Shown here: one piece after another, positions 1 to 64,000 of the stretch | How positions within the stretch are numbered: position 1 is the first letter of the stretch | How the letters are laid out: every line of letters starts with the position of its first letter | Assembly (NCBI RefSeq): GCF_030531065.1 | Contig: NZ_JAUNOQ010000003.1 | Location: 62,001 to 126,000, forward strand | DNA: 64,000 bases | Direction of reading: 5' to 3' | DNA from: Phascolarctobacterium sp. | Lineage (GTDB): Bacteria > Bacillota > Negativicutes > Acidaminococcales > Acidaminococcaceae | Position numbers and translations under genes: made by a program | The notes under the pieces: generated by a model | The model's input: only the letters and a program-made list of their open reading frames with translations | Told to the model about the DNA's origin: nothing | Database searches by the model: none

Positions 1-167
1 AACAATCATCCCCATGAAAGCCCCATATAAACCTCTTGATGCTCACTGCATAGCAATAATACAGACATTAGCTAAATTATAGGCTATCGCTAAAAATTCG
101 TCAATAAATTTTCACAAGAAAGCATTGACAAAATAAAAATAGCCTCATACTTTTCCTGCAAGCTGCA
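1..167. other. Left-edge non-coding sequence
   Basis: No gene is visible here. The stretch contains the left copy of the repeat that also lies in front of the tRNA-Arg gene. It is followed at about 142-149 by GCCTCATA, which matches the first bases of that tRNA. The minus-strand peptide operon ends at 168 and I see no convincing hairpin plus U-tract terminator after it. Confidence 0.6.
92..133 (+). repeat. Left copy of 42-43 bp repeat flanking the peptide operon
   Basis: This stretch matches 13079-13121 with one single-base gap and two mismatches. It includes the TTGACA that serves as the -35 box of the tRNA-Arg promoter in the right copy. After the repeat this left copy lacks the TATAAT box and keeps only about eight bases resembling the tRNA start, so it looks like a truncated duplicate of the tRNA promoter region. 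The two copies lie just outside the peptide operon. Confidence 0.75.
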
Positions 168-2885
168 TTAAACCAATTGCCGTTTAACCAAAGAGGCGAA
201 TACCCCTCCCATATTTATAAGTTCATAATAACTGCCGCTTTCCACTATGCGCCCCTTGTCCATAACTAAAATACGGTCGACGTTTTGCACGGTACTCAAG
301 CGATGTGCAACGATAATTCTTGTCACACGCATAGCGTCTATACTATCGGACACCTTTTTCTGCGTCACATTGTCCAAAGCGCTGGTGGCCTCGTCCATAA
401 TGATAATCCTAGGATTATTTACCAAAGCACGCGCTAATAAAATCCTTTGCTTCTGCCCGCCGGAAATATTACCGGCGCCCTCGCTGATAATAGTTTCCAT
501 GCCCATGGGCATATTCATAATATCCTTATCCAGCCCTACCTTTTCTGCCGCCTTCCACGCGTCTTCCCTCGTCAAAGGCAGTGTGCCGACTATATTATCA
601 AAAATTCGCCCCGTTAAAAGCCGACCGTTTTGCAAAACCACGCCCATCTGCGAGCGCACCGACGTTATGTCGATGTCCTCTAAATTATATCTGTCATAAT
701 AAATCGCCCCATATGCAGGTTTTTCAAAGCCCAATAACAACCTTATAAGAGTGGACTTGCCGCAGCCGCTTGTCCCGACAATAGCCACCGCCTCTCCCTC
801 TTTAATATGCAGCGTTAAATTATCCAACACCATAGGTGCATTCTCGTCATACCTGAAAGATACTTTTTCTAAATCAATATCTCCGCGTAAAACGCCAACC
901 TCTATATTATCAGAAGCAACCTCCGGAACGGTCTCCAAGACGGGAACCAGTCGCTCAAGATTAGGTTTAATGTTTAACAAATCACTAATCGTTGGCACTA
1001 CAGAAATAATAACGGCATTAAAACCGCTAAAGGCGGCCTGGAAAGCTAAAAAGGTTGCATAATCCATATCCGGATTAGCGCCCTGGGCCGCCGCTTCTTT
1101 AATCCAATGCATGGTCATCGCATAAATTATCAGTGGCAATAAAAATCCCAAAACAGTATTTACCGCTTCAAGATAATTGCGCTGCCTGCGTTTTTTTACG
1201 TTCCAACGCCATTGTTCGCCGAATAATTTGGCCCATAAAGAATACGCTTGCTTTTCCGCGCCAGCTATCCTGAATTTATTCAAGCCGTTAAATATTTGTA
1301 AAACCAAAGCGGTTACCTTGCCGGATGCAATTACTATCTGCCTGTTTATACGCACAATATTATAATATATTACGCCTACAATCAGCAGATAGACAAACCA
1401 CAAGGCCAAAGCGACAACAGTAAGCTTAGCGCTGTAATACAGCATCAATGCCAAACTCCAGAAAGAAAACGCCATATTAAACACAGCGCCGATACTGCTT
1501 CCCATTAACGAGTCGCATATACCGTGAATACTTTCTATACGAGTAAAAAGCTCGCCCACTTGATATTTACGGAAAAAACTCATCGGCAAAGACAGCACCC
1601 GCAGCATAATACCGCTGCTTAATTTTATATCGACGCTATTCTTTATGCGCATGATGGCAATATTGCGCGCATAGCCAATCCCCGCCATAGTAAAAGCGGA
1701 AACCAACAGCACCTGCGTAACCGTGCTCAGCGCCCGCCGATCGTTAATCGGTATTATATCGCTAAAAATAGTTCCTGTAATCAACGGCGTAAGCAGCGGC
1801 ACCATGCCCGCAATAACGCTTATGAGCATAATCGCCGCAAGATCGTGCTTCCAGATATTCCGCAATACAAAGTTCAGCAAATCGCGCAGATTCAATTTAG
1901 GCTGCGTCAAAGCGGCGTAGCATACGAAAAAATTCTCCTGCAGTAATGCCGCTACGCTTTCGTCAACGCTAACCCCCAAAGGCTGGCTGGCGCTATAAGC
2001 TTTATAGCTTGTCGGCGTATCGGGCAGCAAAGCCGCCGGTTCGCCGGTATCCTTCCAAAATCCTATCAGCACGCCGCTATCGTTCCTATACCAAGCGTTA
2101 TCCGGCTTTACCAAGCGCACATATACCCCTAGCCTCCGCAGCATTTTTTGCAGCAAGGATACGGCGTCGCCATTACTGCTTTCCAAATCCTGAAATTTTG
2201 CTACAGGCAAGGCAAAATATCTTGCTACGGCTTTTACCACCAATAAAACAGGTTTACCGCCGTCTTCCAAAGCGTTGGCGGCATAAGCCAGCTCCCGCCG
2301 TTCCGTATGCAATAAATTAGCGGCGGCGGCAGCCATGAGATTATCCTGCTGTTGCGCGCGGTTAACAAAGCTGAGTCTGGCCTGCTCCAGCTTTGCTTTA
2401 AATTCTTGCTGCGCTGCCGCTGCTAAAAGCCGACGGCTGTAGCAAAACTCCAACCAAATAGTTTCTTCCGGTGTTTCGCCTGTCAAGACGTCCTCTGCCT
2501 GGGAAAGTCCGTTGTAGATATCGCTATAACGAAGCCAGCGGCAGTCTTTAGTACTATAAAACCATTGGTTCATTTTGCGCCGCAAATAAGTCAGCTTTTC
2601 TCTTTCAGGCTCCGCCTGCAAAAGCTCCGCCACGGTTATAAAGGCAATCTCGCAATCTTCCAAGGCGGATATGTACAAGCCTATTTCTTTATTGTCCGGT
2701 ACATTAAAAACCAAATGCCCTTCGCCGACCGTCATCAGATAAAGCTGCTGATAGTCTACGCCTTCTTCCCCGCGCGTCAAATAGACTTCCGCCTGCCCGT
2801 GTACGAGCTGGATAATCTGCTCCTCGCCGTACAGCGCGAAGCGCTTTCCCTGAGGCAATACTTCTTTTTTATAAAACTTAAACAC
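168..2885 (-). CDS. NHLM-type peptide export ABC transporter, ATP-binding/permease (ABC2)
   Basis: A 905-residue half-transporter of the NHLM (nitrile-hydratase-leader microcin) type, expected to sit in the inner membrane and help export the peptides encoded upstream. The first 90 or so residues resemble a cyclic-nucleotide-binding/cupin barrel. A long degenerate region follows, then a six-helix membrane domain from about residue 350. The ABC ATPase is complete: Walker A GTSGCGKST near 705, signature ISGGQKQR near 812 and Walker B IIIMDEATSALD near 830. Unlike its partner it has no C39 peptidase domain, which is the usual arrangement of the second NHLM transporter. It is the last gene of the operon, 12 bp after the peptidase-containing transporter. 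Confidence 0.9.
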   Translation of the reverse strand: MFKFYKKEVLPQGKRFALYGEEQIIQLVHGQAEVYLTRGEEGVDYQQLYLMTVGEGHLVFNVPDNKEIGLYISALEDCEIAFITVAELLQAEPEREKLTYLRRKMNQWFYSTKDCRWLRYSDIYNGLSQAEDVLTGETPEETIWLEFCYSRRLLAAAAQQEFKAKLEQARLSFVNRAQQQDNLMAAAAANLLHTERRELAYAANALEDGGKPVLLVVKAVARYFALPVAKFQDLESSNGDAVSLLQKMLRRLGVYVRLVKPDNAWYRNDSGVLIGFWKDTGEPAALLPDTPTSYKAYSASQPLGVSVDESVAALLQENFFVCYAALTQPKLNLRDLLNFVLRNIWKHDLAAIMLISVIAGMVPLLTPLITGTIFSDIIPINDRRALSTVTQVLLVSAFTMAGIGYARNIAIMRIKNSVDIKLSSGIMLRVLSLPMSFFRKYQVGELFTRIESIHGICDSLMGSSIGAVFNMAFSFWSLALMLYYSAKLTVVALALWFVYLLIVGVIYYNIVRINRQIVIASGKVTALVLQIFNGLNKFRIAGAEKQAYSLWAKLFGEQWRWNVKKRRQRNYLEAVNTVLGFLLPLIIYAMTMHWIKEAAAQGANPDMDYATFLAFQAAFSGFNAVIISVVPTISDLLNIKPNLERLVPVLETVPEVASDNIEVGVLRGDIDLEKVSFRYDENAPMVLDNLTLHIKEGEAVAIVGTSGCGKSTLIRLLLGFEKPAYGAIYYDRYNLEDIDITSVRSQMGVVLQNGRLLTGRIFDNIVGTLPLTREDAWKAAEKVGLDKDIMNMPMGMETIISEGAGNISGGQKQRILLARALVNNPRIIIMDEATSALDNVTQKKVSDSIDAMRVTRIIVAHRLSTVQNVDRILVMDKGRIVESGSYYELINMGGVFASLVKRQLV

Positions 2886-2897
2886 GTTATTGCCTCC

Positions 2898-5051
2898 TCA
2901 ATTTTCCACCAGCACGCGATAAAGACCCGCTTGCGCCATCAGCTCGTCATGAGTGCCGCGCTGTATTATCTTGCCCTTATCCATAACGATAATTTCGTCG
3001 CAATCGCGAATCGTACTCAACCTATGGGCTACAATTAAGCAGGAACAGCCGCGCCTGCGGATATTGTCCAACACTCTTTTTTCCGTAAGCGGGTCTAAAG
3101 CGCTTGTCGCCTCGTCCAAAACCAGCATTGCCGGATTATGCACCAAAGCGCGCGCCAGCTCCATTCTTTGCCGTTGCCCGCCGCTGAAATTCTTGCCGCC
3201 TTCGTCTACAGGCGCTTCATAACCGCCGTCAAGCTGCATAATAGTTTCGTCGATTTCCGCGTCTATCGCGGCTTCGCGCACATCCTTCGGCGTAATATTT
3301 TCGTCAAATAAGGTTATATTATCGCGTACCGAACCGGAAAAGAGAAATATTTCCTGATTAACAGCCGCGACGCCGTACGAAAGCAAATTTCTATTTAACT
3401 GTTGCCGTTCATAGCCGTCAAATAAAATTTTCCCGTCCCACGGTTTTTCTTCCCCTAAAACTAATTTTGCAACCGTTGACTTACCGCAGCCGCTGCCGCC
3501 TACCAAAGCGACCCAACGCCCCGGCCGCAAGTGCAAATTAAAATTTTCCAGTAACGGCGCAGATAATTTACTGTAGCCAAAAGTAAGGTTTTCCATACGC
3601 AGCTCGCCGCTAAAATAATCCTTCTGCGCCGTATTTTCCGAAGAATTATATAAGTAATCGTCCTTAGGGTAATTATAAATATCGTCCAAACGCCTCAGCA
3701 TCATTTCGGTATTTTGCAGCCCCTGTCCTAAGGACAGCAATTTATTAACAGGCTCAGAAAAATTTCCCATAAGCATTTTAAAAGCTATAAAAGTACCGGC
3801 TGATAAAACTCCGTCCATGATTTGAAAGCCGCCGATAGTCATAATTAAAGCCACGTTAACGCCGCCCAAAAATTCCGGCAGCAAGCTTACGTTTTGACTG
3901 ATAAACTGAATCTTTTGGCTTTCCTTCATCATTTTATTTTGCGCCCCGGACCATTTAGCAAAAAAGTCCGCTTCATTGCCGTTAGCCTTTAACGTATCGA
4001 TGGACTGCAAGCCGTTGATGGTAATGGCCTGCAAAACGCCGTTTTCCTGCAGCATGAGCATGGCTTTTTCCATAATAAAGCTGCGCATTTTAAACAAAAC
4101 GGCAATATTGAGAGCGCTGAACAACAAGCCAATCAGCGTAAGGGTTATGCTGTACTGGAACAGCAGCGCCAAATAAAAAATAGCAATAAACGTATCTATA
4201 ACGGCAGTAGCTGCCTGCCGCGTCAGCATATCGGCTACCGATAAATTAAAGCCTATTCTGGAAGCTATTTCTCCCGCATGACGCTGCTGGAAAAAGCTGC
4301 CTGGCAAATGCAAAATATGCCACAAGAATCTTCCGGAATCCTGCAAGGTCAGCTTCGTTTGCCAGCGCGTCAGGCTCCATGAACGCAGACCCACTAAAAA
4401 AGCCTGCACTATACCCGTAAACGCCAACGCCAATAAAACGTTAAAATTCCAATCGGCATGACGCATAGTGATTACGTCGTCTAAAAACGTTTCGCTGATT
4501 GCAGGTATAGCTAAACCCGGCACGACCATGCACAAGCTTAAAATACTGATAAACAACGTCGCTTTGCGATCAGCTAACAGCTTCTGCCCTAAAACGCGAC
4601 GTATATTATATTTTTTGCCGCCTGGCTTAAACGCCGCATCGGGCTCCATGTGCAGCGCGATACCGGTATACGAATAGCAAAATTTTTTAAAATCAATCGT
4701 TCTGTGCCCCGCCGCAGGGTCGTTAAGATAAACCTTATCACCCTCTATTCCCTCTAAAACTACAAAATGATTAAATTCCCAATGCAAAATTGCGGGCCAC
4801 GGTTTATCGCGCAAGCTTTCCGCCTTCCAGCGAAATCCGCTCGCCTTCATATTATAATTTCTCGCGGCTTTTACAATGTTCAGCGCCTTACTTCCGTCGC
4901 GGCCGATGCCGCAGTCCTGACGTAATTGCTCCAATGGCACCCACAAGCCGTAATAAGCCAAAACCATAGCTAAAGACGCGGCGCCGCATTCCACAGCCTC
5001 CATTTGCAGAATGGACGGCGTTTTAACATGTTTTCTTTTTTTATCAGTCAT
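2898..5051 (-). CDS. NHLM-type C39 peptidase-containing ABC transporter (ABC1)
   Basis: Bifunctional exporter that would cut precursors after a double glycine and move the released part across the inner membrane. The N-terminal C39 peptidase shows its catalytic Cys in VECGAAS near residue 22, the His in FNHFVVLEG and the Asp in NDPAAG. A membrane domain follows, then an ATPase with Walker A GGSGCGKST near 517, FSGGQRQR near 624 and LVLDEATSALD near 647. I chose the ATG at 5051 (717 residues). It overlaps the end of the preceding adaptor gene by a few bases, which is typical of translational coupling. An upstream in-frame ATG at 5111 would add 20 residues unlike the family. The double-glycine precursors in the same operon are its obvious substrates. 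Confidence 0.92.
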   Translation of the reverse strand: MTDKKRKHVKTPSILQMEAVECGAASLAMVLAYYGLWVPLEQLRQDCGIGRDGSKALNIVKAARNYNMKASGFRWKAESLRDKPWPAILHWEFNHFVVLEGIEGDKVYLNDPAAGHRTIDFKKFCYSYTGIALHMEPDAAFKPGGKKYNIRRVLGQKLLADRKATLFISILSLCMVVPGLAIPAISETFLDDVITMRHADWNFNVLLALAFTGIVQAFLVGLRSWSLTRWQTKLTLQDSGRFLWHILHLPGSFFQQRHAGEIASRIGFNLSVADMLTRQAATAVIDTFIAIFYLALLFQYSITLTLIGLLFSALNIAVLFKMRSFIMEKAMLMLQENGVLQAITINGLQSIDTLKANGNEADFFAKWSGAQNKMMKESQKIQFISQNVSLLPEFLGGVNVALIMTIGGFQIMDGVLSAGTFIAFKMLMGNFSEPVNKLLSLGQGLQNTEMMLRRLDDIYNYPKDDYLYNSSENTAQKDYFSGELRMENLTFGYSKLSAPLLENFNLHLRPGRWVALVGGSGCGKSTVAKLVLGEEKPWDGKILFDGYERQQLNRNLLSYGVAAVNQEIFLFSGSVRDNITLFDENITPKDVREAAIDAEIDETIMQLDGGYEAPVDEGGKNFSGGQRQRMELARALVHNPAMLVLDEATSALDPLTEKRVLDNIRRRGCSCLIVAHRLSTIRDCDEIIVMDKGKIIQRGTHDELMAQAGLYRVLVEN

Positions 5052-6003
5052 TGCGCAACCAATTGCTGAGCTTGCCGAAAACTTTGCTGATAGGAGGCTT
5101 TCTTTCGACAATTATCATCCCGCTGTAAACGCTGCCGGGAGTAACCATAATATTATTATCAATCACCGACGACCATAAATATCCGCTGCTATTATCCTTA
5201 TCACGAATCAATTCCACATGGATTTCCATCGCCGCTCCGTCGCATTTTTCCAACGCCACGTCCGCCAGCGCTTTGTTGCCTAACGTCTTGACCATACGCT
5301 CCGCGCTCACGGGATATTCCGAAGTTTCGCGTACTATCCCCAGCAAGCTACCGTATTCCGAAGCGTCGATATCGTTAGGCTGCATTTGCACAACCATGCC
5401 CGGCTTAACCTTTTTGCCGCCTGCAGCCGGAGCATACATTACGCCGTGCATATCGTTGCTCTTCTGGTCGCGGCGAACGGAAAATAAATCCGTTCCTGCG
5501 CCGACAACAGACCCATCGGTTATTTTTATTTCGCTGACGATGCCGTCGAACGGGCTGTACACATAACGGTAAGTATCGTATTTTTGCGTAATACTATCGT
5601 ATTGCGCTAAGCTCGACATAGCGTCGGTATTTGATTTTGCCAGGCCGATACTATATTCGGCCATAATTTTATCCTCCGCCAAATCCGGCTGCTGCAATAC
5701 CGCCAGCAAATCTCCCGCCTTAACGCGCGCGCCTTTATGAACATAAATTTTTTCTATCTGTCCCGAACTCAAACTTTCTACATTAACTATACCGCCGGAA
5801 TCGACGAGCATACCAAAGCCGTTGACTTTTTCGGCAATAACGCCGAAGACAGACCACACGCAAACGGATAATACCAATAACGCTACCGCAAGCAAAGCCG
5901 CCCAGCCGCCCAAAGGAATAATCGTCAGCAGGGAATCCATCTGATCCGGATTGCGTAAACGCTCCAAGGCCTGACTGCTAAAAAGCTTCTCTGATTCCTT
6001 CAC
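5044..6003 (-). CDS. NHLM-type HlyD-family secretion protein
   Basis: Periplasmic adaptor (membrane fusion protein) of 319 residues. It has one N-terminal membrane helix (about 30-52), followed by a lipoyl/barrel-sandwich half (GQIEKIYVHKGARVKAGD). The matching second half, SPFDGIVSEIKITDGSVVGAG, comes after an unusually short connector, so there is little or no alpha-helical hairpin. This compact form is characteristic of NHLM-system adaptors. It overlaps the genes on both sides (26 bp with the upstream adaptor, 8 bp with the peptidase transporter), so the export genes form a tightly coupled block. In a diderm cell it would link the ABC transporter to the periplasm or an outer-membrane channel encoded elsewhere; no TolC-like gene is in the window. 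Confidence 0.88.
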   Translation of the reverse strand: MKESEKLFSSQALERLRNPDQMDSLLTIIPLGGWAALLAVALLVLSVCVWSVFGVIAEKVNGFGMLVDSGGIVNVESLSSGQIEKIYVHKGARVKAGDLLAVLQQPDLAEDKIMAEYSIGLAKSNTDAMSSLAQYDSITQKYDTYRYVYSPFDGIVSEIKITDGSVVGAGTDLFSVRRDQKSNDMHGVMYAPAAGGKKVKPGMVVQMQPNDIDASEYGSLLGIVRETSEYPVSAERMVKTLGNKALADVALEKCDGAAMEIHVELIRDKDNSSGYLWSSVIDNNIMVTPGSVYSGMIIVERKPPISKVFGKLSNWLRND

Positions 6004-7165
6004 GCCTGTACACCTCCACCTTCGCGCCTTCCTGCAAGCCTTCCTTGCCGGAAATTATAACCTCGTCGCCTTCCTCAAGCCCACTTAAAATTTCTGTATA
6101 TGTATCGTTAGCAGCGCCCGTAGTTACCTTTCGTAACTGCAGGCGTTTGTTTTCATCCACAATAAACGCTGCCTTTCGCTCATCGTCGATATTGAAAAGC
6201 GCTTTATTATCTACGCACAACGCTTTATAGCTAATAGCGTCGACTATTTTTACATCTCTATATACGCCCGTTTCCAAAAGCCCGGCTCTGTTGTCAACCT
6301 TCCAAGTGATAGTATAAATAGGAGCCTCCACATCTAAAGGCGGTTCTGTTTCCGCCAACGCAAGCTTAACTTTATTTTCTATATTCTGCCCCTGCAGCTT
6401 ATATGAAGAATCAAAACCTTTTTCCAAAAAATCCGCTTCATTAAACACTAAATATTGTTCCGATTCGGACAAGCGTAAATTCTTGACGTCCCTATAGGAA
6501 AGATTTTTTTGAAAATAAAGCTCGCGAAAATCTCCGATTAAAGCGACGGACTGACCCTTCTGCACATAATCGCCTTTTTCGGCGTATAAGAGTAGCGCTT
6601 CGCCGTCCAGCGGAGCTGTAACCGCCTGATTGCCGTGCATATTTTTTAATTGCTGGTATTCCGCTTCCAAAACCTCTACCTCGGTGGCGGCGGCTTTAGC
6701 CGCCGCTATATAAGAATCGTATTCCGAACGCGAAACTGCGCCAACCTTCACCAACGTCGCCCTGCGCTCCTTATCCGCCTCAACCTTGACATATTCCGCC
6801 TGCGCCGCCGCTATCTTGCTTTGCAGCTTGGACAATTCCAAATCCATATCGTCGTTATGGATTTTATATAAAACCTGCCCGCGTTTTACCGCTTGGCTCT
6901 TTTGCACATAAACGTCCGTCACCCTGCCTTCAACGCGGGCGACGACGTCCGTCATGGTTTCGGAAAATAATTTTATACTGCCATAGCTGTACTGAGGCGC
7001 CAACATCCTGTAGCCTACTTCGGCTACTGTCAACGAATGAGCGCGTTCCTCCATCATTTTAGCTATGTTGTTTTCACTTTTAATATTCAAATAAAACCCA
7101 TAAACAACGAGCGCAGCGCTCAACGCAATAACGCCGCCCACCGCGTAAAGAAAATATTTTTTCAT
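5978..7165 (-). CDS. HlyD/RND-type periplasmic adaptor protein
   Basis: A second adaptor, 395 residues, with an N-terminal membrane anchor (about 5-25). A lipoyl half-motif near VEGRVTDVYVQKSQAVKRGQ is followed by a coiled-coil hairpin (about 130-195) and the second lipoyl half, TAPLDGEALLLYAEKGDYVQKGQ. Beta-barrel and membrane-proximal domains end in ILSGLEEGDEVIISGKEG. This is the full-length adaptor architecture, in contrast to the compact NHLM adaptor that follows it, so this export block has two different adaptors. It begins about 90 bp after the last short double-glycine peptide. Which transporter it pairs with cannot be told from sequence. Confidence 0.85.
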   Translation of the reverse strand: MKKYFLYAVGGVIALSAALVVYGFYLNIKSENNIAKMMEERAHSLTVAEVGYRMLAPQYSYGSIKLFSETMTDVVARVEGRVTDVYVQKSQAVKRGQVLYKIHNDDMDLELSKLQSKIAAAQAEYVKVEADKERRATLVKVGAVSRSEYDSYIAAAKAAATEVEVLEAEYQQLKNMHGNQAVTAPLDGEALLLYAEKGDYVQKGQSVALIGDFRELYFQKNLSYRDVKNLRLSESEQYLVFNEADFLEKGFDSSYKLQGQNIENKVKLALAETEPPLDVEAPIYTITWKVDNRAGLLETGVYRDVKIVDAISYKALCVDNKALFNIDDERKAAFIVDENKRLQLRKVTTGAANDTYTEILSGLEEGDEVIISGKEGLQEGAKVEVYRREGIREAF

Positions 7166-7208
7166 AATTCCAATCCTTAAATCCCATGGCTTTATTCCGG
7201 TGTTTTAA

Positions 7209-7254
7209 CTATTCGGCCGTTTTCCAAACTACCGGTCGTTCAAGCCCGGCTCTT
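7209..7254 (-). pseudogene. Out-of-frame remnant of the conserved peptide tail
   Basis: Directly after the TGA of the 75-residue peptide, the next reading frame continues and ends in ERPVVWKTAE followed by TAG. The same type of ending (PVIWKTED, SVIWETKN) closes the other two short peptides in frame. The simplest reading is that the 75-residue gene has suffered a frameshift between about 7261 and 7290. A base-calling error would look the same. Confidence 0.55.
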
Positions 7255-7482
7255 TCACCATTCTCCTGAACGTAAAAGGTTTTCCACCTTTTTCAAGTTA
7301 CTATCCTCCAACTCCTTTTTCATTTTGTTTAACATAAAAGTATCCGTCGAGTAGCTGCCGCCTAAGCCCGCTCGTTTCACCCCGCTACATTCTATACTGC
7401 CGCCGCCTGCTACCGCTTCCATTTCTTTTTCCGTAAGCTGTTCATTTTTGGCATTGGCGATAAATTCTTTGTTCCCCTCCAT
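7255..7482 (-). CDS. Double-glycine leader peptide precursor A (C-terminus probably frameshifted)
   Basis: Small precursor of 75 residues. Residues 1-28 form a leader, NKEFIANAKNEQLTEKEMEAVAGG, nearly identical to those of the two neighbouring short peptides and ending in the double glycine recognised by C39 peptidases. The rest (one Cys, several Gly, then a charged helix-like stretch) is unlike the other two cores. The reading frame stops at SGEW, and the conserved V-V/I-W-K-T ending lies just beyond in another frame. The start follows an AAGGA-type ribosome site. It is the last of seven precursor genes before the export genes. Function of the mature peptide is unknown; bacteriocin or signal are both possible. 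Confidence 0.75.
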   Translation of the reverse strand: MEGNKEFIANAKNEQLTEKEMEAVAGGGSIECSGVKRAGLGGSYSTDTFMLNKMKKELEDSNLKKVENLLRSGEW

Positions 7483-7512
7483 AATGGCCCTTCCTTTCGT
7501 TTATACTTTTAT

Positions 7513-7689
7513 TTAATTCTTGGTTTCCCAAATTACCGACTTTTTCGCTTCCTCCTCTAGTATCCTAATCAGCTCTTTGGGTTTCTGAAACTCCAGCTTA
7601 TAGAGGCTGCCGCCTGCTACCGCTTCCATTTCTTCGTTCGTAAGCTGCTCGCTTTTAGCATTAGCGATAAATTCTTTGTTCTTTTCCAT
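7513..7689 (-). CDS. Double-glycine leader peptide precursor B (58 aa)
   Basis: Short gene read directly from the minus strand. The 58-residue product begins MEKNKEFIANAKSEQLTNEE and continues to the double glycine at residues 26-27. The leader is almost identical to those of peptides A and C. The 31-residue core has no Cys and is Leu/Glu/Lys-rich, ending AKKSVIWETKN. The start has an AAGGA ribosome site 8-9 bases upstream. The K-S-V-I-W spacing at the end equals the Lys-x3-Trp spacing found in streptide, which is suggestive because a radical SAM enzyme sits in the operon, but no crosslink can be claimed. Too short for many gene callers. Confidence 0.8.
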   Translation of the reverse strand: MEKNKEFIANAKSEQLTNEEMEAVAGGSLYKLEFQKPKELIRILEEEAKKSVIWETKN

Positions 7690-7717
7690 AATAATCCTTC
7701 CTTTCGTTAATATTTCT

Positions 7718-7873
7718 TTAATCCTCGGTTTTCCAAATTACCGGCTTTTTCACTTCGCTCAAGAAAGCTGGCGCCTTAACTCTCAACTTTAAGTCGCTAC
7801 CCCCTGCTACCTTTTCCATTTCCTCGTTCGTAAGCTGCTCATTTTTGGCATGATCGATAAATTTTTTGTCCAT
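7718..7873 (-). CDS. Double-glycine leader peptide precursor C (51 aa)
   Basis: Short gene read directly from the minus strand. It encodes 51 residues: MDKKFIDHAKNEQLTNEEME, then a double glycine at residues 24-25, then a 26-residue core ending VKKPVIWKTED. It has an AGGAGGTAATGA-type ribosome site directly upstream of the ATG. Leader and C-terminal motif are shared with precursors A and B, while the middle of the core differs, so these three form a paralogous family. It lies 21 bp after the last crystallin-like precursor and is probably on the same transcript. The product is likely cut and exported by the C39 transporter of the operon. Confidence 0.8.
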   Translation of the reverse strand: MDKKFIDHAKNEQLTNEEMEKVAGGSDLKLRVKAPAFLSEVKKPVIWKTED

Positions 7874-7893
7874 AATTCATTACCTCCTTAACC

Positions 7894-8526
7894 CTAAAAA
7901 TCCCTCGCCACGAATTTTCCACAGCCGGGAGCGTGGATATCGCATTTATTGCATTTCTTGCCGCCGGCCACCGCCAGCAAATCATCGTCCGTTAATTCTT
8001 CTTTGATGCCGAAGTTAATGCGCACGTCGTCCTGTCCCAAAGTAAACAGCAGAACCTTAGCGTATCCGTCAATTTTTTCGTCGACTACGCATTCCTCGTT
8101 TTCAAAAATTCTTACGGCGTGTCCATCCTCAACATTACCTGCAAACACCGCGTAAAAACCGCGCGGTACGATTACTTTATCGAACTCTTTTAATTCCGCC
8201 GCCATGTATTCGCCCTCCGGCAACGCTTTAACAGCCTCGCCTTTGATTCCTTGGGCGTAAGTTTCTATCACCGCTAATTTAGGAACAAAAGGAATTTTTA
8301 TGTCCGCACAATCCTTATCGACGGTAAAATTTTTGCCGCTGCCGTCGGCATTTTCATAAAACGCCGCTCGCGTAAAATCCGCAACCTTAACGGAACCGAC
8401 GACGGAAAAATCTCCGGCGCTATACTCGCCGCGTTTTAAGCGATTGCAATTTCCCTGATAAAAAGCTTTAGCAAAAATTTGCACAAAGCTCGCGCTTTCG
8501 CTGCTGTTTATAAAACGCATTGCCAC
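7894..8526 (-). CDS. Beta/gamma-crystallin-like peptide precursor 1 (core C-x2-C-x6-C)
   Basis: A 210-residue precursor. Residues about 13-72 and 84-150 each read like a beta/gamma-crystallin domain: YQGNCNRLKRGEY and FYENADGSGKNFTVDKDC in the first, IKGEAVKALPEGEY and VPRGFYAVFAG in the second. A leader-like stretch follows (FGIKEELTDDDLLAVAGG, glycines at 188-189) and then a 21-residue Lys/Cys tail with CNKC and PGC. The tail is the likely mature peptide and the double glycine the C39 cut site. It is the most diverged of the three two-domain copies. No signal peptide is seen. That the crystallin-like part works as an oversized leader or carrier is inference; it could also be a separate product. 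Confidence 0.8.
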   Translation of the reverse strand: MAMRFINSSESASFVQIFAKAFYQGNCNRLKRGEYSAGDFSVVGSVKVADFTRAAFYENADGSGKNFTVDKDCADIKIPFVPKLAVIETYAQGIKGEAVKALPEGEYMAAELKEFDKVIVPRGFYAVFAGNVEDGHAVRIFENEECVVDEKIDGYAKVLLFTLGQDDVRINFGIKEELTDDDLLAVAGGKKCNKCDIHAPGCGKFVARDF

Positions 8527-8555
8527 TCCCCTCCCTAAATTTTATTTTTCAAACG

Positions 8556-8996
8556 TCATCTGGTTACAAGATGTTCGATGCAAAAACGATAGCTGTCATC
8601 CAGCGGTCCTTTATGCTCGGCGCATAAGGAGGGGCAGTCGGTAACAAATATTCTGCAGCTCTCCTTGCGTTTGCCGCCAGCCACAGCTAATAAATCCTCG
8701 TCGCTCAGTTCTTCCTTAATACCTAAATCGATATGTATACCTCGCTTTCCCAGGTTGAATATTAAAATTTTATTATATTCGTCAAGATGCGAATCGATTA
8801 CGCACGCTTCATTTTCAAACACCCTGACCTTATTCTTATCCTCTTGGTGAGCAACAAACGCCGCATAAAAACCTCGCGGCAATAATATTTTGTCAAACTG
8901 TTTTAGCTCTTCCGCAAGGTATTCCCCTTCCGGCAACTGTATTATATTTTCTCCGCGCACGCCTTTAGCGTAACTGTCTGCCTCGTAAACTAACAT
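8556..8996 (-). CDS. Single-domain beta/gamma-crystallin-like peptide precursor 2 (38-residue core)
   Basis: A 146-residue paralogue that lacks the first crystallin-like domain of its neighbours. It starts directly at the second one (MLVYEADSYAKG, LPEGEY, LPRGFYAAF, VRVFENEACV). It keeps the leader end LGIKEELSDEDLLAVAGG (glycines at 107-108). The core is the longest and most divergent: 38 residues with four Cys. A good AAGGAG ribosome site 6-7 bases before the ATG indicates a genuine gene and not a broken copy. It shows that one crystallin-like domain plus the LSDEDLLAVAGG segment may be enough for processing. Confidence 0.78.
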   Translation of the reverse strand: MLVYEADSYAKGVRGENIIQLPEGEYLAEELKQFDKILLPRGFYAAFVAHQEDKNKVRVFENEACVIDSHLDEYNKILIFNLGKRGIHIDLGIKEELSDEDLLAVAGGKRKESCRIFVTDCPSLCAEHKGPLDDSYRFCIEHLVTR

Positions 8997-9082
8997 ACGT
9001 TGCTCCTTATTTTTCAGCAGGCGAAAAATAGCCAGAGCGACGAACTAATACATCCGCCGCTTGGCCACGCCGTCAGTATATC

Positions 9083-9727
9083 TTATAACCCTACCTCGAT
9101 ACCAGTACGGTTACCGCAGAAAGTGCCGCTGCCGGCGCCCGCTTTAATTTTATTGCCGCAGCCCTTGCCGCCGGCCACTACCAGCAAATCGTCGTCCGTC
9201 AATTCTTCTTTGATGCCGAAATTGATGCGCACGTCGTCCTTACCTAAGGTGAACAACAAAACCTTAGCGTATTCGTCAACCTTGCCGTCAATAACGCATT
9301 CTTCGTTTTCAAAAATTCTTACGGTGTGCTCGTCCTCGTTGTTACCGGCAAATACTGCGTAAAAGCCGCGCGGCACGATTACCTTATCGAACTCTTTTAA
9401 TTCCGCCGCCGTATATTCTCCCTCCGGCAATTCTTTGGCAACGTCGCCCTTAAATCCTTTGGCATAAGTTTCTACCACCGTTAATTGCGGCGCAAAAGCT
9501 ACCTCCGCCGCAGCGCAGTCCTTGTCCACGATTACGTGCTTGCCGCTGCCGTCGGCATTTTCATAAAACGCAACGCGCGTAAAATCAGCAACCTTAATTG
9601 AGCCTACAGCCTTAACGTCGTCGTATTCGCCGCGCGCCAGCTTGAGCGCTTCGCCCTGGTACCCAGCCGCCGCAAAAATTTCCGCAACGCTTTCCGTCGC
9701 CACCGTGCTCACAAAATTCATTTTCAT
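9083..9727 (-). CDS. Beta/gamma-crystallin-like peptide precursor 3 (CGN...CGN core)
   Basis: A 214-residue precursor very similar to precursor 4 up to the double glycine (residues 186-187). Domain one covers about 13-71 (GYQGEALKLARGEY, FYENADGSGKHVIVD). Domain two covers about 82-148 (LPEGEYTAAELKEF, VPRGFYAVFAG, RIFENEECV). The leader end reads LTDDDLLVVAGG. The 27-residue core is Gly-rich and contains two CGN motifs (KGCGNKI and TFCGNRT). High identity to precursor 4 in the crystallin part, with an unrelated core, suggests recent duplication with diversification of the tail. It has a GAAGG ribosome site nine bases before the ATG. Confidence 0.8.
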   Translation of the reverse strand: MKMNFVSTVATESVAEIFAAAGYQGEALKLARGEYDDVKAVGSIKVADFTRVAFYENADGSGKHVIVDKDCAAAEVAFAPQLTVVETYAKGFKGDVAKELPEGEYTAAELKEFDKVIVPRGFYAVFAGNNEDEHTVRIFENEECVIDGKVDEYAKVLLFTLGKDDVRINFGIKEELTDDDLLVVAGGKGCGNKIKAGAGSGTFCGNRTGIEVGL

Positions 9728-9811
9728 AGCGCTTAACCTTCTTTCAATACAAAAATTTTTCAGAAAAACATTATCCTACATCCGTTGATAACAGAACCGG
9801 GGAAAATAAAA

Positions 9812-10459
9812 TTATTTTTTCACATTGCCAATGGAATCGTTACCGCAGGAATCAAACGGATTGCAATCGCCCATCTCAATATCGTTGCCGCAGGCTTTGC
9901 CGCCAGCCACTGCCAGCAAATCGTCGTCCGTCAATTCTTCTTTGATGCCGAAATTGATGCGCACGTCGTCCTTGCCCAAAGTGAACAGCAAAACCTTCGC
10001 GTATTCGTCAACCTTGCCGTCGATAACGCATTCTTCGTTTTCAAAAATTCTTACGGTATGCTCGTCCTCGCTGTTACCGGCGAACACCGCATAGAAGCCG
10101 CGCGGCACGATTACTTTATCGAACGCTTTTAATTCCGCCGCCGTATATTCGCCCTCCGGCAATTCTTTAACGGCGTCGCTCTTAATTCCTTTAGCGTAAG
10201 TTTCTACCACCGTTAATTGCGGTGCAAAAGCTACTTCCACCGCAGCGCAGTTCTTGTCCACAACGACGTGCTTGCCGCTGCCGTCGGCGTTTTCATAAAA
10301 CGCAACGCGCGTAAAATCCGCAACCTTGACGGAGCCCACGGCTTTGACGTCGGCGTACTCGCCGCGAGCCAGCTTTGCCGCCTCTCCCTGATATCCTGCC
10401 GCTGCAAAAATTTCCGCAACGCTTTCCGTAGCTACTGTGCTCACAAAACTCATTTTCAT
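9812..10459 (-). CDS. Beta/gamma-crystallin-like peptide precursor 4 (CGN...C...CGN core)
   Basis: First precursor after the maturase, 215 residues. Residues 13-71 and 82-148 fit two beta/gamma-crystallin domains by their alternating G/Y-x-G...GEY and V-x-FYEN patterns. Residues 150-187 (FTLGKDDVRINFGIKEELTD onward to the double glycine) look like the docking and cleavage part of a RiPP leader. The 28-residue core has three Cys (ACGN, GDCN, DSCGN). The 42-bp gap to the radical SAM gene, with an AGGAGG site in it, suggests the two are expressed together. I know of no described RiPP precursor with crystallin-like domains; that judgement is from memory only. Confidence 0.8.
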   Translation of the reverse strand: MKMSFVSTVATESVAEIFAAAGYQGEAAKLARGEYADVKAVGSVKVADFTRVAFYENADGSGKHVVVDKNCAAVEVAFAPQLTVVETYAKGIKSDAVKELPEGEYTAAELKAFDKVIVPRGFYAVFAGNSEDEHTVRIFENEECVIDGKVDEYAKVLLFTLGKDDVRINFGIKEELTDDDLLAVAGGKACGNDIEMGDCNPFDSCGNDSIGNVKK

Positions 10460-10501
10460 ATTCTTGTGCCTCCTTATAAAATATTTATAAATAGAACACG
10501 G

Positions 10502-11875
10502 CTAAACAAATTCTTCCGCTTGCGCCATATTCTCATTTATCGCGTATAATTGCAGCCGCTCGCGTAAATTATTTTTCAAGCTGCGGCAGGACGCGCCATA
10601 AGCTCCCGTTTTATCAGCGCAGCCCCCTGCGCACTGCGGCAGCGCTATACATTCGTAGCATTCCTCATATTTCAAGAGCGGCCGCGTCAGCCAATTCTGA
10701 TAAAGCTTGTTCTCATAAATTTTTTGGCAATCGCCGATATTGCCGACGCTCAGCTTGGCGTCGGATACCGTGTTCCAGCATTTATGCACACTTCCGTCCG
10801 GCAAAATCACAAAGCTGTTTCTGCGCACAGCGCCGCACAAGCTGCCCAATCTTATCGGCAGCCCCGGCGTATGTAATTTTAAAGCGACGGCTTTCTTTAA
10901 AAGTTTCAGCTCCAACGCGCTAAAATTTTCCAAGCTCATTACTTCGTCCGCATTTAAACCGGCCGTCCCTATTCCGATATCCACGGGCGCAAAATAAACG
11001 TTAAAATTTTCGCGCCCGCCAAAGCCCTGCTCGCTTAAATAGAGCAATAAATTTTCTATACTGTCCTTATTGCGTTGGTCAATATTCACTCTGATATTAA
11101 AATTCAGCTTGTTTTCAAGAACTACATTCCGCAAATTCTCCATAATCGCGGCAAACGTAGCTCCGCCTCCTTTTAAATAACGGCGGCTGTCGTGCGCCTG
11201 CGCGTCTCCGTCTATGGTTATCTGCACGGAACTGATTTTGCATTGCGCCAGTCTGTCCGCTACCGCAAACGTCAAGTTGAAACCGTTCGTTACGATACTC
11301 GCGCTGTAATCGCAGCCGTTATTTTCACATAGAGATAATATTTTCCCTGTCAAGCTTTCGATAACGGGCACGGCCAGCAAAGGCTCGCCGCCATACCACG
11401 TAATATGCACGCCTTTTTTATCGTAAATATTATTCCCAATGAAATTAAGAACTTGCTCCTGCACTCTTTGCTCCATAGGTTTGCTTGCGTCATGCAATCC
11501 CTGAAAGCAATAATCGCAGGCAAAATTGCAGGCCATGGTAGGAGCGACGGTTAAAGAAAGCGCTTTTTCCTTTTTATTTTTTAAGATAGCAATAGCTTGC
11601 TCGAAAAGTTTTAATTCGTCGCTGGCTTTTTTCAGGACGAACATTTCATGGATAAGGCTATCCAAAAACTTACTTAAATAAAGCTGGCTTGGCGCAAGCC
11701 TCGCCGCCTCCCGCTGGCTGCCTCCGCCCGCCAATAAATCGTAAATTGCTTTTTCCAAAGCCGTCCAGCGTTTGCAAACGCCGCCCATGCCGCTGTAAGC
11801 GAGCGCTCCGTCCTGCAGCGGCAACAAAATATTAAACTTCGACGGCTTATATAAATTGATATTGCGGTAAATCAT
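10502..11875 (-). CDS. Radical SAM/SPASM peptide maturase
   Basis: A 457-residue radical SAM enzyme, expected to reduce SAM and modify the precursor cores of this operon. An N-terminal region of about 100 residues could contain a peptide-binding (RRE/PqqD-like) domain. The canonical CxxxCxxC for the [4Fe-4S] cluster is at Cys116, Cys120 and Cys123 (ACNFACDYCFQG), followed by WYGGEPLL. The C-terminal SPASM region has many Cys (GSLCGAVRR, HKCWN, EECYECIALPQCAGGCAD, ASCRS) for auxiliary clusters. This architecture is typical of thioether-forming sactipeptide and ranthipeptide enzymes and of sulfatase maturases. No sulfatase is present, while Cys-rich cores lie just downstream. Bond type and residue specificity cannot be read from sequence. 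Confidence 0.9.
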   Translation of the reverse strand: MIYRNINLYKPSKFNILLPLQDGALAYSGMGGVCKRWTALEKAIYDLLAGGGSQREAARLAPSQLYLSKFLDSLIHEMFVLKKASDELKLFEQAIAILKNKKEKALSLTVAPTMACNFACDYCFQGLHDASKPMEQRVQEQVLNFIGNNIYDKKGVHITWYGGEPLLAVPVIESLTGKILSLCENNGCDYSASIVTNGFNLTFAVADRLAQCKISSVQITIDGDAQAHDSRRYLKGGGATFAAIMENLRNVVLENKLNFNIRVNIDQRNKDSIENLLLYLSEQGFGGRENFNVYFAPVDIGIGTAGLNADEVMSLENFSALELKLLKKAVALKLHTPGLPIRLGSLCGAVRRNSFVILPDGSVHKCWNTVSDAKLSVGNIGDCQKIYENKLYQNWLTRPLLKYEECYECIALPQCAGGCADKTGAYGASCRSLKNNLRERLQLYAINENMAQAEEFV

Positions 11876-11913
11876 TCTGCAACTCCTATCCGCCTCAAAA
11901 ATTTCTTACGAGC

Positions 11914-12822
11914 TTATTTTGCTGTTCTATCTTTATAGAAGGTAGTTAATTTTATTTCTTTGCTGCCCGGGAACGAAACCGGCAGCTTCCCCAACATATT
12001 GGTAAGTTTTTTATCGGCCGCGTCAATATTAAAAATTACTTTCTTTATTTTGTCAGGCGAGGCGGCTACATATTCTAAAGTTTTCAGCAAAGTCCAGACG
12101 CCCACGCCGGTATTTTTATAGCTGTCCAAACAAGCGCGGCAAGATACTTCCGCCACCTGAGGATTATTTGGCAATTCCGTTAAAGCGAGATAACCCACCG
12201 TTTTCTCATTTTTAATTACTAAAAAGCTTCCCTCGTCGATTCTCTTACGCCTTTCGCTAAACGGATCCAGATATGAGGGATAAGCTTTTCCTATTTCATC
12301 TTTAATTTGCCGTAAACTTTCCGCGTCGGCTTCGCAGAAATTTTTTATAACGAAGCGGCGTTTTTTCATAAAAGAATCCAATCTGTCGCCTTCTTCAGCC
12401 ATATATTTATGAAAAACGCTTCTGGTATGAGGCGTACTGGTGTTGATAACGCTGATGGATTCTTTTTTTACGTAAAACCCTGACTTTTCAACAACCCGGC
12501 GCAAAGCAGCGTTTTTCTCCACAACAAATTCCAAAGCAACAGAGCGGCAGCCTTGAGCGAAAAAATTTTCCGCAGCATAAAGCAAAAGTTTTTGCGCAAT
12601 CCCCTGATTACGCATTTCTTTCTTGACAGAAATATATTTAATCATGCCTACGCCATCGGCGCTTATTTCGCCAAAAACCGCTCCGCCATATTGTTCGCAA
12701 TCGTCTACGGCAACAAAGACTTCGCACTCGCCCTTTAAAGCAATTTTTGCATAATACAGAAACAAATTGCTTTCATCAAAAGCCAACGCTTTTCCTTTTA
12801 TTAAATAATTTTGCAAAATCAT
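11914..12822 (-). CDS. Tandem GNAT-family acetyltransferase
   Basis: First gene of the peptide operon, 302 residues. Residues about 1-130 form a complete GNAT domain with the acetyl-CoA motif NQGIAQKLLLYA and the C-terminal GFYVKKE strand. Residues about 150-295 are a second, weaker GNAT-like fold (FVIKNFCEADAESLRQIKDE, DSYKNTGVGVWTLLKTLEYV). Possible roles are N-acetylation of a peptide product, which could protect the producer or finish the peptide, or an unrelated acetylation. The operon position favours a link to the peptides. The ATG is preceded by an AGGTG-type site, and the promoter lies about 65 bp upstream. Confidence 0.8.
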   Translation of the reverse strand: MILQNYLIKGKALAFDESNLFLYYAKIALKGECEVFVAVDDCEQYGGAVFGEISADGVGMIKYISVKKEMRNQGIAQKLLLYAAENFFAQGCRSVALEFVVEKNAALRRVVEKSGFYVKKESISVINTSTPHTRSVFHKYMAEEGDRLDSFMKKRRFVIKNFCEADAESLRQIKDEIGKAYPSYLDPFSERRKRIDEGSFLVIKNEKTVGYLALTELPNNPQVAEVSCRACLDSYKNTGVGVWTLLKTLEYVAASPDKIKKVIFNIDAADKKLTNMLGKLPVSFPGSKEIKLTTFYKDRTAK

Positions 12823-12886
12823 CTCGGCACACCTACATCAGATTAAAAATTTACAACAAAAGTTTTTCGATTTATACTATATTTTC

Positions 12887-12915
12887 ATTATAACACGCTT
12901 GTCCCCCCCCGACAA
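12887..12915 (-). promoter_or_regulatory. Promoter of the peptide operon with a G8 tract in the spacer
   Basis: On the minus strand TTGTCG (12910-12915) and a perfect TATAAT (12887-12892) are separated by exactly 17 bases, seven of them G continuing a run of eight. The G run is enclosed by a perfect 7-bp inverted repeat (GCTTGTC/GACAAGC), which may be an operator. A homopolymer inside the spacer means slippage would change the -35/-10 distance, as in known phase-variable promoters. Confidence 0.75.
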
Positions 12916-13078
12916 GCTTTTACTACGCAAAAAATCCTTACTTTCTCTAGCTTGTCGTCATTTCATTTTTCCTAAGCCAACATAATGAAAACCTCACATA
13001 CAAGTACAAGCATAAAATATTTTGCAAACCGCATGGCGTCCTGTTTATTTTTAATCTTTGGCAATAAAGGTCAGCGTT

Positions 13079-13121
13079 AAAAATTTCGTCAATAAATTTT
13101 CACAAAAAAGTATTGACAAAA
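13079..13121 (+). repeat. Right copy of the flanking repeat, in the tRNA-Arg promoter
   Basis: Near-identical to 92-133 (two mismatches and one gap). Here the repeat is followed by an intact TATAAT and the tRNA-Arg gene. Together the two copies bracket the peptide operon at a distance of about 13 kb. Confidence 0.75.
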
Positions 13122-13141
13122 GCGCCGTCCCTAGTTATAAT
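13113..13141 (+). promoter_or_regulatory. tRNA-Arg promoter
   Basis: Consensus TTGACA (13113-13118) and TATAAT (13136-13141) with a 17-bp spacer, 13 bases before the tRNA. Confidence 0.85.
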
Positions 13142-13154
13142 TAATTACGTTGTT

Positions 13155-13231
13155 GGCCTCATAGCTCAGCTGGATAGAGCGTTTGACTACGAATCAAAAG
13201 GTCGCAGGTTCGAGTCCTGCTGAGGTCACCA
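13155..13231 (+). tRNA. tRNA-Arg (anticodon ACG)
   Basis: A 77-base tRNA including an encoded CCA. The acceptor stem GGCCTCA pairs with TGAGGTC; the D arm, the anticodon loop CTACGAA closed by TTTGA/TCAAA, and the T arm GCAGG-TTCGAGT-CCTGC are all present. The anticodon ACG reads CGN arginine codons after A-to-I editing. It lies on the strand opposite to the neighbouring genes and is the insertion-prone landmark next to the peptide operon. Confidence 0.95.
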
Positions 13232-13243
13232 TTATGAATGTCT

Positions 13244-13288
13244 GGGGTTGTCACACTTTTTTTAGTGCGACAGCCCCTTTTCTTTTTT
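13244..13288 (+). terminator. Terminator after tRNA-Arg
   Basis: A 13-bp stem (GGGGTTGTCACAC with GTGCGACAGCCCC) with an 8-base T/A loop, followed by TTTTCTTTTTT. Confidence 0.9.
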
Positions 13289-13290
13289 CC

Positions 13291-13456
13291 TGCGTACATC
13301 AAGCAAACACACCATTTTGATCTCTAGAACCGTTACTATCTCAGTAACGGTTTTTCTTTTTCCATGCGTACATCGAGCAAATACACCATTAAGAAATTCA
13401 GCCGTTACTACCGCAGTAACGGCTTTTTATTGCGTAATCTAGCAAATACATCAAAA
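13291..13456 (+). repeat. Tandem ~70-bp units, two carrying intrinsic terminators
   Basis: The block TGCGTACATC-A/G-AGCAAA-C/T-ACACCATT begins near 13291 and recurs near 13364. A degenerate copy begins at 13431 (TGCGTAATCTAGCAAATACATCA). The first two units end in matching hairpins: AACCGTTACT/AGTAACGGTT at 13328-13352 and AGCCGTTACT/AGTAACGGCT at 13400-13424. Each has a 5-base loop and a following T run. With the tRNA terminator this makes three plus-strand terminators in succession. Confidence 0.75.
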
Positions 13457-13471
13457 TAGCCTACTGAGCCA

Positions 13472-13527
13472 TAAAAATACCGACCTCCCATAGTTAAATT
13501 TTTAGGTCTAACTTTTGGTGGTCGGTA
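13472..13527 (-). terminator. Terminator of the rdgB-yfcE transcript
   Basis: Minus strand: TACCGACC pairs with GGTCGGTA across a 34-base apical region and is followed by TTTTTATGG. Confidence 0.65.
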
Positions 13528-13543
13528 CATAAAAGCAGCGATT

Positions 13544-14026
13544 TTATTTTAATTCTATAAGCTCTACCTCCGGCTTTGCGCCCCGCTGCAAGGTCAGCAC
13601 GGCAAAGCAGGGCTTGGAGCCGCCGCGAGGGCGAGCAGGGCTGCCCGGATTAACGAGCAGCGTATCGCCGTAATAGGCGTTGACCGGCGCATGCGTATGC
13701 CCGTACACAACTATATCCTGGTCCAGCTGCCTGGCCCAATAGCCCAAGTCCGCCTTCTCGTTCCACTGAATATATTTATGCCCGTGCGTCAGCCACAGCT
13801 TAAAATTTTCCAGGACAAGAAATTCGTCGTACTTTGCGCCGTTGTCCAGCAAATCGCAGTTGCCGCGCACACAGACCGTTTCAATCCCCGTCAGATTTTG
13901 CAGCAGATTGGCGTCCGCCGCATGGTCGCCCGTATGCAGCCACAGCTCCACCGGCGGCGTGAGCTGCAATATTTTGCGAATGGCCTGCACGCTGCCGTGA
14001 GTGTCGCCGGTGATGCCTATTTTCAT
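13544..14026 (-). CDS. yfcE: YfcE/MJ0936-family metallophosphoesterase
   Basis: A 160-residue phosphodiesterase of the calcineurin-like fold. Metal-binding motifs are all present: GDTHGS near the N-terminus, GDHAAD, RGNCD, LTHGH and YGHTHAP, ending with the family's NPGSPARPRG. The best start is the ATG at 14026. It has GGAG nine bases upstream and overlaps the rdgB stop as ATGA, so the two are translationally coupled. A TTG at 14041 would extend it by five residues with no better site. Members hydrolyse phosphodiesters in vitro; the cellular substrate is not known. Confidence 0.9.
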   Translation of the reverse strand: MKIGITGDTHGSVQAIRKILQLTPPVELWLHTGDHAADANLLQNLTGIETVCVRGNCDLLDNGAKYDEFLVLENFKLWLTHGHKYIQWNEKADLGYWARQLDQDIVVYGHTHAPVNAYYGDTLLVNPGSPARPRGGSKPCFAVLTLQRGAKPEVELIELK

Positions 14027-14616
14027 TTCTTTTTGCTCCAAATAGCCACCAGCTTACGGATAGCCTTACCACGATGGCTGATTTTATTTTTTTCCTGCAT
14101 GCTGGCCTCGCCCATACCCTTGTGCAATTCCGTGGACCAAAAAAGCGGGTCGTAGCCGAAGCCCTCGCTGCCCAAAGGCGCGTGCAGCAGCATACCGTCG
14201 CAAACGCCGTCCACCTCGTTCAGCACCTTGCCGTCAGGCTGGGCCACGCATAAGGCGCAGCGAAAGCGGCAGGTACGCTTCACCTGGAATTTCATATTGT
14301 GCAGCAGCAGGTTATTATTATCCTCGTCGCTGGCTTCTTCTCCGGCATAACGGGCGCTGCGCACGCCGGGCGCCCCGTCCAAAGCCTGCACCTCCAGCCC
14401 GGAATCGTCGGCAATGCAGGGCTTGCCCAGCTTTTTAGCGTAATACACGGCCTTCAACCGCGCATTAGCCGCAAAGGTGCGGCCTGTTTCCGCAGGCTCC
14501 TCCACTTTATCAAAATCCGCCAAATATTTAATTTCGATGGGCAAGTCCTTCATTAAAACTTTAAATTCATCTACCTTGCCCTGGTTATGAGTAGCAATAA
14601 CCAATTCCTTTAACAT
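14023..14616 (-). CDS. rdgB: XTP/dITP diphosphatase (RdgB/HAM1)
   Basis: A 197-residue house-cleaning nucleotidase that removes non-canonical purine triphosphates (XTP, dITP, ITP) as monophosphate plus pyrophosphate. Family hallmarks: the N-terminal ATHNQGKVDEF, the ADDSGLEV segment with catalytic Asp, GAPGVRSARYAG, and the C-terminal GFGYDPLFW and ISHRGKA. Length and order match the family. The rdgB-yfcE pairing with an ATGA overlap is common in Firmicutes. Confidence 0.95.
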   Translation of the reverse strand: MLKELVIATHNQGKVDEFKVLMKDLPIEIKYLADFDKVEEPAETGRTFAANARLKAVYYAKKLGKPCIADDSGLEVQALDGAPGVRSARYAGEEASDEDNNNLLLHNMKFQVKRTCRFRCALCVAQPDGKVLNEVDGVCDGMLLHAPLGSEGFGYDPLFWSTELHKGMGEASMQEKNKISHRGKAIRKLVAIWSKKK

Positions 14617-14662
14617 GCAAAAACCTCGTTTCCAAACATTTTATTTACCTAGCCGCGTCCCA

Positions 14663-15988
14663 TTACAGCTCCTCAATCACACCGCTGTCTATATTTTGCA
14701 CCAGCACATACTGCCATTTGCCGCGTTTCTTTTCCCGCAGGGCTTCGTCATACGCAGCCTGACGGCACTTGGCGCACACGCCGCGCGGCAGGCAAACGAT
14801 AAAAGCGCTTTGGTCGCCGAAGCGCGTGCCCTCCGCCGCCGTCTGTATAGTAAAATAGCCGCCGCAGGCACGGTACGCACAATAGCGCAGAGTTTCCAGC
14901 TGCTCCTCGCGAATGCCTTCCTCATCATAATAAATATGCTTGCGCCGCTGCCATGTGCCGCCGCATTGAGCCAACAGGCGCTGTTGCATAGCCGCTCGCT
15001 GAAAATAAATTTCTCCGGCCTGCTCGATAAGCTGGTCCACCCGCTTATTGCAGCGCGGGTCCTGCCGCCGCAGCATACTGCTGTCCGGCTCCACTACCTT
15101 GCTGTAGTCCAAACCGGCCATGGCCAAAATAATGCCTGTGTTCACATAGGGAAGAGCGCTTTCAATAGAATAACCGCCCTCCAGCACAGCAATATCGGCC
15201 TGCAGCTTAGCGGCCAGACGCGCATAACCCTGCGCCGTCACCTGCATGGAAGCCAAGGGATCGCTGAAATGATTGTCCTGACCGGCGCTGTTGATAATCA
15301 GCTCCGGCTGAAAATCCTCTAAAATATGGCTGATGAGCCCGTCGTACAAACGGTGCAGGCCCTCGTCCCCAGTTCCCGGCAGCAGCGGCAGGTTAATATT
15401 GGTGCCCCACGCCGCAGGACTGCCAGCCTCCTCCGGAAAACCGGTACCCGGGTACAGCGTGCGCCCGTCCTGATGAAAAGAAATATATAAAGTATTGGGA
15501 TCGTGGTAAAAAATATCCTGCGAACCGTCGCCATGATGCACGTCCGTGTCCACCACGGCGATTTTACGGATATTATACTTGCTCCGTAAATATTCTACCA
15601 TGATCGCTTCGATATTAACAGTACAAAAGCCGCGAATTCCGTGAACAACGCGCATAGCGTGATGTCCCGGCGGCCGCACCAGCGCAAAGGCGCGCCGCAC
15701 CTCCCGCTGCATTACGGCGTCCGCCGCCGCTAGGCAGCCTCCGGCAGAGGTAAGATGCGCAGGCGTTATCAGCCGGGCAATATTGGGCACGCCCACGTGC
15801 GCCCGCTGCAAATCTTCTATCTGCGCCAGACGGGGACGGTATTCGCGAATTTCCTCGCAATCGAACAAGCCTTCTTCCTCCAGCTGGTCGCGGGTATATA
15901 AAAGCCGTTCCTGGCGCTCCGGGTGTCCGGGGCTGATCATCCAGTCAAAGGCCGGAAAAAAAACTAAGCCTAAAGTATTTTTAGCCAT
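14663..15988 (-). CDS. Histone deacetylase-family protein with C-terminal extension
   Basis: A 441-residue member of the arginase/deacetylase superfamily (AcuC/APAH/HDAC-like). The zinc and charge-relay residues are visible in RPPGHHAM, DTDVHHGDGSQDIFY, SFHQDGRTLYPGTG and NSAGQDNHFSDPLA, followed by EGGYS. The catalytic domain ends near residue 310. The last 130 residues, with Cys-rich segments (YCAYRACGG, CAKC), are not part of the standard fold. Its ATG overlaps the TAA of the hydantoinase-like gene (TAATG), so both are probably made together. Likely substrates are small acetylated amines or acyl-lysine; the pairing with a hydantoinase hints at a catabolic route, but this is inference. Confidence 0.85.
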   Translation of the reverse strand: MAKNTLGLVFFPAFDWMISPGHPERQERLLYTRDQLEEEGLFDCEEIREYRPRLAQIEDLQRAHVGVPNIARLITPAHLTSAGGCLAAADAVMQREVRRAFALVRPPGHHAMRVVHGIRGFCTVNIEAIMVEYLRSKYNIRKIAVVDTDVHHGDGSQDIFYHDPNTLYISFHQDGRTLYPGTGFPEEAGSPAAWGTNINLPLLPGTGDEGLHRLYDGLISHILEDFQPELIINSAGQDNHFSDPLASMQVTAQGYARLAAKLQADIAVLEGGYSIESALPYVNTGIILAMAGLDYSKVVEPDSSMLRRQDPRCNKRVDQLIEQAGEIYFQRAAMQQRLLAQCGGTWQRRKHIYYDEEGIREEQLETLRYCAYRACGGYFTIQTAAEGTRFGDQSAFIVCLPRGVCAKCRQAAYDEALREKKRGKWQYVLVQNIDSGVIEEL

Positions 15989-17646
15989 TAAAAGCGCACC
16001 TCCCTGCCGCGAACCTTGTGCAGAATGCCGGGCTTGAGCTGCATGCGCAGGCTGTAAATATCGCCCCGGTCATAATAGCCGTGTACGGTATTAAAATGCT
16101 CGTAGCTGATTAGCTCCGTTTCCTGATCGGGCAGCAGCCATTCCGCCGTCTGCTCCCGCAGCCACTGGCTAAGAATATCCTGCGCCATAGCCTTGCCGAA
16201 GCCCCGCGGCAAACGCTCCCGCCGTCCGCTTTCCGGTATGATGTAATAGCCGTCGGTAGTGTCCGCCCGCAGGCCAGCGCTCAAAGTGGGTCTCGCTACC
16301 GCCGCGCCGACGGCGTTGGCCACCATCGCGCCCAAGGGAATATCCACGGGCAGCCCCATCGCCTCGCCCAAAGCCGTAATCAGCCCGGGAGCGCCGCCGC
16401 CCACGCCGATTAAACGCTGAGGCACAAACTCCGTGCCGCGGATAACGTCGTCCACCGTATAAACGGGCTGCTTGGCCCACTCGTCCAGCATTTCCTGAAT
16501 CGTGCGCCGGATAACGGCTACTGCGCCGGCAATAATCTGCCGCGCCGTCGGCTCCGGCTCGCCGCCCAAAGCGGCAATGGCCTGCCGCGACCGCTGCGGC
16601 TCGCCAAAGCTTACATAGCCCGCCGTAATCAGCGCGTCGGACAAGGTGGCCTTACTGCCGCCCACGGCTGCCGCCGGGCCTTCGCGCTCCGGTCCCACCT
16701 GATAACCGCCGTCCGCCAGCTTATGAATGCGGCTGTCGCCGCCGATGCCGATACTGCGCATATGGAAGGAGCGCACCGCCGTAGGATAGCCGTTGATAAT
16801 TGCGCCGCGCTTGGCCATCAATGGCAGACTCTTTTCCCAAAAGGCAATATCCGTAGTTGTGCCGCCAACGTCCAGCGAAATGCTGTTGACCGACGGCGCA
16901 GCCAAAGCCTCGATGCCCAGCACAGAAGCCGCCGGTCCGGTAAACACCGCCTCCACGGGCTGCTCCAAAGCTACGGCTAAAGGCAGCGTGCCGCCGTCCG
17001 CCTTTAAAATATGCACCGGCGCAGTAATGCCGCGCTCAGCCAAAGCCCTTGCGATACGCTGGCTGAAACGCTTAAACAAAGCGTAGACCTGCGCCGCAAA
17101 ATAAGCGGAATTAGTCCGGCGGATAAAATTCAGCTCGCCGCTCAGCTCGCTGCCCAGAAAAATCTTTTCGTAACCGCATTTTTTCAGCTCATGCTGCGCC
17201 TGAAATTCCAGCTGCGGATCGCGCACGGCAAATTTGCCGCTGACGGCGCACACGCCGCGCCCTTGTCTGTTTAACAAATCGCGGTGCTTCGTCCAATCCA
17301 GCTGCGCCGTAATCTTGCCGCGATGATCCACATAACCGCTCAAATAATAAGGCGTTACCGGCACATGACCTTTAATATTCATGCCGGGGCCGGTAATGAC
17401 CGCCAGCAACACCGGGTCCAGCTTGCCTTCCGTCAGCGCATTGGTAACTATGGTGCTGGAAATTACTACCCGCTCTAATTTTTCCGCCGCCCGCTCTGCC
17501 TGCGGCAATACCGCGTCCAGCGCGGCCAGCAAACAGTGCAGCACATCCTCGTGGGTCGTGGGAACCTTGGCCTGCGCCGCCACCTCCGCCTGCTCCAGCA
17601 GCACCGCGTCCGTAAAAGTGCCGCCTACATCTATACCTAACAGCAT
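15988..17646 (-). CDS. Hydantoinase/oxoprolinase-family protein
   Basis: A 552-residue ATP-dependent hydrolase-like protein of the HyuA/oxoprolinase family. It starts with the glycine-rich LLGIDVGGTFTDAVLLE and has the second ATPase element SISLDVGGTTTDIAFWE, plus GIGGDSRI and GVGGGAPGL. No HyuB partner is found; instead the gene is fused by overlap to a deacetylase-like gene. A good AAAGGAGG site lies seven bases before the ATG. The true substrate (hydantoin, oxoproline or another cyclic amide) is undetermined. Confidence 0.88.
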   Translation of the reverse strand: MLLGIDVGGTFTDAVLLEQAEVAAQAKVPTTHEDVLHCLLAALDAVLPQAERAAEKLERVVISSTIVTNALTEGKLDPVLLAVITGPGMNIKGHVPVTPYYLSGYVDHRGKITAQLDWTKHRDLLNRQGRGVCAVSGKFAVRDPQLEFQAQHELKKCGYEKIFLGSELSGELNFIRRTNSAYFAAQVYALFKRFSQRIARALAERGITAPVHILKADGGTLPLAVALEQPVEAVFTGPAASVLGIEALAAPSVNSISLDVGGTTTDIAFWEKSLPLMAKRGAIINGYPTAVRSFHMRSIGIGGDSRIHKLADGGYQVGPEREGPAAAVGGSKATLSDALITAGYVSFGEPQRSRQAIAALGGEPEPTARQIIAGAVAVIRRTIQEMLDEWAKQPVYTVDDVIRGTEFVPQRLIGVGGGAPGLITALGEAMGLPVDIPLGAMVANAVGAAVARPTLSAGLRADTTDGYYIIPESGRRERLPRGFGKAMAQDILSQWLREQTAEWLLPDQETELISYEHFNTVHGYYDRGDIYSLRMQLKPGILHKVRGREVRF

Positions 17647-17809
17647 TGAGTTCCCTCCTTTGCGACAAAACTTGATGTGTTATAATTCCATAAGCAGGAA
17701 GATTTTTCCTGCCTGCGGAAAAAGAAAACTGCACGTCCCTCAACAAAATGGCCGTACAGCTTTCTAAACGAAGTACAAAAGAAATTATAAAACTTTTTTG
17801 TTATTTTCC

Positions 17810-18211
17810 TTAGTATTTTAGAAACTCAGCAGGAGTCATAACCGCAGGATTCTTAATGCCTGACTCTAAAAAATCTTTATCGCCCGTAAGCAAAATATCA
17901 GCTTTAGCTTTAATAGCAGCCCTCAAAATCGGACGGTCATTTATATCGCGGACGTAGATTTCATAAAAATTTTCTTCTGTTGGGACAGGTACCAACTCCA
18001 AGGTCAAAAGAGCGACAGAAAGGAACTTATCCAAAGCTGTAATGCGTTCAGGAAATTTTTTATGAAATATCCGCTTCATTTCATCAACATTTTGCTCGCA
18101 AATCAAGCCATGATTCGGATATGATGCCGCTTTAACATAAGCCTGAAAAGGTACGCCATTTTCGTTCAAAGCAGCGGAAATTAAAACATTGGTATCTATC
18201 AAAACTCTCAT
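17810..18211 (-). CDS. PIN-domain toxin (VapC-like)
   Basis: A 133-residue PIN-domain protein, a likely RNase toxin. The acidic active-site residues are in VLIDTNVLISA (first Asp), NVDEMKRIF (Glu), IYVRDINDRPIL (Asp pair) and LTGDKDFL. The DTNVLISA start and ADILLTGDKDFL ending match the 'putative toxin-antitoxin system toxin component, PIN family' group. Its start overlaps the stop of the AbrB-like gene by four bases (ATGA), the usual coupling of antitoxin and toxin. Confidence 0.88.
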   Translation of the reverse strand: MRVLIDTNVLISAALNENGVPFQAYVKAASYPNHGLICEQNVDEMKRIFHKKFPERITALDKFLSVALLTLELVPVPTEENFYEIYVRDINDRPILRAAIKAKADILLTGDKDFLESGIKNPAVMTPAEFLKY

Positions 18212-18483
18212 GCAGACTTATCCTCAGTTCGCAATTCTTTAACAAGCGCCACAATATCGTCATCAGAATTTATTCCTGCACGTTCCGCTTCCCCAGCCAT
18301 CTCTTTTTGTAAAACCTGCATAGCATAAATGGCCGAATTAACAATCCGAACGCTATTGCCTTCAACGATAAACGTAATACGGTCGCCGCTTGCTACGCCA
18401 AGAATTTTTCTTATATCTTTCGGAATAGTGATTTGCCCTTTAGCCATGACTTTAGCGTTATCAACAAACATATTCGCCAGCAT
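18208..18483 (-). CDS. AbrB/SpoVT-family antitoxin
   Basis: A 91-residue protein whose first half is a swapped-hairpin AbrB DNA-binding domain (VMAKGQITIPKDIRKILGVASGDRITFIVEGNSVRIVN). The C-terminal part probably wraps around the PIN toxin. The start is supported by AGGAGG nine bases upstream. An inverted repeat overlapping the promoter -10 is a candidate site for autorepression. Confidence 0.88.
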   Translation of the reverse strand: MLANMFVDNAKVMAKGQITIPKDIRKILGVASGDRITFIVEGNSVRIVNSAIYAMQVLQKEMAGEAERAGINSDDDIVALVKELRTEDKSA

Positions 18484-18520
18484 AATTTCAACCTCCTTCT
18501 CAAGTATGTAAAGTAGGGAT

Positions 18521-18561
18521 TTCTATGCTTTTATTATACATAGAAAACGCAAGAAAAACAA
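18521..18561 (-). promoter_or_regulatory. Promoter and operator of the PIN/AbrB pair
   Basis: Minus strand: TTGTTT (18556-18561), 17-bp spacer, TATAAT (18533-18538). An inverted repeat TTCTATG...CATAGAA (18521-18545) covers the -10 box and is the likely AbrB-type binding site. Confidence 0.65.
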
Positions 18562-18652
18562 CTCTGGTACGCAACTTAAAATTTTCGCCAACGAAACGGT
18601 GGCCATAAAGCTTCTTATTTTAAATTTACCTTACAGCATTTCAGTGCACACT

Positions 18653-18688
18653 ACAAAAATCCCCGGCAACCAGTTGATTGTCGGGGAT
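18653..18688 (-). terminator. Terminator of gdhA
   Basis: Minus strand: ATCCCCGACAA pairs with TTGCCGGGGAT (one mismatch) and is followed by TTTTTG. It lies 44 bp after the gdhA stop. Confidence 0.85.
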
Positions 18689-18731
18689 AAGCTTTTTATT
18701 GCTCCGCAGAGTCAGTTTTTATTTTTTACTT

Positions 18732-19967
18732 TCAGCACATTCCGCGAATCTTCATCGCTTCTACCAAACTGTTCAAAGCGACGATGTACGCCGCTACGCG
18801 CATATCGACGCCGTATTGCTCGGCTTTAGCATGTACTTCTTTGAAAGCTTTGATCATCATAGCGGTTTGCTTTTCGATAACCTCTTCCTCCGTCCAGAAG
18901 TAACGATAGAGATTTTGTACCCATTCAAAATAGCTTACGGTTACGCCGCCGCCGTTAGCCAGAATATCGGGCACAACCATAATTCCCTTAGCGTCCAGAA
19001 TTGCGTCGGCGTCGGGAGTCGTCGGGCCGTTAGCGCCTTCGCAGATAATCTCGGCCTGCACTGCGTCCGCATTGTCGGCGGTAATTTGCAGCTCCATAGC
19101 GCACGGAGCCAGAACCGTAACCTTCATTGCCAAAAGCTCGGCGTTAGTGATGGGATGACTGCCCGGATAGCCGACTACGCTGCCGGTTTTCTTCACATAT
19201 TCGTCCACAGCATAGCAATCGAAGCCGTCGGCGTTATAAATAGCGCCGAATACGTCGCTCAAGGCCACAACCTTTACGCCTGCGTCGCAGAACAGTTTAG
19301 CAGTCCAGCTGCCTACGTTGCCAAACCCTTGTACTGCTGCGGTAGCGTCGGCGGGAGCGATGCCTTTCAGCTTCAAAGCCTCCAACGCGGCCACAACCAC
19401 GCCGCGTCCCGTAGCGGCAGTACGTCCCAAAGAGCCGCCTACGGCGATAGCTTTACCGGTAATAAAGCCGGGCTCGTATTGTCCGGTCAGCTTGCTGTAT
19501 TCGTCCATCATCCAACCCATGATTTGAGCGTTGGTATTCATATCAGGCGCGGGAATATCGCGTTTTTCACCGATAATCGGCGCGATTTTATCAATAAAGC
19601 CGCGAGTCAGCGCTTCCAATTCGCGTTTGGACAGCTTGGACGGGTCTACGATAATGCCGCCCTTACCGCCGCCGTAAGGCAGACCGGCAACTGCGCATTT
19701 GCAGGTCATCCAAAAAGCTAAGGTTTTAACTTCGTCCATGTTAACGTTTTGGTGATAGCGCACGCCGCCCTTAGCCGGGCCAAGAATGGTGCTGTGCTGG
19801 CTGCGGTAACCGGTGAAAACCTTTGTCGTGCCGTCGTCCATCTTTACCGGAATAGCAACCTCCAGAGTACGCTCAGGATTAGCGATAATCTGCGCTGCGC
19901 CTGCGTCCAATTTCATGGTTTCAATAGCTTTATTCAGGGGAATCTGAGCCATTTCAAAAATATTCAT
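18732..19967 (-). CDS. gdhA: Glu/Leu/Phe/Val dehydrogenase (glutamate dehydrogenase)
   Basis: A 411-residue dehydrogenase interconverting glutamate and 2-oxoglutarate plus ammonia. The substrate-binding part shows GPAKGGVRYH and the catalytic-lysine motif GLPYGGGKGG; the nucleotide-binding part has VQGFGNVGSWTAKLF. The length fits the hexameric NAD-type enzymes used in amino-acid fermentation. I set the start at 19967 (MNIFEMAQ), where AGGAGG lies at ideal distance; an in-frame ATG further upstream would place that site inside the gene. It is transcribed alone from a strong promoter containing a GTATAC double palindrome. Confidence 0.93.
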   Translation of the reverse strand: MNIFEMAQIPLNKAIETMKLDAGAAQIIANPERTLEVAIPVKMDDGTTKVFTGYRSQHSTILGPAKGGVRYHQNVNMDEVKTLAFWMTCKCAVAGLPYGGGKGGIIVDPSKLSKRELEALTRGFIDKIAPIIGEKRDIPAPDMNTNAQIMGWMMDEYSKLTGQYEPGFITGKAIAVGGSLGRTAATGRGVVVAALEALKLKGIAPADATAAVQGFGNVGSWTAKLFCDAGVKVVALSDVFGAIYNADGFDCYAVDEYVKKTGSVVGYPGSHPITNAELLAMKVTVLAPCAMELQITADNADAVQAEIICEGANGPTTPDADAILDAKGIMVVPDILANGGGVTVSYFEWVQNLYRYFWTEEEVIEKQTAMMIKAFKEVHAKAEQYGVDMRVAAYIVALNSLVEAMKIRGMC

Positions 19968-20017
19968 AATCTGACCTCCTTTAAACAATGAATGGGAACT
20001 ACTTACCTACTACCTAT

Positions 20018-20046
20018 ATTATAGCTTGTATACTGTATACTGTAAA
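20018..20046 (-). promoter_or_regulatory. gdhA promoter with GTATAC palindrome
   Basis: Minus strand: TTTACA (20041-20046), exactly 17 bp, TATAAT (20018-20023). The spacer contains GTATACAGTATAC, a 13-bp palindrome placed where a repressor would block RNA polymerase. Confidence 0.75.
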
Positions 20047-20176
20047 TGCTTTTTCGAGAAAATTTTTGCTATTTTCTGAATGCTGAGCCTTTTGAGTTAT
20101 GCTAATAGCGCGTCTTCAGCGTTAATATTGCGCTCTATTGATTGCAGGGCCGACGTAAAAGCGCCGGCCCCAATCT

Positions 20177-21367
20177 TTATTCAAACTCGTCGTAGACGCT
20201 GCCAAAATCAATACCGCCGATAATTTTACCCTTATACATCTCCCTGATGCTTTGCTCTCCCTCAGTCATGTGCTTAGAAGTAATGCCATAGCGGCGCGAC
20301 AACCACACTTCTACGAAAGCAGCCAGATTATCGCAGGCCTTGAGCACCGTGCCGTCGATAGCGTGACAGCCGTCGTAATTATATTTTTCGTCCAGCTCGT
20401 CGATGTCCACCTGCATTGTCTTACCGTCCAGCCTGATGCGGTTCGTAAATTCGTTTTGCGTATAATATAAAATATCCTCGTGCCAGCCGTAGGGCAGGAG
20501 CGGCAAAATTTTTTCCGCCACCAGACGTTCCTCGATACGTTTAATCAAATCGTCCAGCCCCGGCACGCTGCGCTTCACCGGACTGATGATGTCGCGCGTC
20601 AGCACCTCCGGCAGGTCGTGGAACAAGCCGCACAAAAAGTCGCCCACAATGCGCTCGTCGCAAGCGCCCAGCTTGACGGCGCAGAAATAAGCCATTATCG
20701 CCACTAACAGCACGTGCCCCATAACGGAGGTTTCCGGTACGCGCGGCGACTGCGCCCAACGCTTTTGAAAGCGCAGCTGCCCCACCAAATCGATAAACTT
20801 GCTGCTCTTGCCGTTTAACGCCAGCTTCTTCACCGCCGCCAAATCGTAATGGTCCTCCAGCTCGTTATCGATTAACGCCTTCGTATCCTCGCTGCCGTAA
20901 ATGCCTTCGTTAAAGTGGTAAATGATTTCAAATTCCCATTTCGTCGCCAGATAATGCGCCGCCCGCAGGATTTTCTTTTCCATGGGGCAGTAAGCGGCGT
21001 CCTCAAAATAATTGCGCATCTTTTCCATAAAATCGTCCTGAATATCGGGAATGCGGCGGCGCAGCTCCTCGTACACCCAGGCGTTGAGCTCCTTGCCGTA
21101 GACGCGCATCATCTCGTGAAAAACCGGCGGCTTGATATCCGTCAGCACGTTGCGCTGTAAAAATTCAAAAATGCCGCCCTCGATGAGGCTGCGCCAGTTC
21201 AGCTTAACGCCGTGGTCGTCCTCCTCATGCCGCGCCAGCACGTACATAATCATCATCTTATGCGCCTGCTTATCCAGCTCCGTAAAGCCGCCGGGACGGA
21301 TATGCTCGTTCCAGCGCTGGATATGCGCCGCGTCGTACAAAAATTCAATAAAGCTTTTCGTCAGCAT
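20177..21367 (-). CDS. HD-domain hydrolase
   Basis: A 396-residue protein with an HD phosphohydrolase domain in its second half: the metal-binding His in SVMGHVLLVA, the HD pair in LFHDLPEV and a later Asp in QVDIDELDEKYN. The N-terminal 180 residues are helical and carry charged motifs (HEEDDHGVKLNWRSL). The closest familiar group is YfbR/HD-family nucleotidases, but the long N-terminal part makes substrate assignment unsafe. The ATG at 21367 has GGAG eight bases upstream; the TTG before it is not needed. The YccF gene is 35 bp upstream, so they may share a transcript. Confidence 0.8.
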   Translation of the reverse strand: MLTKSFIEFLYDAAHIQRWNEHIRPGGFTELDKQAHKMMIMYVLARHEEDDHGVKLNWRSLIEGGIFEFLQRNVLTDIKPPVFHEMMRVYGKELNAWVYEELRRRIPDIQDDFMEKMRNYFEDAAYCPMEKKILRAAHYLATKWEFEIIYHFNEGIYGSEDTKALIDNELEDHYDLAAVKKLALNGKSSKFIDLVGQLRFQKRWAQSPRVPETSVMGHVLLVAIMAYFCAVKLGACDERIVGDFLCGLFHDLPEVLTRDIISPVKRSVPGLDDLIKRIEERLVAEKILPLLPYGWHEDILYYTQNEFTNRIRLDGKTMQVDIDELDEKYNYDGCHAIDGTVLKACDNLAAFVEVWLSRRYGITSKHMTEGEQSIREMYKGKIIGGIDFGSVYDEFE

Positions 21368-21402
21368 CAAACCATCTCCAGTCTTTCCTATTCATCCCAC
21401 CG

Positions 21403-21768
21403 TCAATCTTCGACTATTTCCGCGCCGAAGGGCAGCAGCGCCAGCTTGGCCAGCTTAAAATGCTGCAAACCGAAGGGAATGCCGATAATCGTCACGCACA
21501 GCGTCAGGCCAAAGGTGACATGGGCCAAAGCCATTTCCACGCCGCCGAAAATCAGCCACAAAATATTCAGCAGCAGGCTGCCCGCGCCTCCGCCGTAGGT
21601 AATGCTCTTGCCAAAGGGGAAAAAGCTCAAACGGCCAAATTTAAAGCATTGCAGGCCTACGGGAATGCCAATAATCGTCGCGCACCACAGCACGCCGATG
21701 AAGAACCAGCCGAGACCGGCAAAAATTCCGCCGAAAATAAACCAAATGATGTTGCCCAAAATACTCAT
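21403..21768 (-). CDS. yccF: YccF-domain inner membrane protein
   Basis: A 121-residue integral membrane protein with two copies of the YccF repeat. Each has a tryptophan/glycine-rich helix (NIIWFIFGGIFAGLGWF and NILWLIFGGVEMALAHV) followed by a helix and the G-x-x-x-GIP-x-GLQ-x-FK-x-x-x-L-x-x-x-PFG segment. Function is unknown in the family. Confidence 0.9.
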   Translation of the reverse strand: MSILGNIIWFIFGGIFAGLGWFFIGVLWCATIIGIPVGLQCFKFGRLSFFPFGKSITYGGGAGSLLLNILWLIFGGVEMALAHVTFGLTLCVTIIGIPFGLQHFKLAKLALLPFGAEIVED

Positions 21769-21862
21769 GACGCCACATCCTTTCTCAAGTAAAAGCTTAC
21801 CGCCGGTTAATTGGCAGTAATAGCTATATTTCCATTATAGCAAAGCTAACGCCTTCTGCATA

Positions 21863-21899
21863 GCAAAAGAGGGCTCTTTTCACAAAGAAGCCCTCTTTA
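21863..21899 (-). terminator. Terminator of the glycine/alanine symporter gene
   Basis: Minus strand: GAGGGCT pairs with AGCCCTC, with further A/T pairs outside and TTTTGC after the stem. Confidence 0.8.
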
Positions 21900-21917
21900 A
21901 CGCATTTTCGTTACAAT

Positions 21918-23261
21918 TTATTTTTCGTTTTCCTTTAAATGCTTTTGGTAAGCTTTCGTTTCAGCAACTACCACGCCGGTCAAAGCCAGCAAAGCGATCA
22001 AGTTAGGGATGGCCATAAGGCCGTTGACGATATCCGCCAGCACCCAGATTTCCTCCAGCTTGAGGAAGGGGCCGCAGGCAATAAGAATAATGAAGATAAC
22101 GCGGTAAGGCATAATCGCTTTAACGCCCAGCAGATATTCCACGCAGCGCTCGCCGTAATAGTTCCAGCCCAGAATCGTCGTAAAGGCGAAGAGCACCAGG
22201 CCGATTAAGAGCAGCATGCCGCCCCACGCGGGGAAAGCCATTCTGAAAGCCGCGTCCGTCATGGCCGCGCCGTTCAAATCGCCGCACCAAACGCCGGTAA
22301 CGGTTAAGGAAAGACCGGTCAAAGTACAAATAATAATGGTGTCGATAAAGGTACCGGTCATAGAAACCAGGCCCTGCTCGGCAGGCCATTTGGTTTTAGC
22401 GGCCGCAGCTACGATAGGAGCGGAGCCCAAGCCGGATTCGTTGGAGAAAACGCCGCGGGCCACGCCGCTGCGCATAGCCAGCATAACAGTCGCGCCTAAA
22501 AAGCCGCCCTGCGCCGCAGTCGGCGTAAAAGCGTCATGCAGTACGGTGGCGATAGCAGCGGGCAACTGATCGGCGAAGGCGATCAAAATGCCAACGGTCG
22601 TCAAAAAGTACAGCACGGCCATGCCGGGAACAACCTTAGCCGCTACGGTCGCGATGGATTTCAAGCCGCCGATGGTAACTGCCGCTACCAACACGGTCAA
22701 GGCAATACCGGTGTAAATAACGGGAATGCCGGCGGAAATTTGCGTAATTTCCACGATGGAGTTTACCTGAGCGAAGGTGCCAATGCCAAAGTAAGCGCAC
22801 AGCACGCCAAAAGCGGCGAAAATAACAGCCAAGGGCTTGTAGGCTTTGCCCATACCGTTTTCAATATAATACATCGGGCCGCCGGAAATATTGCCGTCGG
22901 CGTCCACCGTGCGGTATTTTACGGCCAGCAAACATTCGGCGTATTTCGTAGCCATGCCGAAGAAAGCCGCCATCCACATCCAAAAGAGCGCGCCGGGCCC
23001 GCCCGCCTTAATCGCGGTAGCCACGCCGACGATATTACCGGTGCCAACCGTAGCGGCCAACGCCGTACATAAAGCCTTAAAGCTGTTGACGTCGCCGTGC
23101 CCGTCGTTCTTGGCGCTAAAAATCAATTTCAAAGCGCTGCCCAGTTTGAAAACCTGCAAAAGCTGCAGGCGGATGGTCAGCCAAATGCCCGTGCCGACCA
23201 GCAGCACTAAAAGCGGCGGCCCCCAGACGAACGAATCAATCGCGTTTAAAGTATCCAACAT
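21918..23261 (-). CDS. Amino acid:Na+ symporter, AGCS family (probable glycine transporter)
   Basis: A 447-residue membrane protein with about eleven helices and AGCS (alanine/glycine:cation symporter) signatures. These include LCTALAATVGTGNIVGVATA, GPGALFWMWMAAFFGMATKYAE, ISGGPMYYIENG, and RGVFSNESGLGSAPI. The preceding tandem glycine riboswitch strongly suggests that glycine is the substrate or inducer. Whether the cell uses it for uptake or efflux depends on how the riboswitch acts; the terminator between aptamer and gene fits an on-switch at high glycine. Confidence 0.92.
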   Translation of the reverse strand: MLDTLNAIDSFVWGPPLLVLLVGTGIWLTIRLQLLQVFKLGSALKLIFSAKNDGHGDVNSFKALCTALAATVGTGNIVGVATAIKAGGPGALFWMWMAAFFGMATKYAECLLAVKYRTVDADGNISGGPMYYIENGMGKAYKPLAVIFAAFGVLCAYFGIGTFAQVNSIVEITQISAGIPVIYTGIALTVLVAAVTIGGLKSIATVAAKVVPGMAVLYFLTTVGILIAFADQLPAAIATVLHDAFTPTAAQGGFLGATVMLAMRSGVARGVFSNESGLGSAPIVAAAAKTKWPAEQGLVSMTGTFIDTIIICTLTGLSLTVTGVWCGDLNGAAMTDAAFRMAFPAWGGMLLLIGLVLFAFTTILGWNYYGERCVEYLLGVKAIMPYRVIFIILIACGPFLKLEEIWVLADIVNGLMAIPNLIALLALTGVVVAETKAYQKHLKENEK

Positions 23262-23313
23262 AACAAAACATCTCCCTTTTCCCTCATTTGGTTAGCGTAA
23301 AATTGCGTAAGTA

Positions 23314-23347
23314 AATAAAAAACCGGAGTATTGCGCTCATACTCCGG
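23314..23347 (-). terminator. Riboswitch expression-platform terminator
   Basis: Minus strand: CCGGAGTAT pairs perfectly with ATACTCCGG (23323-23347) and is followed by TTTTTTATTT. It lies between the glycine aptamers and the symporter start, so it is the likely regulated terminator. Confidence 0.85.
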
Positions 23348-23389
23348 TAAAAGTCAATGACAATATGAAGGCTCTGTGCAGCCTTGCAT

Positions 23390-23555
23390 AAGCTTTCTCC
23401 GTCCTTTGGCCTGAGAGATTAGGATGCGTCGCATCCGTGCACCTTCGGCGCCCATTTAAGGGACTCTCCAGAGTTGTGTCGGCATACGGTTCCGCTTCAG
23501 CGAAGCACCTGAGAGTTTTGCTCCTTCGGTAGGCAAGGCCTTCTCCCATATACGT
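23390..23555 (-). promoter_or_regulatory. Tandem glycine riboswitch
   Basis: Two glycine aptamers on the minus strand. The first has GGGAGAAGGCC, ACCGAAGGAGCAAAACTCTC and AGGTGC; the second has CTCTGGAGAG, GCGCCGAAGGTGCACG and AATCTCTCAGGCCAAAGGAC, all conserved core elements. Glycine binding to the pair would control the downstream terminator and thus the AGCS symporter. Confidence 0.92.
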
Positions 23556-23584
23556 CATCCACTCAATATTTACTTATGTACGTC

Positions 23585-23612
23585 ATTATAACACAAATTT
23601 GAGAAAATGCAA
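23585..23612 (-). promoter_or_regulatory. Promoter of the glycine riboswitch transcript
   Basis: Minus strand TTGCAT (23607-23612), 16-bp spacer, TATAAT (23585-23590), about 30 bp before the first aptamer. Confidence 0.65.
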
Positions 23613-23643
23613 GCGTTTTTTAGAATTATTTTTGCCGAACTGC

Positions 23644-25224
23644 TCAACTGCGCCACAGCTGCCATTGCCCGGCCTGCCCCGCCAGCTTGCGCTTAGCGCA
23701 GCCTTGCTTAGCCAGGCCGTCGGAATCCTTTGCGCGCGCGATTATCCAGCGGCAGGAATTATTTTCCCACAAGGTATACGGCATAACGTTTTTGCTGCTC
23801 CAGGAATTATTCTTCGGCAGGTAAGCCGCCTCGTCCTTTTGGTACAGCAGCTTCAGCAAACGGCTGTCGCTGTAGAATACGGCGGACGTGGGATACGCGC
23901 CGTACACGCACGCCGTTTCAATCTGCTTATCGCGCAGCAGCAAGCCCAGGCCTTTAGCTGAACGCATCTCGCTTAAAGGAACGGCCAGCCCCGCCGTCAA
24001 TCCCAAATAAAACATCAGGCACACCGCGCCCACGCCCATAGCGCGGCGTCCGTTAAAAAACAGAATCACAAAGAACAGCAGCCCCACAATCAGGCTCAGC
24101 GGCAACAGGAACAGCTCCGTAATCGGCACTATGCCCTTATCCTGCACATACCAGGCCGCGCCCAGCAGCAGCACAAAGAACGCTTCCAAAAAGAAACAAT
24201 AGCCCTTGGTAAAACAACGCTCGCCCTTTTCCGCCAGCAGCTTGCCTATCAGAAGCGACGCCGGGAAGAGCAGCGGATAGGTATACGTAATATATTTAGT
24301 CGCCATGCACTGGAAGAAAACGAAAACGACAACAGCCCACAGCATCAGGAAGCCTTCCTGCGGTTTAATCTCCCAGCCGTCTTCGCCGCAGTAGCTGCGC
24401 ACCATAGCAGGCAGCAGCCCGCTCCAAGGGAAGAAGGCCAGCAAATTGACCAGCGCGTAATAGTAAATAACGTCGTCCTTAGGGTGTTCCGATACCGAAG
24501 CGCGCAGGAAATTATGCACGCCGAAAAAGGTATTGATAAAATCCATGCCGTGCTGATGATACATAAAAACATACCACGGCGCGGCGACAAGCGCTAAAAG
24601 CGCCGTACCGCTAAACAAACGGCAGCGAGTCAGCACGCGCCAATCGCGCCGCCACAGGAGGAATAAGGTGATAATCAGCCCCGGCAGCAGCACGCCGACA
24701 GGTCCCTTCGTCAGCACCGCCAGCGCCGCGCTGACGTACATTACATACCAGTCGGCCGCCTTACCGTCGCGATATCCCAAATAGAAAAACAGCAGCGTCG
24801 CGCTGAAAAAGAAAAACAGTACCGCATCCGTAATAACCGATTTGCTGATGAGGAAAAATTCCACGCTGCTCAAAAGCGCCACGCCGCTGTAAAAGCCGAC
24901 GCGCTCGTCGTACAAGCGCCTACCGCCCCAGCAAACCAGCCCCAGCCCCGCTAAGCCGAATACGGCGGGAAATAACCGCGCGCCAAATTCCGTAAAGCCG
25001 AACAGCTTAAAGCCCAACGCCGTCAGCCAATAAAACATTATCGGCTTGTCGTACCAATAGCGCCCGTAAATTTGCGGCGACAGCCAATCGCCGCTCACAA
25101 CCATTTCTTTAGCCGTCAGCGCGTAATTGGATTCCACGCTGTCGGTAACAAGCAGGCTGCCGTTGCAAAAAAACAGCAGCAATACGGCAGCCAGCCACAA
25201 GCCCAGCCAATACTTACTCTTCAT
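23644..25224 (-). CDS. ArnT/PMT-like glycosyltransferase (GT39/GT83)
   Basis: A 526-residue polytopic membrane glycosyltransferase of the ArnT/protein-mannosyltransferase type. The first loop has the catalytic acidic residue context LLVTDSVESNYALTAKEMV, then SPQIYGRYWYDKPIMFYWL, a hallmark of lipid-A or undecaprenyl-linked sugar transferases. About twelve membrane helices follow and a C-terminal soluble domain of about 100 residues. The ATG at 25224 with AAGGGGGA upstream is better than the ATG nine codons earlier. A CTTAAT-N5-ATTAAG element overlaps its promoter. In a diderm, modification of lipid A with an amino sugar is plausible, but the donor and acceptor are not shown by sequence. Confidence 0.83.
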   Translation of the reverse strand: MKSKYWLGLWLAAVLLLFFCNGSLLVTDSVESNYALTAKEMVVSGDWLSPQIYGRYWYDKPIMFYWLTALGFKLFGFTEFGARLFPAVFGLAGLGLVCWGGRRLYDERVGFYSGVALLSSVEFFLISKSVITDAVLFFFFSATLLFFYLGYRDGKAADWYVMYVSAALAVLTKGPVGVLLPGLIITLFLLWRRDWRVLTRCRLFSGTALLALVAAPWYVFMYHQHGMDFINTFFGVHNFLRASVSEHPKDDVIYYYALVNLLAFFPWSGLLPAMVRSYCGEDGWEIKPQEGFLMLWAVVVFVFFQCMATKYITYTYPLLFPASLLIGKLLAEKGERCFTKGYCFFLEAFFVLLLGAAWYVQDKGIVPITELFLLPLSLIVGLLFFVILFFNGRRAMGVGAVCLMFYLGLTAGLAVPLSEMRSAKGLGLLLRDKQIETACVYGAYPTSAVFYSDSRLLKLLYQKDEAAYLPKNNSWSSKNVMPYTLWENNSCRWIIARAKDSDGLAKQGCAKRKLAGQAGQWQLWRS

Positions 25225-25260
25225 AAAAATCCCCCTTAATAATCGCTGCATTATGCGCTC

Positions 25261-25293
25261 ATTATAACCAAGCGTTCTTAATCGATTATTAAG
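25261..25293 (-). promoter_or_regulatory. Promoter of the ArnT-like gene with PmrA-box-like element
   Basis: Minus strand TATAAT at 25261-25266. At 25277-25293, overlapping the -35 position, lies CTTAAT-CGATT-ATTAAG (plus strand). This matches the PmrA-type direct repeat (C/T)TTAA(G/T)-N5-(C/T)TTAA(G/T) at all but one position and is also an inverted repeat. Confidence 0.5.
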
Positions 25294-25305
25294 AGGGTGT
25301 TCATT

Positions 25306-25701
25306 TTAATTTAAGCTAAGCTCAAAAACAGATTTTGGAGTAAGCAAGGTGATATCACTTATTTCGTTGATATCAAAACTGCCTTTATATAGATTGGTCA
25401 CTGTAATTTGTAAGCGATGGTTAAAGTGTACCCCTTGTTGTCTACCTTCTTTATCCCTTTTTCCACAAATAAATCGCTCAGATTGCACATATTGGACACC
25501 TCGCTTTTCAGATTTGTGGTCATGGTGATGTTGAAGCCTTTGCTTATTAGTTTCTGCTTTTGGGTATGTGGTATCCCAGCAGGCAGCTCTGCTATGATTG
25601 TGGTTATAAATTTGCCGGGACGAAGGATCTGTCAGTTCGTGAGGCGGATGAGAGGTAAAGCCGAAAAATATCTCTATCAAGAAAATTGCTATCTCCATCA
25701 T
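25306..25701 (-). other. Uncertain 131-codon open frame and intergenic region
   Basis: Between the glycosyltransferase promoter and the Fic gene there is one longer open frame on the minus strand. Its product is rich in His, Gln and Arg, shows no domain I recognise, has no proper ribosome site, and starts inside the palindrome of the Fic promoter. I think it more likely a decayed gene or chance frame than a working gene. The lower G+C here fits foreign DNA brought in with Fic. Confidence 0.3.
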
Positions 25702-25723
25702 TTAGTGTTAAAATGATGGAGAT
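25691..25723. promoter_or_regulatory. Perfect 13-bp inverted repeat before the Fic gene
   Basis: ATCTCCATCATTT (25691-25703) and AAATGATGGAGAT (25711-25723) are exact reverse complements with a 7-base spacer. The site lies 25 bases before the Fic start. There is no T run, so an operator, or an RNA hairpin in the leader, is more likely than a terminator. Confidence 0.7.
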
Positions 25724-25747
25724 AAAATAAAAATGAAGGAGATAATT

Positions 25748-26794
25748 ATGAGACATTTTGATTACAGGAAAACTCCTGAAAAACTGTTGAATATGGAGAT
25801 AGTACAGATGCTTGGGCGTATTCATGAATATAAGGGAAAACAGGAGCTTTTTATTGAAGCGAATAGCGACGAATTAAAAACTCTGCTTGATGTTGCACTT
25901 ATCCAGAGTACAGGCGCGTCAAACAGAATTGAAGGTATTTATACAAGTGATAGGCGTTTGGAAGAGTTAGTCAGCCAAAAATCTGAACCCAAGAATCGTT
26001 CTGAACAGGAAATTGCCGGGTATCGTGAAGTTTTGGCAATAATTCATGAAAGTTATGAATATATCGCTGTCCGTCCTAGCGTTATTTTGCAGCTGCACCG
26101 GGATTTGTATTCCTTTTCGCAAAGTGCGATAGGTGGCAGATATAAAAATTCTGATAATGTTATTGCTGAAACAGATGCTAATGGTAATCAGAAAGCAAGG
26201 TTTATTCCGGTTCCTGCATTTCAGACTGAGGAAGCGATGAATGAACTTTGCAGCAATTTCTTTGAAGCATGGGAAAAAGATCGTATAGATAAGCTGTTAC
26301 TTATTCCTATGTTTATTTTAGATTTTCTCTGTATACATCCTTTCAATGATGGTAATGGGCGTATGAGCCGCTTATTGACTCTTTTGCTTTTCTATAAGGC
26401 CGGTTATATAGTTGGCAAATATGTAAGTATAGAAATGCTTATTGAAAAAACAAAAGAAACTTATTATGAGGTGTTACAATCGAGTTCAAGCGGTTGGCAT
26501 GAGAACGAAAACAGTTATGAGCCATTTATAAAATATTACTTGGGCGTAATATTGAAAGCATATGATGAATTTGAGAACCGGGTGGGACATTTGATTGATC
26601 GGAAGCTTTCTAAACCTGCTCGGATTAAAGCCTTATTTAATAATAAAATTGGAAAGATAACAAAAAAAGAAATTATGGAATTTTACCCGGATATCAGCAA
26701 GGTAACTATTGAAAGGACTTTGACAGAACTTGTAAAGAGCGGCTATATTACAAAAGTTGGGTCTGGCCCGTCTACAGGATATGTACGGTTGTGA
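25748..26794 (+). CDS. Fic-family protein (probable AMP-transferase) with winged-helix C-terminus
   Basis: A 348-residue Fic protein that would move AMP from ATP to hydroxyl groups of target proteins. The catalytic motif HPFNDGNGRMSR is intact near residue 196. An N-terminal inhibitory helix motif, SNRIEG (S/T-x3-E-G/N), near residue 58 marks a class II, self-inhibited enzyme. Residues after about 285 form a winged-helix-like domain (KITKKEIMEFYPDISKVTIERTLTELVKSGYI), which could bind the palindrome in front of the gene. The start is the ATG at 25748 with AAGGAGA upstream; an earlier in-frame ATG at 25733 would put that site inside the gene. It is on the plus strand and A+T richer than its neighbours, suggesting transfer. 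Confidence 0.9.
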   Translation: MRHFDYRKTPEKLLNMEIVQMLGRIHEYKGKQELFIEANSDELKTLLDVALIQSTGASNRIEGIYTSDRRLEELVSQKSEPKNRSEQEIAGYREVLAIIHESYEYIAVRPSVILQLHRDLYSFSQSAIGGRYKNSDNVIAETDANGNQKARFIPVPAFQTEEAMNELCSNFFEAWEKDRIDKLLLIPMFILDFLCIHPFNDGNGRMSRLLTLLLFYKAGYIVGKYVSIEMLIEKTKETYYEVLQSSSSGWHENENSYEPFIKYYLGVILKAYDEFENRVGHLIDRKLSKPARIKALFNNKIGKITKKEIMEFYPDISKVTIERTLTELVKSGYITKVGSGPSTGYVRL

Positions 26795-26861
26795 GCTGTT
26801 GGTAGTTCACTATAATTTACTCGATGGAACCTTCAGGAAACTTTGAGGTATCTTGCATGAA

Positions 26862-26910
26862 AAAAGGCTGTCACATCGACGAAGCTCTATCGTCAGGTGT
26901 GACAGTCTTT
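26862..26910 (+). terminator. Hairpin between the Fic gene and the convergent kinase gene
   Basis: AGGCTGTCACA pairs with TGTGACAGTCT around a 22-base loop. It is followed by TTTGG on the plus strand and by TTTTTTC on the minus strand, so it may end transcription from both sides. Confidence 0.65.
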
Positions 26911-26946
26911 GGTTATCGATAGTCCCTTTTGTATTTTTAATTTAAG

Positions 26947-28242
26947 CTAACCGCAAGCATTAGTCGGCAAAAGCACTTGCACAATCGTGCCGCGCGGCGT
27001 ATTATCGAGCAGCTTGATGCTGCCGTGATGCTGCCGCCCTATGGCCTGCGCCAGCGACAGCCCCAACCCCAGGCCGCCCTGACTGCGGCTGCGCGCTTTA
27101 TCCACGCGGAAAAAGCGGTCGAAAACCTTCTTTTTATCATCGTCGCTGATGCCGCAGCCCTCGTCCCGCACCTCCATGAGCAAGTAGCCGCGCTGCATAG
27201 CCACCCGCAGCGTCACCGCCGTACCGGAAGGCGAATATTTACTGGCGTTATCCAATAATATTACCAGCAAGCGGGTCAGCGCCGCTTCGTCGCCCATAAT
27301 GCGCAGGCCGCCGTCGATTTCCGTCAGCAAGGTCTGCCCTTTGGCGGCGCACACCAGCTCCAGCTTCTTAGCCGCCCGGCGGCACAGCTCGCTCATATCC
27401 ACGTCCGCCATAGCCGCGATCAACGCGCCCTGGTCGCTGCGCGCCAGCTCCATCAGATTTTCCGTGAGCCGCGTCATGCGCAAAGTTTCATCGTGAATCA
27501 TGGCGAGCGATTCTTTAGCAAAGTCGCTGTAACAGCTGTCTTCGTCCTCCTGCAAGCTTTTGATAGCCAGCCGGATTACGGCCAGCGGCGTGCGCATTTC
27601 ATGGGAAGCGTCGGCTGTGAACTGCTGCTGTTTGGCGTACATGCGGCTGACCGGCAAAATCGTGCGCCCCGCCAGCCAATAGCCGAAGAAGCAGGCCGCT
27701 AAAAACAGCGCCGCGGCGACGCATAAAACTTTAAACAACGTATTGAAGGCCGCCGTATAATAAAATTCTACGTTTTTAAACATATACAGGCTGCCAATTC
27801 TTTCGCCCCCGCGATCAACCGGAACCACCGCCGCCAAATAACGGTAACGCGACGCGACGTCCTCGCCCACGCCGTGCATGCGCAGCAGCCTCGTTGAATT
27901 AAATTCGCGCGGCCAATCGTTGCGATGATTACCAATAGCGCGGCCCTGCGGCCCGCTGCCCAACTGGTCCAGAATAACCGTTTTGCCGTCGGTTCCCACA
28001 AAATACGCCAGCATCCGCCCCTGCCTGATCGCGTCGTTGGAGCAGGGAGCTTCGCCGCTGTTCAGCCATTCTTCCACCTCGTGGTGCGCCTGAGTAACCA
28101 GGCCTTGCTTTTCGTGGTCCAAAATCGCCCACCAGATGAAAGCGTAAGCGGCCGCCACCACAAACAAAATCAACGCCGCAAAAATACCCGCGTAAATACA
28201 GGTCATGCGGCGGCGCAAATTTTCCACCAGTTTATTCCACAT
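26947..28242 (-). CDS. Sensor histidine kinase
   Basis: A 431-residue membrane kinase. It has a first membrane helix (about 15-40), an extracytoplasmic sensor of about 115 residues that contains HEVEEW (an ExxE arrangement), and a second helix near 160-180. The H box TADASHEMRTPLAVI follows near residue 212, then the ATPase boxes LLDNASKYSPSG, RDEGCGISDDD, FDRFFRVD and GGLGLGLSLAQAI. The ATG at 28242 overlaps the end of the regulator gene by 11 bases with GGAG at nine bases, so the pair is coupled. The stimulus is unknown. The possible link to the ArnT-like gene would fit a cell-envelope or cationic stress sensor. Confidence 0.92.
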   Translation of the reverse strand: MWNKLVENLRRRMTCIYAGIFAALILFVVAAAYAFIWWAILDHEKQGLVTQAHHEVEEWLNSGEAPCSNDAIRQGRMLAYFVGTDGKTVILDQLGSGPQGRAIGNHRNDWPREFNSTRLLRMHGVGEDVASRYRYLAAVVPVDRGGERIGSLYMFKNVEFYYTAAFNTLFKVLCVAAALFLAACFFGYWLAGRTILPVSRMYAKQQQFTADASHEMRTPLAVIRLAIKSLQEDEDSCYSDFAKESLAMIHDETLRMTRLTENLMELARSDQGALIAAMADVDMSELCRRAAKKLELVCAAKGQTLLTEIDGGLRIMGDEAALTRLLVILLDNASKYSPSGTAVTLRVAMQRGYLLMEVRDEGCGISDDDKKKVFDRFFRVDKARSRSQGGLGLGLSLAQAIGRQHHGSIKLLDNTPRGTIVQVLLPTNACG

Positions 28243-28897
28243 AATAGCCAACTCCGCGCATCGTTTTGATTAGCTCCTCGTTGTTCAGCTGGGCTATTTT
28301 TTTGCGCAGCAAACGGATATGCACGTCCAGATTATTATCCGTAACGTCGCTGTCAATGCCCCAGATGCGGTCCTGCAGCACGGCGCGGGGAATAACCTGC
28401 CCCTTGTTGCGCAGCAAAAATTCCAGCAGTTTGTATTCGCGCGGACGCAGCTCCACGCGCTTATTTTCATAAACGAGGCAATAAGTCGCCGCCTCCAGAG
28501 TATACGCGCCGCAGGTCAGATTATCGGCGACGTACTGGTCGTGACGGCGGCACAGGGCGTGCAGCCGCGCCGTCAGCTCTTCAACGTCGAACGGTTTGAC
28601 GAGGTAATCGTCCGCCCCGGCGTTGAGCCCCTGCACCCTGTCGGCCACCGCGTCCCGCGCCGTCAGCAAAAGTATTTTGCCCTGGTATTCTTCTTCGCGC
28701 AAGCGCTTGCATAAATCGAGCCCGCTAAGCCGCGGCATCATCCAGTCCAGCACCGCTACGTCGTAGCCGTCGCTGTAAATTTTTTCATAAGCCGCTTCGC
28801 CGTCCTGCACCCAATCGACAGCAATGTTACGCTTGCGCAGCAAAACGCTCAGTAGCTTGCCTAAATTCAAATCGTCTTCAGCTAATAAAATTTTCAT
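28232..28897 (-). CDS. OmpR/PhoB-family response regulator
   Basis: A 221-residue regulator. The receiver has the acidic pocket LLAEDDLNLG, the phospho-acceptor Asp in AVLDWMMPRLSG near residue 52, LLTAR and the conserved Lys in DDYLVKPF. The C-terminal winged helix is typical (VELRPREYKLLEFLLRNKGQVIPRAVLQDRIWG...VDVHIRLLRKKI-like ending). First gene of a two-gene operon with the sensor kinase. Direct repeats CTTAA(T/C) in its own promoter suggest self-activation. Confidence 0.95.
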   Translation of the reverse strand: MKILLAEDDLNLGKLLSVLLRKRNIAVDWVQDGEAAYEKIYSDGYDVAVLDWMMPRLSGLDLCKRLREEEYQGKILLLTARDAVADRVQGLNAGADDYLVKPFDVEELTARLHALCRRHDQYVADNLTCGAYTLEAATYCLVYENKRVELRPREYKLLEFLLRNKGQVIPRAVLQDRIWGIDSDVTDNNLDVHIRLLRKKIAQLNNEELIKTMRGVGYYVE

Positions 28898-28917
28898 AGC
28901 GTTATCCTCCCGCTGAT

Positions 28918-28965
28918 ATTATACCACAGTACAGCTTATCAGCTTCAGCTTAATTGTAGCTTAAC
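28918..28965 (-). promoter_or_regulatory. Two-component operon promoter with CTTAAT-N5-CTTAAC box
   Basis: Minus strand TATAAT lies at 28918-28923. Just upstream of the -35 position, plus-strand 28949-28965 reads CTTAAT-TGTAG-CTTAAC. This is a direct repeat with 11-bp period, the arrangement bound by OmpR-family regulators and the same as the PmrA consensus. A third partial copy (AGCTTAT) is at 28933-28939. Confidence 0.55.
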
Positions 28966-29014
28966 TTTGAAAAATTTATGTTGGGCATGACAAAACAATA
29001 TAGACCTACTGAGC

Positions 29015-29052
29015 ACAAAAAATCCGCGCAGCTTACAAACTCCTGCGCGGAT
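29015..29052 (-). terminator. Terminator after the exported 168-residue protein gene
   Basis: Minus strand: ATCCGCGCAG pairs perfectly with CTGCGCGGAT around an 11-base loop and is followed by TTTTTTGTG. Confidence 0.88.
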
Positions 29053-29114
29053 AACGGTTCTTTTAAATTTTTAGCTTGCCGCTCCTTACTTGGAGCGATA
29101 AATCACTTTTAGCC

Positions 29115-29621
29115 TTACCAACGAAAGCTATTGATTGACTGCGTTATTAATTCGGCATAGCCGTCTACCGGCAAGGTAATGGCCGCTATGTTGTATATAA
29201 ATTTACCATCCGGTACGCTTTCCATAATAAATACATAACCTTTACCGTTTCTTTTGAAAGCGAATAAAGTGAAATAAGCGTCATGGTTATTCAGCGTTAC
29301 ACGCTGCTGCGACACAATCTCCCCGTCCATAGCAGCCGCCGCTTTAGACCCATACTCAAACAACCATTCTCCCAATCTATCGTCTGCGACCGAAATATCT
29401 GCTCTATTTGCCATTATAATATTAATCATAGCAAATTCGTCTTTTCCATGAAAAATCATAGGAAACTTGATTTCCGGATTGATTCTGAAAGTATCTGGAA
29501 TCAGAATACTATAGCCGTATTCCGTATTCCTGTATTGTGCTAACGACTTAGCCGCCGCCCAGCAGGGCAGACTAAAAAATAACGCGCATACTAAAACCAG
29601 CGCCTGTATCTTTCGTTTCAT
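29115..29621 (-). CDS. Exported protein of unknown function (PsbP/DUF1795-like pattern)
   Basis: A 168-residue protein with a clear signal peptide (MKRKIQALVLVCALFFSLPCWAAA), cut probably near residue 24. The mature part opens with YRNTEYGYSILIPDTFRI and contains NNHDAYFTLFAFKRNGKGYVFI and a final AELITQSINSFRW. This order resembles small PsbP/DcrB-like lipid- or ligand-binding domains, though I cannot confirm membership. A GAGGAGC ribosome site precedes the ATG. It lies 84 bp after another exported protein and may be the last gene of an exported-protein cluster. Confidence 0.65.
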   Translation of the reverse strand: MKRKIQALVLVCALFFSLPCWAAAKSLAQYRNTEYGYSILIPDTFRINPEIKFPMIFHGKDEFAMINIIMANRADISVADDRLGEWLFEYGSKAAAAMDGEIVSQQRVTLNNHDAYFTLFAFKRNGKGYVFIMESVPDGKFIYNIAAITLPVDGYAELITQSINSFRW

Positions 29622-29705
29622 CCTCTGCTCCTCTTATCAATAAAAACGCTACGTTATCCGCCTATTTTTGAATTGAAGCGGCTTTATCAAAAATCCATCA
29701 AAGCG

Positions 29706-30791
29706 TTACAGTTTATATATCTTTTCAATGCGAATTTTATCTTCATCCTTTGTTTTAATCCAAACCGTATCCGGCTTTCCATTTTCTATCGTATAAACGA
29801 CTACCGCAGGATATATTTCTTCAAAAGTATCATTGATTCCCATTGTTTTAGTTAACAAGTCCAATAAACCTTTTGCCGGTTTTTTCCTGCCTATCCAAAG
29901 CTTGCACACATAATGCTTGGACGTAGGCGCGGAAGCTTCCGTCTGCTTATTCTGTTTTTCAGCTTGAAGCCGCATTTTTTGCAAAACCAAGCAGCCGTCA
30001 TGCAAGGTCCCTGCGCCAAAATATTTTGCCAGCGCAGCGTTGACTCCTTTCCTAATACGTTTAGCAAGCTGTTTTTCTTCTTTAGAAAATTTTGGGATTG
30101 CTTCTTCAGCATTGAATATATAATCGTCATCTAACAGCTCTACCGGCAGAATTGAAGTTAACTTAACGTCGTATGCAGCCTTGTCTAATTTAAAGCTGGT
30201 TAAAGACGCTTCTGCTAATCTTTTATCTTCCTCTTCATTATTTAATTTATTCTGCGCAGTATCGTCGGTTTTCTGATTATTAGCAGGCTGCTCATAAGGA
30301 TTCGCCATATTATATACATCTTTAAATAACTCTCTGTAATATTCTCTTAATTCGCTATAACTTTCTTTTTTTACTTGTTCTGCAATTTCGGGAGGGGCCT
30401 CAGAAATGTCAAAATCTTCATTTATTCCATTATGATTTAAAGCAACTTGTAAAATTCTTTCTGCTTTTGCAAATAATTGCTCCGGCGTCCCAGGGCCATA
30501 ATATTGCCGCGGATCCCATCGGTTATATTGCTCAATATATTCTTTAGGATATTTATAATGAACTTGTATAGTTTCGGCTCCATATTGCCTTTGAGTACCC
30601 AATGTTATCCATGCAGAATCAACGTACCCAATGCCTTGATTATACAAATATAAACTTTTTTGGGGACATAACGCTATAGTATATGATACTGTTGGCATAG
30701 AGTCAACAGTCACATTGCATGCGCTGGCAGCATTAACAATAAACATACCACCCAATGTTAAACCCAATAATTTTTTTGATAATCTCATCAT
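29706..30791 (-). CDS. Exported protein of unknown function, 361 residues
   Basis: The N-terminus MMRLSKKLLGLTLGGMFIVNAASAC is a signal peptide ending in AAS-AC; the Cys sits where a lipobox could be (ASAC), but the preceding residues are not typical. The mature part is rich in Tyr, Gln and charged residues with a hydrophilic middle (NNQKTDDTAQNKLNNEEED) that suggests a linker. The C-terminal third (LWIGRKKPAKGLLDLLTKTMGINDTFEEIYPAVVVYTIENG) looks like a folded alpha/beta domain. I recognise no family. The ATG at 30791 has AAAGGAG at good distance, better than the in-frame ATG at 30833. Confidence 0.65.
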   Translation of the reverse strand: MMRLSKKLLGLTLGGMFIVNAASACNVTVDSMPTVSYTIALCPQKSLYLYNQGIGYVDSAWITLGTQRQYGAETIQVHYKYPKEYIEQYNRWDPRQYYGPGTPEQLFAKAERILQVALNHNGINEDFDISEAPPEIAEQVKKESYSELREYYRELFKDVYNMANPYEQPANNQKTDDTAQNKLNNEEEDKRLAEASLTSFKLDKAAYDVKLTSILPVELLDDDYIFNAEEAIPKFSKEEKQLAKRIRKGVNAALAKYFGAGTLHDGCLVLQKMRLQAEKQNKQTEASAPTSKHYVCKLWIGRKKPAKGLLDLLTKTMGINDTFEEIYPAVVVYTIENGKPDTVWIKTKDEDKIRIEKIYKL

Positions 30792-30944
30792 AACGGCTCC
30801 TTTCCTTTTTCCAATTACTTTATTTTTCATCATACGCAGTACCGTCCATTCTTCCCCACGCTATTCATAAACGAAAGTAAGACGACAAAATTTTACACGC
30901 ATCACTCTACTCAAACGGCGTTATTATTTCTCTTCTGCGCAGCT

Positions 30945-31877
30945 TCAAATATTCCATTCGTCGATTGACTGCAGGTATTCTTTTACTACCGCCACTTCAT
31001 CTAATGTTCCATTTTTTATCACAGGATTTCGAGCTAATTCGCTAAAATAATGCCATTGATTATTGAACCTATTATGCATTATCAGGTTACTGCCCGCATC
31101 ATATCCTCTCGTTTCAAGTCTTAATCTTTGATTAGGATAATCAACAATATATTCAATCACAGCAAAAGGATACTGTATGTTTCTCGTCCAACGACAAAAA
31201 CGTAATTCCCCATTTTGAATCCTAATGGAATTGGTAGGAATAAACGATTCACTACTCTCGCTATATTTTTCATACGCAATTATCTCTCTTTTATTCGCAG
31301 CTATGCGCTTAGCATGCTCTTCCATGGCTTTTCTTTCGCGTTCCTTACGTTCTTCCTCTTGGCGGCGATATTCGCGCTCCTCCTCCTGACGGCGTTCTTC
31401 TTCCTTTCGCTTTTCTTTATAAGCAAAGTCGTTCTTTATTTTGTATTTATCCCTAAAAATTTTAGCGTTATCTTCAAACTCCTTATACAATCCTAGAATT
31501 TTAGCAACATGACCATCCTGATTCTCGCTGTCGAGCATGGCGCAAATAATCTCAAGACGTTTGCTCTCATTCATATATAAAGATTTCACTTCATCTGCCA
31601 GCTGCTTATCCTTTGCCAGCCTCAAACTGTCTATACGAGTAGCCAGCTGCTCCTGCAGTTCCTTACTTTCCTTGCGTCCCAGCTCCCAATAGCCGCGGCC
31701 TTTAGAGGTATCAACAAGTATTTGGTCAATCTTCGTTTCGTTAGCGTCCAAAACTGCAAAATATTCCTGCGGCGTAATTTGCTTGCCCCCGCAGCCCGCT
31801 ATAAGCAAAACGCTGCAACATATCGTTAAACACCATAAAAAAATCGTACCTATCCCTTGCCGTCTGCTTTTCATCAT
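30945..31877 (-). CDS. Lipoprotein with charged coiled coil
   Basis: A 310-residue predicted lipoprotein: signal peptide with the lipobox LIAGC (Cys near residue 29), then GGKQ. Residues about 40-130 are helical; residues about 155-205 are an almost pure Glu/Arg/Lys coiled coil (KEEERRQEEEREYRRQEEE). The C-terminal 100 residues form a small domain (IRIQNGELRFCRWTRNIQYP). No known family recognised. It follows the PD-(D/E)XK-like gene by 36 bp, so the two are probably co-transcribed from the poly-G promoter upstream. Confidence 0.75.
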   Translation of the reverse strand: MMKSRRQGIGTIFLWCLTICCSVLLIAGCGGKQITPQEYFAVLDANETKIDQILVDTSKGRGYWELGRKESKELQEQLATRIDSLRLAKDKQLADEVKSLYMNESKRLEIICAMLDSENQDGHVAKILGLYKEFEDNAKIFRDKYKIKNDFAYKEKRKEEERRQEEEREYRRQEEERKERERKAMEEHAKRIAANKREIIAYEKYSESSESFIPTNSIRIQNGELRFCRWTRNIQYPFAVIEYIVDYPNQRLRLETRGYDAGSNLIMHNRFNNQWHYFSELARNPVIKNGTLDEVAVVKEYLQSIDEWNI

Positions 31878-31913
31878 CTATCACCTGCCCTTAAAATACT
31901 TCTATTACCTCGC

Positions 31914-32570
31914 TTACTTAAAGCCTTCCTTACTAGCAGCAGCCGTCGTCGCTATTTGCCAAATTTGCAAAAAAGTCTGCGTTAAGGAGCTGTAATTTTT
32001 CATATCAGCCAGCGCCGCCCGCAATGAAATGTATTTGACGCCTTGCTTGCGCAAAAAAGCATTTTCGTCGGGAACAATATAAATTATTTCAGCTTCATCA
32101 CGAAACTTTTCCTGAGCAGCTTCCACACGCTGTGCCTGCTGAGCGTAGCGTTTTTTATTGCCTTTGACAATTTCCATATAATCCCCATACGTCTCGGAAA
32201 ATTCACCGGCTTCGGCCAGACTCCGGTATTTTTCAAGTTGTTCTCCTTTCACAGACCCTTTGTCTGTTTTCAATTCCACTAAATACATTTTATCGGCGCA
32301 GCTCAGCAAATAATCAATACAAAAAGAGCGCTTATTATCTTTGTCTATATCAACACGATGGCTAAGTATAGGATATTCCTTAACAACAAATTTAAAATCT
32401 TCGCAGTTCTCTTTGCCCAAAGCTTTACTTACAAGTTCCACGACTATTTCCGGCAATAATAACGTATCGAAGACTACTTCTGCTTTAAATCTAGGCGTTC
32501 CATAATCAATCTTTAATTGCTCCAGAAACCTTTCCCAATATTGTTTATTTGCCAATACATTTTCATACAT
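31914..32570 (-). CDS. PD-(D/E)XK nuclease-like protein
   Basis: A 218-residue protein with the core of a PD-(D/E)XK nuclease fold. A first acidic element is in VDIDKDNKRSFCIDYLL and the E-x-K element in MYLVELKTDKGS, followed by a Gln-containing helix (KGEQLEKYRSLAEAG). The C-terminal part has IIYIVPDENAFLRKQGVKYISL. Such domains occur in restriction, defence and repair enzymes, and also in non-catalytic proteins. Its position before a lipoprotein gene and behind a promoter like that of the peptide operon is unexpected for a housekeeping nuclease. GGAGG lies eight bases before the ATG. Confidence 0.65.
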   Translation of the reverse strand: MYENVLANKQYWERFLEQLKIDYGTPRFKAEVVFDTLLLPEIVVELVSKALGKENCEDFKFVVKEYPILSHRVDIDKDNKRSFCIDYLLSCADKMYLVELKTDKGSVKGEQLEKYRSLAEAGEFSETYGDYMEIVKGNKKRYAQQAQRVEAAQEKFRDEAEIIYIVPDENAFLRKQGVKYISLRAALADMKNYSSLTQTFLQIWQIATTAAASKEGFK

Positions 32571-32652
32571 TTAATCCACCTCCGCAAACACTATATGATT
32601 ATCGTCAAGATTCAGCAAATTATCGCTAAATTTTTATCTTCTTTCAAAAAGA

Positions 32653-32680
32653 ATTATATCACCTCGTCCCCCCCAATCAA
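32653..32680 (-). promoter_or_regulatory. Second poly-G promoter (before the nuclease-like gene)
   Basis: Minus strand: TTGATT (32675-32680), 16-bp spacer starting with seven G, then TATAAT (32653-32658). The spacer shares GGGGGGGAC-A/G-AG and the following TG with the peptide-operon promoter, beyond what a chance G run would give. Confidence 0.65.
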
Positions 32681-32683
32681 GCT

Positions 32684-32706
32684 AAAATCCGCATTGAGCG
32701 GATTTT
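32684..32706. repeat. Perfect 9-bp inverted repeat
   Basis: AAAATCCGC and GCGGATTTT with a 5-base loop, followed on the plus strand by ATTTG. It lies just upstream of the poly-G promoter and may be a small terminator or an operator. Confidence 0.5.
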
Positions 32707-32837
32707 ATTTGAGCGCTGACGCGCTTACGATAAACTAGCGTCTTAAAGCAAATTACTAGTCATTACAAATCCAGTTTTGCCAAAAATTTTTAGAATAAAT
32801 CTTTTAAGTAAATTTTTTGCCGCAATTTTTAGGCTAA

Positions 32838-32930
32838 GAAAAAAAGCTGCCTGCGTCAAAAACGCAAAGCAGCTCCAAAACATCAAACGCCCCGGCGCTG
32901 TCTGCACAGTGCGCTGGGGCGTTATTTTTA
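32838..32930 (-). terminator. Two successive hairpins after the 129-residue gene
   Basis: On the minus strand the first hairpin pairs ACGCCCCAGCGC with GCGCCGGGGCGT (32887-32922). The second (32845-32874) has AGCTGC/GCAGCT outside and GCGT/ACGC inside and is followed by TTTTTTTCTT. The second is a strong intrinsic terminator; the first also has a T-rich tract on its plus-strand side. The rest of 32571-32979 is A+T rich and shows no gene. Confidence 0.8.
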
Positions 32931-32979
32931 TAAAATTTTTCTTCAGACAACGCTGCGTTACGGGAAAAGCAAACCCCTT

Positions 32980-33369
32980 TTACTTATACCTGTTCAGTTC
33001 CACCAGCAGCTCGCCGTAAACGCCCTGCTTATCAGCCAGCATCAGGTTCAAGGCCCACATCCTCTGACCGATATCGTCCTGAGTACGCGCGGCCTGCAAG
33101 GGCCGCCGTCCTGCCTTAAAGAGCAAAATCCCCTCGCCCTCCAGCAGCAAATACATATCGTCGCGGCAATAAGCCTCCAGGCCCGCGTCGGCAAACAGCA
33201 CCGTCAGCATCAGCATATCGTCCATGCGCCAGCATTCCAAACGGTAAGCGCGGCCGTCGCTGAGTTTGCCGGTTTTATAGCCCACGTCCATAACGCCGTC
33301 TTCGTCAGGCTCATAGGGCGAAGGCACATAATCCACCCGGCAGGGAGCAGGAAAATTTTTAATCAGCAT
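32980..33369 (-). CDS. Conserved small protein of unknown function
   Basis: A 129-residue cytosolic protein. Sequence features are a PSPYEPDEDGVMDVGYKTGKL segment, a hydrophobic MDDMLMLTVLFAD strand and a short C-terminal helix (WALNLMLADKQGVYGELL). No family recognised. The ATG at 33369 has AAAGGAG eight bases upstream; the ATG at 33390 would place that site inside the gene. It follows the NUDIX gene by about 55 bp, so the two are probably one transcript ended by the double hairpin downstream. Confidence 0.7.
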   Translation of the reverse strand: MLIKNFPAPCRVDYVPSPYEPDEDGVMDVGYKTGKLSDGRAYRLECWRMDDMLMLTVLFADAGLEAYCRDDMYLLLEGEGILLFKAGRRPLQAARTQDDIGQRMWALNLMLADKQGVYGELLVELNRYK

Positions 33370-33423
33370 AGCAAATACTCCTTTTAACATTGCGCAAGGC
33401 GCGTTTACATTATTTTTTAACCG

Positions 33424-33948
33424 TTAAATATTGCAGCGAGCGCCTTCAGGCTGTTTTTGCGCCTTTAAATATTGCGCCAGCATGGTATGGGTAATGTTGC
33501 CGACAGGATAAACCTTCTCCAAGGCCTGCGCCGCCGGCAGCCACACGGCTTCGTCCACCTCGCCGGACAGCGTGAAGTCTGTTTTTTCAGCCTTGGCCAT
33601 AAAGCCCAGCAGCAGCATTTGCTGGTCTTCCACCCAGTGGCTGCAAATAAAATGCAGGCTGCGCGCCGTAACGCCAATTTCCTCCCGCACCTCGCGCACG
33701 GCGCAGGCTTCGGCCGTTTCGCCGGGCTGCACATAGCCGGAAACAAAATTATAATAGTCGCTGGACAGATATTTTTGCTTGAGCAAAGCGACTTCGTCCA
33801 ATTCGTCGACCACCATGGTAATCGCCACCACGGGAAAAATTTCAAAATAAGGCTTATGGCAATGACTGCACCAAGGCGTCGTCCCGTCGTCGCCGAAGGG
33901 ACGGCTGTCCAGCCGCCTGCCGCATTGAGGACAATAAAAAAACTGCAT
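33424..33948 (-). CDS. NUDIX hydrolase with zinc ribbon (NudC-like)
   Basis: A 174-residue hydrolase. The N-terminal zinc ribbon has CPQCG and CSHC, and the Nudix box reads G-x5-E-x7-REVREEIG in full (GYVQPGETAEACAVREVREEIG). The zinc ribbon just before the Nudix fold is the layout of NADH pyrophosphatase NudC, but this protein lacks the N-terminal domain of NudC. NAD(H), NAD-capped RNA or another dinucleotide are possible substrates. GAGGAG precedes the ATG. Confidence 0.85.
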   Translation of the reverse strand: MQFFYCPQCGRRLDSRPFGDDGTTPWCSHCHKPYFEIFPVVAITMVVDELDEVALLKQKYLSSDYYNFVSGYVQPGETAEACAVREVREEIGVTARSLHFICSHWVEDQQMLLLGFMAKAEKTDFTLSGEVDEAVWLPAAQALEKVYPVGNITHTMLAQYLKAQKQPEGARCNI

Positions 33949-33980
33949 AAGCGTCTCCTCAAAATTACTTGTTTACAGCA

Positions 33981-34016
33981 AAGCGCCCCGGAGCTTTGCA
34001 GACTCCTGAGGCGCTT
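33981..34016 (-). terminator. Hairpin after rpoC
   Basis: AAGCGCCTCAGGAG pairs with CTCCGGGGCGCTT (small mismatches) directly after the rpoC stop. There is no U tract, so it may stabilise the rpoBC mRNA end or terminate weakly. Confidence 0.5.
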
Positions 34017-34025
34017 GCCAATAAA

Positions 34026-38048
<4,023 letters not shown>

Positions 38049-38068
38049 GAATCGTTCGCTCCCTTCTC

Positions 38069-41000
38069 TTAATTATTGTCGTAAGCATCCAGGTCGATGT
38101 CCGGAGTTTCTCTGATGGACATGCCGTCCGGATAATTACCTACGTCGGCAATAATATCTGAAATATCGTCGGTGGAGTCATTGTCAGCATAATCGTCAGG
38201 CTGTTCGCCTGCATTTTCTTCATAATGGCTTTCCATATTGCCTATTTCGCGGACGTTGGTTTCTTCGTCGCTTTCATGCACGTTGACCTCGTCGTCCTCA
38301 TCGTCGCGCAGGGAAATTTCTTCCTCGTCCTCGTTGAGTACTTTAATATCCAAACCGATGGACTGCAATTCCTTAACCAATACCTTGAAGGATTCAGGAA
38401 TGCCGGGATCGGGCACGTTTTCGCCCTTCACGATGGCTTCGTAGGTCTTAACGCGGCCAACCACGTCGTCGGACTTCACGGTCAGAATTTCCTGCAAAGT
38501 GTACGCGGCGCCGTAAGCCTCCAGCGCCCAAACCTCCATCTCGCCGAATCTCTGGCCGCCGAACTGCGCCTTGCCGCCCAAAGGCTGCTGCGTAACAAGG
38601 GAGTACGGTCCGGTGCTGCGGGCGTGAATCTTATCGTCAACCAAATGGTGCAGCTTCAGATAATAGGTGAGGCCGACGGTTACCGGGTTGTCGAAGGGTT
38701 CGCCGGTACGGCCGTCATACAATACGGTCTTAGCCGTCTTATCGATACCTGCCAGCTCCAAAGCGTCGGCAATATCCTGCTCGTGCGCACCGTCGAAGAC
38801 AGGCACGGAAATCTGTACGGCCTTAATGCTCTTGTCGCCGAATTTATCTATCTCTACAGTCTTAGGCATGCCGTATTTTTCTACGTCGTAGCCGTATTTA
38901 GTCAAGCGCTCAACCAGACCTTGGGCGTCGTTTTCAATCTGCATGCCCAGAGCGCGGGCAGCCCAGCCCAAATGGTTTTCCAAAACCTGGCCGATATTCA
39001 TACGGGAAGGTACGCCCAAAGGATTCAGTACGATATGCACCGGCTCGCCGCTGGGCAGGAAGGGCATATCCTCGCGGGCCATAATGCGGGAAACGACGCC
39101 CTTGTTGCCGTGACGGCCAGCCATCTTATCGCCTTCGGAAATTTTGCGTTTTTGCGCGATATGTACGCGTACCTGCTCGTTTACTCCCGGCGGCAGGTCG
39201 TCGCCGTTTTCGCGGCTGAACACCTTAACGCTGACAATCTTACCGGCTTCGCCGTGGGGTACGCGCAGGGAACTGTCGCGTACTTCGCGGGCTTTTTCGC
39301 CGAAGATGGCGCGCAGCAGGCGTTCCTCTGCGGTCAGCTCGGTTTCGCCCTTAGGAGTAACCTTGCCTACCAGAATATCGCCGGGGCGCACCTCCGCGCC
39401 GATGCGGATAATGCCGCGCTCGTCCAGATCCTTCAACGCTTCCTCGCCTACGTTGGGCAGCTCGCGGGTAATTTCCTCTTTGCCCAGTTTGGTATCGCGG
39501 GCGTCGCAGTCGTATTCTTCAATATGAATAGAAGTAAAGATATCAGCCTTGACCAAATCCTCGTTCAGCAGAACGGCGTCCTCGTAGTTATAGCCTTCCC
39601 AAGGCATATAAGCGACGATAACATTGTGGCCCAAAGCCAGCTCGCCGTGGTCGGTTGCCGGGCCGTCGGCCAGAACCTGCTTTTCCACTACCTTATCGCC
39701 TTTGAAAACGATAGGACGCTGGTTTACGCAAGTGCCCTGGTTGGAGCGTTTGAATTTCAGCAGCGGGTAAATATCCACTTCGCCGTTTTCCGCACGCACG
39801 CGAATTTCGTTGCCGACAACGCGGATTACTTCGCCAGCGCGTTTAGCCAGTACGCAAACGCCGGAGTCGACGGCCACCTTGTATTCCATACCGGTACCGA
39901 TGATCGGGGCCTGAGTACACAACAGGGGAACTGCCTGACGCTGCATATTCGCGCCCATCAAAGCGCGGTTCGCGTCGTCGTTTTCCAGGAAGGGAATCAG
40001 CGCCGTTGCAATGGACACTACCTGCTTAGGAGAAACGTCCATTAAATCGCAGCGCTCCGGAGCGATGGAAAGTACGTCGTCCTTGGCGCGGGCAGTAACG
40101 CGCTCGCCCAGGAAATAGCCTTCGTCGTCCAAGGGTTCGTTGGCCTGGGCAACGATGTACTTATCCTCTTCGTCGGCAGTCATATATTTAACTTCGTTGG
40201 TTACGCGTTTATGTTCCTTATCTACAATGCGGTAAGGAGTTTCCATAAAGCCGTATTTATTGATAACGGCGAAGGTGGACAAGGAGCCGATCAAGCCGAT
40301 GTTCGGACCTTCAGGCGTTTCAATGGGGCACATACGGCCATAGTGGGAGTTATGTACGTCGCGGACTTCGTAGCCTGCGCGTTCACGGGACAAGCCGCCG
40401 GGGCCCAGTGCGGACAGACGGCGTTTATGCGTCAGCTCGGCCAGCGGATTGTTCTGGTCCATAAATTGGGACAGCTGGCTGCTGCCGAAGAATTCCTTAA
40501 TTGCGGCCACAACTGGACGGATATTGATTAAAGCCTGCGGCGTGATAACTTCGGTATCCTGAATGGACATACGCTCGCGCACTACGCGCTCCATGCGCGC
40601 CAAGCCGATGCGGAACTGGTTTTGCAGCAGCTCGCCTACGCAGCGCACACGGCGGTTGCCCAAATGGTCGATATCGTCGCCGGTGCCGTAACCGTCCATC
40701 AGGTTCAGCAGATAATTAAAGGAAGCTAAAACGTCTTCTACCGTAATAATATGCTTCTTTTCATCGATACCGGTAGTAAAGAGCATCCGCATGGGCTGCT
40801 CGTGGTGCATAACCTTCAAACGACGCAGGCCTTCTTCGGCGTAAACGCCGCTGGCTTCTACCTTATCCAGATTTTCCTCCGTCATTTTAGTGCCTTCCGG
40901 CAGAATAATTTCGCCGGTTTCCTGATCCACCAAAGGCTCTGCCAGCACCGTGCCTTCCAAACGATGGCGCCAGCCCAGCTTTTTGTTCAGCTTGTAACGG

Positions 41001-41806
41001 CCGACGCTGGCTAAATCATAGCGTTTATTATCAAAGAAAGTAGCTTCGATGAGGGAAACGGCGTTTTCCAGAATTGTAGGCTCGCCGGGACGCAGCTTTT
41101 TATAAACCTCCAGCATAGCCTCGTCCCTGTTTTTAGTGGTATCCTTTTCCAGGGTAGTAATCAAAGCAGGGTGCTGACCAAAGCAGGAGATAATCTCGTC
41201 GTTGGAGGACAAACCCAAAGCGCGCAGCAGCACCGTAGCGGGCAGCTTACGGGTGCGGTCTACGCGGGCATAGATAACGTCGTTGACGTCGGTTTCATAT
41301 TCAATCCAGGCGCCGCGGTTAGGAATCACAGTTGTGCCGTACAGCTTTTTGCCGCTGGGGTCGATGGTAGCGCTGTAGTACACGCCGGGAGAACGCACCA
41401 GCTGGCTGACGATAACGCGCTCCGCACCATTGATAACAAAGGTACCGGTTTCGGTCATCAGCGGAAAATCGCCCATAAATACGGAGGATTCCTTAATTTC
41501 GCCGGTATCCTTATATACCAGGCGCACTTTTACGTTCATCGGAGCGGAATAAGACTCGTCCCTTTCCTTACACTCCTCAACGCCGTATTTAGGCTCGCCC
41601 AGGCTGAAGCTTTCAAAATACAGCTCCAGATTACCGGAAAAGTCTTTTATCGGAGAAATATCATGCAGAATATCTACAAGACCTTCCTTGATGAACCACT
41701 CATAGGATTTCCTTTGAATGTCGATCAAATGAGGCATGGGCAATATTTCTTTAATTCTGGCATAACTATACCGAGTTCTGTCACCTACTTGAACCGGTTT
41801 AAACAT
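38069..41806 (-). CDS. rpoB: RNA polymerase subunit beta
   Basis: A 1245-residue subunit of RNA polymerase. The start at 41806 ([15 protein letters not shown]) has GAGGA seven to eight bases upstream; an open frame reaching 41890 runs back through the leader terminator and is not the real start. The rifampicin region [29 protein letters not shown] has the sensitive-type residues at the usual Asp, His and Ser positions. The last 100 residues are unusually acidic ([17 protein letters not shown]). The genes rplJ and rplL, which often precede rpoB, are not here. Confidence 0.98.
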
Positions 41807-41865
41807 GTAATTCCTCACCCCTTCGTTTATTCTTGAACACATTAAAAGCAGCGCATCCAATCGTG

Positions 41866-41901
41866 ACAAAAAAAACAAGGTTCTTACCACAAGGACCTTG
41901 T
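41866..41901 (-). terminator. Terminator-like attenuator in the rpoBC leader
   Basis: On the minus strand ACAAGGT pairs with ACCTTGT (41875-41901) with an inner CTT/AAG, and eight U follow. It lies about 60 bp before the rpoB start and 120 bp after the promoter, so transcription must read through it. Confidence 0.75.
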
Positions 41902-42021
41902 CTGTTGTCTGCGATGATGTGCCTCATCCTTCATTATAAGCAAGATACGCCGTTCAACCACTGACCCGGCAATATTTGTTGTCAATTACACCTGCACTTA
42001 CTGATAGTGATGTAGTATGAT

Positions 42022-42050
42022 ATGTTATCACATTACGGGCAGTATGTCAA
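42022..42050 (-). promoter_or_regulatory. rpoBC promoter
   Basis: Minus strand TTGACA (42045-42050), 17-bp spacer, TAACAT (42022-42027), giving a leader of about 210 bases. Confidence 0.65.
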
Positions 42051-42082
42051 GAAAAAATTTTAAGCAAAGTCACTATTCGCAA

Positions 42083-43069
42083 TCACCGCTCCGCTTGTAC
42101 CTCGAAGGCTTTGCCGTCCGTCGTCACCGTCAAATTGCCGCGCTCAAACGTGGTCATGACGCGCGCTCCCAAATGCTGCAAGCTGCCCACGACGTTTTTA
42201 TTGGGGTGGTTATAAATTTTGAAAGCGCCGCAGCTTATCAGCGCGTACTGCGGCTTTACGCGGCTGATAAATTTATAAATGGACGACGTTTTGCTGCCGT
42301 GATGCCCCACCTTGAGCACGTCGCTTTTTAAATTATCGCCGTAACGCTTTTGCAATGCGTCCTCCACAGGCGCTTCGGCGTCGCCCGTAAACAGCATAGT
42401 AAACTCGCCGTAATGCAGTTTCATCACGATGCTGGTATTATTCAGGTTTTTCAAATCCTTGGCGGCAATAAAATCTCCCGGCGACAGCACCTCCAGATAA
42501 TAGCCCTTGCCGAAATCCACCTTATCCCCCGCCTTGAGCACACGGTTATGATAATGCCCGGCCCGCAGCTCCCGGTTCAGCCACACGGAGGTCTGATTTT
42601 TCGTATTGGGCATAGCGTTGTCATAAATATTGCTGACATTATATTTGCCTGCCAGCCATTTGATATTCCCCATATGGTCGCCGTGGTGATGGGTAACGAT
42701 GACGGTGTTGATTTTGTCGCGTCCTGCCTGCACGCCAGCCTTGGCCAAAGCCTGCTCCAAAGCCGGACGCCCGCCCTTGCCCGTTTCGTCCTTGCGGCTG
42801 TCGCCCACGTCGATCAGCACGTTGCGCTTGCCGTCCTGCAATAAAATAGCGTCGCCCTGCCCCACGTCCAGCACGGTAACGCGCAGCTTGCCGTCGGGAA
42901 CTTCCTTATCCGGCTCCGCAGCCTGGCCCACAAGCTGCTCCCAACGCGGCAGGCCCTGCTGCACCGTGGTACGCGCCTCCTGCCGGTACGGCTCGTAAAC
43001 TAAATTGTAAGCGAACATGGCGATGATAAAAGCCGCCACAATCTGCATAATCAATTTTATTTTCCGCAT
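42083..43069 (-). CDS. ComEC/Rec2-like MBL-fold hydrolase, membrane anchored
   Basis: A 328-residue protein with one N-terminal membrane helix (MRKIKLIMQIVAAFIIAMFAYN) and a metallo-beta-lactamase domain like the C-terminal part of ComEC. Motifs are LDVGQGDAILLQ, VTHHHGDHMGNIKW (H-x-H-x-D-H), FTGDAEAPVED and VGHHGSKTSS. The membrane channel part of ComEC is absent, so this is the stand-alone extracytoplasmic form. Possible roles are nucleic-acid degradation outside the cytoplasm or hydrolysis of another phosphodiester. GGAG lies eight bases before the ATG. Confidence 0.9.
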   Translation of the reverse strand: MRKIKLIMQIVAAFIIAMFAYNLVYEPYRQEARTTVQQGLPRWEQLVGQAAEPDKEVPDGKLRVTVLDVGQGDAILLQDGKRNVLIDVGDSRKDETGKGGRPALEQALAKAGVQAGRDKINTVIVTHHHGDHMGNIKWLAGKYNVSNIYDNAMPNTKNQTSVWLNRELRAGHYHNRVLKAGDKVDFGKGYYLEVLSPGDFIAAKDLKNLNNTSIVMKLHYGEFTMLFTGDAEAPVEDALQKRYGDNLKSDVLKVGHHGSKTSSIYKFISRVKPQYALISCGAFKIYNHPNKNVVGSLQHLGARVMTTFERGNLTVTTDGKAFEVQAER

Positions 43070-43216
43070 AAGCTCACGCTCCTGAAAATTTTATTTTAAT
43101 TTGCGGCTTGCTTTCGCCAGACTCGCCTGAAATTAAATTTTTGGCAGGCAAAATGATTCTGACCATCAAAAATCCATAAAAAAATTTTGCCGCTGCTCCG
43201 CATCGCTGTGTACAAC

Positions 43217-43222
43217 ATTATA
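43217..43222 (-). promoter_or_regulatory. Extended -10 promoter of the MBL-fold gene
   Basis: Minus strand TGGTATAATG; the TGn before TATAAT gives an extended -10 box. No good -35 is seen. Confidence 0.45.
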
Positions 43223-43230
43223 CCATAACA

Positions 43231-43270
43231 AACGAAAAACGTACACAGGTACGCATACCCATGTACGTTT
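43231..43270 (-). terminator. Terminator of the cyclase-family gene
   Basis: Minus strand: AACGTACA pairs perfectly with TGTACGTT (43238-43269), with a further GGGT/ACC inside, followed by TTTCGTTTG. Confidence 0.7.
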
Positions 43271-43296
43271 TCAGAAATAACAACGCCGGCGCTATT

Positions 43297-44064
43297 TTAT
43301 TTTTTCGGCGTGATGGCAAAGACGCGAGCGGGCAGGCCGGTAGCGCCTTCGATGCGCGGCCAGGCGGCAAGCAGCAGCGCTCCCGCCGGAGCCACCTTAT
43401 CCAGATTATTCAGCACCTAGATTTGAATTTTGCCCTTGCTCAGCACATAACGCTCGCAGGCCAAATCTCCGGCGGCGGCAGCAGCGGCGCTGGCGTCCGT
43501 ATCTAAGGTTTCGTGTCCGTTGGCGGCCGCATTGCGTTCTTCATAAATATATTGCAAAGCCTCCAGCGACCAGCCGGGGAAGTTCTCGCTGCCATCGGCG
43601 GCAATGCCGCTCAGCTTGTCCATATCGGGCCAGTTCTTGCTCCAATCGGTGCGCAAAGCCACAAAAGCGCCGTCGGGAATCGGGCCGTACTGCGCTTCGT
43701 AAGCTTTAATGTCCTCCACGGTCACAGCGCAATGCACGTCCTCGGCAACCTTGGCAGTAACGTCGATTATACACAAGGGAAAGAGCAGCTGGCCTGCGCC
43801 AAATTTTTCGGATAAAGCCGCGCCCTTGGCGAAGTGACCCGGAAAATCGATGTGCGTGCCGAACTGCCCGGGGAATTTAAAAGTTTGAATCAAACATTCC
43901 AGCATGGGATTGCCCCAATCAAAACAGGTCTTAGCCAGCTCTACGCTGCCGGCAGGAATCCCCGCCCAAAAGGGACTGTCGTTATTCAAGGAATGGGACA
44001 GCTCCACCCATTCGTAAGCGTCCGATTGCAATTCCTGCAAAATATTCCATAATTTAAAAATCAT
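43297..44064 (-). pseudogene. Cyclase-family (kynurenine formamidase-like) gene with in-frame TAG
   Basis: The frame opens at 44064 (MIFKLWNILQ; GAGGAGG upstream) and encodes a cyclase/amidohydrolase of the kynurenine-formamidase group: ELSHSLNNDSPFW, the metal-binding GTHIDFPGHF, ALRTDWSKNW and the second-metal NGHETLDTDAS. At 43417-43419 a TAG interrupts it after SKGKIQI. The same frame continues for 39 codons with clear family sequence (VLNNLDKVAPAGALLLAAWP, then RVFAITPKK) to a TAA at 43297. A single G-to-T change from GAG would explain it. The shortened product (215 residues) lacks the last strands. Real mutation, read-through or base error cannot be told apart here. Confidence 0.8.
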
Positions 44065-44147
44065 TTTCAACGCCTCCTCACAAAATCATCAAACCAATAG
44101 CCTAGTAAATCGGTGGGCTAATTGTATCATCAAACAGCTTCTTTGTA

Positions 44148-44189
44148 AACAAAAAACGTCTTAAACCCCGTAATGAGATTTAAGACGTT
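44148..44189 (-). terminator. Terminator of the fatty-acid/rnc operon
   Basis: Minus strand AACGTCTTAAA and TTTAAGACGTT form a perfect 11-bp stem (44155-44189) followed by TTTTGTTT, 13 bp after the rnc stop. Confidence 0.92.
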
Positions 44190-44201
44190 AAGTTTGTAAC
44201 A

Positions 44202-44921
44202 TTATTTAGGTGTCTGTACGTGCAGCTGCGCCAAAGCTTGCTGCGCGGCATGCTGCTCGGAATCCTTTTTAGTGCGACCCTTGCCCTCGCCGATTACGCG
44301 GCCCTGAACCATTACCTCAGAGGTAAAAACCTTATTATGCTCCGGTCCGGTGCTGCTCATCAGCTGGTAGCTGATATCCACATCGCCGTCGCGCTGCAAA
44401 AATTCCTGCAAGCGCGTTTTATAATCGTTATAAATACCGTGACGGCAAATATAATCGATCTCCTGCCGCATCATCGCCAACAGGTAGCTCTGCACTTTTT
44501 CAAAACCTAGGTCCAAATAAATAGCGCCCAGCACCGATTCAAAAGCGTCTGCTAAAATGGAGGGACGCTCGCGCCCGCCGCTCAGCTCCTCGCCCTTGCC
44601 AAGACGAAGGTAAGCTCCTAAATTGATTTTTTTGGCGTATTCAAACAGAGAGGTTTCGCATACCAGATGAGCGCGCAGCTTCGTAAGCTGGCCTTCGGCT
44701 AAATCCGGAAAATTTTGGTACATATAGGTGCTGACAATTACGCTCAGCACCGAATCGCCCAAAAATTCAATGCGCTCGTTATGCTGCGGTTTGGGAGTCT
44801 GCTTGGCCTCATGGGCATAGGATGTATGGGTCAGAGCCATATCCAGCAGCTCCAGGTCATGCATATGGATACCCAGGCTGTCACAGAAGCCTTGCAGCTG
44901 CTGTTTACGTTTATCCTGCAT
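44202..44921 (-). CDS. rnc: Ribonuclease III
   Basis: A 239-residue double-stranded RNA endonuclease acting in rRNA and mRNA processing. The signature NERIEFLGDSVLSVIVS and the catalytic acidic residues in ILADAFESVLGAIYLDLG are present, followed by a C-terminal double-stranded RNA-binding domain (DYKTRLQEFLQRDGDVDISYQ... KKDSEQHAAQQALAQL). The ATG at 44921 is preferred over the TTG nine bases earlier. It is the last gene of the fatty-acid operon, 17 bp after fabF, a pairing common in Firmicutes. Confidence 0.96.
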   Translation of the reverse strand: MQDKRKQQLQGFCDSLGIHMHDLELLDMALTHTSYAHEAKQTPKPQHNERIEFLGDSVLSVIVSTYMYQNFPDLAEGQLTKLRAHLVCETSLFEYAKKINLGAYLRLGKGEELSGGRERPSILADAFESVLGAIYLDLGFEKVQSYLLAMMRQEIDYICRHGIYNDYKTRLQEFLQRDGDVDISYQLMSSTGPEHNKVFTSEVMVQGRVIGEGKGRTKKDSEQHAAQQALAQLHVQTPK

Positions 44922-44938
44922 TACTATCAACCTGCTTT

Positions 44939-46198
44939 TTAGTCAACGTATTTTTTGAAAACAATAGAAGCGTTGTGGCCGCCAAAGCCCAGATTATCGC
45001 TCAGAGCTACGTTTACTTCTCTTTCGCGGGCTACGTTGGGAACGTAGTCCAAATCCAAAACGCCTTCCGGATCGTCCAAATCTTTATCGCGGTAGTTGAT
45101 GGTCGGCGGAACGATGCTGTTTTCAATGGTCATAACGGTAGCGATAGCTTCTACCGCGCCGGCAGCGCCCAGCAGATGGCCGATCATGGATTTATTGGAG
45201 CTGATGCACAGCTCGTAAGCGTGCTCGCCGAAAACCTTTTTAAAGGCGATGGTTTCGCCCAAATCGTTGCGGTGAGTGGAGGTGCCGTGAGCGTTGATGT
45301 AATCGACTTCTTCCGGTTGCACACCGGCGTCTTTAATGGCAGCCTGAATGCAGGCGGCCGGAGTTTCGCCGGTCGGATCGGGAGCGGTGATATGGTAAGC
45401 GTCGCAGTTCATGCCAAAGCCAACCAGCTCGGCGTAAATATGCGCGCCGCGGGCTTTAGCGTGCTCCAGCTCTTCCAGAACCAAGACGCCGGCGCCTTCG
45501 CCCATAACAAAGCCGTCGCGCTTTTTATCAAAGGGGCAGGAAGCCTCTTCGGGATGCTCGTTATTGGTGGACAAAGCCTTCATGTTGGCAAAACCGGCAA
45601 TAGCGATAGGAGAAACGGCAGCTTCAGCGCCGCCAGCCAGCATTACGTCGGCGTCGCCGTACTGAATGGTGCGCAAAGCGTCGCCAATGCAGTTGGTGCC
45701 GGTAGCACAGGCAGTAACAATCGCCGTGTTAGGCCCCTTCATACCGGTAGCGATAGCAATCTGACCGGCGGACATATTGGGAATTTCCATGGGAATGAAG
45801 AAGGGGCTGATCTTGGACGGGCCCTTGTCGCCGTATTTCAGGGATTGCTCCAGGAAGGTATGGATGCCGCCGATGCCGCTGCCAACGCAAACGCCGCAGC
45901 GCAGGGGATCTTCCTTGGTCATGTCCAGCTTAGCGTCCTCGATAGCCAGTTTAGCCGCAGCCACTGCAAAGTGAGTCACACGATCCATACGCTTGCCTTC
46001 TTTTTTATCAATAAAGGCAGTATAATCAAAATCCTTGACCTCACCGGCAATTTTTACAGTAAAACCTTCCGTATCGAATTGGGTAATATGACCAATGCCG
46101 GACTTACCGGCAACCAGATTGCCCCAGAATGTATCCTTACCAATACCGATAGGGGTTACAGGGCCCACGCCGGTTACTACAACTCTTCTTTTACTCAA
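44939..46198 (-). CDS. fabF: Beta-ketoacyl-ACP synthase II
   Basis: A 419-residue condensing enzyme that extends acyl-ACP with malonyl-ACP. The catalytic Cys is in [15 protein letters not shown] and the two His in [11 protein letters not shown] and [14 protein letters not shown]. The C-terminal [13 protein letters not shown] motif closes the family pattern. Member of the fap/fab operon, 16 bp after the FabK-like gene. Confidence 0.97.
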
Positions 46199-46214
46199 AA
46201 TTGTTCACCTCACA

Positions 46215-47168
46215 CTAAATTTTTGCTATTTCTTCTTTTATGCGTCTAAAGATTTCCTTAACAGGCAAAATCTCTTTAATTTTCCACATATTGGCGCCCG
46301 TAAACACCAGGCCCGTTTCCACGTCGCCCTGCTGCGCTCTGGTTAAAGCGCGGATAATACAGAAGCTGTGTGTGCAATGCTTTAAGCACAGGTCGCATTG
46401 GGTAGGTTTGGGAGCTTTATTTTCCAAAGACAACTGCGCAAAGGGATTGCGGATTGCGCGTCCCTTATAGCCCACGGGGCTGTCAATCTGCACAACGTCT
46501 TCTTTAGTCATTTTCAAATAAAATTCTTTCAGCGCAGGCGCGCCGTTGGATTCCTCACTGGCGGCAAAACGGCTGCCCATCTGCACGCCGCTGGCGCCCA
46601 AATTCAAAAGATCTGCCACGTCGCGTCCGCATACTGCGCCGCCTGCGGCAATAACCGGTATATTAACGGACTTTACAATTTCCGGAAGTATCTCTTTTAT
46701 GGACTGTTGGGTACCAAGATGTCCGCCCGCTTCCGTGCCTTCCACAACGATAGCGGATGCGCCCAGCTTCTCAGATATTTTAGCCAGCTTAACAGATGAT
46801 ACGATAGGTACTACCTCAACGCCATATTTACGTCCGACGGCAAAAATATCTCTTGAAAAACCGGCGCCGGCCACGATTAAGTCAATTTTCTCTTGTGCGG
46901 CAGTAGTTATAAGGCCTAAAAACTCTCTGGCTGCAAACATGGCGTTGATACCGATAATGCCTTTGCCTCCGGTCAATTTCCTTGCCAAACGAATTTCTGT
47001 GCGTAATTCGTCAAAGCTCATACCGGACGCAGCGATAAGGCCGATACCGCCTTCGTTTGCTACGGCCGCTGCCAAACGGGCAGTGGAAAGCCTGATAGCC
47101 ATGCCTCCTTGTATAATCGGTACTTGAGCTACAAGCTTACCGATTTTCAGCACTGGTAGTTTCAACAA
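46215..47168 (-). CDS. fabK: FabK-like enoyl-ACP reductase (NPD/nitronate monooxygenase family)
   Basis: A 317-residue FMN-dependent TIM-barrel protein (IIQGGMAIRLSTARLAAAVANEGG, EGTEAGGHLG, AAGGAVCGRDVADLL, GVQMGSRFAASEES). Its place between acpP and fabF, in an operon with no fabI or fabL, argues for the enoyl-ACP reductase of type II fatty-acid synthesis. Unusual is a Cys cluster near the C-terminus (CDLCLKHCTHSFC), which could hold a metal or Fe-S cluster and is not part of classical FabK. The start is a TTG preceded by GGGGGA. Because the family also contains nitronate monooxygenases, the assignment rests partly on context. Confidence 0.82.
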   Translation of the reverse strand: MLKLPVLKIGKLVAQVPIIQGGMAIRLSTARLAAAVANEGGIGLIAASGMSFDELRTEIRLARKLTGGKGIIGINAMFAAREFLGLITTAAQEKIDLIVAGAGFSRDIFAVGRKYGVEVVPIVSSVKLAKISEKLGASAIVVEGTEAGGHLGTQQSIKEILPEIVKSVNIPVIAAGGAVCGRDVADLLNLGASGVQMGSRFAASEESNGAPALKEFYLKMTKEDVVQIDSPVGYKGRAIRNPFAQLSLENKAPKPTQCDLCLKHCTHSFCIIRALTRAQQGDVETGLVFTGANMWKIKEILPVKEIFRRIKEEIAKI

Positions 47169-47204
47169 ATATCCCCCATTTCAGGACTTAAGCAGCTTGT
47201 GCCG

Positions 47205-47225
47205 GGGAACCGCGAAGGTTCCCCC
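47205..47225 (-). other. Strong hairpin between acpP and fabK
   Basis: Minus strand GGGGAACC-TTCGC-GGTTCCCC, a perfect 8-bp G+C-rich stem with a UUCG-like loop and no U tract. It lies between the most highly needed product of the operon (ACP) and fabK, so it may protect the upstream mRNA or mark a processing point. Confidence 0.7.
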
Positions 47226-47260
47226 AACATAAGCCGGCAAAGAAAATTACAATGAAAGAA

Positions 47261-47491
47261 TTATTTCTCTTCATCCAGCAGCTTAACAGCGTCAGCTACG
47301 GTGCGAATCTTTTCTGCTTTTTCGTCAGGAATTTCTACGCCGAATTCCTCTTCGAAAGCCATGATCAATTCAACGATGTCGAGGGAGTCAGCGCCGAGGT
47401 CATCGATGAAAGCGGATTCCATCTTTACTTCGTCAGCGTCAACGCTCAGTTGTTCAACAGTGATGTCTCTTACTTTTTCGAAAGTGCTCAT
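47261..47491 (-). CDS. acpP: Acyl carrier protein
   Basis: A 76-residue acidic four-helix protein. The phosphopantetheine attachment serine lies in [13 protein letters not shown], and the remaining segments ([23 protein letters not shown]) are typical. It carries the growing acyl chain for all Fab enzymes of this operon. GGAGG precedes the ATG; fabG ends 43 bp upstream. Confidence 0.98.
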
Positions 47492-47534
47492 TACGATTCA
47501 CCTCCTTCCAATGGCAAATTTGCAGGTTGCCCTA

Positions 47535-48278
47535 TTACATTACCATACCACCGTCGACATGTAAAGTCTGTCCGGTTATATATTTGGCATCGTCGCTCAC
47601 AAGGAAGACGACAGCCTTGGCAATATCGCTGGTTTCACCCAATCTATTCAGCGGAATATTAGTCAGCAGTCCTTCGACCACCTTGTCGGAAAGCACGGCG
47701 GTCATATCGGTTTTGATGAAGCCGGGAGCCACGGCGTTGACGGTAATGCCGCGGGCGGCCACCTCTTTAGCCACGGCTTTGGTAAAGCCGATTACGCCGG
47801 CCTTAGCTGCGGCGTAATTAGCCTGGCCCGCGTTGCCCATCAAGCCCACTACGGAGCTGATGCTGACAATGCTGCCGGCCTTTTGCTTCATCATATATTT
47901 TACGGAAGCCTTGGTGCAATTAAATACGCCTTTCAGATTGGTGGTCAAAACGGCGTCCCAATCCTCTTCCTTCATACGCATCAGCAAACCGTCGCGGGTA
48001 ATGCCCGCGTTGTTCACCAGAATATCGATGCGGCCAAATTCCTTAACTACTCCATCCACCATAGCGGTAGCCGCTTCGTTGGAAGAAATATCGGCCTGAA
48101 TAACCACAGCCTTGCGGCCCATGGCTTCAATCTCGGCTGCCACCTCTTTGGCTGCCGCTTCGCTGCCGGCGTAGTTTACGGCTACGTCCGCGCCTTCGGC
48201 TGCCAGCGCCAAAGCGATAGCGCGACCAATGCCGCGGGAAGCGCCGGTTACAAGGGCTTTTTTGCCTTCTAATTTCAT
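47535..48278 (-). CDS. fabG: 3-oxoacyl-ACP reductase
   Basis: A 247-residue short-chain dehydrogenase. It has the NADPH motif [26 protein letters not shown], the catalytic Ser in [15 protein letters not shown], the YAAAK pair, and the C-terminal [14 protein letters not shown] typical of FabG. It reduces 3-oxoacyl-ACP in the elongation cycle. AGGAGAG precedes the ATG; fabD ends 28 bp upstream. Confidence 0.97.
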
Positions 48279-48306
48279 AATTCTTCTCTCCTAAATCTCT
48301 CCGATT

Positions 48307-49248
48307 TTATTTTGCGAAATGCGCCAAAGTTTTTTCCAGGCTGGCCGGGTCTTCCACGTTCAGAGCGGTCATGCCCTTGGCGATTTTCTTGGTAAAGCCG
48401 GTCAATACCTTGCCGGGGCCAACCTCTACGAAAGTATCCACGCCGCCTTCCACCATATGGCGGACGGAAGTTTCCCACAGAACTGGCATAGCTGCCTGCT
48501 TAATGAGCAGCGCTTTAATTTCTGCGCCGCTGGTTACCTCATGCGCGGTTACGTTAGCCACAACGGGAACGGTAATATCCTTAATCTCAATGGGAGCCAG
48601 AACCTCAGCCAAACGCTCGGCTGCGGGCTGCATCAGCGTGCTGTGGAAGGGAGCGCTTACGGGCAGCAGCACGGCGCGCTTAGCGCCTGCTGCCTTCAAA
48701 GCTTCGATAGCCTTATTCACAGGATTTACAGCGCCGGCAATTACCACCTGGCCGGGGCAGTTAAAGTTTACTGCCTGTACGGCTTCGCCCATTTCAGCCT
48801 CTACATTGCGGCAGATTTCCACAATCTTTTCGCTTTCCAGGCCAAGAACGGCCGCCATGCTGCCCTCGCCTACGGGAACGGCCTCCTGCATGAACTGGCC
48901 GCGTTTATTAACGATGCGGACAGCGTCGGCAAATTTCAGCGCGCCGACGTTCACCAACGCGGAATATTCGCCCAAGCTGTGGCCTGCGGCAATATCGCAG
49001 CTCACGCCGTGTTCCTTCAAAACGGCGGCGCAGGCAATGCTGGCAGTCAAAATAGCCGGCTGGGTATTAAAAGTCAAACGCAGCTGATCCTCCGGTCCTT
49101 CAAAGCACATTTTGCTGATGGAAAAGCCCAAAGCGTCGTCCGCCTCTTCAAAAATTTGCTTTACCACAGGATAAGCGTCGTAAAAGGCCTTGCACATGCC
49201 GACGGTTTGGGAGCCTTGTCCCGGAAATACGAATGCGATCTTGCTCAT
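48307..49248 (-). CDS. fabD: Malonyl-CoA:ACP transacylase
   Basis: A 313-residue acyltransferase that loads malonate on ACP. FVFPGQGSQTVGM, the nucleophile Ser in AAGHSLGEYSAL, and the catalytic His in SAPFHSTLM are present, with length and order of the family. Fourth gene of the fapR operon. Confidence 0.97.
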   Translation of the reverse strand: MSKIAFVFPGQGSQTVGMCKAFYDAYPVVKQIFEEADDALGFSISKMCFEGPEDQLRLTFNTQPAILTASIACAAVLKEHGVSCDIAAGHSLGEYSALVNVGALKFADAVRIVNKRGQFMQEAVPVGEGSMAAVLGLESEKIVEICRNVEAEMGEAVQAVNFNCPGQVVIAGAVNPVNKAIEALKAAGAKRAVLLPVSAPFHSTLMQPAAERLAEVLAPIEIKDITVPVVANVTAHEVTSGAEIKALLIKQAAMPVLWETSVRHMVEGGVDTFVEVGPGKVLTGFTKKIAKGMTALNVEDPASLEKTLAHFAK

Positions 49249-49329
49249 GGGAATAAACCTCGCTTTCTTTAATTATACTCTCTAATTGCAAAACCATCTA
49301 TAAGTAAATGCGATATTCCAAAAAAATTA

Positions 49330-50319
49330 TTACTTGCTCCACTTGAGCACGATAGAAGCCCAGGTAAGACCGGCGCCGAAGCCGTCCAGAATAATATTGT
49401 CGCCCTTTTTCAGCTTGCCTGCCGCCTGCGCCTCGCACAAAGCGATAGGGATGGAAGCGGCGGAGGTGTTGGCGTATTTATCCACATTCACCCAAACCTT
49501 ATCCATGGACATTTTCAGGCGTTTAGCTGCAGAGGTAATAATGCGGTAATTCGCCTGATGCGGGAACAGCATATCCAGCTCCTCCGGCTTCATATTAGCG
49601 TTAGCCAAAGCGCGTTTCGCCGTTTTGCCCATAATCTGAATGGCAAATTTGAAAACTTCCTGGCCGTTCATATGAATCGTGTGGTCGTTAGCCGCTACGG
49701 TTTCTGCGGTAGCAGGCTGACGGCTGCCGCCTGCGGGCTGCAGCAAATGCTTGCCGCCGTTGCCGTCCGCGCCCATATCGATGCCCAAAACGCCGTAGCC
49801 CTCTTCTACCTCGCCGATGACGGCAGCGCCTGCGCCGTCGCCGAACAGTACGCAGGTGTTGCGGTCGGTCCAGTTCATAATGCGGGACAGGGTTTCCGCG
49901 CCGATAATCAAAATTTTATTATACAGGCCGCTTTTAATCATCTGGCTGGCAACTGCCAGGCTGTAAACAAAACCGCTGCAGCCGGCCGCCAAATCAAAGG
50001 CAGCCGCGTTCTTCGCGCCCAGGCGCGCCTGCACCAGACAAGCGGTGGACGGGAAAATATAATCGGAAGAAGCCGTGCCCACAATTACCAAGTCCAGCTC
50101 TTCAGCGCTTACGCCCGCGTCCTTCAACGCTTCCACAGCAGCCTTATAAGCTAGGTCGGAGGTTGCCTCCTCAGCAGCCGCAATATGGCGCTGTTTGATG
50201 CCGGTACGCTCGGTGATCCATTCATCGCTGGTCTCGACAATCTTTTCCATATCCTTATTCGTGATAATTTTTTCAGGAACGTAATGTCCTACACCTAAAA
50301 TACCAACTGCTCTTGTCAT
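49330..50319 (-). CDS. fabH: Beta-ketoacyl-ACP synthase III
   Basis: A 329-residue enzyme that starts fatty-acid synthesis by condensing acyl-CoA with malonyl-ACP. The catalytic Cys is in FDLAAGCSGFVYSLAVA, the His in LFPHQANYRI and the Asn in YANTSAASIPIAL. The product ends in DGFGAGLTWASIVLKW. It lies 12 bp after plsX. Confidence 0.97.
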   Translation of the reverse strand: MTRAVGILGVGHYVPEKIITNKDMEKIVETSDEWITERTGIKQRHIAAAEEATSDLAYKAAVEALKDAGVSAEELDLVIVGTASSDYIFPSTACLVQARLGAKNAAAFDLAAGCSGFVYSLAVASQMIKSGLYNKILIIGAETLSRIMNWTDRNTCVLFGDGAGAAVIGEVEEGYGVLGIDMGADGNGGKHLLQPAGGSRQPATAETVAANDHTIHMNGQEVFKFAIQIMGKTAKRALANANMKPEELDMLFPHQANYRIITSAAKRLKMSMDKVWVNVDKYANTSAASIPIALCEAQAAGKLKKGDNIILDGFGAGLTWASIVLKWSK

Positions 50320-50331
50320 TGATCTATTTCC

Positions 50332-51339
50332 TCATTTCTTCTGAGATTCGGCAATCCTTTGCGCGATAATGCTTACTACGTCCTGATCGGCAAAATCCAT
50401 AGCCACGCGGATAGCGTTGGTGATGGCCTTGGCCTTGGAGCTGCCATGACAGATAATAAAGGGAGCGCGGATGCCAAGAAGCAGCGCGCCGCCGTATTCG
50501 GCAGGGTCCAGACGTTTTTTCAGCTTGCGCAGCGCGGGCTTAATCAAAAGTCCGCCGATTTTAGCCAGCAGCCCGCCGCTTAAAATAGCTTCCTTGACCA
50601 GCGTCATAATAGCGCCCGCCAGGCCTTCGCCAAACTTCAACACGACGTTGCCCACAAAGCCGTCGCAGACCACTACGTCCACCGTGCCCTTATTGATATC
50701 GCGGCCCTCTACGTTGCCGATAAATTTTATCGTTTTGGCTTCCTTCAGCAAAGGGTAGGTTGCCAAAGCTTGTTCGTTACCTTTAGTTTCTTCTTCACCG
50801 ATGTTCAAAAGTCCTACCCGCGGCGCAGAAATTTTTAAGATTTTTTCTGCATAAACCGTGCCCATGATGGCGCTCTGCACCATATGCTCCGGTTTGGCGT
50901 CCACCTTGGCGCCGCTGTCCAGCACTACGGTAGTACCGGTCAGGCTGGGAATCGGCGTAGCGATGGACGGACGTTCCACGCCCTTAATGCGACCCACGCC
51001 GAACAGCGCTGCGGCGACCGCCGCGCCCGTACTGCCTGAGGACACCAGCGCGTCGCATTCCTTATTGCGCAGCAGCTTAGCTGCCACCACAATAGAAGCG
51101 TCCTTTTTCGATTTAACCGCGATAGCAGGATGCTCGTCCATAGCGATCACTTCGCCGGCATGGCGAACAGTTATCTTCGGCTCGTTGGCCGCATGATACT
51201 GCTCCAGCAGCTCGCGAATGATCTTCTCATCGCCTACCAGCACCGTTTCACAGCCGTAGGCCTTAACCGCGTTGACTGCGCCTAAAACAAGCTCCTTGGG
51301 ACCGTAATCGGTACCCATAACGTCTACTGCGATTTTCAT
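50332..51339 (-). CDS. plsX: Phosphate acyltransferase
   Basis: A 335-residue enzyme that makes acyl-phosphate from acyl-ACP, the first committed step of PlsY-type phospholipid synthesis. Features are KIAVDVMGTDYGPKELVLGAV, SSGSTGAAVAAALFGVGRIKG, PTLTG-like IPSLTGTTVVLDSGA, and VVCDGFVGNVVLK. Its ATG overlaps the fapR stop (ATGA). Confidence 0.96.
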   Translation of the reverse strand: MKIAVDVMGTDYGPKELVLGAVNAVKAYGCETVLVGDEKIIRELLEQYHAANEPKITVRHAGEVIAMDEHPAIAVKSKKDASIVVAAKLLRNKECDALVSSGSTGAAVAAALFGVGRIKGVERPSIATPIPSLTGTTVVLDSGAKVDAKPEHMVQSAIMGTVYAEKILKISAPRVGLLNIGEEETKGNEQALATYPLLKEAKTIKFIGNVEGRDINKGTVDVVVCDGFVGNVVLKFGEGLAGAIMTLVKEAILSGGLLAKIGGLLIKPALRKLKKRLDPAEYGGALLLGIRAPFIICHGSSKAKAITNAIRVAMDFADQDVVSIIAQRIAESQKK

Positions 51340-51923
51340 GCTTCCTGCTCCCTTTCATGTTTATCCCGGTTGTCCAACGAAACAATAATAAATTTAGCAC
51401 GAAAAACTTCTTCGTTATTGCTTTTTATGGATACAAAAATATAATACTTATCCAGGCGGCGGTGAGTCACAACGGCCTTCGCCACCAAAGTAGCTCCCGC
51501 GTTGACAGGAACCTTGTACTTGACGTTGCCGACGGCTGTCAGCGCCAGCTCTGCGTCCACCACGGCCAAAGCCAGGGTATTGGCCATAGCGAACATATAA
51601 TAGCCCCGCGCCACGCCGGTCTTGTCCAGTACCATATCGGCTGATATCTTCAGCGTAGAAATGCCCGCCTTATTAAGCTCCAGATCCAGCAGCTCGCCCA
51701 CAATATCCTTTTTATCGATAGCGCGAACCTTGGTCTGGGCCTCCTCGGCCATAGTACGGGTGCGGGCGCGCAGCTCCGGTATGCCCAGCGCCACGCGGTC
51801 CAAACGGATGGTCTGCACGCTGACGTTCAAAAGCTGCGCCAGCTGCTCGTCCGTGCTGAAGGGATTCTCCCGCAGCAGCTTCTTTAAGCTTTTATGACGT
51901 ATTAACTTTTTTGAAGAGTTCAT
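51336..51923 (-). CDS. fapR: Fatty-acid biosynthesis repressor FapR
   Basis: A 195-residue repressor. An N-terminal DeoR-like helix-turn-helix (NPFSTDEQLAQLLNVSVQTIRLDRVALGIPELRAR) is joined to a C-terminal hot-dog fold that binds malonyl-CoA (residues about 85-185, with VGNVKYKVPVNAGATLVAKAVV). In the family malonyl-CoA releases FapR from DNA, so lipid genes turn on when precursor accumulates. It leads its own operon, and a candidate operator lies 16 bp upstream of its start. Confidence 0.94.
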   Translation of the reverse strand: MNSSKKLIRHKSLKKLLRENPFSTDEQLAQLLNVSVQTIRLDRVALGIPELRARTRTMAEEAQTKVRAIDKKDIVGELLDLELNKAGISTLKISADMVLDKTGVARGYYMFAMANTLALAVVDAELALTAVGNVKYKVPVNAGATLVAKAVVTHRRLDKYYIFVSIKSNNEEVFRAKFIIVSLDNRDKHEREQEA

Positions 51924-51938
51924 TACCTCACCCGCTTT

Positions 51939-51955
51939 TTAGTACCAGCTCATAA
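51939..51955. promoter_or_regulatory. Candidate FapR operator
   Basis: TTAGTACCAGCTCATAA (17 bp): the left half TTAGTACC equals the known FapR half-site, the right half is degenerate. It sits between the promoter -10 and the fapR start, suitable for autorepression. Confidence 0.6.
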
Positions 51956-51966
51956 TATCTGTTTTT

Positions 51967-51995
51967 ATTATAAAAGCATCCGCAGTATTTGGCAA
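51967..51995 (-). promoter_or_regulatory. Promoter of the fapR-fab-rnc operon
   Basis: Minus strand TTGCCA (51990-51995), 17-bp spacer, TATAAT (51967-51972). Confidence 0.75.
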
Positions 51996-52082
51996 CCCCT
52001 TTTTGTAACAGAACTATGAAAAAGCTTCGATTTTTTTACTTAGTCAATTAAAGCTCCTACGCAAAAAAACTGCGGGAAAAGT

Positions 52083-52110
52083 AAAAAGCCTCCGGATTTC
52101 TCCAGAGGCT
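52083..52110 (-). terminator. Terminator of yceD-rpmF
   Basis: Minus strand AGCCTC/GAGGCT with a T-G-G-A/T-C-C-G inner part, followed by TTTTTAC, 12 bp after rpmF. Confidence 0.8.
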
Positions 52111-52122
52111 TAAAGGTCTTGC

Positions 52123-52302
52123 TTATTCAGCGACAGCAATGACTTGCTTGCCGTTGTAGTAACCGCATTCAGGGCAAACGCGATGCGGCATTTTCAATTC
52201 ATGACATTGCGGGCATTCAACCATGCCGGGAACGCTCAATTTCCAGTTAGCACGACGTCTATCGCGGCGGGCTTTGGACATTTTTCTCTTAGGTACTGCC
52301 AT
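52123..52302 (-). CDS. rpmF: 50S ribosomal protein L32
   Basis: A 59-residue ribosomal protein read from the minus strand, starting [20 protein letters not shown]. It has the zinc ribbon with CPQCH and CPECGYY, so this is the four-ligand (zinc-type) form with one His-adjacent pair. AGGAGG precedes the ATG by eight bases. The pairing with yceD directly upstream is the common bacterial arrangement. Confidence 0.97.
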
Positions 52303-52338
52303 TTCTCAATACACCTCCTCAGTGCTATGAAGTGAAAT

Positions 52339-52842
52339 TTAATTTTTGATGAATTGCTTTAATGCCGCCAGCCTGGGATCAACCGTCAGCCTGTCGCAGC
52401 CGCAGTCGCCTTCGTTAAGGTCGGCGCCGCACACCGGACAAAGTCCCCGGCAATCAGGCTTACACAGAGCCTGCATGGGCTCTGCAAGCAGCAGCCCTTC
52501 ACGAAGCGGTTCCGTTATTTCAATAACGTCCGAATCGTAGACAAAAGCATCATTTTCAATATTTTCAGCACCGGCCGGATAAAATTTTTCCACCACCTCT
52601 GCCTCAGCGGCAGCCGTAAATTCCTTCAGGCAGCGTCCGCAAGTACGCTTAACCTGTCCCGACAGCCGCGCTTTCAGCAGCAGCACGTCGCCTACGTTGC
52701 TTATCGTTCCTTCCAGCCTCACGCTGCCCATAAGCGCCATTTCCTCAGGCGTTATTTCCAGCTCGGCAGGCTCCAGCTCGAAAGCAAGGTTCTTGGCTCC
52801 AACCAGTCTTTTCTTGATTTCTGCGACATTTATCTTTATCAT
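52339..52842 (-). CDS. yceD: DUF177 (YceD) family protein
   Basis: A 167-residue protein of the YceD family, associated with 23S rRNA accumulation. Two Cys pairs are seen: CGRCLKEF in the middle and CKPDCRGLCPVCGADLNEGDCGC near the C-terminus, the second being the family signature. It lies 36 bp before rpmF under a consensus promoter. Confidence 0.92.
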   Translation of the reverse strand: MIKINVAEIKKRLVGAKNLAFELEPAELEITPEEMALMGSVRLEGTISNVGDVLLLKARLSGQVKRTCGRCLKEFTAAAEAEVVEKFYPAGAENIENDAFVYDSDVIEITEPLREGLLLAEPMQALCKPDCRGLCPVCGADLNEGDCGCDRLTVDPRLAALKQFIKN

Positions 52843-52860
52843 ATTTCACCAATCGTTACA

Positions 52861-52889
52861 ATTATAGCGGTCTTAAAGCTCTTTGTCAA
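52861..52889 (-). promoter_or_regulatory. yceD-rpmF promoter
   Basis: Minus strand TTGACA (52884-52889), 17-bp spacer, TATAAT (52861-52866), a consensus housekeeping promoter. Confidence 0.88.
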
Positions 52890-52934
52890 GGAAAACCTCT
52901 GGACAAAAGCTAAAAATCAGCGTTCAAATTTTGC

Positions 52935-54143
52935 CTACAGCTTAATGATGCGGCGGCAAATATTATAAGTATCGCGGGCGATTACCAGTTCCTCGTTAGT
53001 CGGAACCACAAAAATTTTCACGCGGGCGCGGCGCACGCTGATCTCCCGCTCCTTGCCGCGGATTTTATTCAGCTCCGGGTCCACGCGGGTGCCCAAATAT
53101 TCCAAGCCGTTGCAAATTTTATCGCGCATAAAGGGAGAATTTTCGCCCAGGCCGGCCGTAAAAACGATAGCGTCCACGCCGCCCATAGCGGCCACGTACC
53201 CGCCGATATATTTCTTAACCTTGTACGCAAAAACGTCGATAGCCAGCTGGCTGCGGTCGTCGCCGCGGTTGGCCGCGCTTTCCAAATCGCGGAAATCGCT
53301 GGACAAGCCGCTGATGCCCAAAATGCCGCTGCGCCGGTTCAGATAATCGTCGATCTGCTGCGCCGTCATATTTTCCTTTTCCATCAAAAAGGGAATGATG
53401 GCCGGGTCAATCTCACCGCTGCGCGTCCCCATAATCAGGCCCTCCAAAGGAGTGTAGCCCATGCTGGTGTCGATGGATTTGCCGTATTTGATGGCCGTAA
53501 TGCTGGCGCCGTTGCCCAAATGGCAGGTGATGATGCGCAAATCGTTCATATGCTCGCCCATCATTTCCGCCGCCCGCTGAGCCACATATTTATGGGAGGT
53601 GCCGTGGAAGCCGTACCGGCGCAGGCCGTACTTAACATACATTTCGTAGGGCAGGCCGTACAGATAGGCTACCTTGGGCATGGTCTGATGGAACGCCGTA
53701 TCGAACACCGCTACCTGGGGCACGCCCTTCATAATCTCCATGCAGGCGTTAATGCCGTACAAATTAGGCGGATTATGCAGGGGAGCAATCTCGCTGCAAG
53801 CTTCGATGCCGGCCAGCACGTCCGAAGTAATCAGCACGCTGTCGGTAAAGCGCTCGCCGCCGTGTACTACGCGGTGGCCTACGGCGTCGATCTCCGACAT
53901 ATCGCCGATAACGCCGTAATCCTTATCGGTCAGCGCCCGCAAAGCGATTTTAATGCCCACAACATGATCGGGAATTTCCTCTTTAATATCGATAGTATAT
54001 TTTCCTGACGGCGTGTGCTTGAGAGTGGAGCCTTCCATGCCGATGCGCTCGATCAGGCCCTTGGCCATTACCTTTTCGCCTTCCATATTTATCAGCTGAT
54101 ATTTAATGGAAGAGCTGCCGCAGTTTACTACAAAAACAATCAT
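52935..54143 (-). CDS. ackA: Acetate kinase
   Basis: A 402-residue kinase converting acetyl phosphate plus ADP to acetate plus ATP, a main ATP source in fermentation. Family motifs in order: [60 protein letters not shown] and FTAGLGENS. The gene is alone; pta is not in the window. It is divergent from tmcAL. Confidence 0.97.
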
Positions 54144-54219
54144 GATATGCCTCCCGGAAGGTCAGAAAATAAACGTAACGTCAAAGCTTCCTGTTAAGGC
54201 AAGCTGCTTCGCTTTAACC

Positions 54220-54248
54220 ATAATATTAGTATACACTATTTCGGGCAA
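54220..54248 (-). promoter_or_regulatory. ackA promoter
   Basis: Minus strand TTGCCC (54243-54248), 17-bp spacer, TATTAT (54220-54225). The spacer contains a GTATAC palindrome like that in the gdhA promoter. Confidence 0.65.
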
Positions 54249-54276
54249 ATTGAATAGTGAATATTTTGTGTATACA

Positions 54277-54285
54277 TGCTATAAT
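54277..54285 (+). promoter_or_regulatory. Extended -10 promoter of tmcAL
   Basis: TGCTATAAT, an extended -10 box without a good -35, 37 bp before the start; a GTATAC lies just upstream. Confidence 0.55.
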
Positions 54286-54321
54286 ACCCTTAATCATGCT
54301 GTGAAAGGAGCGCACAGAAAT

Positions 54322-55500
54322 ATGCAGCCGCAGAACTTGCAAGCCACAGGCATAGTCGCCGAATACAATCCTTTTCATAACGGCCATTTATACCACGCGC
54401 AAAAAGCCAAAGAGCTTACCGGTCAGCCCGTCATCGCCGTCATGAGCGGCAGCTTTATGCAGCGCGGCGAGCCGGCCTGCTTAAATAAATGGCAGCGCGC
54501 CGCGCTGGCCTGCGCCAACGGCGTCGATTTAGTGCTGGAGCTGCCATGCGCCTTTTCCCTGCGCAGCGCCCAATATTTCGCTCAGGGCGCAGTGCAGGCG
54601 CTCAAAGCCACAGGCTGCGTAAGCGCGCTGGCCTGCGGCGCAGAAACGGCGTCCCGCGATTTTGCAGCCTTAGCCAGGCGTCTGAGCAGCAGCGATACGC
54701 AAAGCCAAATCAAGCGGCTCATCCAAAAAGGCAGCGGCTACGCGGCCGCCTGCTCCCAAGCCTTAGGCGATATCAGCCAGCCCAACGATATTCTGGCGCT
54801 GGAATACTGCAAGGCTTTGCAGGGCACGGATATCGTCCCATTATTTCTGCAAAGGCTGGACGCGGGCTACAACAGTACGGAAATAAGCGGCAGCATGGCC
54901 AGTGCCACCGCCATCCGCCGCTCCTTAAGCCAAGGCGACGGCTCCTGGCGGCAGGCTGTGCCCGAAAATGTCCGCGCCGCGCTTGCGTCAGCGCGTCCAG
55001 GCTATGACCGCCGGCTTTTCTGGCAGCTGCTAAGCTATCGCCTGCGCCTGCTCGCTCCCAGCCAAATAGCGGAACGCTGCCAGTGTGGCGAAGGGCTGGA
55101 AAATTTGCTCAAGCAGGCCGCCGATTGCTCTTCCTTAGACGACGCCCTGCGCCGCTGCGTCAACAAGCGCTACAGCGCCAGCCGTATCCGCCGTTTGTTT
55201 TGCCAGCTGCTGCTGGATAAACCCCGCAGCTTTTGGGAACAGCCGCAGCCGGCCTACCTGCGCGTGCTGGCCTTTAACGATACCGGCCGCCTTTTGCTGA
55301 AAACCATGAAGCAAACGGCGCTGCTGCCCCTCATCACCAAATTGGGACACGCTCCCACGCAAAACCGCAGCGAAGCCTTCGTCCGACAGCTTGAACTGGA
55401 CCTAGCCGCCACCGACCTGTGGTCCCTTGTGCAATACGACGACAGTCTGAACAGAACGGGAAACGATTTTCTGCTGTCGCCGCGTTATGTAAAAATTTAA
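54322..55500 (+). CDS. tmcAL: tRNA(Met) cytidine acetate ligase
   Basis: A 392-residue enzyme that forms N4-acetylcytidine at the wobble base of elongator tRNA-Met from acetate and ATP. The nucleotidyltransferase start TGIVAEYNPFHNGHLYHAQKAKEL, MSGSFMQRGEPA and the later SATAIRRSL are typical. The start at 54322 has GAAAGGAG eleven bases upstream; the longer open frame before it has no site. Lying divergently next to acetate kinase, it draws on the same metabolite, acetate. Confidence 0.93.
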   Translation: MQPQNLQATGIVAEYNPFHNGHLYHAQKAKELTGQPVIAVMSGSFMQRGEPACLNKWQRAALACANGVDLVLELPCAFSLRSAQYFAQGAVQALKATGCVSALACGAETASRDFAALARRLSSSDTQSQIKRLIQKGSGYAAACSQALGDISQPNDILALEYCKALQGTDIVPLFLQRLDAGYNSTEISGSMASATAIRRSLSQGDGSWRQAVPENVRAALASARPGYDRRLFWQLLSYRLRLLAPSQIAERCQCGEGLENLLKQAADCSSLDDALRRCVNKRYSASRIRRLFCQLLLDKPRSFWEQPQPAYLRVLAFNDTGRLLLKTMKQTALLPLITKLGHAPTQNRSEAFVRQLELDLAATDLWSLVQYDDSLNRTGNDFLLSPRYVKI

Positions 55501-55642
55501 TCCAACTTTCCCTTTTCCATCTGCTTTTGCCCCTCGTATCATAAACGCCGAAGGCAGAAAACTATACTGTACCGCAGCGAATTAAAGCGAACATGCTTTT
55601 CCCATCGCGTTTTGCGAGAGGAAACATAAATATCAAAAAAGG

Positions 55643-55675
55643 TAAAGAAAAAAGCAAGCGCCAAACGGCACCTGC
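55643..55675 (-). terminator. Terminator of the rsmD-coaD group
   Basis: Minus strand GCAGGTGCC pairs with GGCGCTTGC (two G-U pairs, loop GTTT) and is followed by TTTTTTCTTT. Confidence 0.75.
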
Positions 55676-55704
55676 CTTTTATTTTTGCAATTTGCTGTTT
55701 ACTT

Positions 55705-56301
55705 TTATTCTTCTTCCTCAGGTTCTTCAGGCTGCGGCTCTGCAGCCTGCCCATTCAGCACGTTGCGCATCTCGTTGCTGATGTTTTCGCGGTTATCGGC
55801 CATGCCCTGCAAAGCGCTCTGTAAATTTTCGCCCAAATAGGCCAGCATATCGTCGGCATATTGCAGGGAATCGTGCTTCACCCGCAGCGCGTAATCGTCG
55901 GCGGCAGCCTTGGTTTCCTCCTGATAGCGCAGCGCGTTGTTTTTGATTTCCTCAGCCACAGCGTTAGCCTGCTTAACGATTTCCTCCTGCTGAATCTTCG
56001 CGTCGGCTTCGGCCTGAGCTGCGGCCACAATCCGCGCAGCCTCGTCCTTAGCCTGCTGCACGATACGGTCGGCGTCGGCGTAAGCCTTGTTGACAATGCT
56101 TTTCTGCTCCTCTAAAACCTGGGTAGCGCTCTTTATCTCGCGGGGAATCGCCTCTTTTAAATCCTCGATAAGATTAGCCAAGTCGCTTTCATCCAGCAGA
56201 ATTTTTTCCGTAAACGGCACGTTCTTAGCTTCGGCAATCATATTATACAGTTCTTCAAAGAGTCTGTCCAAAGCTACGTTAGTATTATTGCGTTCAATCA
56301 T
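55705..56301 (-). CDS. Coiled-coil protein next to coaD (ATPase-like)
   Basis: A 198-residue cytosolic protein, nearly all coiled coil (residues about 45-165; IVQQAKDEAARIVAAAQAEADAKIQ is like the stalk of ATP synthase subunit b). It ends in an acidic tail (QPEEPEEEE). Such proteins follow coaD and rsmD in many Firmicutes and are sometimes labelled ATPase without having a nucleotide-binding motif; none is visible here. A DivIVA-like scaffold role is possible. The ATG at 56301 fits the GGAG spacing better than that at 56310. Confidence 0.8.
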   Translation of the reverse strand: MIERNNTNVALDRLFEELYNMIAEAKNVPFTEKILLDESDLANLIEDLKEAIPREIKSATQVLEEQKSIVNKAYADADRIVQQAKDEAARIVAAAQAEADAKIQQEEIVKQANAVAEEIKNNALRYQEETKAAADDYALRVKHDSLQYADDMLAYLGENLQSALQGMADNRENISNEMRNVLNGQAAEPQPEEPEEEE

Positions 56302-56319
56302 TTCCGTCATCTCCGCACA

Positions 56320-56811
56320 TCATTCAAACTTTTCACAAACATGCTTGCGCACGCGTTCTTCAATACATTCGGGCACCAAATCCTTCAGCTGTCCGCCAAA
56401 GGTTGCCAGCTCGCGCACACCGGAGGAGCTGACGAAGGAATACTTGGCGTTGGTCATAATAAACACCGTTTCCAAGCGGCAGTCTATTTTTTTCAGCAGC
56501 AGCGCCCGCTGAAATTCATATTCAAAATCAGTAAAAGCCCGCAGGCCCCTGACGATGAAATGAGCCTCCTCCTTGCGGCAAAACTCGTTCAGCAGCCCGG
56601 AAAAGCAGGTCACGCGCACATTGGGAATATGCTTGGTGGCCTCCTCCAGCATTTCCACGCGCTCCTGCATGGAAAACATGGCCTTATCCTTACCGGGATT
56701 ATGAAAGACGCTGATAATCAGCTCGTCAAACATAGCGCTCGCTCTTTCAAAAATATCTATATGACCTTTAGTTACAGGGTCAAAGCTACCTGGACAAACT
56801 GCTCTGCGCAT
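56320..56811 (-). CDS. coaD: Phosphopantetheine adenylyltransferase
   Basis: A 163-residue enzyme of coenzyme A synthesis (4'-phosphopantetheine plus ATP to dephospho-CoA). It shows the nucleotidyltransferase motif CPGSFDPVTKGHIDIFERA, RGLRAFTDFEYE and KYSFVSSSGVRELATFGG. It is followed closely by the coiled-coil gene. Confidence 0.97.
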   Translation of the reverse strand: MRRAVCPGSFDPVTKGHIDIFERASAMFDELIISVFHNPGKDKAMFSMQERVEMLEEATKHIPNVRVTCFSGLLNEFCRKEEAHFIVRGLRAFTDFEYEFQRALLLKKIDCRLETVFIMTNAKYSFVSSSGVRELATFGGQLKDLVPECIEERVRKHVCEKFE

Positions 56812-56958
56812 AAGCCAGACCTCCTACATTATCTCTGGCTCTTGCCCAAGGCTAAAAGCCACCTAATTTGTCTCTTATCTATTCGACACAAAACGCTAAT
56901 ATCCTTTTTTATTTTAACAAATTATCAAGCTATTCGGCAAATATCTTCCGAAAAGTTA

Positions 56959-57513
56959 TCAGCCCCGCCATAAAATAAAATCCACCGCCGTTTCGCCGTA
57001 ACGGCTGCCGCGCACCAGCTCGCATGTGGGCGGCAGCGGCGGCAAGGGGTCGTGAGCGGAACGCTCCACTATTAAATAACCGCCCGCGGCCAAAAAAGGA
57101 CTTCGCTCCAGCACAGCCACAATCTGCTGCACCCAACCCTTGTTATAGGGCGGGTCGCAAAAGGCAAAGTCGAAGCGCTGCCCCTGCGCCGCCAGCCGTT
57201 CCGCAATCATCGGCGCGCTGCCCTTGATAACCGTGCAGTCCGCCTCGGCGCGGCATTTGGCAATATTGCTTTTTACCAGGCGCAGCGATTCCTTGCTTTC
57301 GTCGATAAAGGTAATGGCCGCTGCGCCGCGGCTCCAGCTTTCCAAGCCTAAATTGCCCGTTCCGGCGAACAAATCCAGCACCTTCGCGCCGATTATTTTG
57401 CTGCCGATAATATTAAAAAGCGATTCCTTAACGCGGTCCGCCGTGGGCCGCACATCATAGGTTTTGGGCACGGTCAGCGACAGCCCCCGCGCCCGGCCGG
57501 TAATAATCCGCAT
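56959..57513 (-). CDS. rsmD: 16S rRNA (guanine966-N2)-methyltransferase
   Basis: A 184-residue SAM-dependent methyltransferase. It starts MRIITGRARGLSL and has RPTADRVKESLFNII, the SAM-binding VLDLFAGTGNLGLESWSRGA and the catalytic DPPYNKG. It comes before coaD, a conserved pairing, with a 147-bp gap. Confidence 0.95.
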   Translation of the reverse strand: MRIITGRARGLSLTVPKTYDVRPTADRVKESLFNIIGSKIIGAKVLDLFAGTGNLGLESWSRGAAAITFIDESKESLRLVKSNIAKCRAEADCTVIKGSAPMIAERLAAQGQRFDFAFCDPPYNKGWVQQIVAVLERSPFLAAGGYLIVERSAHDPLPPLPPTCELVRGSRYGETAVDFILWRG

Positions 57514-57830
57514 ACTTCCTCCCGTAAATAAATCTATAATTTTACATAACCGATTTTTTCTATAATTTTCTGACCCTGCCAGCTTTGCAATTTTGCAAAA
57601 CCAAAGCGGCTTCGCTCCGCGCCGCTGAAATTACAAACGCATTTGCCAAAGCAAGCGCGCGCTGCAAAAAATAAAATAATTTTACACAGCGATTCGCAAG
57701 CCAAAAGCGAAGCGAGAGCTGATGTACAACATATACCTGACACCCGGCGATTGGCGAGCTGAAAGCGACGACAGAGCCGCGGTAGAAATGGTATAATGTA
57801 AGCGATATAATTTGCGAAAGGAGCGCTACC
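57514..57830. other. Intergenic region with degenerate repeats and DUF4127 promoter
   Basis: No gene is supported. Two similar degenerate stretches (about 57689-57722 and 57746-57775) share GCGATT, AAAGCGA and GAGAGC/GAGC blocks. On the plus strand TGGTATAATG (57790-57798) is an extended -10 box with a weak -35 (ACGACA), and GCGAAAGGAG gives the ribosome site for the next gene. Confidence 0.5.
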
Positions 57831-59516
57831 ATGAACAAGCTGAAATATATTTTGCTATTCTTCTCGCTCTGCGCGCTCGCTTGTTATTTTGCTTTTTGCA
57901 GCCTGCCCTCCGCCCGGCCTCTGGCTGTGCCAAAAACGCAGCCGAACGACCGCGTGCTGCTGCTGCCCCTGGACAGCCGCCCCGTGTGCGGCGCCATGGT
58001 GCAAAAGCTGGGACGCTTAGCCGCTATAGATGTAATTGTACCGCCAAAAGCTCTGCTTGACAACTACCAACAGCCTGCGGCTAAAGAAAAACTTTTAGTC
58101 TGGCTGGAAGCTAACGCTCCCGCCTACCCCTACGGCATTGTTTCCGCCGACCTTTTGCTCCACGGCGGCCTGCTGCAATCGCGGCAGCGCACCGCAAGCT
58201 TCCAGGAGCAAACGCGGCTGGCCGACGCTTTGCAGCAGCTCTGGCGCCGCAGCCAAAGCCCGCAGACAATTTTCAGCGTTATCCCCCGCCTGCTGGTCAG
58301 CGACGAGCTGCTGCCCGACCGCTGGTACCAGTACCATCTCATGCGTTATTCCCAGCTGCTGGACATGACGGAAATCAATAACGACCCTTACTTTACGCGC
58401 CGGCTTTTAGATTATCAACAGCGAATACCGTCCCCTGTTTTAGAAAAATATCTGAAGCTTTACGAGCAAAGCCAAAGCTTTAACAGCCTGCTGCTGGCTA
58501 AGCTCTGCGGCGCGGCTCCGTCAAACGGACTGCCCGCCGTCGTTATCGGCCAGGACGACGCTTCACCCTTAGGTCTGCCCCACCGCAACGCCCTGCGTTT
58601 AGAAAATCTCATCGAGCGGCACGGCTGGCAAAACCAAGCCCGGCTTACCTATGGCGCGGACGAAATCGCCGCGCTGCTTTTGGCGCGACGCTATTTGCAA
58701 ACCGGCAACTGGCAGCCCAAAATCAATTTGCAGTACGCCGACCCGTCTTCGGAATTTAAATACATGCCCTACATGGCCGTCAGCGTCAACGCCGCTTTGC
58801 GCAGTCAGGCGCAGCTGCTCGGCGCGCAGCTGGTCGATGATTTACAGGACGCCGATATAATTTGCTACATTAACTGCGGCGACGATAACAGCCGTCCCGG
58901 CGCAGCGCAAGTGGAGAATTTGCAAAAGCTGCTGCGCAGCGGCAAGCCTGTGGCCTTAATCGACGCCAGCGCTAATTTTGCCGAAGAAGAACTGCTGCTG
59001 CCCCAGCTTCTGGCCCACGACGCGCCGCTGAACCGTTTGGCAGCCTACGCCGGGTGGAACACCTTCAGCAATTCCTCCGGCACGGCGCTGGCCCAGGCCG
59101 TAATTTTCAGCGGCCGCCTGCGCCAGCTGCGCAGCGCCCACGCCAGCGAACGGCAGCTGCTCGCCCTATACGCCGCAAACCTGCGCTTCAGCGCCGAACG
59201 CATTGTGGAAGATTATTTTTACCAAAAGCGGCTGCACCCATGGCTACGCCCTTATTTGGAAAGCTTCGGCGTTACGCCGACGGCCCTGACTTTAGAAAAT
59301 AAACCGCAGGTGGAAGCGCGTATCCAAACGCGGCTCAGCCTGGACGCCTGGCTGCTGCTGCACCGTAATTTAGGACGCACGCCCTTTTTCCAAACCGGCA
59401 GCGCCGCCTATTATCTGCGCGATTTGACCGTAGGCGCACGCCTGCCCTGGAACCGCATTTTTGAAGTGGATTTAAACGTCGGCGTGCAAATAGGCAAAGG
59501 AGTTTCAACTTCTTAA
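57831..59516 (+). CDS. DUF4127-family exported protein
   Basis: A 561-residue protein with a signal peptide or anchor at residues 5-22 (YILLFFSLCALACYFAFC). The mature part starts with the DUF4127 hallmark RVLLLPLDSRPVCGAMVQKLG and continues with GIVSADLLLHGGLLQSR, VVIGQDDASPLGLP and NTSSGTALAQ-like WNTFSNSSGTALAQAV near residue 405. The family occurs in Firmicutes and is of unknown function; the DSRP and DxD-like residues suggest a hydrolase or transferase. Single gene on the plus strand. Confidence 0.9.
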   Translation: MNKLKYILLFFSLCALACYFAFCSLPSARPLAVPKTQPNDRVLLLPLDSRPVCGAMVQKLGRLAAIDVIVPPKALLDNYQQPAAKEKLLVWLEANAPAYPYGIVSADLLLHGGLLQSRQRTASFQEQTRLADALQQLWRRSQSPQTIFSVIPRLLVSDELLPDRWYQYHLMRYSQLLDMTEINNDPYFTRRLLDYQQRIPSPVLEKYLKLYEQSQSFNSLLLAKLCGAAPSNGLPAVVIGQDDASPLGLPHRNALRLENLIERHGWQNQARLTYGADEIAALLLARRYLQTGNWQPKINLQYADPSSEFKYMPYMAVSVNAALRSQAQLLGAQLVDDLQDADIICYINCGDDNSRPGAAQVENLQKLLRSGKPVALIDASANFAEEELLLPQLLAHDAPLNRLAAYAGWNTFSNSSGTALAQAVIFSGRLRQLRSAHASERQLLALYAANLRFSAERIVEDYFYQKRLHPWLRPYLESFGVTPTALTLENKPQVEARIQTRLSLDAWLLLHRNLGRTPFFQTGSAAYYLRDLTVGARLPWNRIFEVDLNVGVQIGKGVSTS

Positions 59517-59529
59517 AGAAAGAAAAATA

Positions 59530-59591
59530 TTCCTATCACGTAACGCGATAGGAAGCAAAAGGGCTGCTTCCGCCGGAAAACGGAAGCAGCC
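59530..59591 (-). terminator. Convergent hairpins between DUF4127 gene and purH
   Basis: TTCCTATC/GATAGGAA (59530-59554) and GGCTGCTTCCG/CGGAAGCAGCC (59562-59591). The second, perfect and 11 bp long, is followed on the minus strand by CTTTTGC and probably ends the purH transcript. Confidence 0.65.
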
Positions 59592-59668
59592 GTAATAAGA
59601 TGTCAGAAAAAATTAAACGCTATTTTTATTTTTTGCTTGAAGTAAGGCGCGCAAAAAGCCTTCGCAGC

Positions 59669-60844
59669 TTAGTGATGGAACAGGCGCAGGCCCGTAAAGG
59701 CCATAGCGATGCCGTATTTATCGCAGGTTTCGATAACATTATCGTCGCGGATAGAGCCGCCTGCCTGCGCGATATATTTTACGCCGCTGCGATGCGCGCG
59801 CTCGATATTATCGCCGAATGGGAAGAAGGCGTCGCTGCCCAAAGCCACGTCCTGCAGCTGAGCTATCCAGGCCTTTTTCTCCTCGCGGGTCAAAGGCTCC
59901 GGCTTTTCCGTAAAGAAGTTTTCCCAAACGCCGTCGGCCAGCACGTCCTCATAATCGTCGGAAATATACACGTCGATGGTGTTGTCGCGGTCGGGGCGGC
60001 GGATGCTGTCCTTAAAGGGCAGAGCCAAGACCTTGGGATTCTGGCGCAGCCACCAAATATCCGCCTTATTGCCCGCCAGACGGGTGCAGTGTACGCGGGA
60101 CTGCTGTCCTGCGCCGATACCGATGGCCTGTCCGTCCTTCACATAGCAAACGGAATTGGATTGGGTATATTTCAGCACGATTAAAGAAATCAATAAATCG
60201 CGGGCGGCGTTGGCCGGAATTTCCTTATTCACGGTCGGGCGTTTTTCCAGCAAGGCTTCAGTAATCTTCGCTTCGTTGCGGTCCTGCTCAAAGGTAATGC
60301 CGAAAACCTGCTTGCTTTCCGTCAGCTCCGGTTTGTAATCCGGGTCGATTTTAATAATATTATACGTTCCCTTACGTTTGGTTTTCAAAATAGCCAGCGC
60401 TTCCTCGGTATAACCGGGCGCGATAACGCCGTCGGAAACCTCGCGGGCCAGCATAGCAGCCGTTTCCTTATCGCACACGTCGGACAGCGCTACAAAATCG
60501 CCGTAAGAGCTCATGCGGTCCGCGCCGCGGGCGCGGGCGTAAGCGTTGGCCAAGGGCGACAGCTCCAAATCGTCCACATAATAAATTTTTTTCAGCGTAT
60601 CGCTCAAAGGCAGGCCCACGGCGGCTCCCGCAGGGCTGACATGCTTAAAGGATGCGGCGGCGGGCAGGCCGACGGCCTCCTTCAATTCCTTAACCAGCTG
60701 CCAGCTGTTAAAGGCGTCCAGAAAATTGATGTAACCCGGACGGCCGTTAAGCACCTCGATGGGCAGCTCCTGTCCGTTGGCCATGTAAATCCGCGCTTTG
60801 GCCTGATTGGGATTGCAGCCATATTTCAAAGCTAATTCCTTCAT
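59669..60844 (-). CDS. purH: AICAR formyltransferase (PurH C-terminal type)
   Basis: A 391-residue enzyme that formylates AICAR to FAICAR in purine synthesis. It contains LKYGCNPNQAKARIY, the catalytic Lys-His in ASFKHVSPAGAA, NSVCYVKDGQAIGIGAGQQSRVHCTRLAG and SDAFFPFGDNIERAHRSGV. The IMP cyclohydrolase domain of standard PurH (about 200 residues) is absent, so the last step needs another enzyme. A ZTP riboswitch, which senses the AICAR triphosphate derivative, precedes it. AGGAGG lies nine bases before the ATG. Confidence 0.93.
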   Translation of the reverse strand: MKELALKYGCNPNQAKARIYMANGQELPIEVLNGRPGYINFLDAFNSWQLVKELKEAVGLPAAASFKHVSPAGAAVGLPLSDTLKKIYYVDDLELSPLANAYARARGADRMSSYGDFVALSDVCDKETAAMLAREVSDGVIAPGYTEEALAILKTKRKGTYNIIKIDPDYKPELTESKQVFGITFEQDRNEAKITEALLEKRPTVNKEIPANAARDLLISLIVLKYTQSNSVCYVKDGQAIGIGAGQQSRVHCTRLAGNKADIWWLRQNPKVLALPFKDSIRRPDRDNTIDVYISDDYEDVLADGVWENFFTEKPEPLTREEKKAWIAQLQDVALGSDAFFPFGDNIERAHRSGVKYIAQAGGSIRDDNVIETCDKYGIAMAFTGLRLFHH

Positions 60845-60880
60845 TAAATATTCCTCCTCATCGCTTCTAAATTACCGGCA

Positions 60881-60928
60881 AAAAAGAAAAACCGACGCAC
60901 TGGTACAAAAATTTGCCCAGACGGTCGG
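60881..60928 (-). terminator. Expression-platform terminator of the ZTP riboswitch
   Basis: Minus strand CCGAC/GTCGG outside and CTGG/CCAG inside, followed by TTTTTCTTTTTT. Its 5' arm overlaps the conserved CCGTCTGGGCA of the aptamer, so ligand binding and termination exclude each other. Confidence 0.75.
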
Positions 60929-60975
60929 CCGCACCGGTCATACTCCCCTGTGGTGAACCACTTCCGTCAGTTATA
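60913..60975 (-). promoter_or_regulatory. ZTP (pfl) riboswitch aptamer
   Basis: Minus strand: CTGACGGAAGTGG, CCAC-AGGGGAGTATG and, after a variable loop, CCGACCGTCTGGGCA. These match the conserved segments of the pfl/ZTP motif (GACUGGCG-like, CCACCGGGGAGC-like, CCGCCUGGGCA), with some base changes. Position before purH supports the call. Confidence 0.8.
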
Positions 60976-60990
60976 TGACCTACTGATAAA

Positions 60991-61019
60991 ATTATAAAAT
61001 CTCACGATATTTTTGTCAA
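60991..61019 (-). promoter_or_regulatory. purH promoter
   Basis: Minus strand TTGACA (61014-61019), 17-bp spacer, TATAAT (60991-60996), full consensus. Confidence 0.9.
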
Positions 61020-61023
61020 TATT

Positions 61024-61920
61024 TTACACGCCCGTACCGTCAAAGCAAGGCACAAAATCCTCGCAGGCCGCCTCGCCCTCCTGCACAAAGCCGTCCTCGA
61101 TGGAGCTGGCCATTAAATAAGCTTCCGCCTCCGCGTATTCCGCGTCCGTCACCTTGCGGTTGATTTCCGGATATTCGGCGGCGCGGCCGCAGGGAATATA
61201 CTGGTGCATCAGGCTGAACATCACCTGCCCCGGCCTGAAGGTTTTGGCTACCCAATCGATAACCCGCCTGGTATTATCGAGCATCCCCGGCAGAAGCAAA
61301 TGGCGGATCACCACGCCCTTGGTCAGCAGGCCGTCGCCGTCCAGTTGGTAATCGCCCACCTGCCGGTACATTTCCTTAATCGCTTCGGTAGCAATGCGGA
61401 AGTAATAAGGCGCGTTGCTGTAATTTATCGCCGCCAGATCGTCGGCATATTTCAAATCGGGCAGATAAATCTGCACCTTGCCCTGCAAACGGCGCAACGT
61501 ATCCTGCGCTTCAAAGCCGCTGGTATTATACACCACCGGCACGGGCAGCGGCGTGTCCAGGCTTTGGATAATCGCTTCCGTAAAATGGGTGGGCGTGACC
61601 AGATTGATATTATGCGCGCCCCTGGCGATCAGCTCCTGATAAATTTCCCGCAGCCGCGCCACCGTTATTTCCTTGCCGAAGCCCTTGCAGCTGATATCGT
61701 AATTCTGGCAAAAAACGCAGTGCAGATTGCAGCCGCTGAAAAAAACCGTGCCGCTGCCGCGAGTGCCGCTGATGCAGGGCTCCTCCCACATATGCAGGCC
61801 GGCGCGGGCCACAATGGGCTGCATCCCGCAGCCGCAGCTGCCGAACATACCGTTGGTATCCGCCATATTTTCCGGTCGGTCAACGCCGCAGCGGTGCGGA
61901 CAAACGTAACAATAGGTCAT
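61024..61920 (-). CDS. Radical SAM protein, PflA-like
   Basis: A 298-residue radical SAM protein. An N-terminal Cys-rich segment (CYVCPHRCGVDRPEN... GSCGCG) precedes the cluster motif CNLHCVFCQN (C-x3-C-x2-C). Then come LVTPTHF, YNTSGFE, LPDLKYAD and a C-terminal VMFSLMHQYIPCGRA. This layout matches a common family labelled 'radical SAM protein' or 'PflA homologue' in Firmicutes; its substrate is unknown. The ATG at 61920 with GGGAG nine bases upstream is preferred over the one nine bases earlier. It ends just before the purH promoter. Confidence 0.88.
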   Translation of the reverse strand: MTYCYVCPHRCGVDRPENMADTNGMFGSCGCGMQPIVARAGLHMWEEPCISGTRGSGTVFFSGCNLHCVFCQNYDISCKGFGKEITVARLREIYQELIARGAHNINLVTPTHFTEAIIQSLDTPLPVPVVYNTSGFEAQDTLRRLQGKVQIYLPDLKYADDLAAINYSNAPYYFRIATEAIKEMYRQVGDYQLDGDGLLTKGVVIRHLLLPGMLDNTRRVIDWVAKTFRPGQVMFSLMHQYIPCGRAAEYPEINRKVTDAEYAEAEAYLMASSIEDGFVQEGEAACEDFVPCFDGTGV

Positions 61921-61938
61921 CGTAATCATCTCCCATAG

Positions 61939-62322
61939 TTATTGGCAAATCTTGCCAGCCCAAGTCAAAATTTCTTCGGCATACTTTATAGCCAAATCTG
62001 CATCTTCCGCTAACAATTCTAAGTCGTTGGGATAACGAACAGAAATTCCATAAGGTGTTAATGAAGCGGCGCAATCATAAATTCTATCAGATATCTCAAC
62101 CATATTTTTTATCTGATGAAGCAAAAAAACAAGCTCATGTCTCCTCGGCAAACCACCCTGAGCACCTTTGTAGACAATTATAGCTTTTATTGCTTTTTCG
62201 GCACACTGTTCACAATGATAGCAAATAATCTCTACTGGCTGCGGCTTCATAGCTTGCAAAAATCTTGCTGCTTCTAAATCGCGGGCTGCATAATTCAGCC
62301 ATTCTTGAAAATCATTTGCCAT
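61939..62322 (-). CDS. HEPN-domain protein (toxin partner)
   Basis: A 127-residue helical HEPN protein (FQEWLNYAARDLEAARFLQAM, ICYHCEQCAEKAIKAIIVYKG, PRRHELVFLLHQI). The ATG at 62322 has AAGGAG at suitable distance and overlaps the end of the nucleotidyltransferase gene by 11 bases. HEPN/MNT pairs act as toxin and antitoxin, with the MNT partner adding AMP to the HEPN RNase. The basic residues and His in PRRHELVF could be the RNase site, but the fit to R-x4-6-H is not clean. Confidence 0.88.
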   Translation of the reverse strand: MANDFQEWLNYAARDLEAARFLQAMKPQPVEIICYHCEQCAEKAIKAIIVYKGAQGGLPRRHELVFLLHQIKNMVEISDRIYDCAASLTPYGISVRYPNDLELLAEDADLAIKYAEEILTWAGKICQ

Positions 62323-62647
62323 ATACAAGTACTCCTTTTCTTGCAACCTCGTTTTCAACCGTAAGATTCAAATTTTTTCGGCTGTTAAAACGGTGTTCTT
62401 TATTCACTATTATGTCTACCGCGCGATTACCTATCCCCATAATTGCTTTATATGCTTTTGTAGTCAAAGATACCATTCGTTCATCAGTATTATCCTGCAT
62501 AACGACATAAAAATCAAAATCGCTATCTTCTTTTTGCTTTCCTTCGGCAAAAGAGCCAAACAAATAAATTTTTGTGGGATTAAGAGCTTTCACTATACAT
62601 TCTTTTAATTTTTCTATTTCCTGATTCTCTTGAAGATTTGTACGCAC
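62312..62647 (-). CDS. MNT-type nucleotidyltransferase (antitoxin partner)
   Basis: A 111-residue minimal nucleotidyltransferase with the GSFAEG...SDFDF motif and a later Asp in AVDIIV (the third metal ligand). I chose the GTG at 62647 because GGGAGG lies ideally upstream; a GTG 15 bases earlier overlaps that site. It precedes and overlaps the HEPN gene in an antitoxin-first order. Confidence 0.88.
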   Translation of the reverse strand: MRTNLQENQEIEKLKECIVKALNPTKIYLFGSFAEGKQKEDSDFDFYVVMQDNTDERMVSLTTKAYKAIMGIGNRAVDIIVNKEHRFNSRKNLNLTVENEVARKGVLVYGK

Positions 62648-62717
62648 GCCAACACCTCCCACTAATTTTAAACTCCAGCTAAGTCAGCAAAATCATTTAC
62701 AGCTTCTTTATACTAAA

Positions 62718-62746
62718 ATTATATTATCTCCGTATTTTTTCGTCAA
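62718..62746 (-). promoter_or_regulatory. Promoter of the MNT/HEPN pair
   Basis: Minus strand TTGACG (62741-62746), 17-bp spacer, TATAAT (62718-62723). Confidence 0.8.
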
Positions 62747-62880
62747 CTTTTCTTTAATAGCCGCTATTTCTGCCGAATAGCTGCCATCAAACTCACAAGT
62801 CAGAAAATAAAAAGAACCGAACCCCGCTTATTTCAGGATTCAGTCCTCGTTAAAATTAAATAATATGATATTTCTCCAGC

Positions 62881-63654
62881 TCACGCCAGCATATAAATTG
62901 CAATGCCCACAGAAAACACGGCCACAAAAATTTTCAGCGCCTTGACGGGAACTATGCTGGCCATACGGCTGCCAACCAGCACCCCCAGCCCGTGGCTAAT
63001 GCACACTAACAGCAACAGCCGCCACAGTTCCGCCGCATTCACGCGCGCCAGATAACCAACGCAGGACGGAACGGCAATGAACACCGAATTCAGCAGCGCA
63101 ATGCCCACGGCCAAACGCGGCGAAACGCCCAACGTCACCAAAAGCGGCATCACAAGAATAGGCCCGCCTGCCCCCGAAAGAGAGCAGACTGCGCCGGTGC
63201 TTAATCCCAGCGCCAGCAAAAACCAGGTCTTGTCAACTAATCCGCCGTTATGCGCAGGCACGCCGTCGGCAGCGCAGCCTGGCTTTCGCTCCCGCCGCAA
63301 ACGGTACAATATAGAAAGCCCCGATAGCAAAACCACCAGATATAAAATAGTTTTAGCGGCGGACTGGCTGATCAGCGCCTGCAAATAAACTCCCGCCACA
63401 GCGCCCGCTATACTGCCAACGCTAAGCTTTAAGGAAATATTTTTTTCGAGGTTGCCGGCGCGGTAATAATTATACGAGCCGATAACGCCGGAAACCAGAA
63501 ACGCCAGAAAGCTGGCCGCCAGCGCCAACTCCACAGAATAGCCCAGCGCGGCCGTGTACAGCATGGGCAGCAGAAAGCCCGCAATACCGCAGATACCGAT
63601 GCTCCAGCCAATTACGGCATTAGCCGCAGCGATAATTAACAAGGTCATGTCCAT
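62881..63654 (-). CDS. TauE/SafE-family permease
   Basis: A 257-residue integral membrane protein with about eight helices. The two repeated halves each start with a glycine-rich motif (NAVIGWSIGICGIAGFLLPML and STGAVCSLSGAGGPILVMPLL), as in TauE/SafE (DUF81) exporters of sulfite or organosulfonates. The start at 63654 follows the stop of the amidohydrolase gene; a longer form from 63699 would overlap that gene and add a charged, non-family N-terminus. Substrate unknown. Confidence 0.85.
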   Translation of the reverse strand: MDMTLLIIAAANAVIGWSIGICGIAGFLLPMLYTAALGYSVELALAASFLAFLVSGVIGSYNYYRAGNLEKNISLKLSVGSIAGAVAGVYLQALISQSAAKTILYLVVLLSGLSILYRLRRERKPGCAADGVPAHNGGLVDKTWFLLALGLSTGAVCSLSGAGGPILVMPLLVTLGVSPRLAVGIALLNSVFIAVPSCVGYLARVNAAELWRLLLLVCISHGLGVLVGSRMASIVPVKALKIFVAVFSVGIAIYMLA

Positions 63655-63658
63655 AATA

Positions 63659-64000
63659 TTATCTGCCCTGCTCCTTCGCAAGATAGCGCTTGAGCTCATA
63701 GCAAACCTCTTCCTTATCCAAGGTCAGGAACTCCCTGCGGCGCAGCAAAAATTTACCGGCCACCATACTGTCGCAAACGTCGCCGCCGCCGGCGCATTCC
63801 AAAAGGCTGTTAAGCCGGTTCAAGGAAGAACGCAAATGAATCCCGCTCCAATCAAGGGCAATCATATCAGCAGGCGCGCCGATGGTCAAGCCCCCGGCGT
63901 TGCTGGCGCCCTCCTGCAAAAGCCTGCCGCCGCCAAAAGCCATACGCAAAATATTTTCGGCAGGCATAACGGCAGGCTCGGCCAGCCGCGTGCCCCAAAA
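63659..64000 (-). CDS. Amidohydrolase-family protein, 3' part only
   Basis: The last about 113 residues of a protein whose start lies beyond the window edge. The sequence (VMPAENILRMAFGGGRLLQ, LTIGAPADMIALDWSG, CDSMVAGKFLLRRREFLTLD) is the C-terminal end of a chlorohydrolase/cytosine-deaminase-like amidohydrolase: the GxPADM(I/L) strand after the barrel and the VAGK turn are typical. The metal-binding residues are outside the window. It runs directly into the TauE-like permease gene, so the two are probably co-expressed. Confidence 0.8.
   Translation of the reverse strand, partial: FWGTRLAEPAVMPAENILRMAFGGGRLLQEGASNAGGLTIGAPADMIALDWSGIHLRSSLNRLNSLLECAGGGDVCDSMVAGKFLLRRREFLTLDKEEVCYELKRYLAKEQGR

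Follow-up and report, generated by a model that had tools for sequence, protein, structure and literature searches.

A putative RiPP biosynthesis and export operon with beta-gamma-crystallin-type leader domains in Phascolarctobacterium sp., and its relatives in other bacteria

Gene content and borders of the operon

The window, by which we mean the whole stretch of 64,000 nucleotides of Phascolarctobacterium sp. DNA that was analysed, carries on its minus strand, from position 12822 to 168, genes for a GNAT, a radical SAM/SPASM enzyme, four large and three short precursors, two periplasmic adaptors and an NHLM ABC pair. An ORF check of the window gave the same coordinates as the first-pass annotation, and intergenic gaps across the operon are at most 89 bases. 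The first gene (11914..12822) encodes a tandem GNAT of 302 aa, the N half of which scores 58.7 bits to PF00583, while the C half matches weakly (E 8e-4). It is followed by a TIGR04463-like radical SAM/SPASM RiPP maturase of 457 aa (10502..11875), the precursors and the export genes. The latter encode an RND-type periplasmic adaptor (5978..7165; TIGR01730, 175 bits against a cut-off of 94.9), an NHLM HlyD-type adaptor (5044..6003; TIGR03794, 220 bits against 156), NHLM ABC1 with a C39 peptidase (2898..5111; TIGR03796, 945 bits against 853) and NHLM ABC2 (168..2885; TIGR03797, 756 bits against 709). The export genes belong to the NHLM type, with TIGR03796, TIGR03797 and TIGR03794 all over their cut-offs; for ABC1 a start near 5051 is more likely than the one at 5111. 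These NCBIfam and Pfam profile matches support the initial description of the locus as a RiPP-type operon with a SPASM maturase, GG precursors, a tandem GNAT and NHLM export.

A sigma-70-like promoter is predicted on the minus strand ahead of the GNAT gene, at 12915-12887 (TTGTCG-17-TATAAT, extended TG), the position where it had been proposed. A perfect 7-base inverted repeat (GCTTGTC-N7-GACAAGC, 12897-12917) extends across the promoter spacer and is a possible operator or regulator site; one site was found, against 0.18 expected when up to 2 mismatches are allowed. An additional GACAAGCT half-site lies near 12957. One transcript for the whole operon would be plausible. The window contains the end of the operon. 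Past position 168, the next gene is Na+/solute-symporter-like and has a promoter-like site of its own (104-76), and a ribosomal-protein region comes after it. The cluster had been called complete and self-contained; it is indeed complete within the window, but neither an outer-membrane channel nor an obvious immunity gene lies within it.

Crystallin-type precursors

The four large precursors, CL1 to CL4, are all encoded on the minus strand. CL1 (9812..10459) consists of a crystallin-type leader, LTDDDLLAVAGG and the core KACGNDIEMGDCNPFDSCGNDSIGNVKK; CL2 (9083..9727) has the same architecture and the core KGCGNKIKAGAGSGTFCGNRTGIEVGL, and CL4 (7894..8526) has the core KKCNKCDIHAPGCGKFVARDF. CL3 (8556..8996) has no first crystallin domain and keeps all the rest, namely the second domain, LSDEDLLAVAGG and a 4-Cys core, which suggests that the first domain is dispensable. 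In the full leader, residues ~12-88 form a beta-gamma-crystallin domain and ~89-160 a second beta domain; a short helix with an invariant LxxxxL motif and VAGG comes next, after which the core is disordered. Single precursor sequences match Pfam Crystall weakly (E ~0.007); a profile from ten relatives matches Protein S (6e-8), clostrillin (6e-4) and lens gamma-crystallins (~1e-3). An AF2 model of a large precursor has a pLDDT of about 86-95 over residues 11-120, and of about 88-95 over 11-100, and superimposes on solved crystallin domains with a VIA Z of up to 11.9 (rmsd 1.8, 75 residues). The description of these precursors as crystallin-like was therefore well chosen: by profile and by predicted fold, the first domain is a true beta-gamma-crystallin domain with the double Greek-key fold, the second domain being scarcely covered by the structural matches. 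The canonical calcium motif [ND][ND]xx[ST]S, read from the sequences, is not kept, CL1 having VKAVGS where Protein S has NNTISS.

The leaders of CL1 and CL2 are 93% identical and their cores 37%, and the leader dN/dS is 0.035/0.463, or ~0.08, a value indicative of strong purifying selection. These identities and this ratio are what a constrained leader followed by a variable core usually shows. The cores of the large precursors are short, variable and Cys-containing. Their Cys spacings (9,6 / 14 / 7,4,14 / 3,7) do not include the Cys-every-fifth pattern of CefA (NF038108), which in relatives reaches 5,5,5,5,5. The first residue past GG is Lys in all four. No match to the NHLP leader model TIGR03793 was found in CL1 or CL4, and the short peptides reach only about 14 bits against its cut-off of 50.9.

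Short GG peptides

Three loci for short GG peptides follow on the same strand. Peptide 1 (7718..7873) has no Cys and the C-terminal sequence KKPVIWKTED; peptide 2 (7513..7689) ends in KKSVIWETKN. At the third locus (7209..7482) the leader ORF runs from 7482 to 7255, and a tail, ERPVVWKTAE, that aligns with the two others lies in a different frame, with a stop at 7209. All of the seven precursor loci reported earlier are thus present, but since the leader and conserved tail of peptide 3 sit in different frames, six are intact and one is broken. The designation of the short peptides as KxxxW is weak: it applies to only two intact copies, the broken third carries R at the position of the K, and neither the short-peptide matches nor the best 25 matches of the maturase included an NCBIfam model for KxxxW peptides or their maturases. 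The first-pass annotation also held that two unrelated precursor families share one C39 transporter. An LxxxxL/M-xxVAGG-type segment is found in 17 of 17 peptides examined, from both precursor types, so the use of a single C39 exporter is unsurprising.

The short peptides may not be substrates of the maturase. We give an even chance to the proposal that they share only the exporter, being class II bacteriocins or signals without modification, and that the maturase serves the crystallin precursors alone. Both intact short cores are without Cys, the short leader resembles generic GG leaders of other genera (in same-class genomes, other matches to the short-peptide profile are weak or confined to the leader region), and beside related maturases no short-peptide relative was seen. 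Yet their genes sit between the large precursors and the exporter in a single operon, and the motif V[IV]W[KE]T, conserved in their tails, is a candidate modification site.

The maturase and its history

The window maturase scores 344 bits against TIGR04463, below the curated cut-off of 525, and sits in a clade with the enzyme of Hwanghaeella (L035), a TIGR04463 member at 553 bits. The CxxxCxxC motif and the SPASM cysteines are conserved, and a search of the N-terminus with Pfam for a PqqD/RRE domain gave no match. Among solved structures, the one closest to the maturase profile is 5wgg (E 3e-31), which is CteB, a thioether-forming maturase. In a 14-row tree the window enzyme falls within the Synergistota clade (support 98/98) on a long branch (1.37). 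Six same-class maturase matches from among L008-L028 (31-36% identity), included in the tree, sit in another clade.

The cluster was not found in family or genus mates of the window genome. A tRNA-Arg(ACG) gene lies on the plus strand directly upstream of the cluster, at 13155-13231, and may mark an insertion point, since those genus mates whose YfcE region was read carry other genes at that place. Given the placement of the maturase among Synergistota and the absence of the cluster from genus mates, lateral acquisition followed by a change of substrate is the simplest reading; the cluster looks to have been acquired from a Synergistota-like source and then altered. A B12 methyltransferase and the Cys-every-fifth core appear to have been lost after acquisition, and no TIGR03975 B12-rSAM enzyme scores above cut-off in the window genome.

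Related clusters in other bacteria

A scan of genome contigs with the window maturase gave five relatives. Two crystallin-type precursors lie beside the maturase in each of L033 (Synergistales), L034 (Synergistaceae) and L036 (Candidatus Alectryocaccobium), and L071, of the same phylum as L034, also has a pair. L072 has one, at a contig end, and in L037 (Synergistaceae) the contig edge falls within such a precursor. The relatives' cores are mostly of the Cys-every-fifth type, some with weak matches to the CefA model, and a TIGR03975 B12-rSAM methyltransferase is present in L033, L036, L037, L071 and, in part, L034. At E <= 1e-4, and with plain secreted crystallin proteins left out, the leader profile had matches in 3 of the 185 Synergistota genomes and in 1 of the 392 from the order of L036; a first leader profile, run on 380 genomes of the class to which the window belongs, matched one, its own. 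Leader-profile matches in L062 and L064-L066 were left uncounted as plain secreted crystallin-repeat proteins. Plasmid and viral collections gave no precursor match. Two further features were seen in these contigs. In L071 (5980-9616), the stretch that separates the GNAT/B12-rSAM pair from the crystallin precursors encodes a Nif11-like peptide and two more radical SAM enzymes of the SPASM type; near the Synergistaceae cluster L037 (157-2714), one gene encodes a TolC-type outer membrane protein and another a phosphatidylglycerol-lysyltransferase-like protein with a GNAT fold.

The combination of genes had at first been described as not known. It is not unique, with crystallin-type precursors, a TIGR04463-like maturase and a tandem GNAT together in Synergistota (L033, L071) and in a Lachnospirales-type MAG (L036). 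Maturase homologues that occur without these precursors, named in the first-pass annotation as evidence against the grouping, were found only among more distant relatives (Hwanghaeella 36%, Methylomagnum 38%). The partner of the Hwanghaeella maturase (L035:11568-12545) has an SCP2-like domain (E 0.0024, below the cut-off), LSDDQLEAIAGG and a 17-Cys core. That core ends in CGINVIPLVPGT, resembling the b-type precursors of Synergistota. On the Methylomagnum ishizawai plasmid NZ_AP019784.1, the gene for a CefA protein of 679 aa (L093:5873-7912) adjoins those for TIGR04463 and TIGR03975 enzymes; the protein has ricin-B, beta-gamma-crystallin (55 bits, over cut-off) and trefoil domains. It can also be read as a ricin-B lectin, two crystallin domains and fascin/FRG1-like domains with a long Cys-every-fifth tail. 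These two cases indicate that substrates of the TIGR04463 clade bear varied folded domains. Since the Methylomagnum protein has no VAGG before its Cys-every-fifth core, a crystallin domain may not in every case be a removable leader.

The last observation bears on the proposal that the exported product includes the crystallin domains, the operon secreting small crystallin-type proteins with a modified Cys tail, in which GG is merely an export signal or stays uncut. The Methylomagnum protein joins ricin-B, crystallin and trefoil domains to such a tail, and plain secreted-looking crystallin proteins exist (L062, L064-L066). We nevertheless consider this improbable for the window, where, as in the Synergistota and L036 precursors, LxxxxL-xxV[AV][AG]G directly precedes every core, a C39 exporter is encoded in the same operon, the crystallin domain is without the calcium motif of Protein S, clostrillin and Methylomagnum, and no signal peptide is evident on the crystallin precursors.

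Tandem GNAT

A tandem GNAT of ~300 aa is encoded in all four clusters with adequate flanks (the window, L033, L036 and L071), which represent three lineages. A [KR][NK]TG[VA] motif is found in the C half of these proteins; the window protein has KNTGVG there, shared with its relatives. An AF2 model (mean pLDDT 47) was set aside. GNAT identity between clusters is 21-25%, a divergence that, together with the lack of a known substrate, could point to a self-immunity or housekeeping acetyltransferase rather than a maturation enzyme. Many GNATs are detoxifying enzymes, which also favours a role outside maturation. Such a role is the less probable one, however, given that the gene recurs in every well-flanked cluster across three lineages and that GNATs have an established role as maturases in clusters of the NHLP type (selidamides, PMC9505594).

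Proposed pathway and its significance

We assign a probability of roughly 70% to the reading of the locus as an operon for RiPP biosynthesis and export whose leaders contain folded domains, in which maturase, GNAT and C39 exporter act as follows. The TIGR04463-like maturase would recognise the leader, probably through the second domain and/or the LxxxxL helix, and modify the core, most likely by forming Cys thioether links; its chemistry is not safely transferable from relatives, because Cys is no longer regularly spaced in the cores of the window. The tandem GNAT would probably acylate the product, with the Lys after GG or the N-terminus as speculative candidate sites. The C39 domain of ABC1 is expected to cut after GG, and ABC1 and ABC2 with the two adaptors would export the large-precursor cores and the short peptides, probably via a TolC-type channel encoded elsewhere.

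Some decay has occurred in the cluster, since CL3 is truncated and short peptide 3 frameshifted. That the cluster as a whole is decaying and non-functional seems very improbable to us: the absence of a B12-rSAM enzyme and the long maturase branch could be counted with those two lesions as signs of it, but the enzyme and exporter genes are all intact, the catalytic Cys of the maturase are conserved, and selection on the CL1 and CL2 leaders is strongly purifying. The low leader dN/dS and the recurrence of the gene set in other phyla indicate that the cluster is more than a chance assembly.

The operon is apparently an undescribed variant of SPASM-type RiPP clusters, its combination of genes rare rather than unique. 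More tentatively, and with doubt outweighing confidence, it may stand for a RiPP class that extends over three or more bacterial lineages and in which a core behind a crystallin-domain leader is crosslinked by a radical SAM enzyme and acylated by a tandem GNAT, TIGR04463-clade maturases acting on varied folded-domain substrates (crystallin, SCP2-like, lectin). RiPP leaders are usually short and unstructured; a rigid leader domain has, to our knowledge, been described as an exception in proteusins. If the proposal is true, a second, unrelated fold has been placed on the same LxxxxL-GG segment, and a RiPP leader can be fronted by stable domains of more than one kind. Crystallin leaders would then offer a natural test of the role of the rigid part, CL3 being a natural deletion of the first domain inside the window itself.

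Comparison with known systems

Literature on crystallin together with RiPPs or bacteriocins, judged by titles and counts, held chance mentions only and no description of a crystallin leader; none was found for TIGR04463 or Cys-every-fifth, nor any description of clusters of the L033/L071/L036 type. The latter share with the window crystallin-type a/b precursors with LxxxxL-V[AV][AG]G, a TIGR04463-like radical SAM enzyme and the tandem GNAT, and L036 also has NHLM-type ABC genes. They retain the B12-rSAM methyltransferase and Cys-every-fifth cores, and one of their precursors is of a b-type with an end like NVIPxxP, whereas the precursors of the window are four a-like ones and the short GG peptides. 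Clusters with TIGR04463, CefA and TIGR03975, such as that of Methylomagnum, are alike in maturase clade, in folded domains before a Cys tail and in crystallin domains. In contrast to these, the maturase of the window scores under the TIGR04463 cut-off, there is no TIGR03975 enzyme or Cys-every-fifth core, and a GG cleavage site, tandem GNAT and NHLM export are present in addition.

Ranthipeptide/SCIFF maturases (CteB, PapB) resemble the system through 5wgg, the nearest solved relative, and through Cys-containing cores, but their leader type differs, and thioether formation in the window is a prediction; ranthipeptides are marked by a thioether from Cys to a beta or gamma carbon. Selidamides are marked by a fatty-acyl group that a GNAT places on Lys or Orn. 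In selidamides, a GNAT maturase and a precursor with a long leader are adjoined by peptide exporters (PMC9505594), as in the window, which has a radical SAM enzyme instead of a lanthionine synthetase or arginase and for which acylation is likewise predicted. Proteusins have a large rigid leader domain, an LxxxxL helix, GG (PMC10858898) and NHLM export, and the logic of a structured leader with LxxxxL is established for them (PMC10858898). The window would work like a proteusin system and is not a member of it, because its leader has a beta-gamma-crystallin rather than a nitrile-hydratase-like fold and gives no TIGR03793 match over cut-off. The rigid part of the proteusin leader is dispensable for one modifying enzyme (PMC10858898), and CL3, without its first domain, suggests a parallel dispensability in the crystallin-type leaders.

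Follow-up and report, generated by a model that had tools for sequence, protein, structure and literature searches.

Tandem double-glycine peptide precursors with a probably crystallin-like leader beside a radical SAM/SPASM enzyme and an NHLM exporter in Phascolarctobacterium sp.

Introduction

The leaders of RiPP precursors are usually short and unstructured, and the known large ones resemble nitrile hydratase and Nif11 proteins. In the nitrile hydratase-like leader peptides, or proteusins (TIGR03793), a long folded leader and a leader-like segment ending in GG go together with NHLM exporters and a hypervariable core (PMC2887384, PMC10858898). A solved proteusin leader consists of a rigid domain and a disordered leader-like segment; an LxxxxL motif in this loose segment binds one modifying enzyme, and the rigid domain is dispensable for that enzyme (PMC10858898). 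For another modifying enzyme, modelling indicates a direct contact with the folded leader (PMC12455567). Precursors with Nif11-like leaders (TIGR03798) have the same kind of GG segment and export, and a ELSDEELEAVAGG-type motif has been tabulated for both Nif11 and NHLP precursors (PMC2887384).

The present study describes four tandem genes for such precursors, P1 to P4, in Phascolarctobacterium sp. The window, the stretch of 64,000 nucleotides that was analysed, lies within a 197 kb contig of a draft genome of 2.37 Mb (99.5% complete). P1-P4 share the long leader, the GG-ending segment, the hypervariable core and the NHLM exporters with the proteusins, and the GG segment and export type with the Nif11-like precursors. 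However, their leader is not nitrile-hydratase-like and they are without a Nif11-like region; neither TIGR03793 (the NHLP leader model) nor TIGR03798 matched P1-P4 at E<=10. The leader is instead likely to be crystallin-like, as judged from its sequence.

Results

The window contains a run of 13 genes in one direction on the minus strand, from 12822 down to 168, which by spacing and strand would form a single operon. The order in the run is a GNAT-like gene, a radical SAM/SPASM gene, P1-P4, three short double-glycine peptides, an RND-type adaptor, an NHLM HlyD-like gene and two NHLM ABC transporters. A promoter-like site (12887..12915; TTGTCG-17-TATAAT with an extended -10), called by a consensus scan only, lies upstream of the run; this site and all features of the run are on the minus strand. 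The first gene (11914..12822) codes for a GNAT-family acetyltransferase-like protein, which is RimI-like and scores below the family cut-offs. The second gene (10502..11875) codes for a radical SAM/SPASM peptide maturase of 457 residues with CNFACDYC at residue 116, and a gap of 42 bp separates it from P1. PF04055 and SPASM matched this enzyme above cut-off. The best model for it is TIGR04463, which describes radical SAM/SPASM maturases of Cys-rich peptides, yet its score of 344 bits is below the equivalog cut-off of 525; the enzyme is therefore not placed in that equivalog and is read from its domains as a radical SAM/SPASM maturase outside it. Its nearest homologue in the class is 37% identical.

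The NHLM export set is complete and every member exceeds the curated TIGR cut-off. ABC1 (2898..5111; TIGR03796, 945 bits; PF03412) combines a C39 peptidase with a permease and an ATPase and is predicted to cut after GG, ABC2 (168..2885; TIGR03797, 756 bits) is the second export ABC transporter, and the HlyD-like secretion protein is encoded at 5044..6003 (TIGR03794, 220 bits). An RND-type periplasmic adaptor gene (5978..7165; TIGR01730, 175 bits, above cut-off) is placed between the short peptides and the NHLM HlyD gene.

The four tandem genes that the initial annotation had placed at 7894-10459 are all present as minus-strand open reading frames and code for proteins of 146-215 residues. P1 (9812..10459, 215 aa, with a Shine-Dalgarno sequence) is made up of two modules, a double-glycine segment and the tail KACGNDIEMGDCNPFDSCGNDSIGNVKK. 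Its module 1 (residues 8-89, 10193..10438), with two Greek-key-like motifs, is crystallin-like by Pfam Crystall, by a profile of PDB crystallins and by hhalign; module 2 (residues 84-173, 9941..10210) aligns as a diverged copy of module 1, and its ELPEGEYTAAEL is matched by the crystallin profile. The double-glycine segment LTDDDLLAVAGG (9899..9934) is followed by a divergent predicted core peptide (9815..9898) of 28 residues with 3 Cys. P2 (9083..9727, 214 aa) has two modules and a core of 27 residues with 2 Cys (9086-9166). P3 (8556..8996, 146 aa) has the second module only and a core of 38 residues with 4 Cys (8559-8672), and P4 (7894..8526, 210 aa), which starts with GTG, has two modules and a core of 21 residues with 3 Cys (7897-7959). 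These figures agree with the initial annotation, which had given one or two modules per protein and Cys-bearing tails of 21-38 residues. A purine-rich, Shine-Dalgarno-like stretch is found 5' of each of the four genes; it is weakest at P2, and P3 has its own AAGGAGC.

The leader reaches GG after 187 residues in P1 and P2, 108 in P3 and 189 in P4, and in each case it ends in the cleavage segment L[TS]D[DE]DLL[AV]VAGG, present as LTDDDLLAVAGG in P1 and P4, LTDDDLLVVAGG in P2 and LSDEDLLAVAGG in P3. This segment matches the ELSDEELEAVAGG-type motif. The residues ahead of GG are V at -4, L at -7 and L at -12 in all four precursors, which is the recognition rule of LahT150, a characterised C39 protease (PMC6363468); P1-P4 thus have the hydrophobic residues at -4, -7 and -12 that mark C39 (PCAT/NHLM) substrates. 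Between P1 and P2, 173 of 187 leader residues are identical (dN 0.035, dS 0.46, dN/dS 0.08), as against 11 of 26 in the tail (dN 0.61, dS 1.31, dN/dS 0.47). This contrast exceeds chance and is the conserved-leader, variable-core pattern of double-glycine precursors. For the initial annotation, an invariant tail or one with no connection to export genes would have spoken against its reading; the tails were found to diverge, and the NHLM exporter lies in the same putative operon together with the radical SAM gene. By this context it is nearly certain that P1-P4 are exported double-glycine precursors.

Three further double-glycine peptides in the run have short leaders. pep3 (7718..7873), which is without a crystallin-like part, has a leader of 25 residues and a core of 26; pep2 (7513..7689) has 27 and 31, and pep1 (7255..7482) has 27 and 48 and reaches 15.8 bits with the bacteriocin signal model TIGR01847 (cut-off 15.7). 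Their cores contain no Cys or one. The cores of pep2 and pep3 have similar ends (KKSVIWETKN and KKPVIWKTED) and are without Cys; for this reason, these two may be unmodified peptides that share the exporter with P1-P4.

The crystallin character of the leader was examined at the level of motifs, Pfam families and profiles. Module 1 contains the Greek-key signature F-x4-Y-x-G, and a G-E-Y turn is found in both modules. On scanning whole proteins against Pfam, P1, P2 and P4 matched Crystall at 16.6-17 bits. Among the isolated modules three of seven matched it (E=0.0005-0.0007, best 0.00054; P1 module 1 with 20.1 bits, E 0.0007), and Crystall was the most frequent and by far the strongest match, with other families far behind. 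None of P1-P4 or their modules reached the gathering score of Crystall (PF00030), 25 bits. Since noise in six-frame scans of 380 genomes reached 20.3 bits, the Pfam match alone is not proof, and a small crystallin profile was therefore built from the PDB sequences of two Protein S domains and clostrillin. With this profile, P1, P2 and P4 took the first, second and third place among 4,043 open reading frames (15.8-17.0 bits; best decoy 11.3), and for P1 and for P4 none of 5,000 shuffles equalled the real score. P3 alone scored 1.1 bits, which 140 of 5,000 shuffles matched or exceeded, and gives no support; module 2 by itself carries little crystallin signal. When a profile of the seven modules was aligned with the crystallin profile by hhalign, the probability was 86% and the score 33.7 over 39 columns, against 16.6 for the best of 150 column shuffles.

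The resemblance thus exceeds chance, except for P3 alone, by three partly independent tests, which rely on the same few sequences and on a crystallin idea picked by eye beforehand. Of all Pfam families, the beta/gamma-crystallins are at this level the one that the leader resembles most. Modules 1 and 2 are 16-24% identical and BLASTP gave no alignment of module 1 with P3, so the case for a duplication is made by similarity at the level of profiles. The microbial beta/gamma-crystallins (Protein S, clostrillin) are the best sequence match, sharing the Greek-key-like motifs, the G-x-Y turn and the paired modules, but P1-P4 differ from them in scoring below the Pfam cut-off, in having a shorter loop, in the absence of the calcium motif [ND][ND]xx[ST]S from all four proteins, and in being fused to a probable exported core.

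AlphaFold2 was run with alignments of the window's own paralogues only, and both models are too uncertain to name a fold. The full leader gave pLDDT 36 with a 4-row alignment, and one module gave pLDDT 63 and pTM 0.51 with a 7-row alignment. The latter model has a helix in place of the first crystallin strand and a short beta meander; Foldseek and VIA-align returned unrelated low matches for it (Z about 3 or less), and no crystallin was among the matches listed. The proposal of a crystallin-like leader in the initial annotation is thus upheld as a resemblance in sequence by Pfam, profile and hhalign, while the crystallin fold itself is a candidate reading.

Relatives of the leader were sought widely and the leader is known from one genome. 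Searches of 380 class genomes, GTDB contigs, IMG/VR, plasmids and phages, of the bacterial family with the module profile, and of a phylum sample yielded none besides the window's own genes. Weak matches within the same family were read as chance; one that recurs resembles histidinol dehydrogenase, by eye. No crystallin-like precursor turned up at 24 loci around homologues of the radical SAM enzyme or at 60 NHLM loci from the class, and the homologues that the initial annotation had hoped for, pairing this leader with a GG tail in other genomes, did not appear. Its statement that the class is undescribed fits our searches, as no curated NCBIfam family covers the leader and no paper describing a crystallin-type leader was found in the literature searches. 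True crystallins above cut-off were found in none of the 380 class genomes and in 2 of 239 genomes of the phylum sample. NHLM exporters above cut-off occur widely in the class, with 122 of 380 genomes having one, and the double-glycine precursors beside them in the window's family look Nif11-like, by eye.

A matching NHLM ABC1 was found in none of the six congeners searched, several of whose genomes are incomplete. The YfcE-RdgB block next to the operon is conserved in congeners without the NHLM cluster. A tRNA-Arg (acg) gene at 13155-13231 adjoins the operon and borders this block, and its position makes it a possible island junction. The congeners without a matching ABC1, the conserved block and the tRNA-Arg gene in between would together be consistent with a gene island acquired by the lineage.

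Discussion

The present study argues that P1-P4 are, somewhat more probably than otherwise, radical-SAM-modified peptide precursors made of a crystallin-like domain, a double-glycine segment and a variable Cys-bearing core. In the mechanism that we propose, the leader domain would fold as a crystallin and could serve as a handle gripped by the radical SAM enzyme, or keep the precursor soluble. The crystallin-like part could offer a surface for docking, aid solubility or act as a brake on folding. The radical SAM enzyme would bind the leader and modify the Cys-containing cores, presumably by forming cross-links at the Cys residues. NHLM ABC1 would then cut after GG during export, and ABC1, ABC2 and the adaptors would export the core, a product that is probably bacteriocin-like. 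That the radical SAM enzyme modifies the cores, and that the product is bioactive, are both plausible.

The precursors follow the same plan as the proteusin leader, with a domain, then LTDDDL and then GG. By this analogy P1-P4 could work like NHLP/proteusin precursors, yet they belong to neither the NHLP nor the Nif11 family. The best reading is a new variant of the folded leader beside the nitrile-hydratase-like and Nif11 leaders, seen in one genome and with a predicted maturation. The bolder proposal, that a duplicated beta/gamma-crystallin module with a double-glycine segment forms a third class among the folded leaders of RiPPs, with a folded part that docks or holds the radical SAM maturase, is in our view evenly poised. 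If a crystallin-type leader is true, it would mean that stable folds of more than one kind can become the handle of a precursor.

It could be that the long leader is folded but has another beta-rich fold, and that its likeness to crystallins is weak and fortuitous, or goes back to a very distant relationship. The Pfam match under cut-off, the poor score of module 2 alone and the uncertainty of both AlphaFold2 models, the better of which is a short beta meander with small matches of Z about 3 or less, all leave room for it. Nevertheless, crystallin is by far the strongest Pfam family for the modules, the profile tests with shuffles clearly favour it, and the models are too weak to name a different fold; we regard another fold as unlikely, though it is the most serious of the alternatives. 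Less probable again is that P1-P4 are ordinary class II-like unmodified bacteriocins which acquired an N-terminal domain, the radical SAM enzyme acting elsewhere. The three short-leader neighbours, whose cores have one Cys at most, do look unmodified, but the radical SAM gene lies directly 5' of P1 and the Cys-bearing P1-P4 are substrates at hand.

It was also considered whether P1-P4 act as whole proteins, for example as intracellular crystallin-like immunity or carrier proteins from which the GG tail is not released. Crystallin folds are mostly stable domains that stand on their own, and the leader far exceeds the tail in size and is also the better conserved of the two. Against this, C39 recognition residues occur beside a C39 exporter, four paralogues have divergent Cys-bearing tails, and the radical SAM enzyme is within the same gene run, which makes action as whole proteins highly improbable. 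The preferred reading of P1-P4 thus remains that of modified precursors with a cleaved, exported core.

With a crystallin-type leader, the operon would offer a natural comparison, since precursors with two modules, with one and with no such domain apparently use one exporter. To judge from P3 and the short peptides, not every precursor requires module 1, and the presence of three short-leader peptides in this operon suggests that export by itself can proceed without the crystallin-like domain.

Two other loci were noted in passing. A double-glycine protein near an NHLM exporter in locus L151 (16441-17070) has a leader of 125 residues of no recognised type. In locus L177 (5482-6880), two precursors of 225 and 267 residues seem, by eye, to have tandem nitrile-hydratase-like leader repeats before GG, and they look like a further instance in which a folded leader has been duplicated.

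Follow-up and report, generated by a model that had tools for sequence, protein, structure and literature searches.

A G-run promoter element shared by surface genes in Phascolarctobacterium and other Negativicutes: a probable common operator

The analysed stretch, hereafter the window, comprises 64,000 nucleotides of a Phascolarctobacterium sp. contig (NZ_JAUNOQ010000003.1, positions 62,001 to 126,000) and contains a promoter whose minus-strand sequence, read from 12915 to 12887, is TTGTCGGGGGGGGACAAGCGTGTTATAAT. The first-pass annotation had described here -35 and -10 boxes exactly 17 bp apart, with eight G at the -35 edge and in the spacer which also form the loop of a perfect 7-bp inverted repeat, and all of this was confirmed: the promoter reads TTGTCG-17-TATAAT on the minus strand, one G of the tract (12910-12903) lies inside the -35 box and the other seven in the spacer, and the repeat is GCTTGTC-G7-GACAAGC. 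Absent from that annotation were an upstream inverted copy of the promoter-proximal arm, a second element of the same kind in the window and a genome-wide family of such elements. The features that concern us are the following.

12887-12892, minus strand: -10 box TATAAT (6 of 6 consensus positions), preceded by TGT at 12893-12895, which makes it an extended -10
12910-12915, minus strand: -35 box TTGTCG (4 of 6 positions)
12903-12910, minus strand: G8 tract, whose length sets the -35/-10 spacing
12897-12917, minus strand: 7-bp inverted repeat GCTTGTC-G7-GACAAGC, perfect solely in the window copy among those aligned
12911-12918, minus strand: near arm AGCTTGTC, overlapping the -35 box and abutting the G run
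12949-12956, minus strand: far arm GACAAGCT, a perfect inverted copy of the near arm, the two lying about 38 bp apart from start to start
11914-12822, minus strand: first gene, GNAT acetyltransferase-like (PF00583)
10502-11875, minus strand: radical SAM/SPASM RiPP-maturase-like protein (best NCBIfam match TIGR04463, below its cut-off)
9812-10459, 9083-9727, 8556-8996, 7894-8526, 7718-7873, 7513-7689 and 7255-7482, minus strand: seven peptide genes
5978-7165, minus strand: HlyD/RND-type adaptor
5044-6003, minus strand: NHLP bacteriocin-system HlyD (TIGR03794, above cut-off)
2898-5111, minus strand: C39 peptidase/ABC exporter of the NHLP family (TIGR03796, above cut-off)
32653-32680, minus strand: second window element, TTGATT-16 bp-TATAAT, with G7 at 32674-32668
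32683-32707, minus strand: hairpin TAAAATCCGC-TCAAT-GCGGATTTTA, directly upstream of the second element

Judged by gene content, the genes behind the window promoter appear to form a RiPP-like export operon. Each of the seven peptide genes carries a leader-like VAGG motif, and those of them that were scanned matched no Pfam or NCBIfam family. At 146-215 aa, four of the seven tandem peptides are long; their N-terminal part is repeated, a DLL[AV]VAGGK leader-like motif lies near the C-terminus, and they would be unusual precursors for a C39/NHLP exporter. The radical SAM protein had no close relative in 40 related genomes, the next best match showing 29% identity, so that an orthologous comparison of the window promoter was not possible. 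The promoter heads the peptide operon to which it had been assigned, but the element itself belongs to a family of surface-gene promoters and is no speciality of peptide operons. The second window element fronts a 218-aa ORF (31917-32570) with no Pfam match. Near the first, on the plus strand, a perfect consensus promoter TTGACA-17-TATAAT (13113-13141) stands ahead of a tRNA at about 13155-13228.

This 2.37 Mb genome (2,365,984 bases in 27 contigs searched) contains at least 37 copies of a shared promoter element, the window site among them. The element approximates [G]TCTTG[C/T]-G7/8-[T]ACA-n-GTGn-TATAAT, that is, a TTG -35 usually set in a CTTG arm, G7 or G8, usually (T)ACA or ACG, and then the -10 box. 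The 17-mer of the window promoter occurs once exactly and at eight more sites with up to two mismatches, all eight at two; five further places at three mismatches bring the total to 14. Two looser patterns returned 22 matches (the gapped pattern) and 14, against 1 and 0 in backward controls. On the 17-mer counts and the gapped pattern, the window site with its repeat lies far beyond chance. When the context of each of the 56 distinct runs of seven or more G in the genome was read, 36 fell within an element (30 G7, 6 G8) and, with a G6 copy (L039), make up the 37; the remaining 20, among them one G9 and one G10, lie outside it. We regard it as good as shown that the element is genuine, is conserved and serves as a promoter of surface genes. 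The initial site set comprised 35 sites of this genome and 43 of relatives, from which L107, L108 (two sites), L110, L112, L130 and L113 were excluded from later counts as chance-like or lacking ACA, and L135 additionally from the folding, G-number, close-pair and arm-mirror counts.

By coordinates, the element lies upstream of, and on the same strand as, 15 of the 17 PF03797 autotransporter genes of the genome; it is missing at C7:11216, where no G run precedes the gene, and at C16:32176, where there is a G7 run but no clear -10. A Pfam scan of 30 first genes behind the element returned nine autotransporter beta-domain proteins, three YadA-type (trimeric) adhesins, four heads of sugar-transferase operons and one each of a ShlB-type transporter, an SLH porin, a TonB receptor, a sulfatase, a dynamin-like protein and a type III DNA methyltransferase, while eight gave no Pfam match, among them several truncated because the retrieved sequence ended. 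Capsule or exopolysaccharide operon heads number six if the closely similar L048 and L194, both outside the Pfam scan, are counted, and OmpM-like porins and the RiPP-like export operon are further targets in this genome. Some targets are not surface genes, namely the dynamin-like L062 and the methyltransferase L152. At L152 (G000:C4:174969, minus strand) the gene behind the element encodes a type III restriction-modification methyltransferase; genes of this kind are phase-variable elsewhere. Autotransporters, capsule genes and type III methyltransferases are the usual phase-variable kinds, and the target genes of the element resemble known phase-variable sets. Two layers of control meet at L060 (G000:C20:68857, minus strand), where a cobalamin riboswitch, a TonB receptor and ABC transporter genes are all driven by the element. 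Leaders of about 330-580 bases with similar motifs separate promoter and autotransporter gene at L009, L020, L029, L146 and L198, and gave no Rfam match. To our knowledge, control of the outer surface is hardly known in diderm Firmicutes, common bacteria of gut and rumen. With 15 of 17 autotransporters and several capsule operons marked by one easily recognised promoter, there is now a list of co-regulated surface genes and a candidate for their regulator, and it can be asked concretely whether these commensals vary tract length as pathogens do.

Throughout the genome, the number of G sets the promoter geometry. Runs of six, seven and eight G place 15, 16 and 17 bp between -35 and -10, and the spacing equalled G + 9 in 32 of 35 sites as measured by script; at the other three the script had chosen an earlier TATGAT, and they fit with TACAAT as the -10 (three class-T sites and L125 were registered by eye, alignment A1). 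Classes that have a spacing of 16 bp in common differ in their flanks: TCTTGC goes with G8 in the Selenomonas family, CTTGACN with G7 in this genome. Inside any one class, it is the G run that varies in length. Selenomonas-family sites in alignment A1 carry G7, G8 or G9, plus a G11 ahead of a flagellin gene (L126), which gives 19 bp. Over 110 sites we counted 74 G7, 28 G8, five G9, two G6 and one G11, with search patterns that favour runs of at least five G and impose no upper limit. We compared 63 close pairs (up to 20% difference over 71 bases) and found unequal G numbers in 24; these pairs are paralogs and species, not strains, and the ungapped comparison misses pairs with indels elsewhere. 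L066 and L074, from one genome, are two substitutions and one G apart, and L105 and L109, counterparts of each other in two species, carry G7 and G8, respectively. The number of G has therefore changed over evolution, both between paralogs and between species.

A further regularity lies upstream. The 7-8 bases ahead of the G run, which contain the -35, are often mirrored, as in GGCAAGCT/AGCTTGCC (L173), GCAAGCC/GGCTTGC (L159), TCGCAAGA/TCTTGCGA (L153) and, at many other sites, GCAAGAC/GTCTTGC. In the open-loop classes 37-44 bases separate the arms, whereas in other classes the arms make up tighter hairpins. A perfect inverted 7-mer of a site's own arm was present upstream in 43 of 107 distinct sites, against 2.3 expected from shuffled upstream sequence; 64 of the 107 lack a perfect mirror, and some sites (L022, L025, L146, L152, L185, L198, L131, L133) show no clear arm. 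When arms were swapped between sites, the upstream stretch fitted its own arm better than that of another site (p ~1e-9). For the 60 bases upstream, folding z scores averaged -2.45 over 35 own sites and -2.42 over 35 of relatives; 22 and 20 sites, respectively, fell below -1.5. Since arm sequences change while their pairing stays, the comparison points to selection, acting on protein half-sites or on a DNA hairpin. An Rfam search near 20 sites found only a cobalamin riboswitch and tRNAs, which indicates that the upstream arms do not belong to an RNA family listed there. The 7-bp dyad around the G run had been put forward as a possible repressor site, but other copies retain only CTTG...CAAG or less of it, and the better-conserved pairing is that with the arm about 38 bp upstream.

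Beyond this genome, a strict pattern was found in 8 of 59 genomes of the family and in 22 of 380 of the class. A sequence-only core model built from 65 sites (E<=0.01) detected the element in 99 of the 380 class genomes and in 27 of 102 genera; it scored 18 candidates per genome, and large per-genome counts are accordingly lower bounds. In a collection of named genomes, a strict pattern matched 11 loci: six of Phascolarctobacterium, one of Selenomonas ruminantium and four chance-like. Through identical stretches, the genomes G036, G023 and G025 connect to the Phascolarctobacterium records and G267 to that of Selenomonas, which puts the window in Phascolarctobacterium or close to it. The same kinds of gene, assigned by eye from sequences, stand behind the element in other genera and the Selenomonas family; they include OmpM-like porins, ShlB-type transporters, MBOAT acyltransferase-like proteins, sugar transferases, autotransporter-like proteins and a flagellin. 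A search of open-licence papers listed nothing on the element in Negativicutes.

Several explanations could account for a G run framed by repeats. Sites of CsoR/RcnR/FrmR-type regulators are inverted repeats around a G tract, and the shapes GCTTGTC-G7-GACAAGC and CTTGT-G7-TACAAG, whose dyads flank the G tract, would suit an operator for such a metal or formaldehyde sensor. PF02583 has one copy in our genome (G000) but is absent from the element-bearing genomes G012, G013, G025, G026, G032, G057 and G058, for which reason we dropped this explanation as extremely improbable. A mobile REP- or MITE-like hairpin unit carrying an outward promoter and spread by transposition would agree with type A copies, which have two tandem hairpins and the promoter in common, and with the hairpin CAAAAGTGCTCGATGCACTTTTG, which occurs nine times. 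All nine directly precede a promoter, however, and no copies were found outside a promoter context; moreover, the sites are uniformly oriented before a gene, mostly a surface gene, their flanks beyond the core differ while the pairing is kept, the element is conserved across families and a search of viral contigs with two patterns for phage-borne copies gave no match. Transposition is a very unlikely origin.

Classical phase variation has more to recommend it. Slipped-strand change of the G run would switch each surface promoter on or off through the -35/-10 spacing, on the model of Neisseria porA, opc and fetA or of Treponema tpr; the first-pass annotation had suggested that the window tract may act in this way, with Neisseria porA/opc as its precedent. 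Its logic of spacing holds structurally as far as the sequences tell: G number sets the spacing across the family, the run is the length-variable part, 24 of the 63 close pairs differ in it, and the flagellin promoter with G11 has reached 19 bp. Gene content, with autotransporters, capsule operons and a type III methyltransferase, makes the explanation more attractive, and in tpr promoters the poly-G permits transcription only at <=8 G (PMC7864442). The shortness of the runs makes it less so. The G numbers of the 110 sites are short and narrow, peaking at seven, under the 9-10 at which Campylobacter poly-G tracts peak, and tracts near the cut-off of seven may mutate at <1e-5 (PMC6321876). The window tract has eight G, against a family mode of seven and a yardstick for high-rate slippage of >=8, usually 9-10, and 16 and 17 bp are both workable spacings. 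Switching of this kind is possible, though we hold it the less likely explanation. Equally tentative is a wider proposal, a Negativicutes phasome built on one promoter, which would combine a slippable G7-8 spacer, a hairpin or mirrored arm, XRE regulators and a common controller; its scope, which we put forward with the same reserve, might take in nearly all autotransporters, several capsule operons, porins, the type III methyltransferase and the RiPP-like export operon. If it were true, each cell could drift to its own combination of surface structures.

Near counterparts are known in Neisseria and Treponema. In Neisseria porA, fetA and opc, a G/C run lies in the spacer of surface-gene promoters and its length is thought to act through the promoter (PMC2791445). 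The likeness lies in the homopolymer between -35 and -10, in the surface genes and in a tract length that changes the spacing without compensation; unlike those cases, here one conserved element occupies 37 promoters, with conserved flanks, upstream arms and runs of 7-8. Treponema pallidum tprE, G, J and L are paralogous outer-membrane genes with a promoter poly-G for which <=8 G is permissive (PMC7864442), but they belong to a different phylum and their promoters carry no conserved arm or operator-like context in the description available there. Repressor and repeat-length change act together in Neisseria nadA/NadR (PMC2791445), whereas the repeat there is TAAA and lies upstream of the promoter.

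We hold it probable, with some reserve, that the element is a shared operator-promoter of surface and contingency-type genes, that an XRE-type regulator probably serves it and that slippage adds a slow form of tuning. A common factor likely reads the element: a trans-acting DNA-binding protein would recognise the arm or arms and the G run over the -35 and spacer, and would control adhesins, capsule and the RiPP-like operon jointly. The G run would be held near 7-8 because, as we propose, this factor's site includes it and because it keeps the spacing at 16-17 bp. A slip of a single G would shift the spacing among 15, 16 and 17 bp, and could provide a slow, heritable tuning of single promoters atop the shared control.

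That the factor is an XRE (Cro/CI-type) protein is a fair guess. In several related genomes an XRE-type HTH gene lies directly behind the promoter and ahead of an autotransporter, as in autoregulated XRE operons; unlike these, our genome lacks such an arrangement, and binding to the element is putative. About 20 XRE genes from four genera lie within ~150 bases of an element when coordinates are compared by eye, and among 30 XRE loci, of which 26 were placed by script, five of the 26 have an element <=350 bases upstream. Relatives of the XRE protein encoded behind the promoter occur in 17 of 25 element-bearing genomes of the family against 3 of 34 others (Fisher p 2.9e-6), and as genomes of the same genus are not independent such p values are generous. 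Eight of the 25 have no XRE match, two of them being G012, which carries 11 elements, and G013, which carries 10, and the three XRE matches in our own genome have no element in front. NadR of Neisseria is another type of repressor than this candidate. One relative of the surface-locus XRE regulators, L281 (G000:C19:95947-96228), lies ahead of a dnaX-like gene and is possibly an ancestral chromosomal copy.
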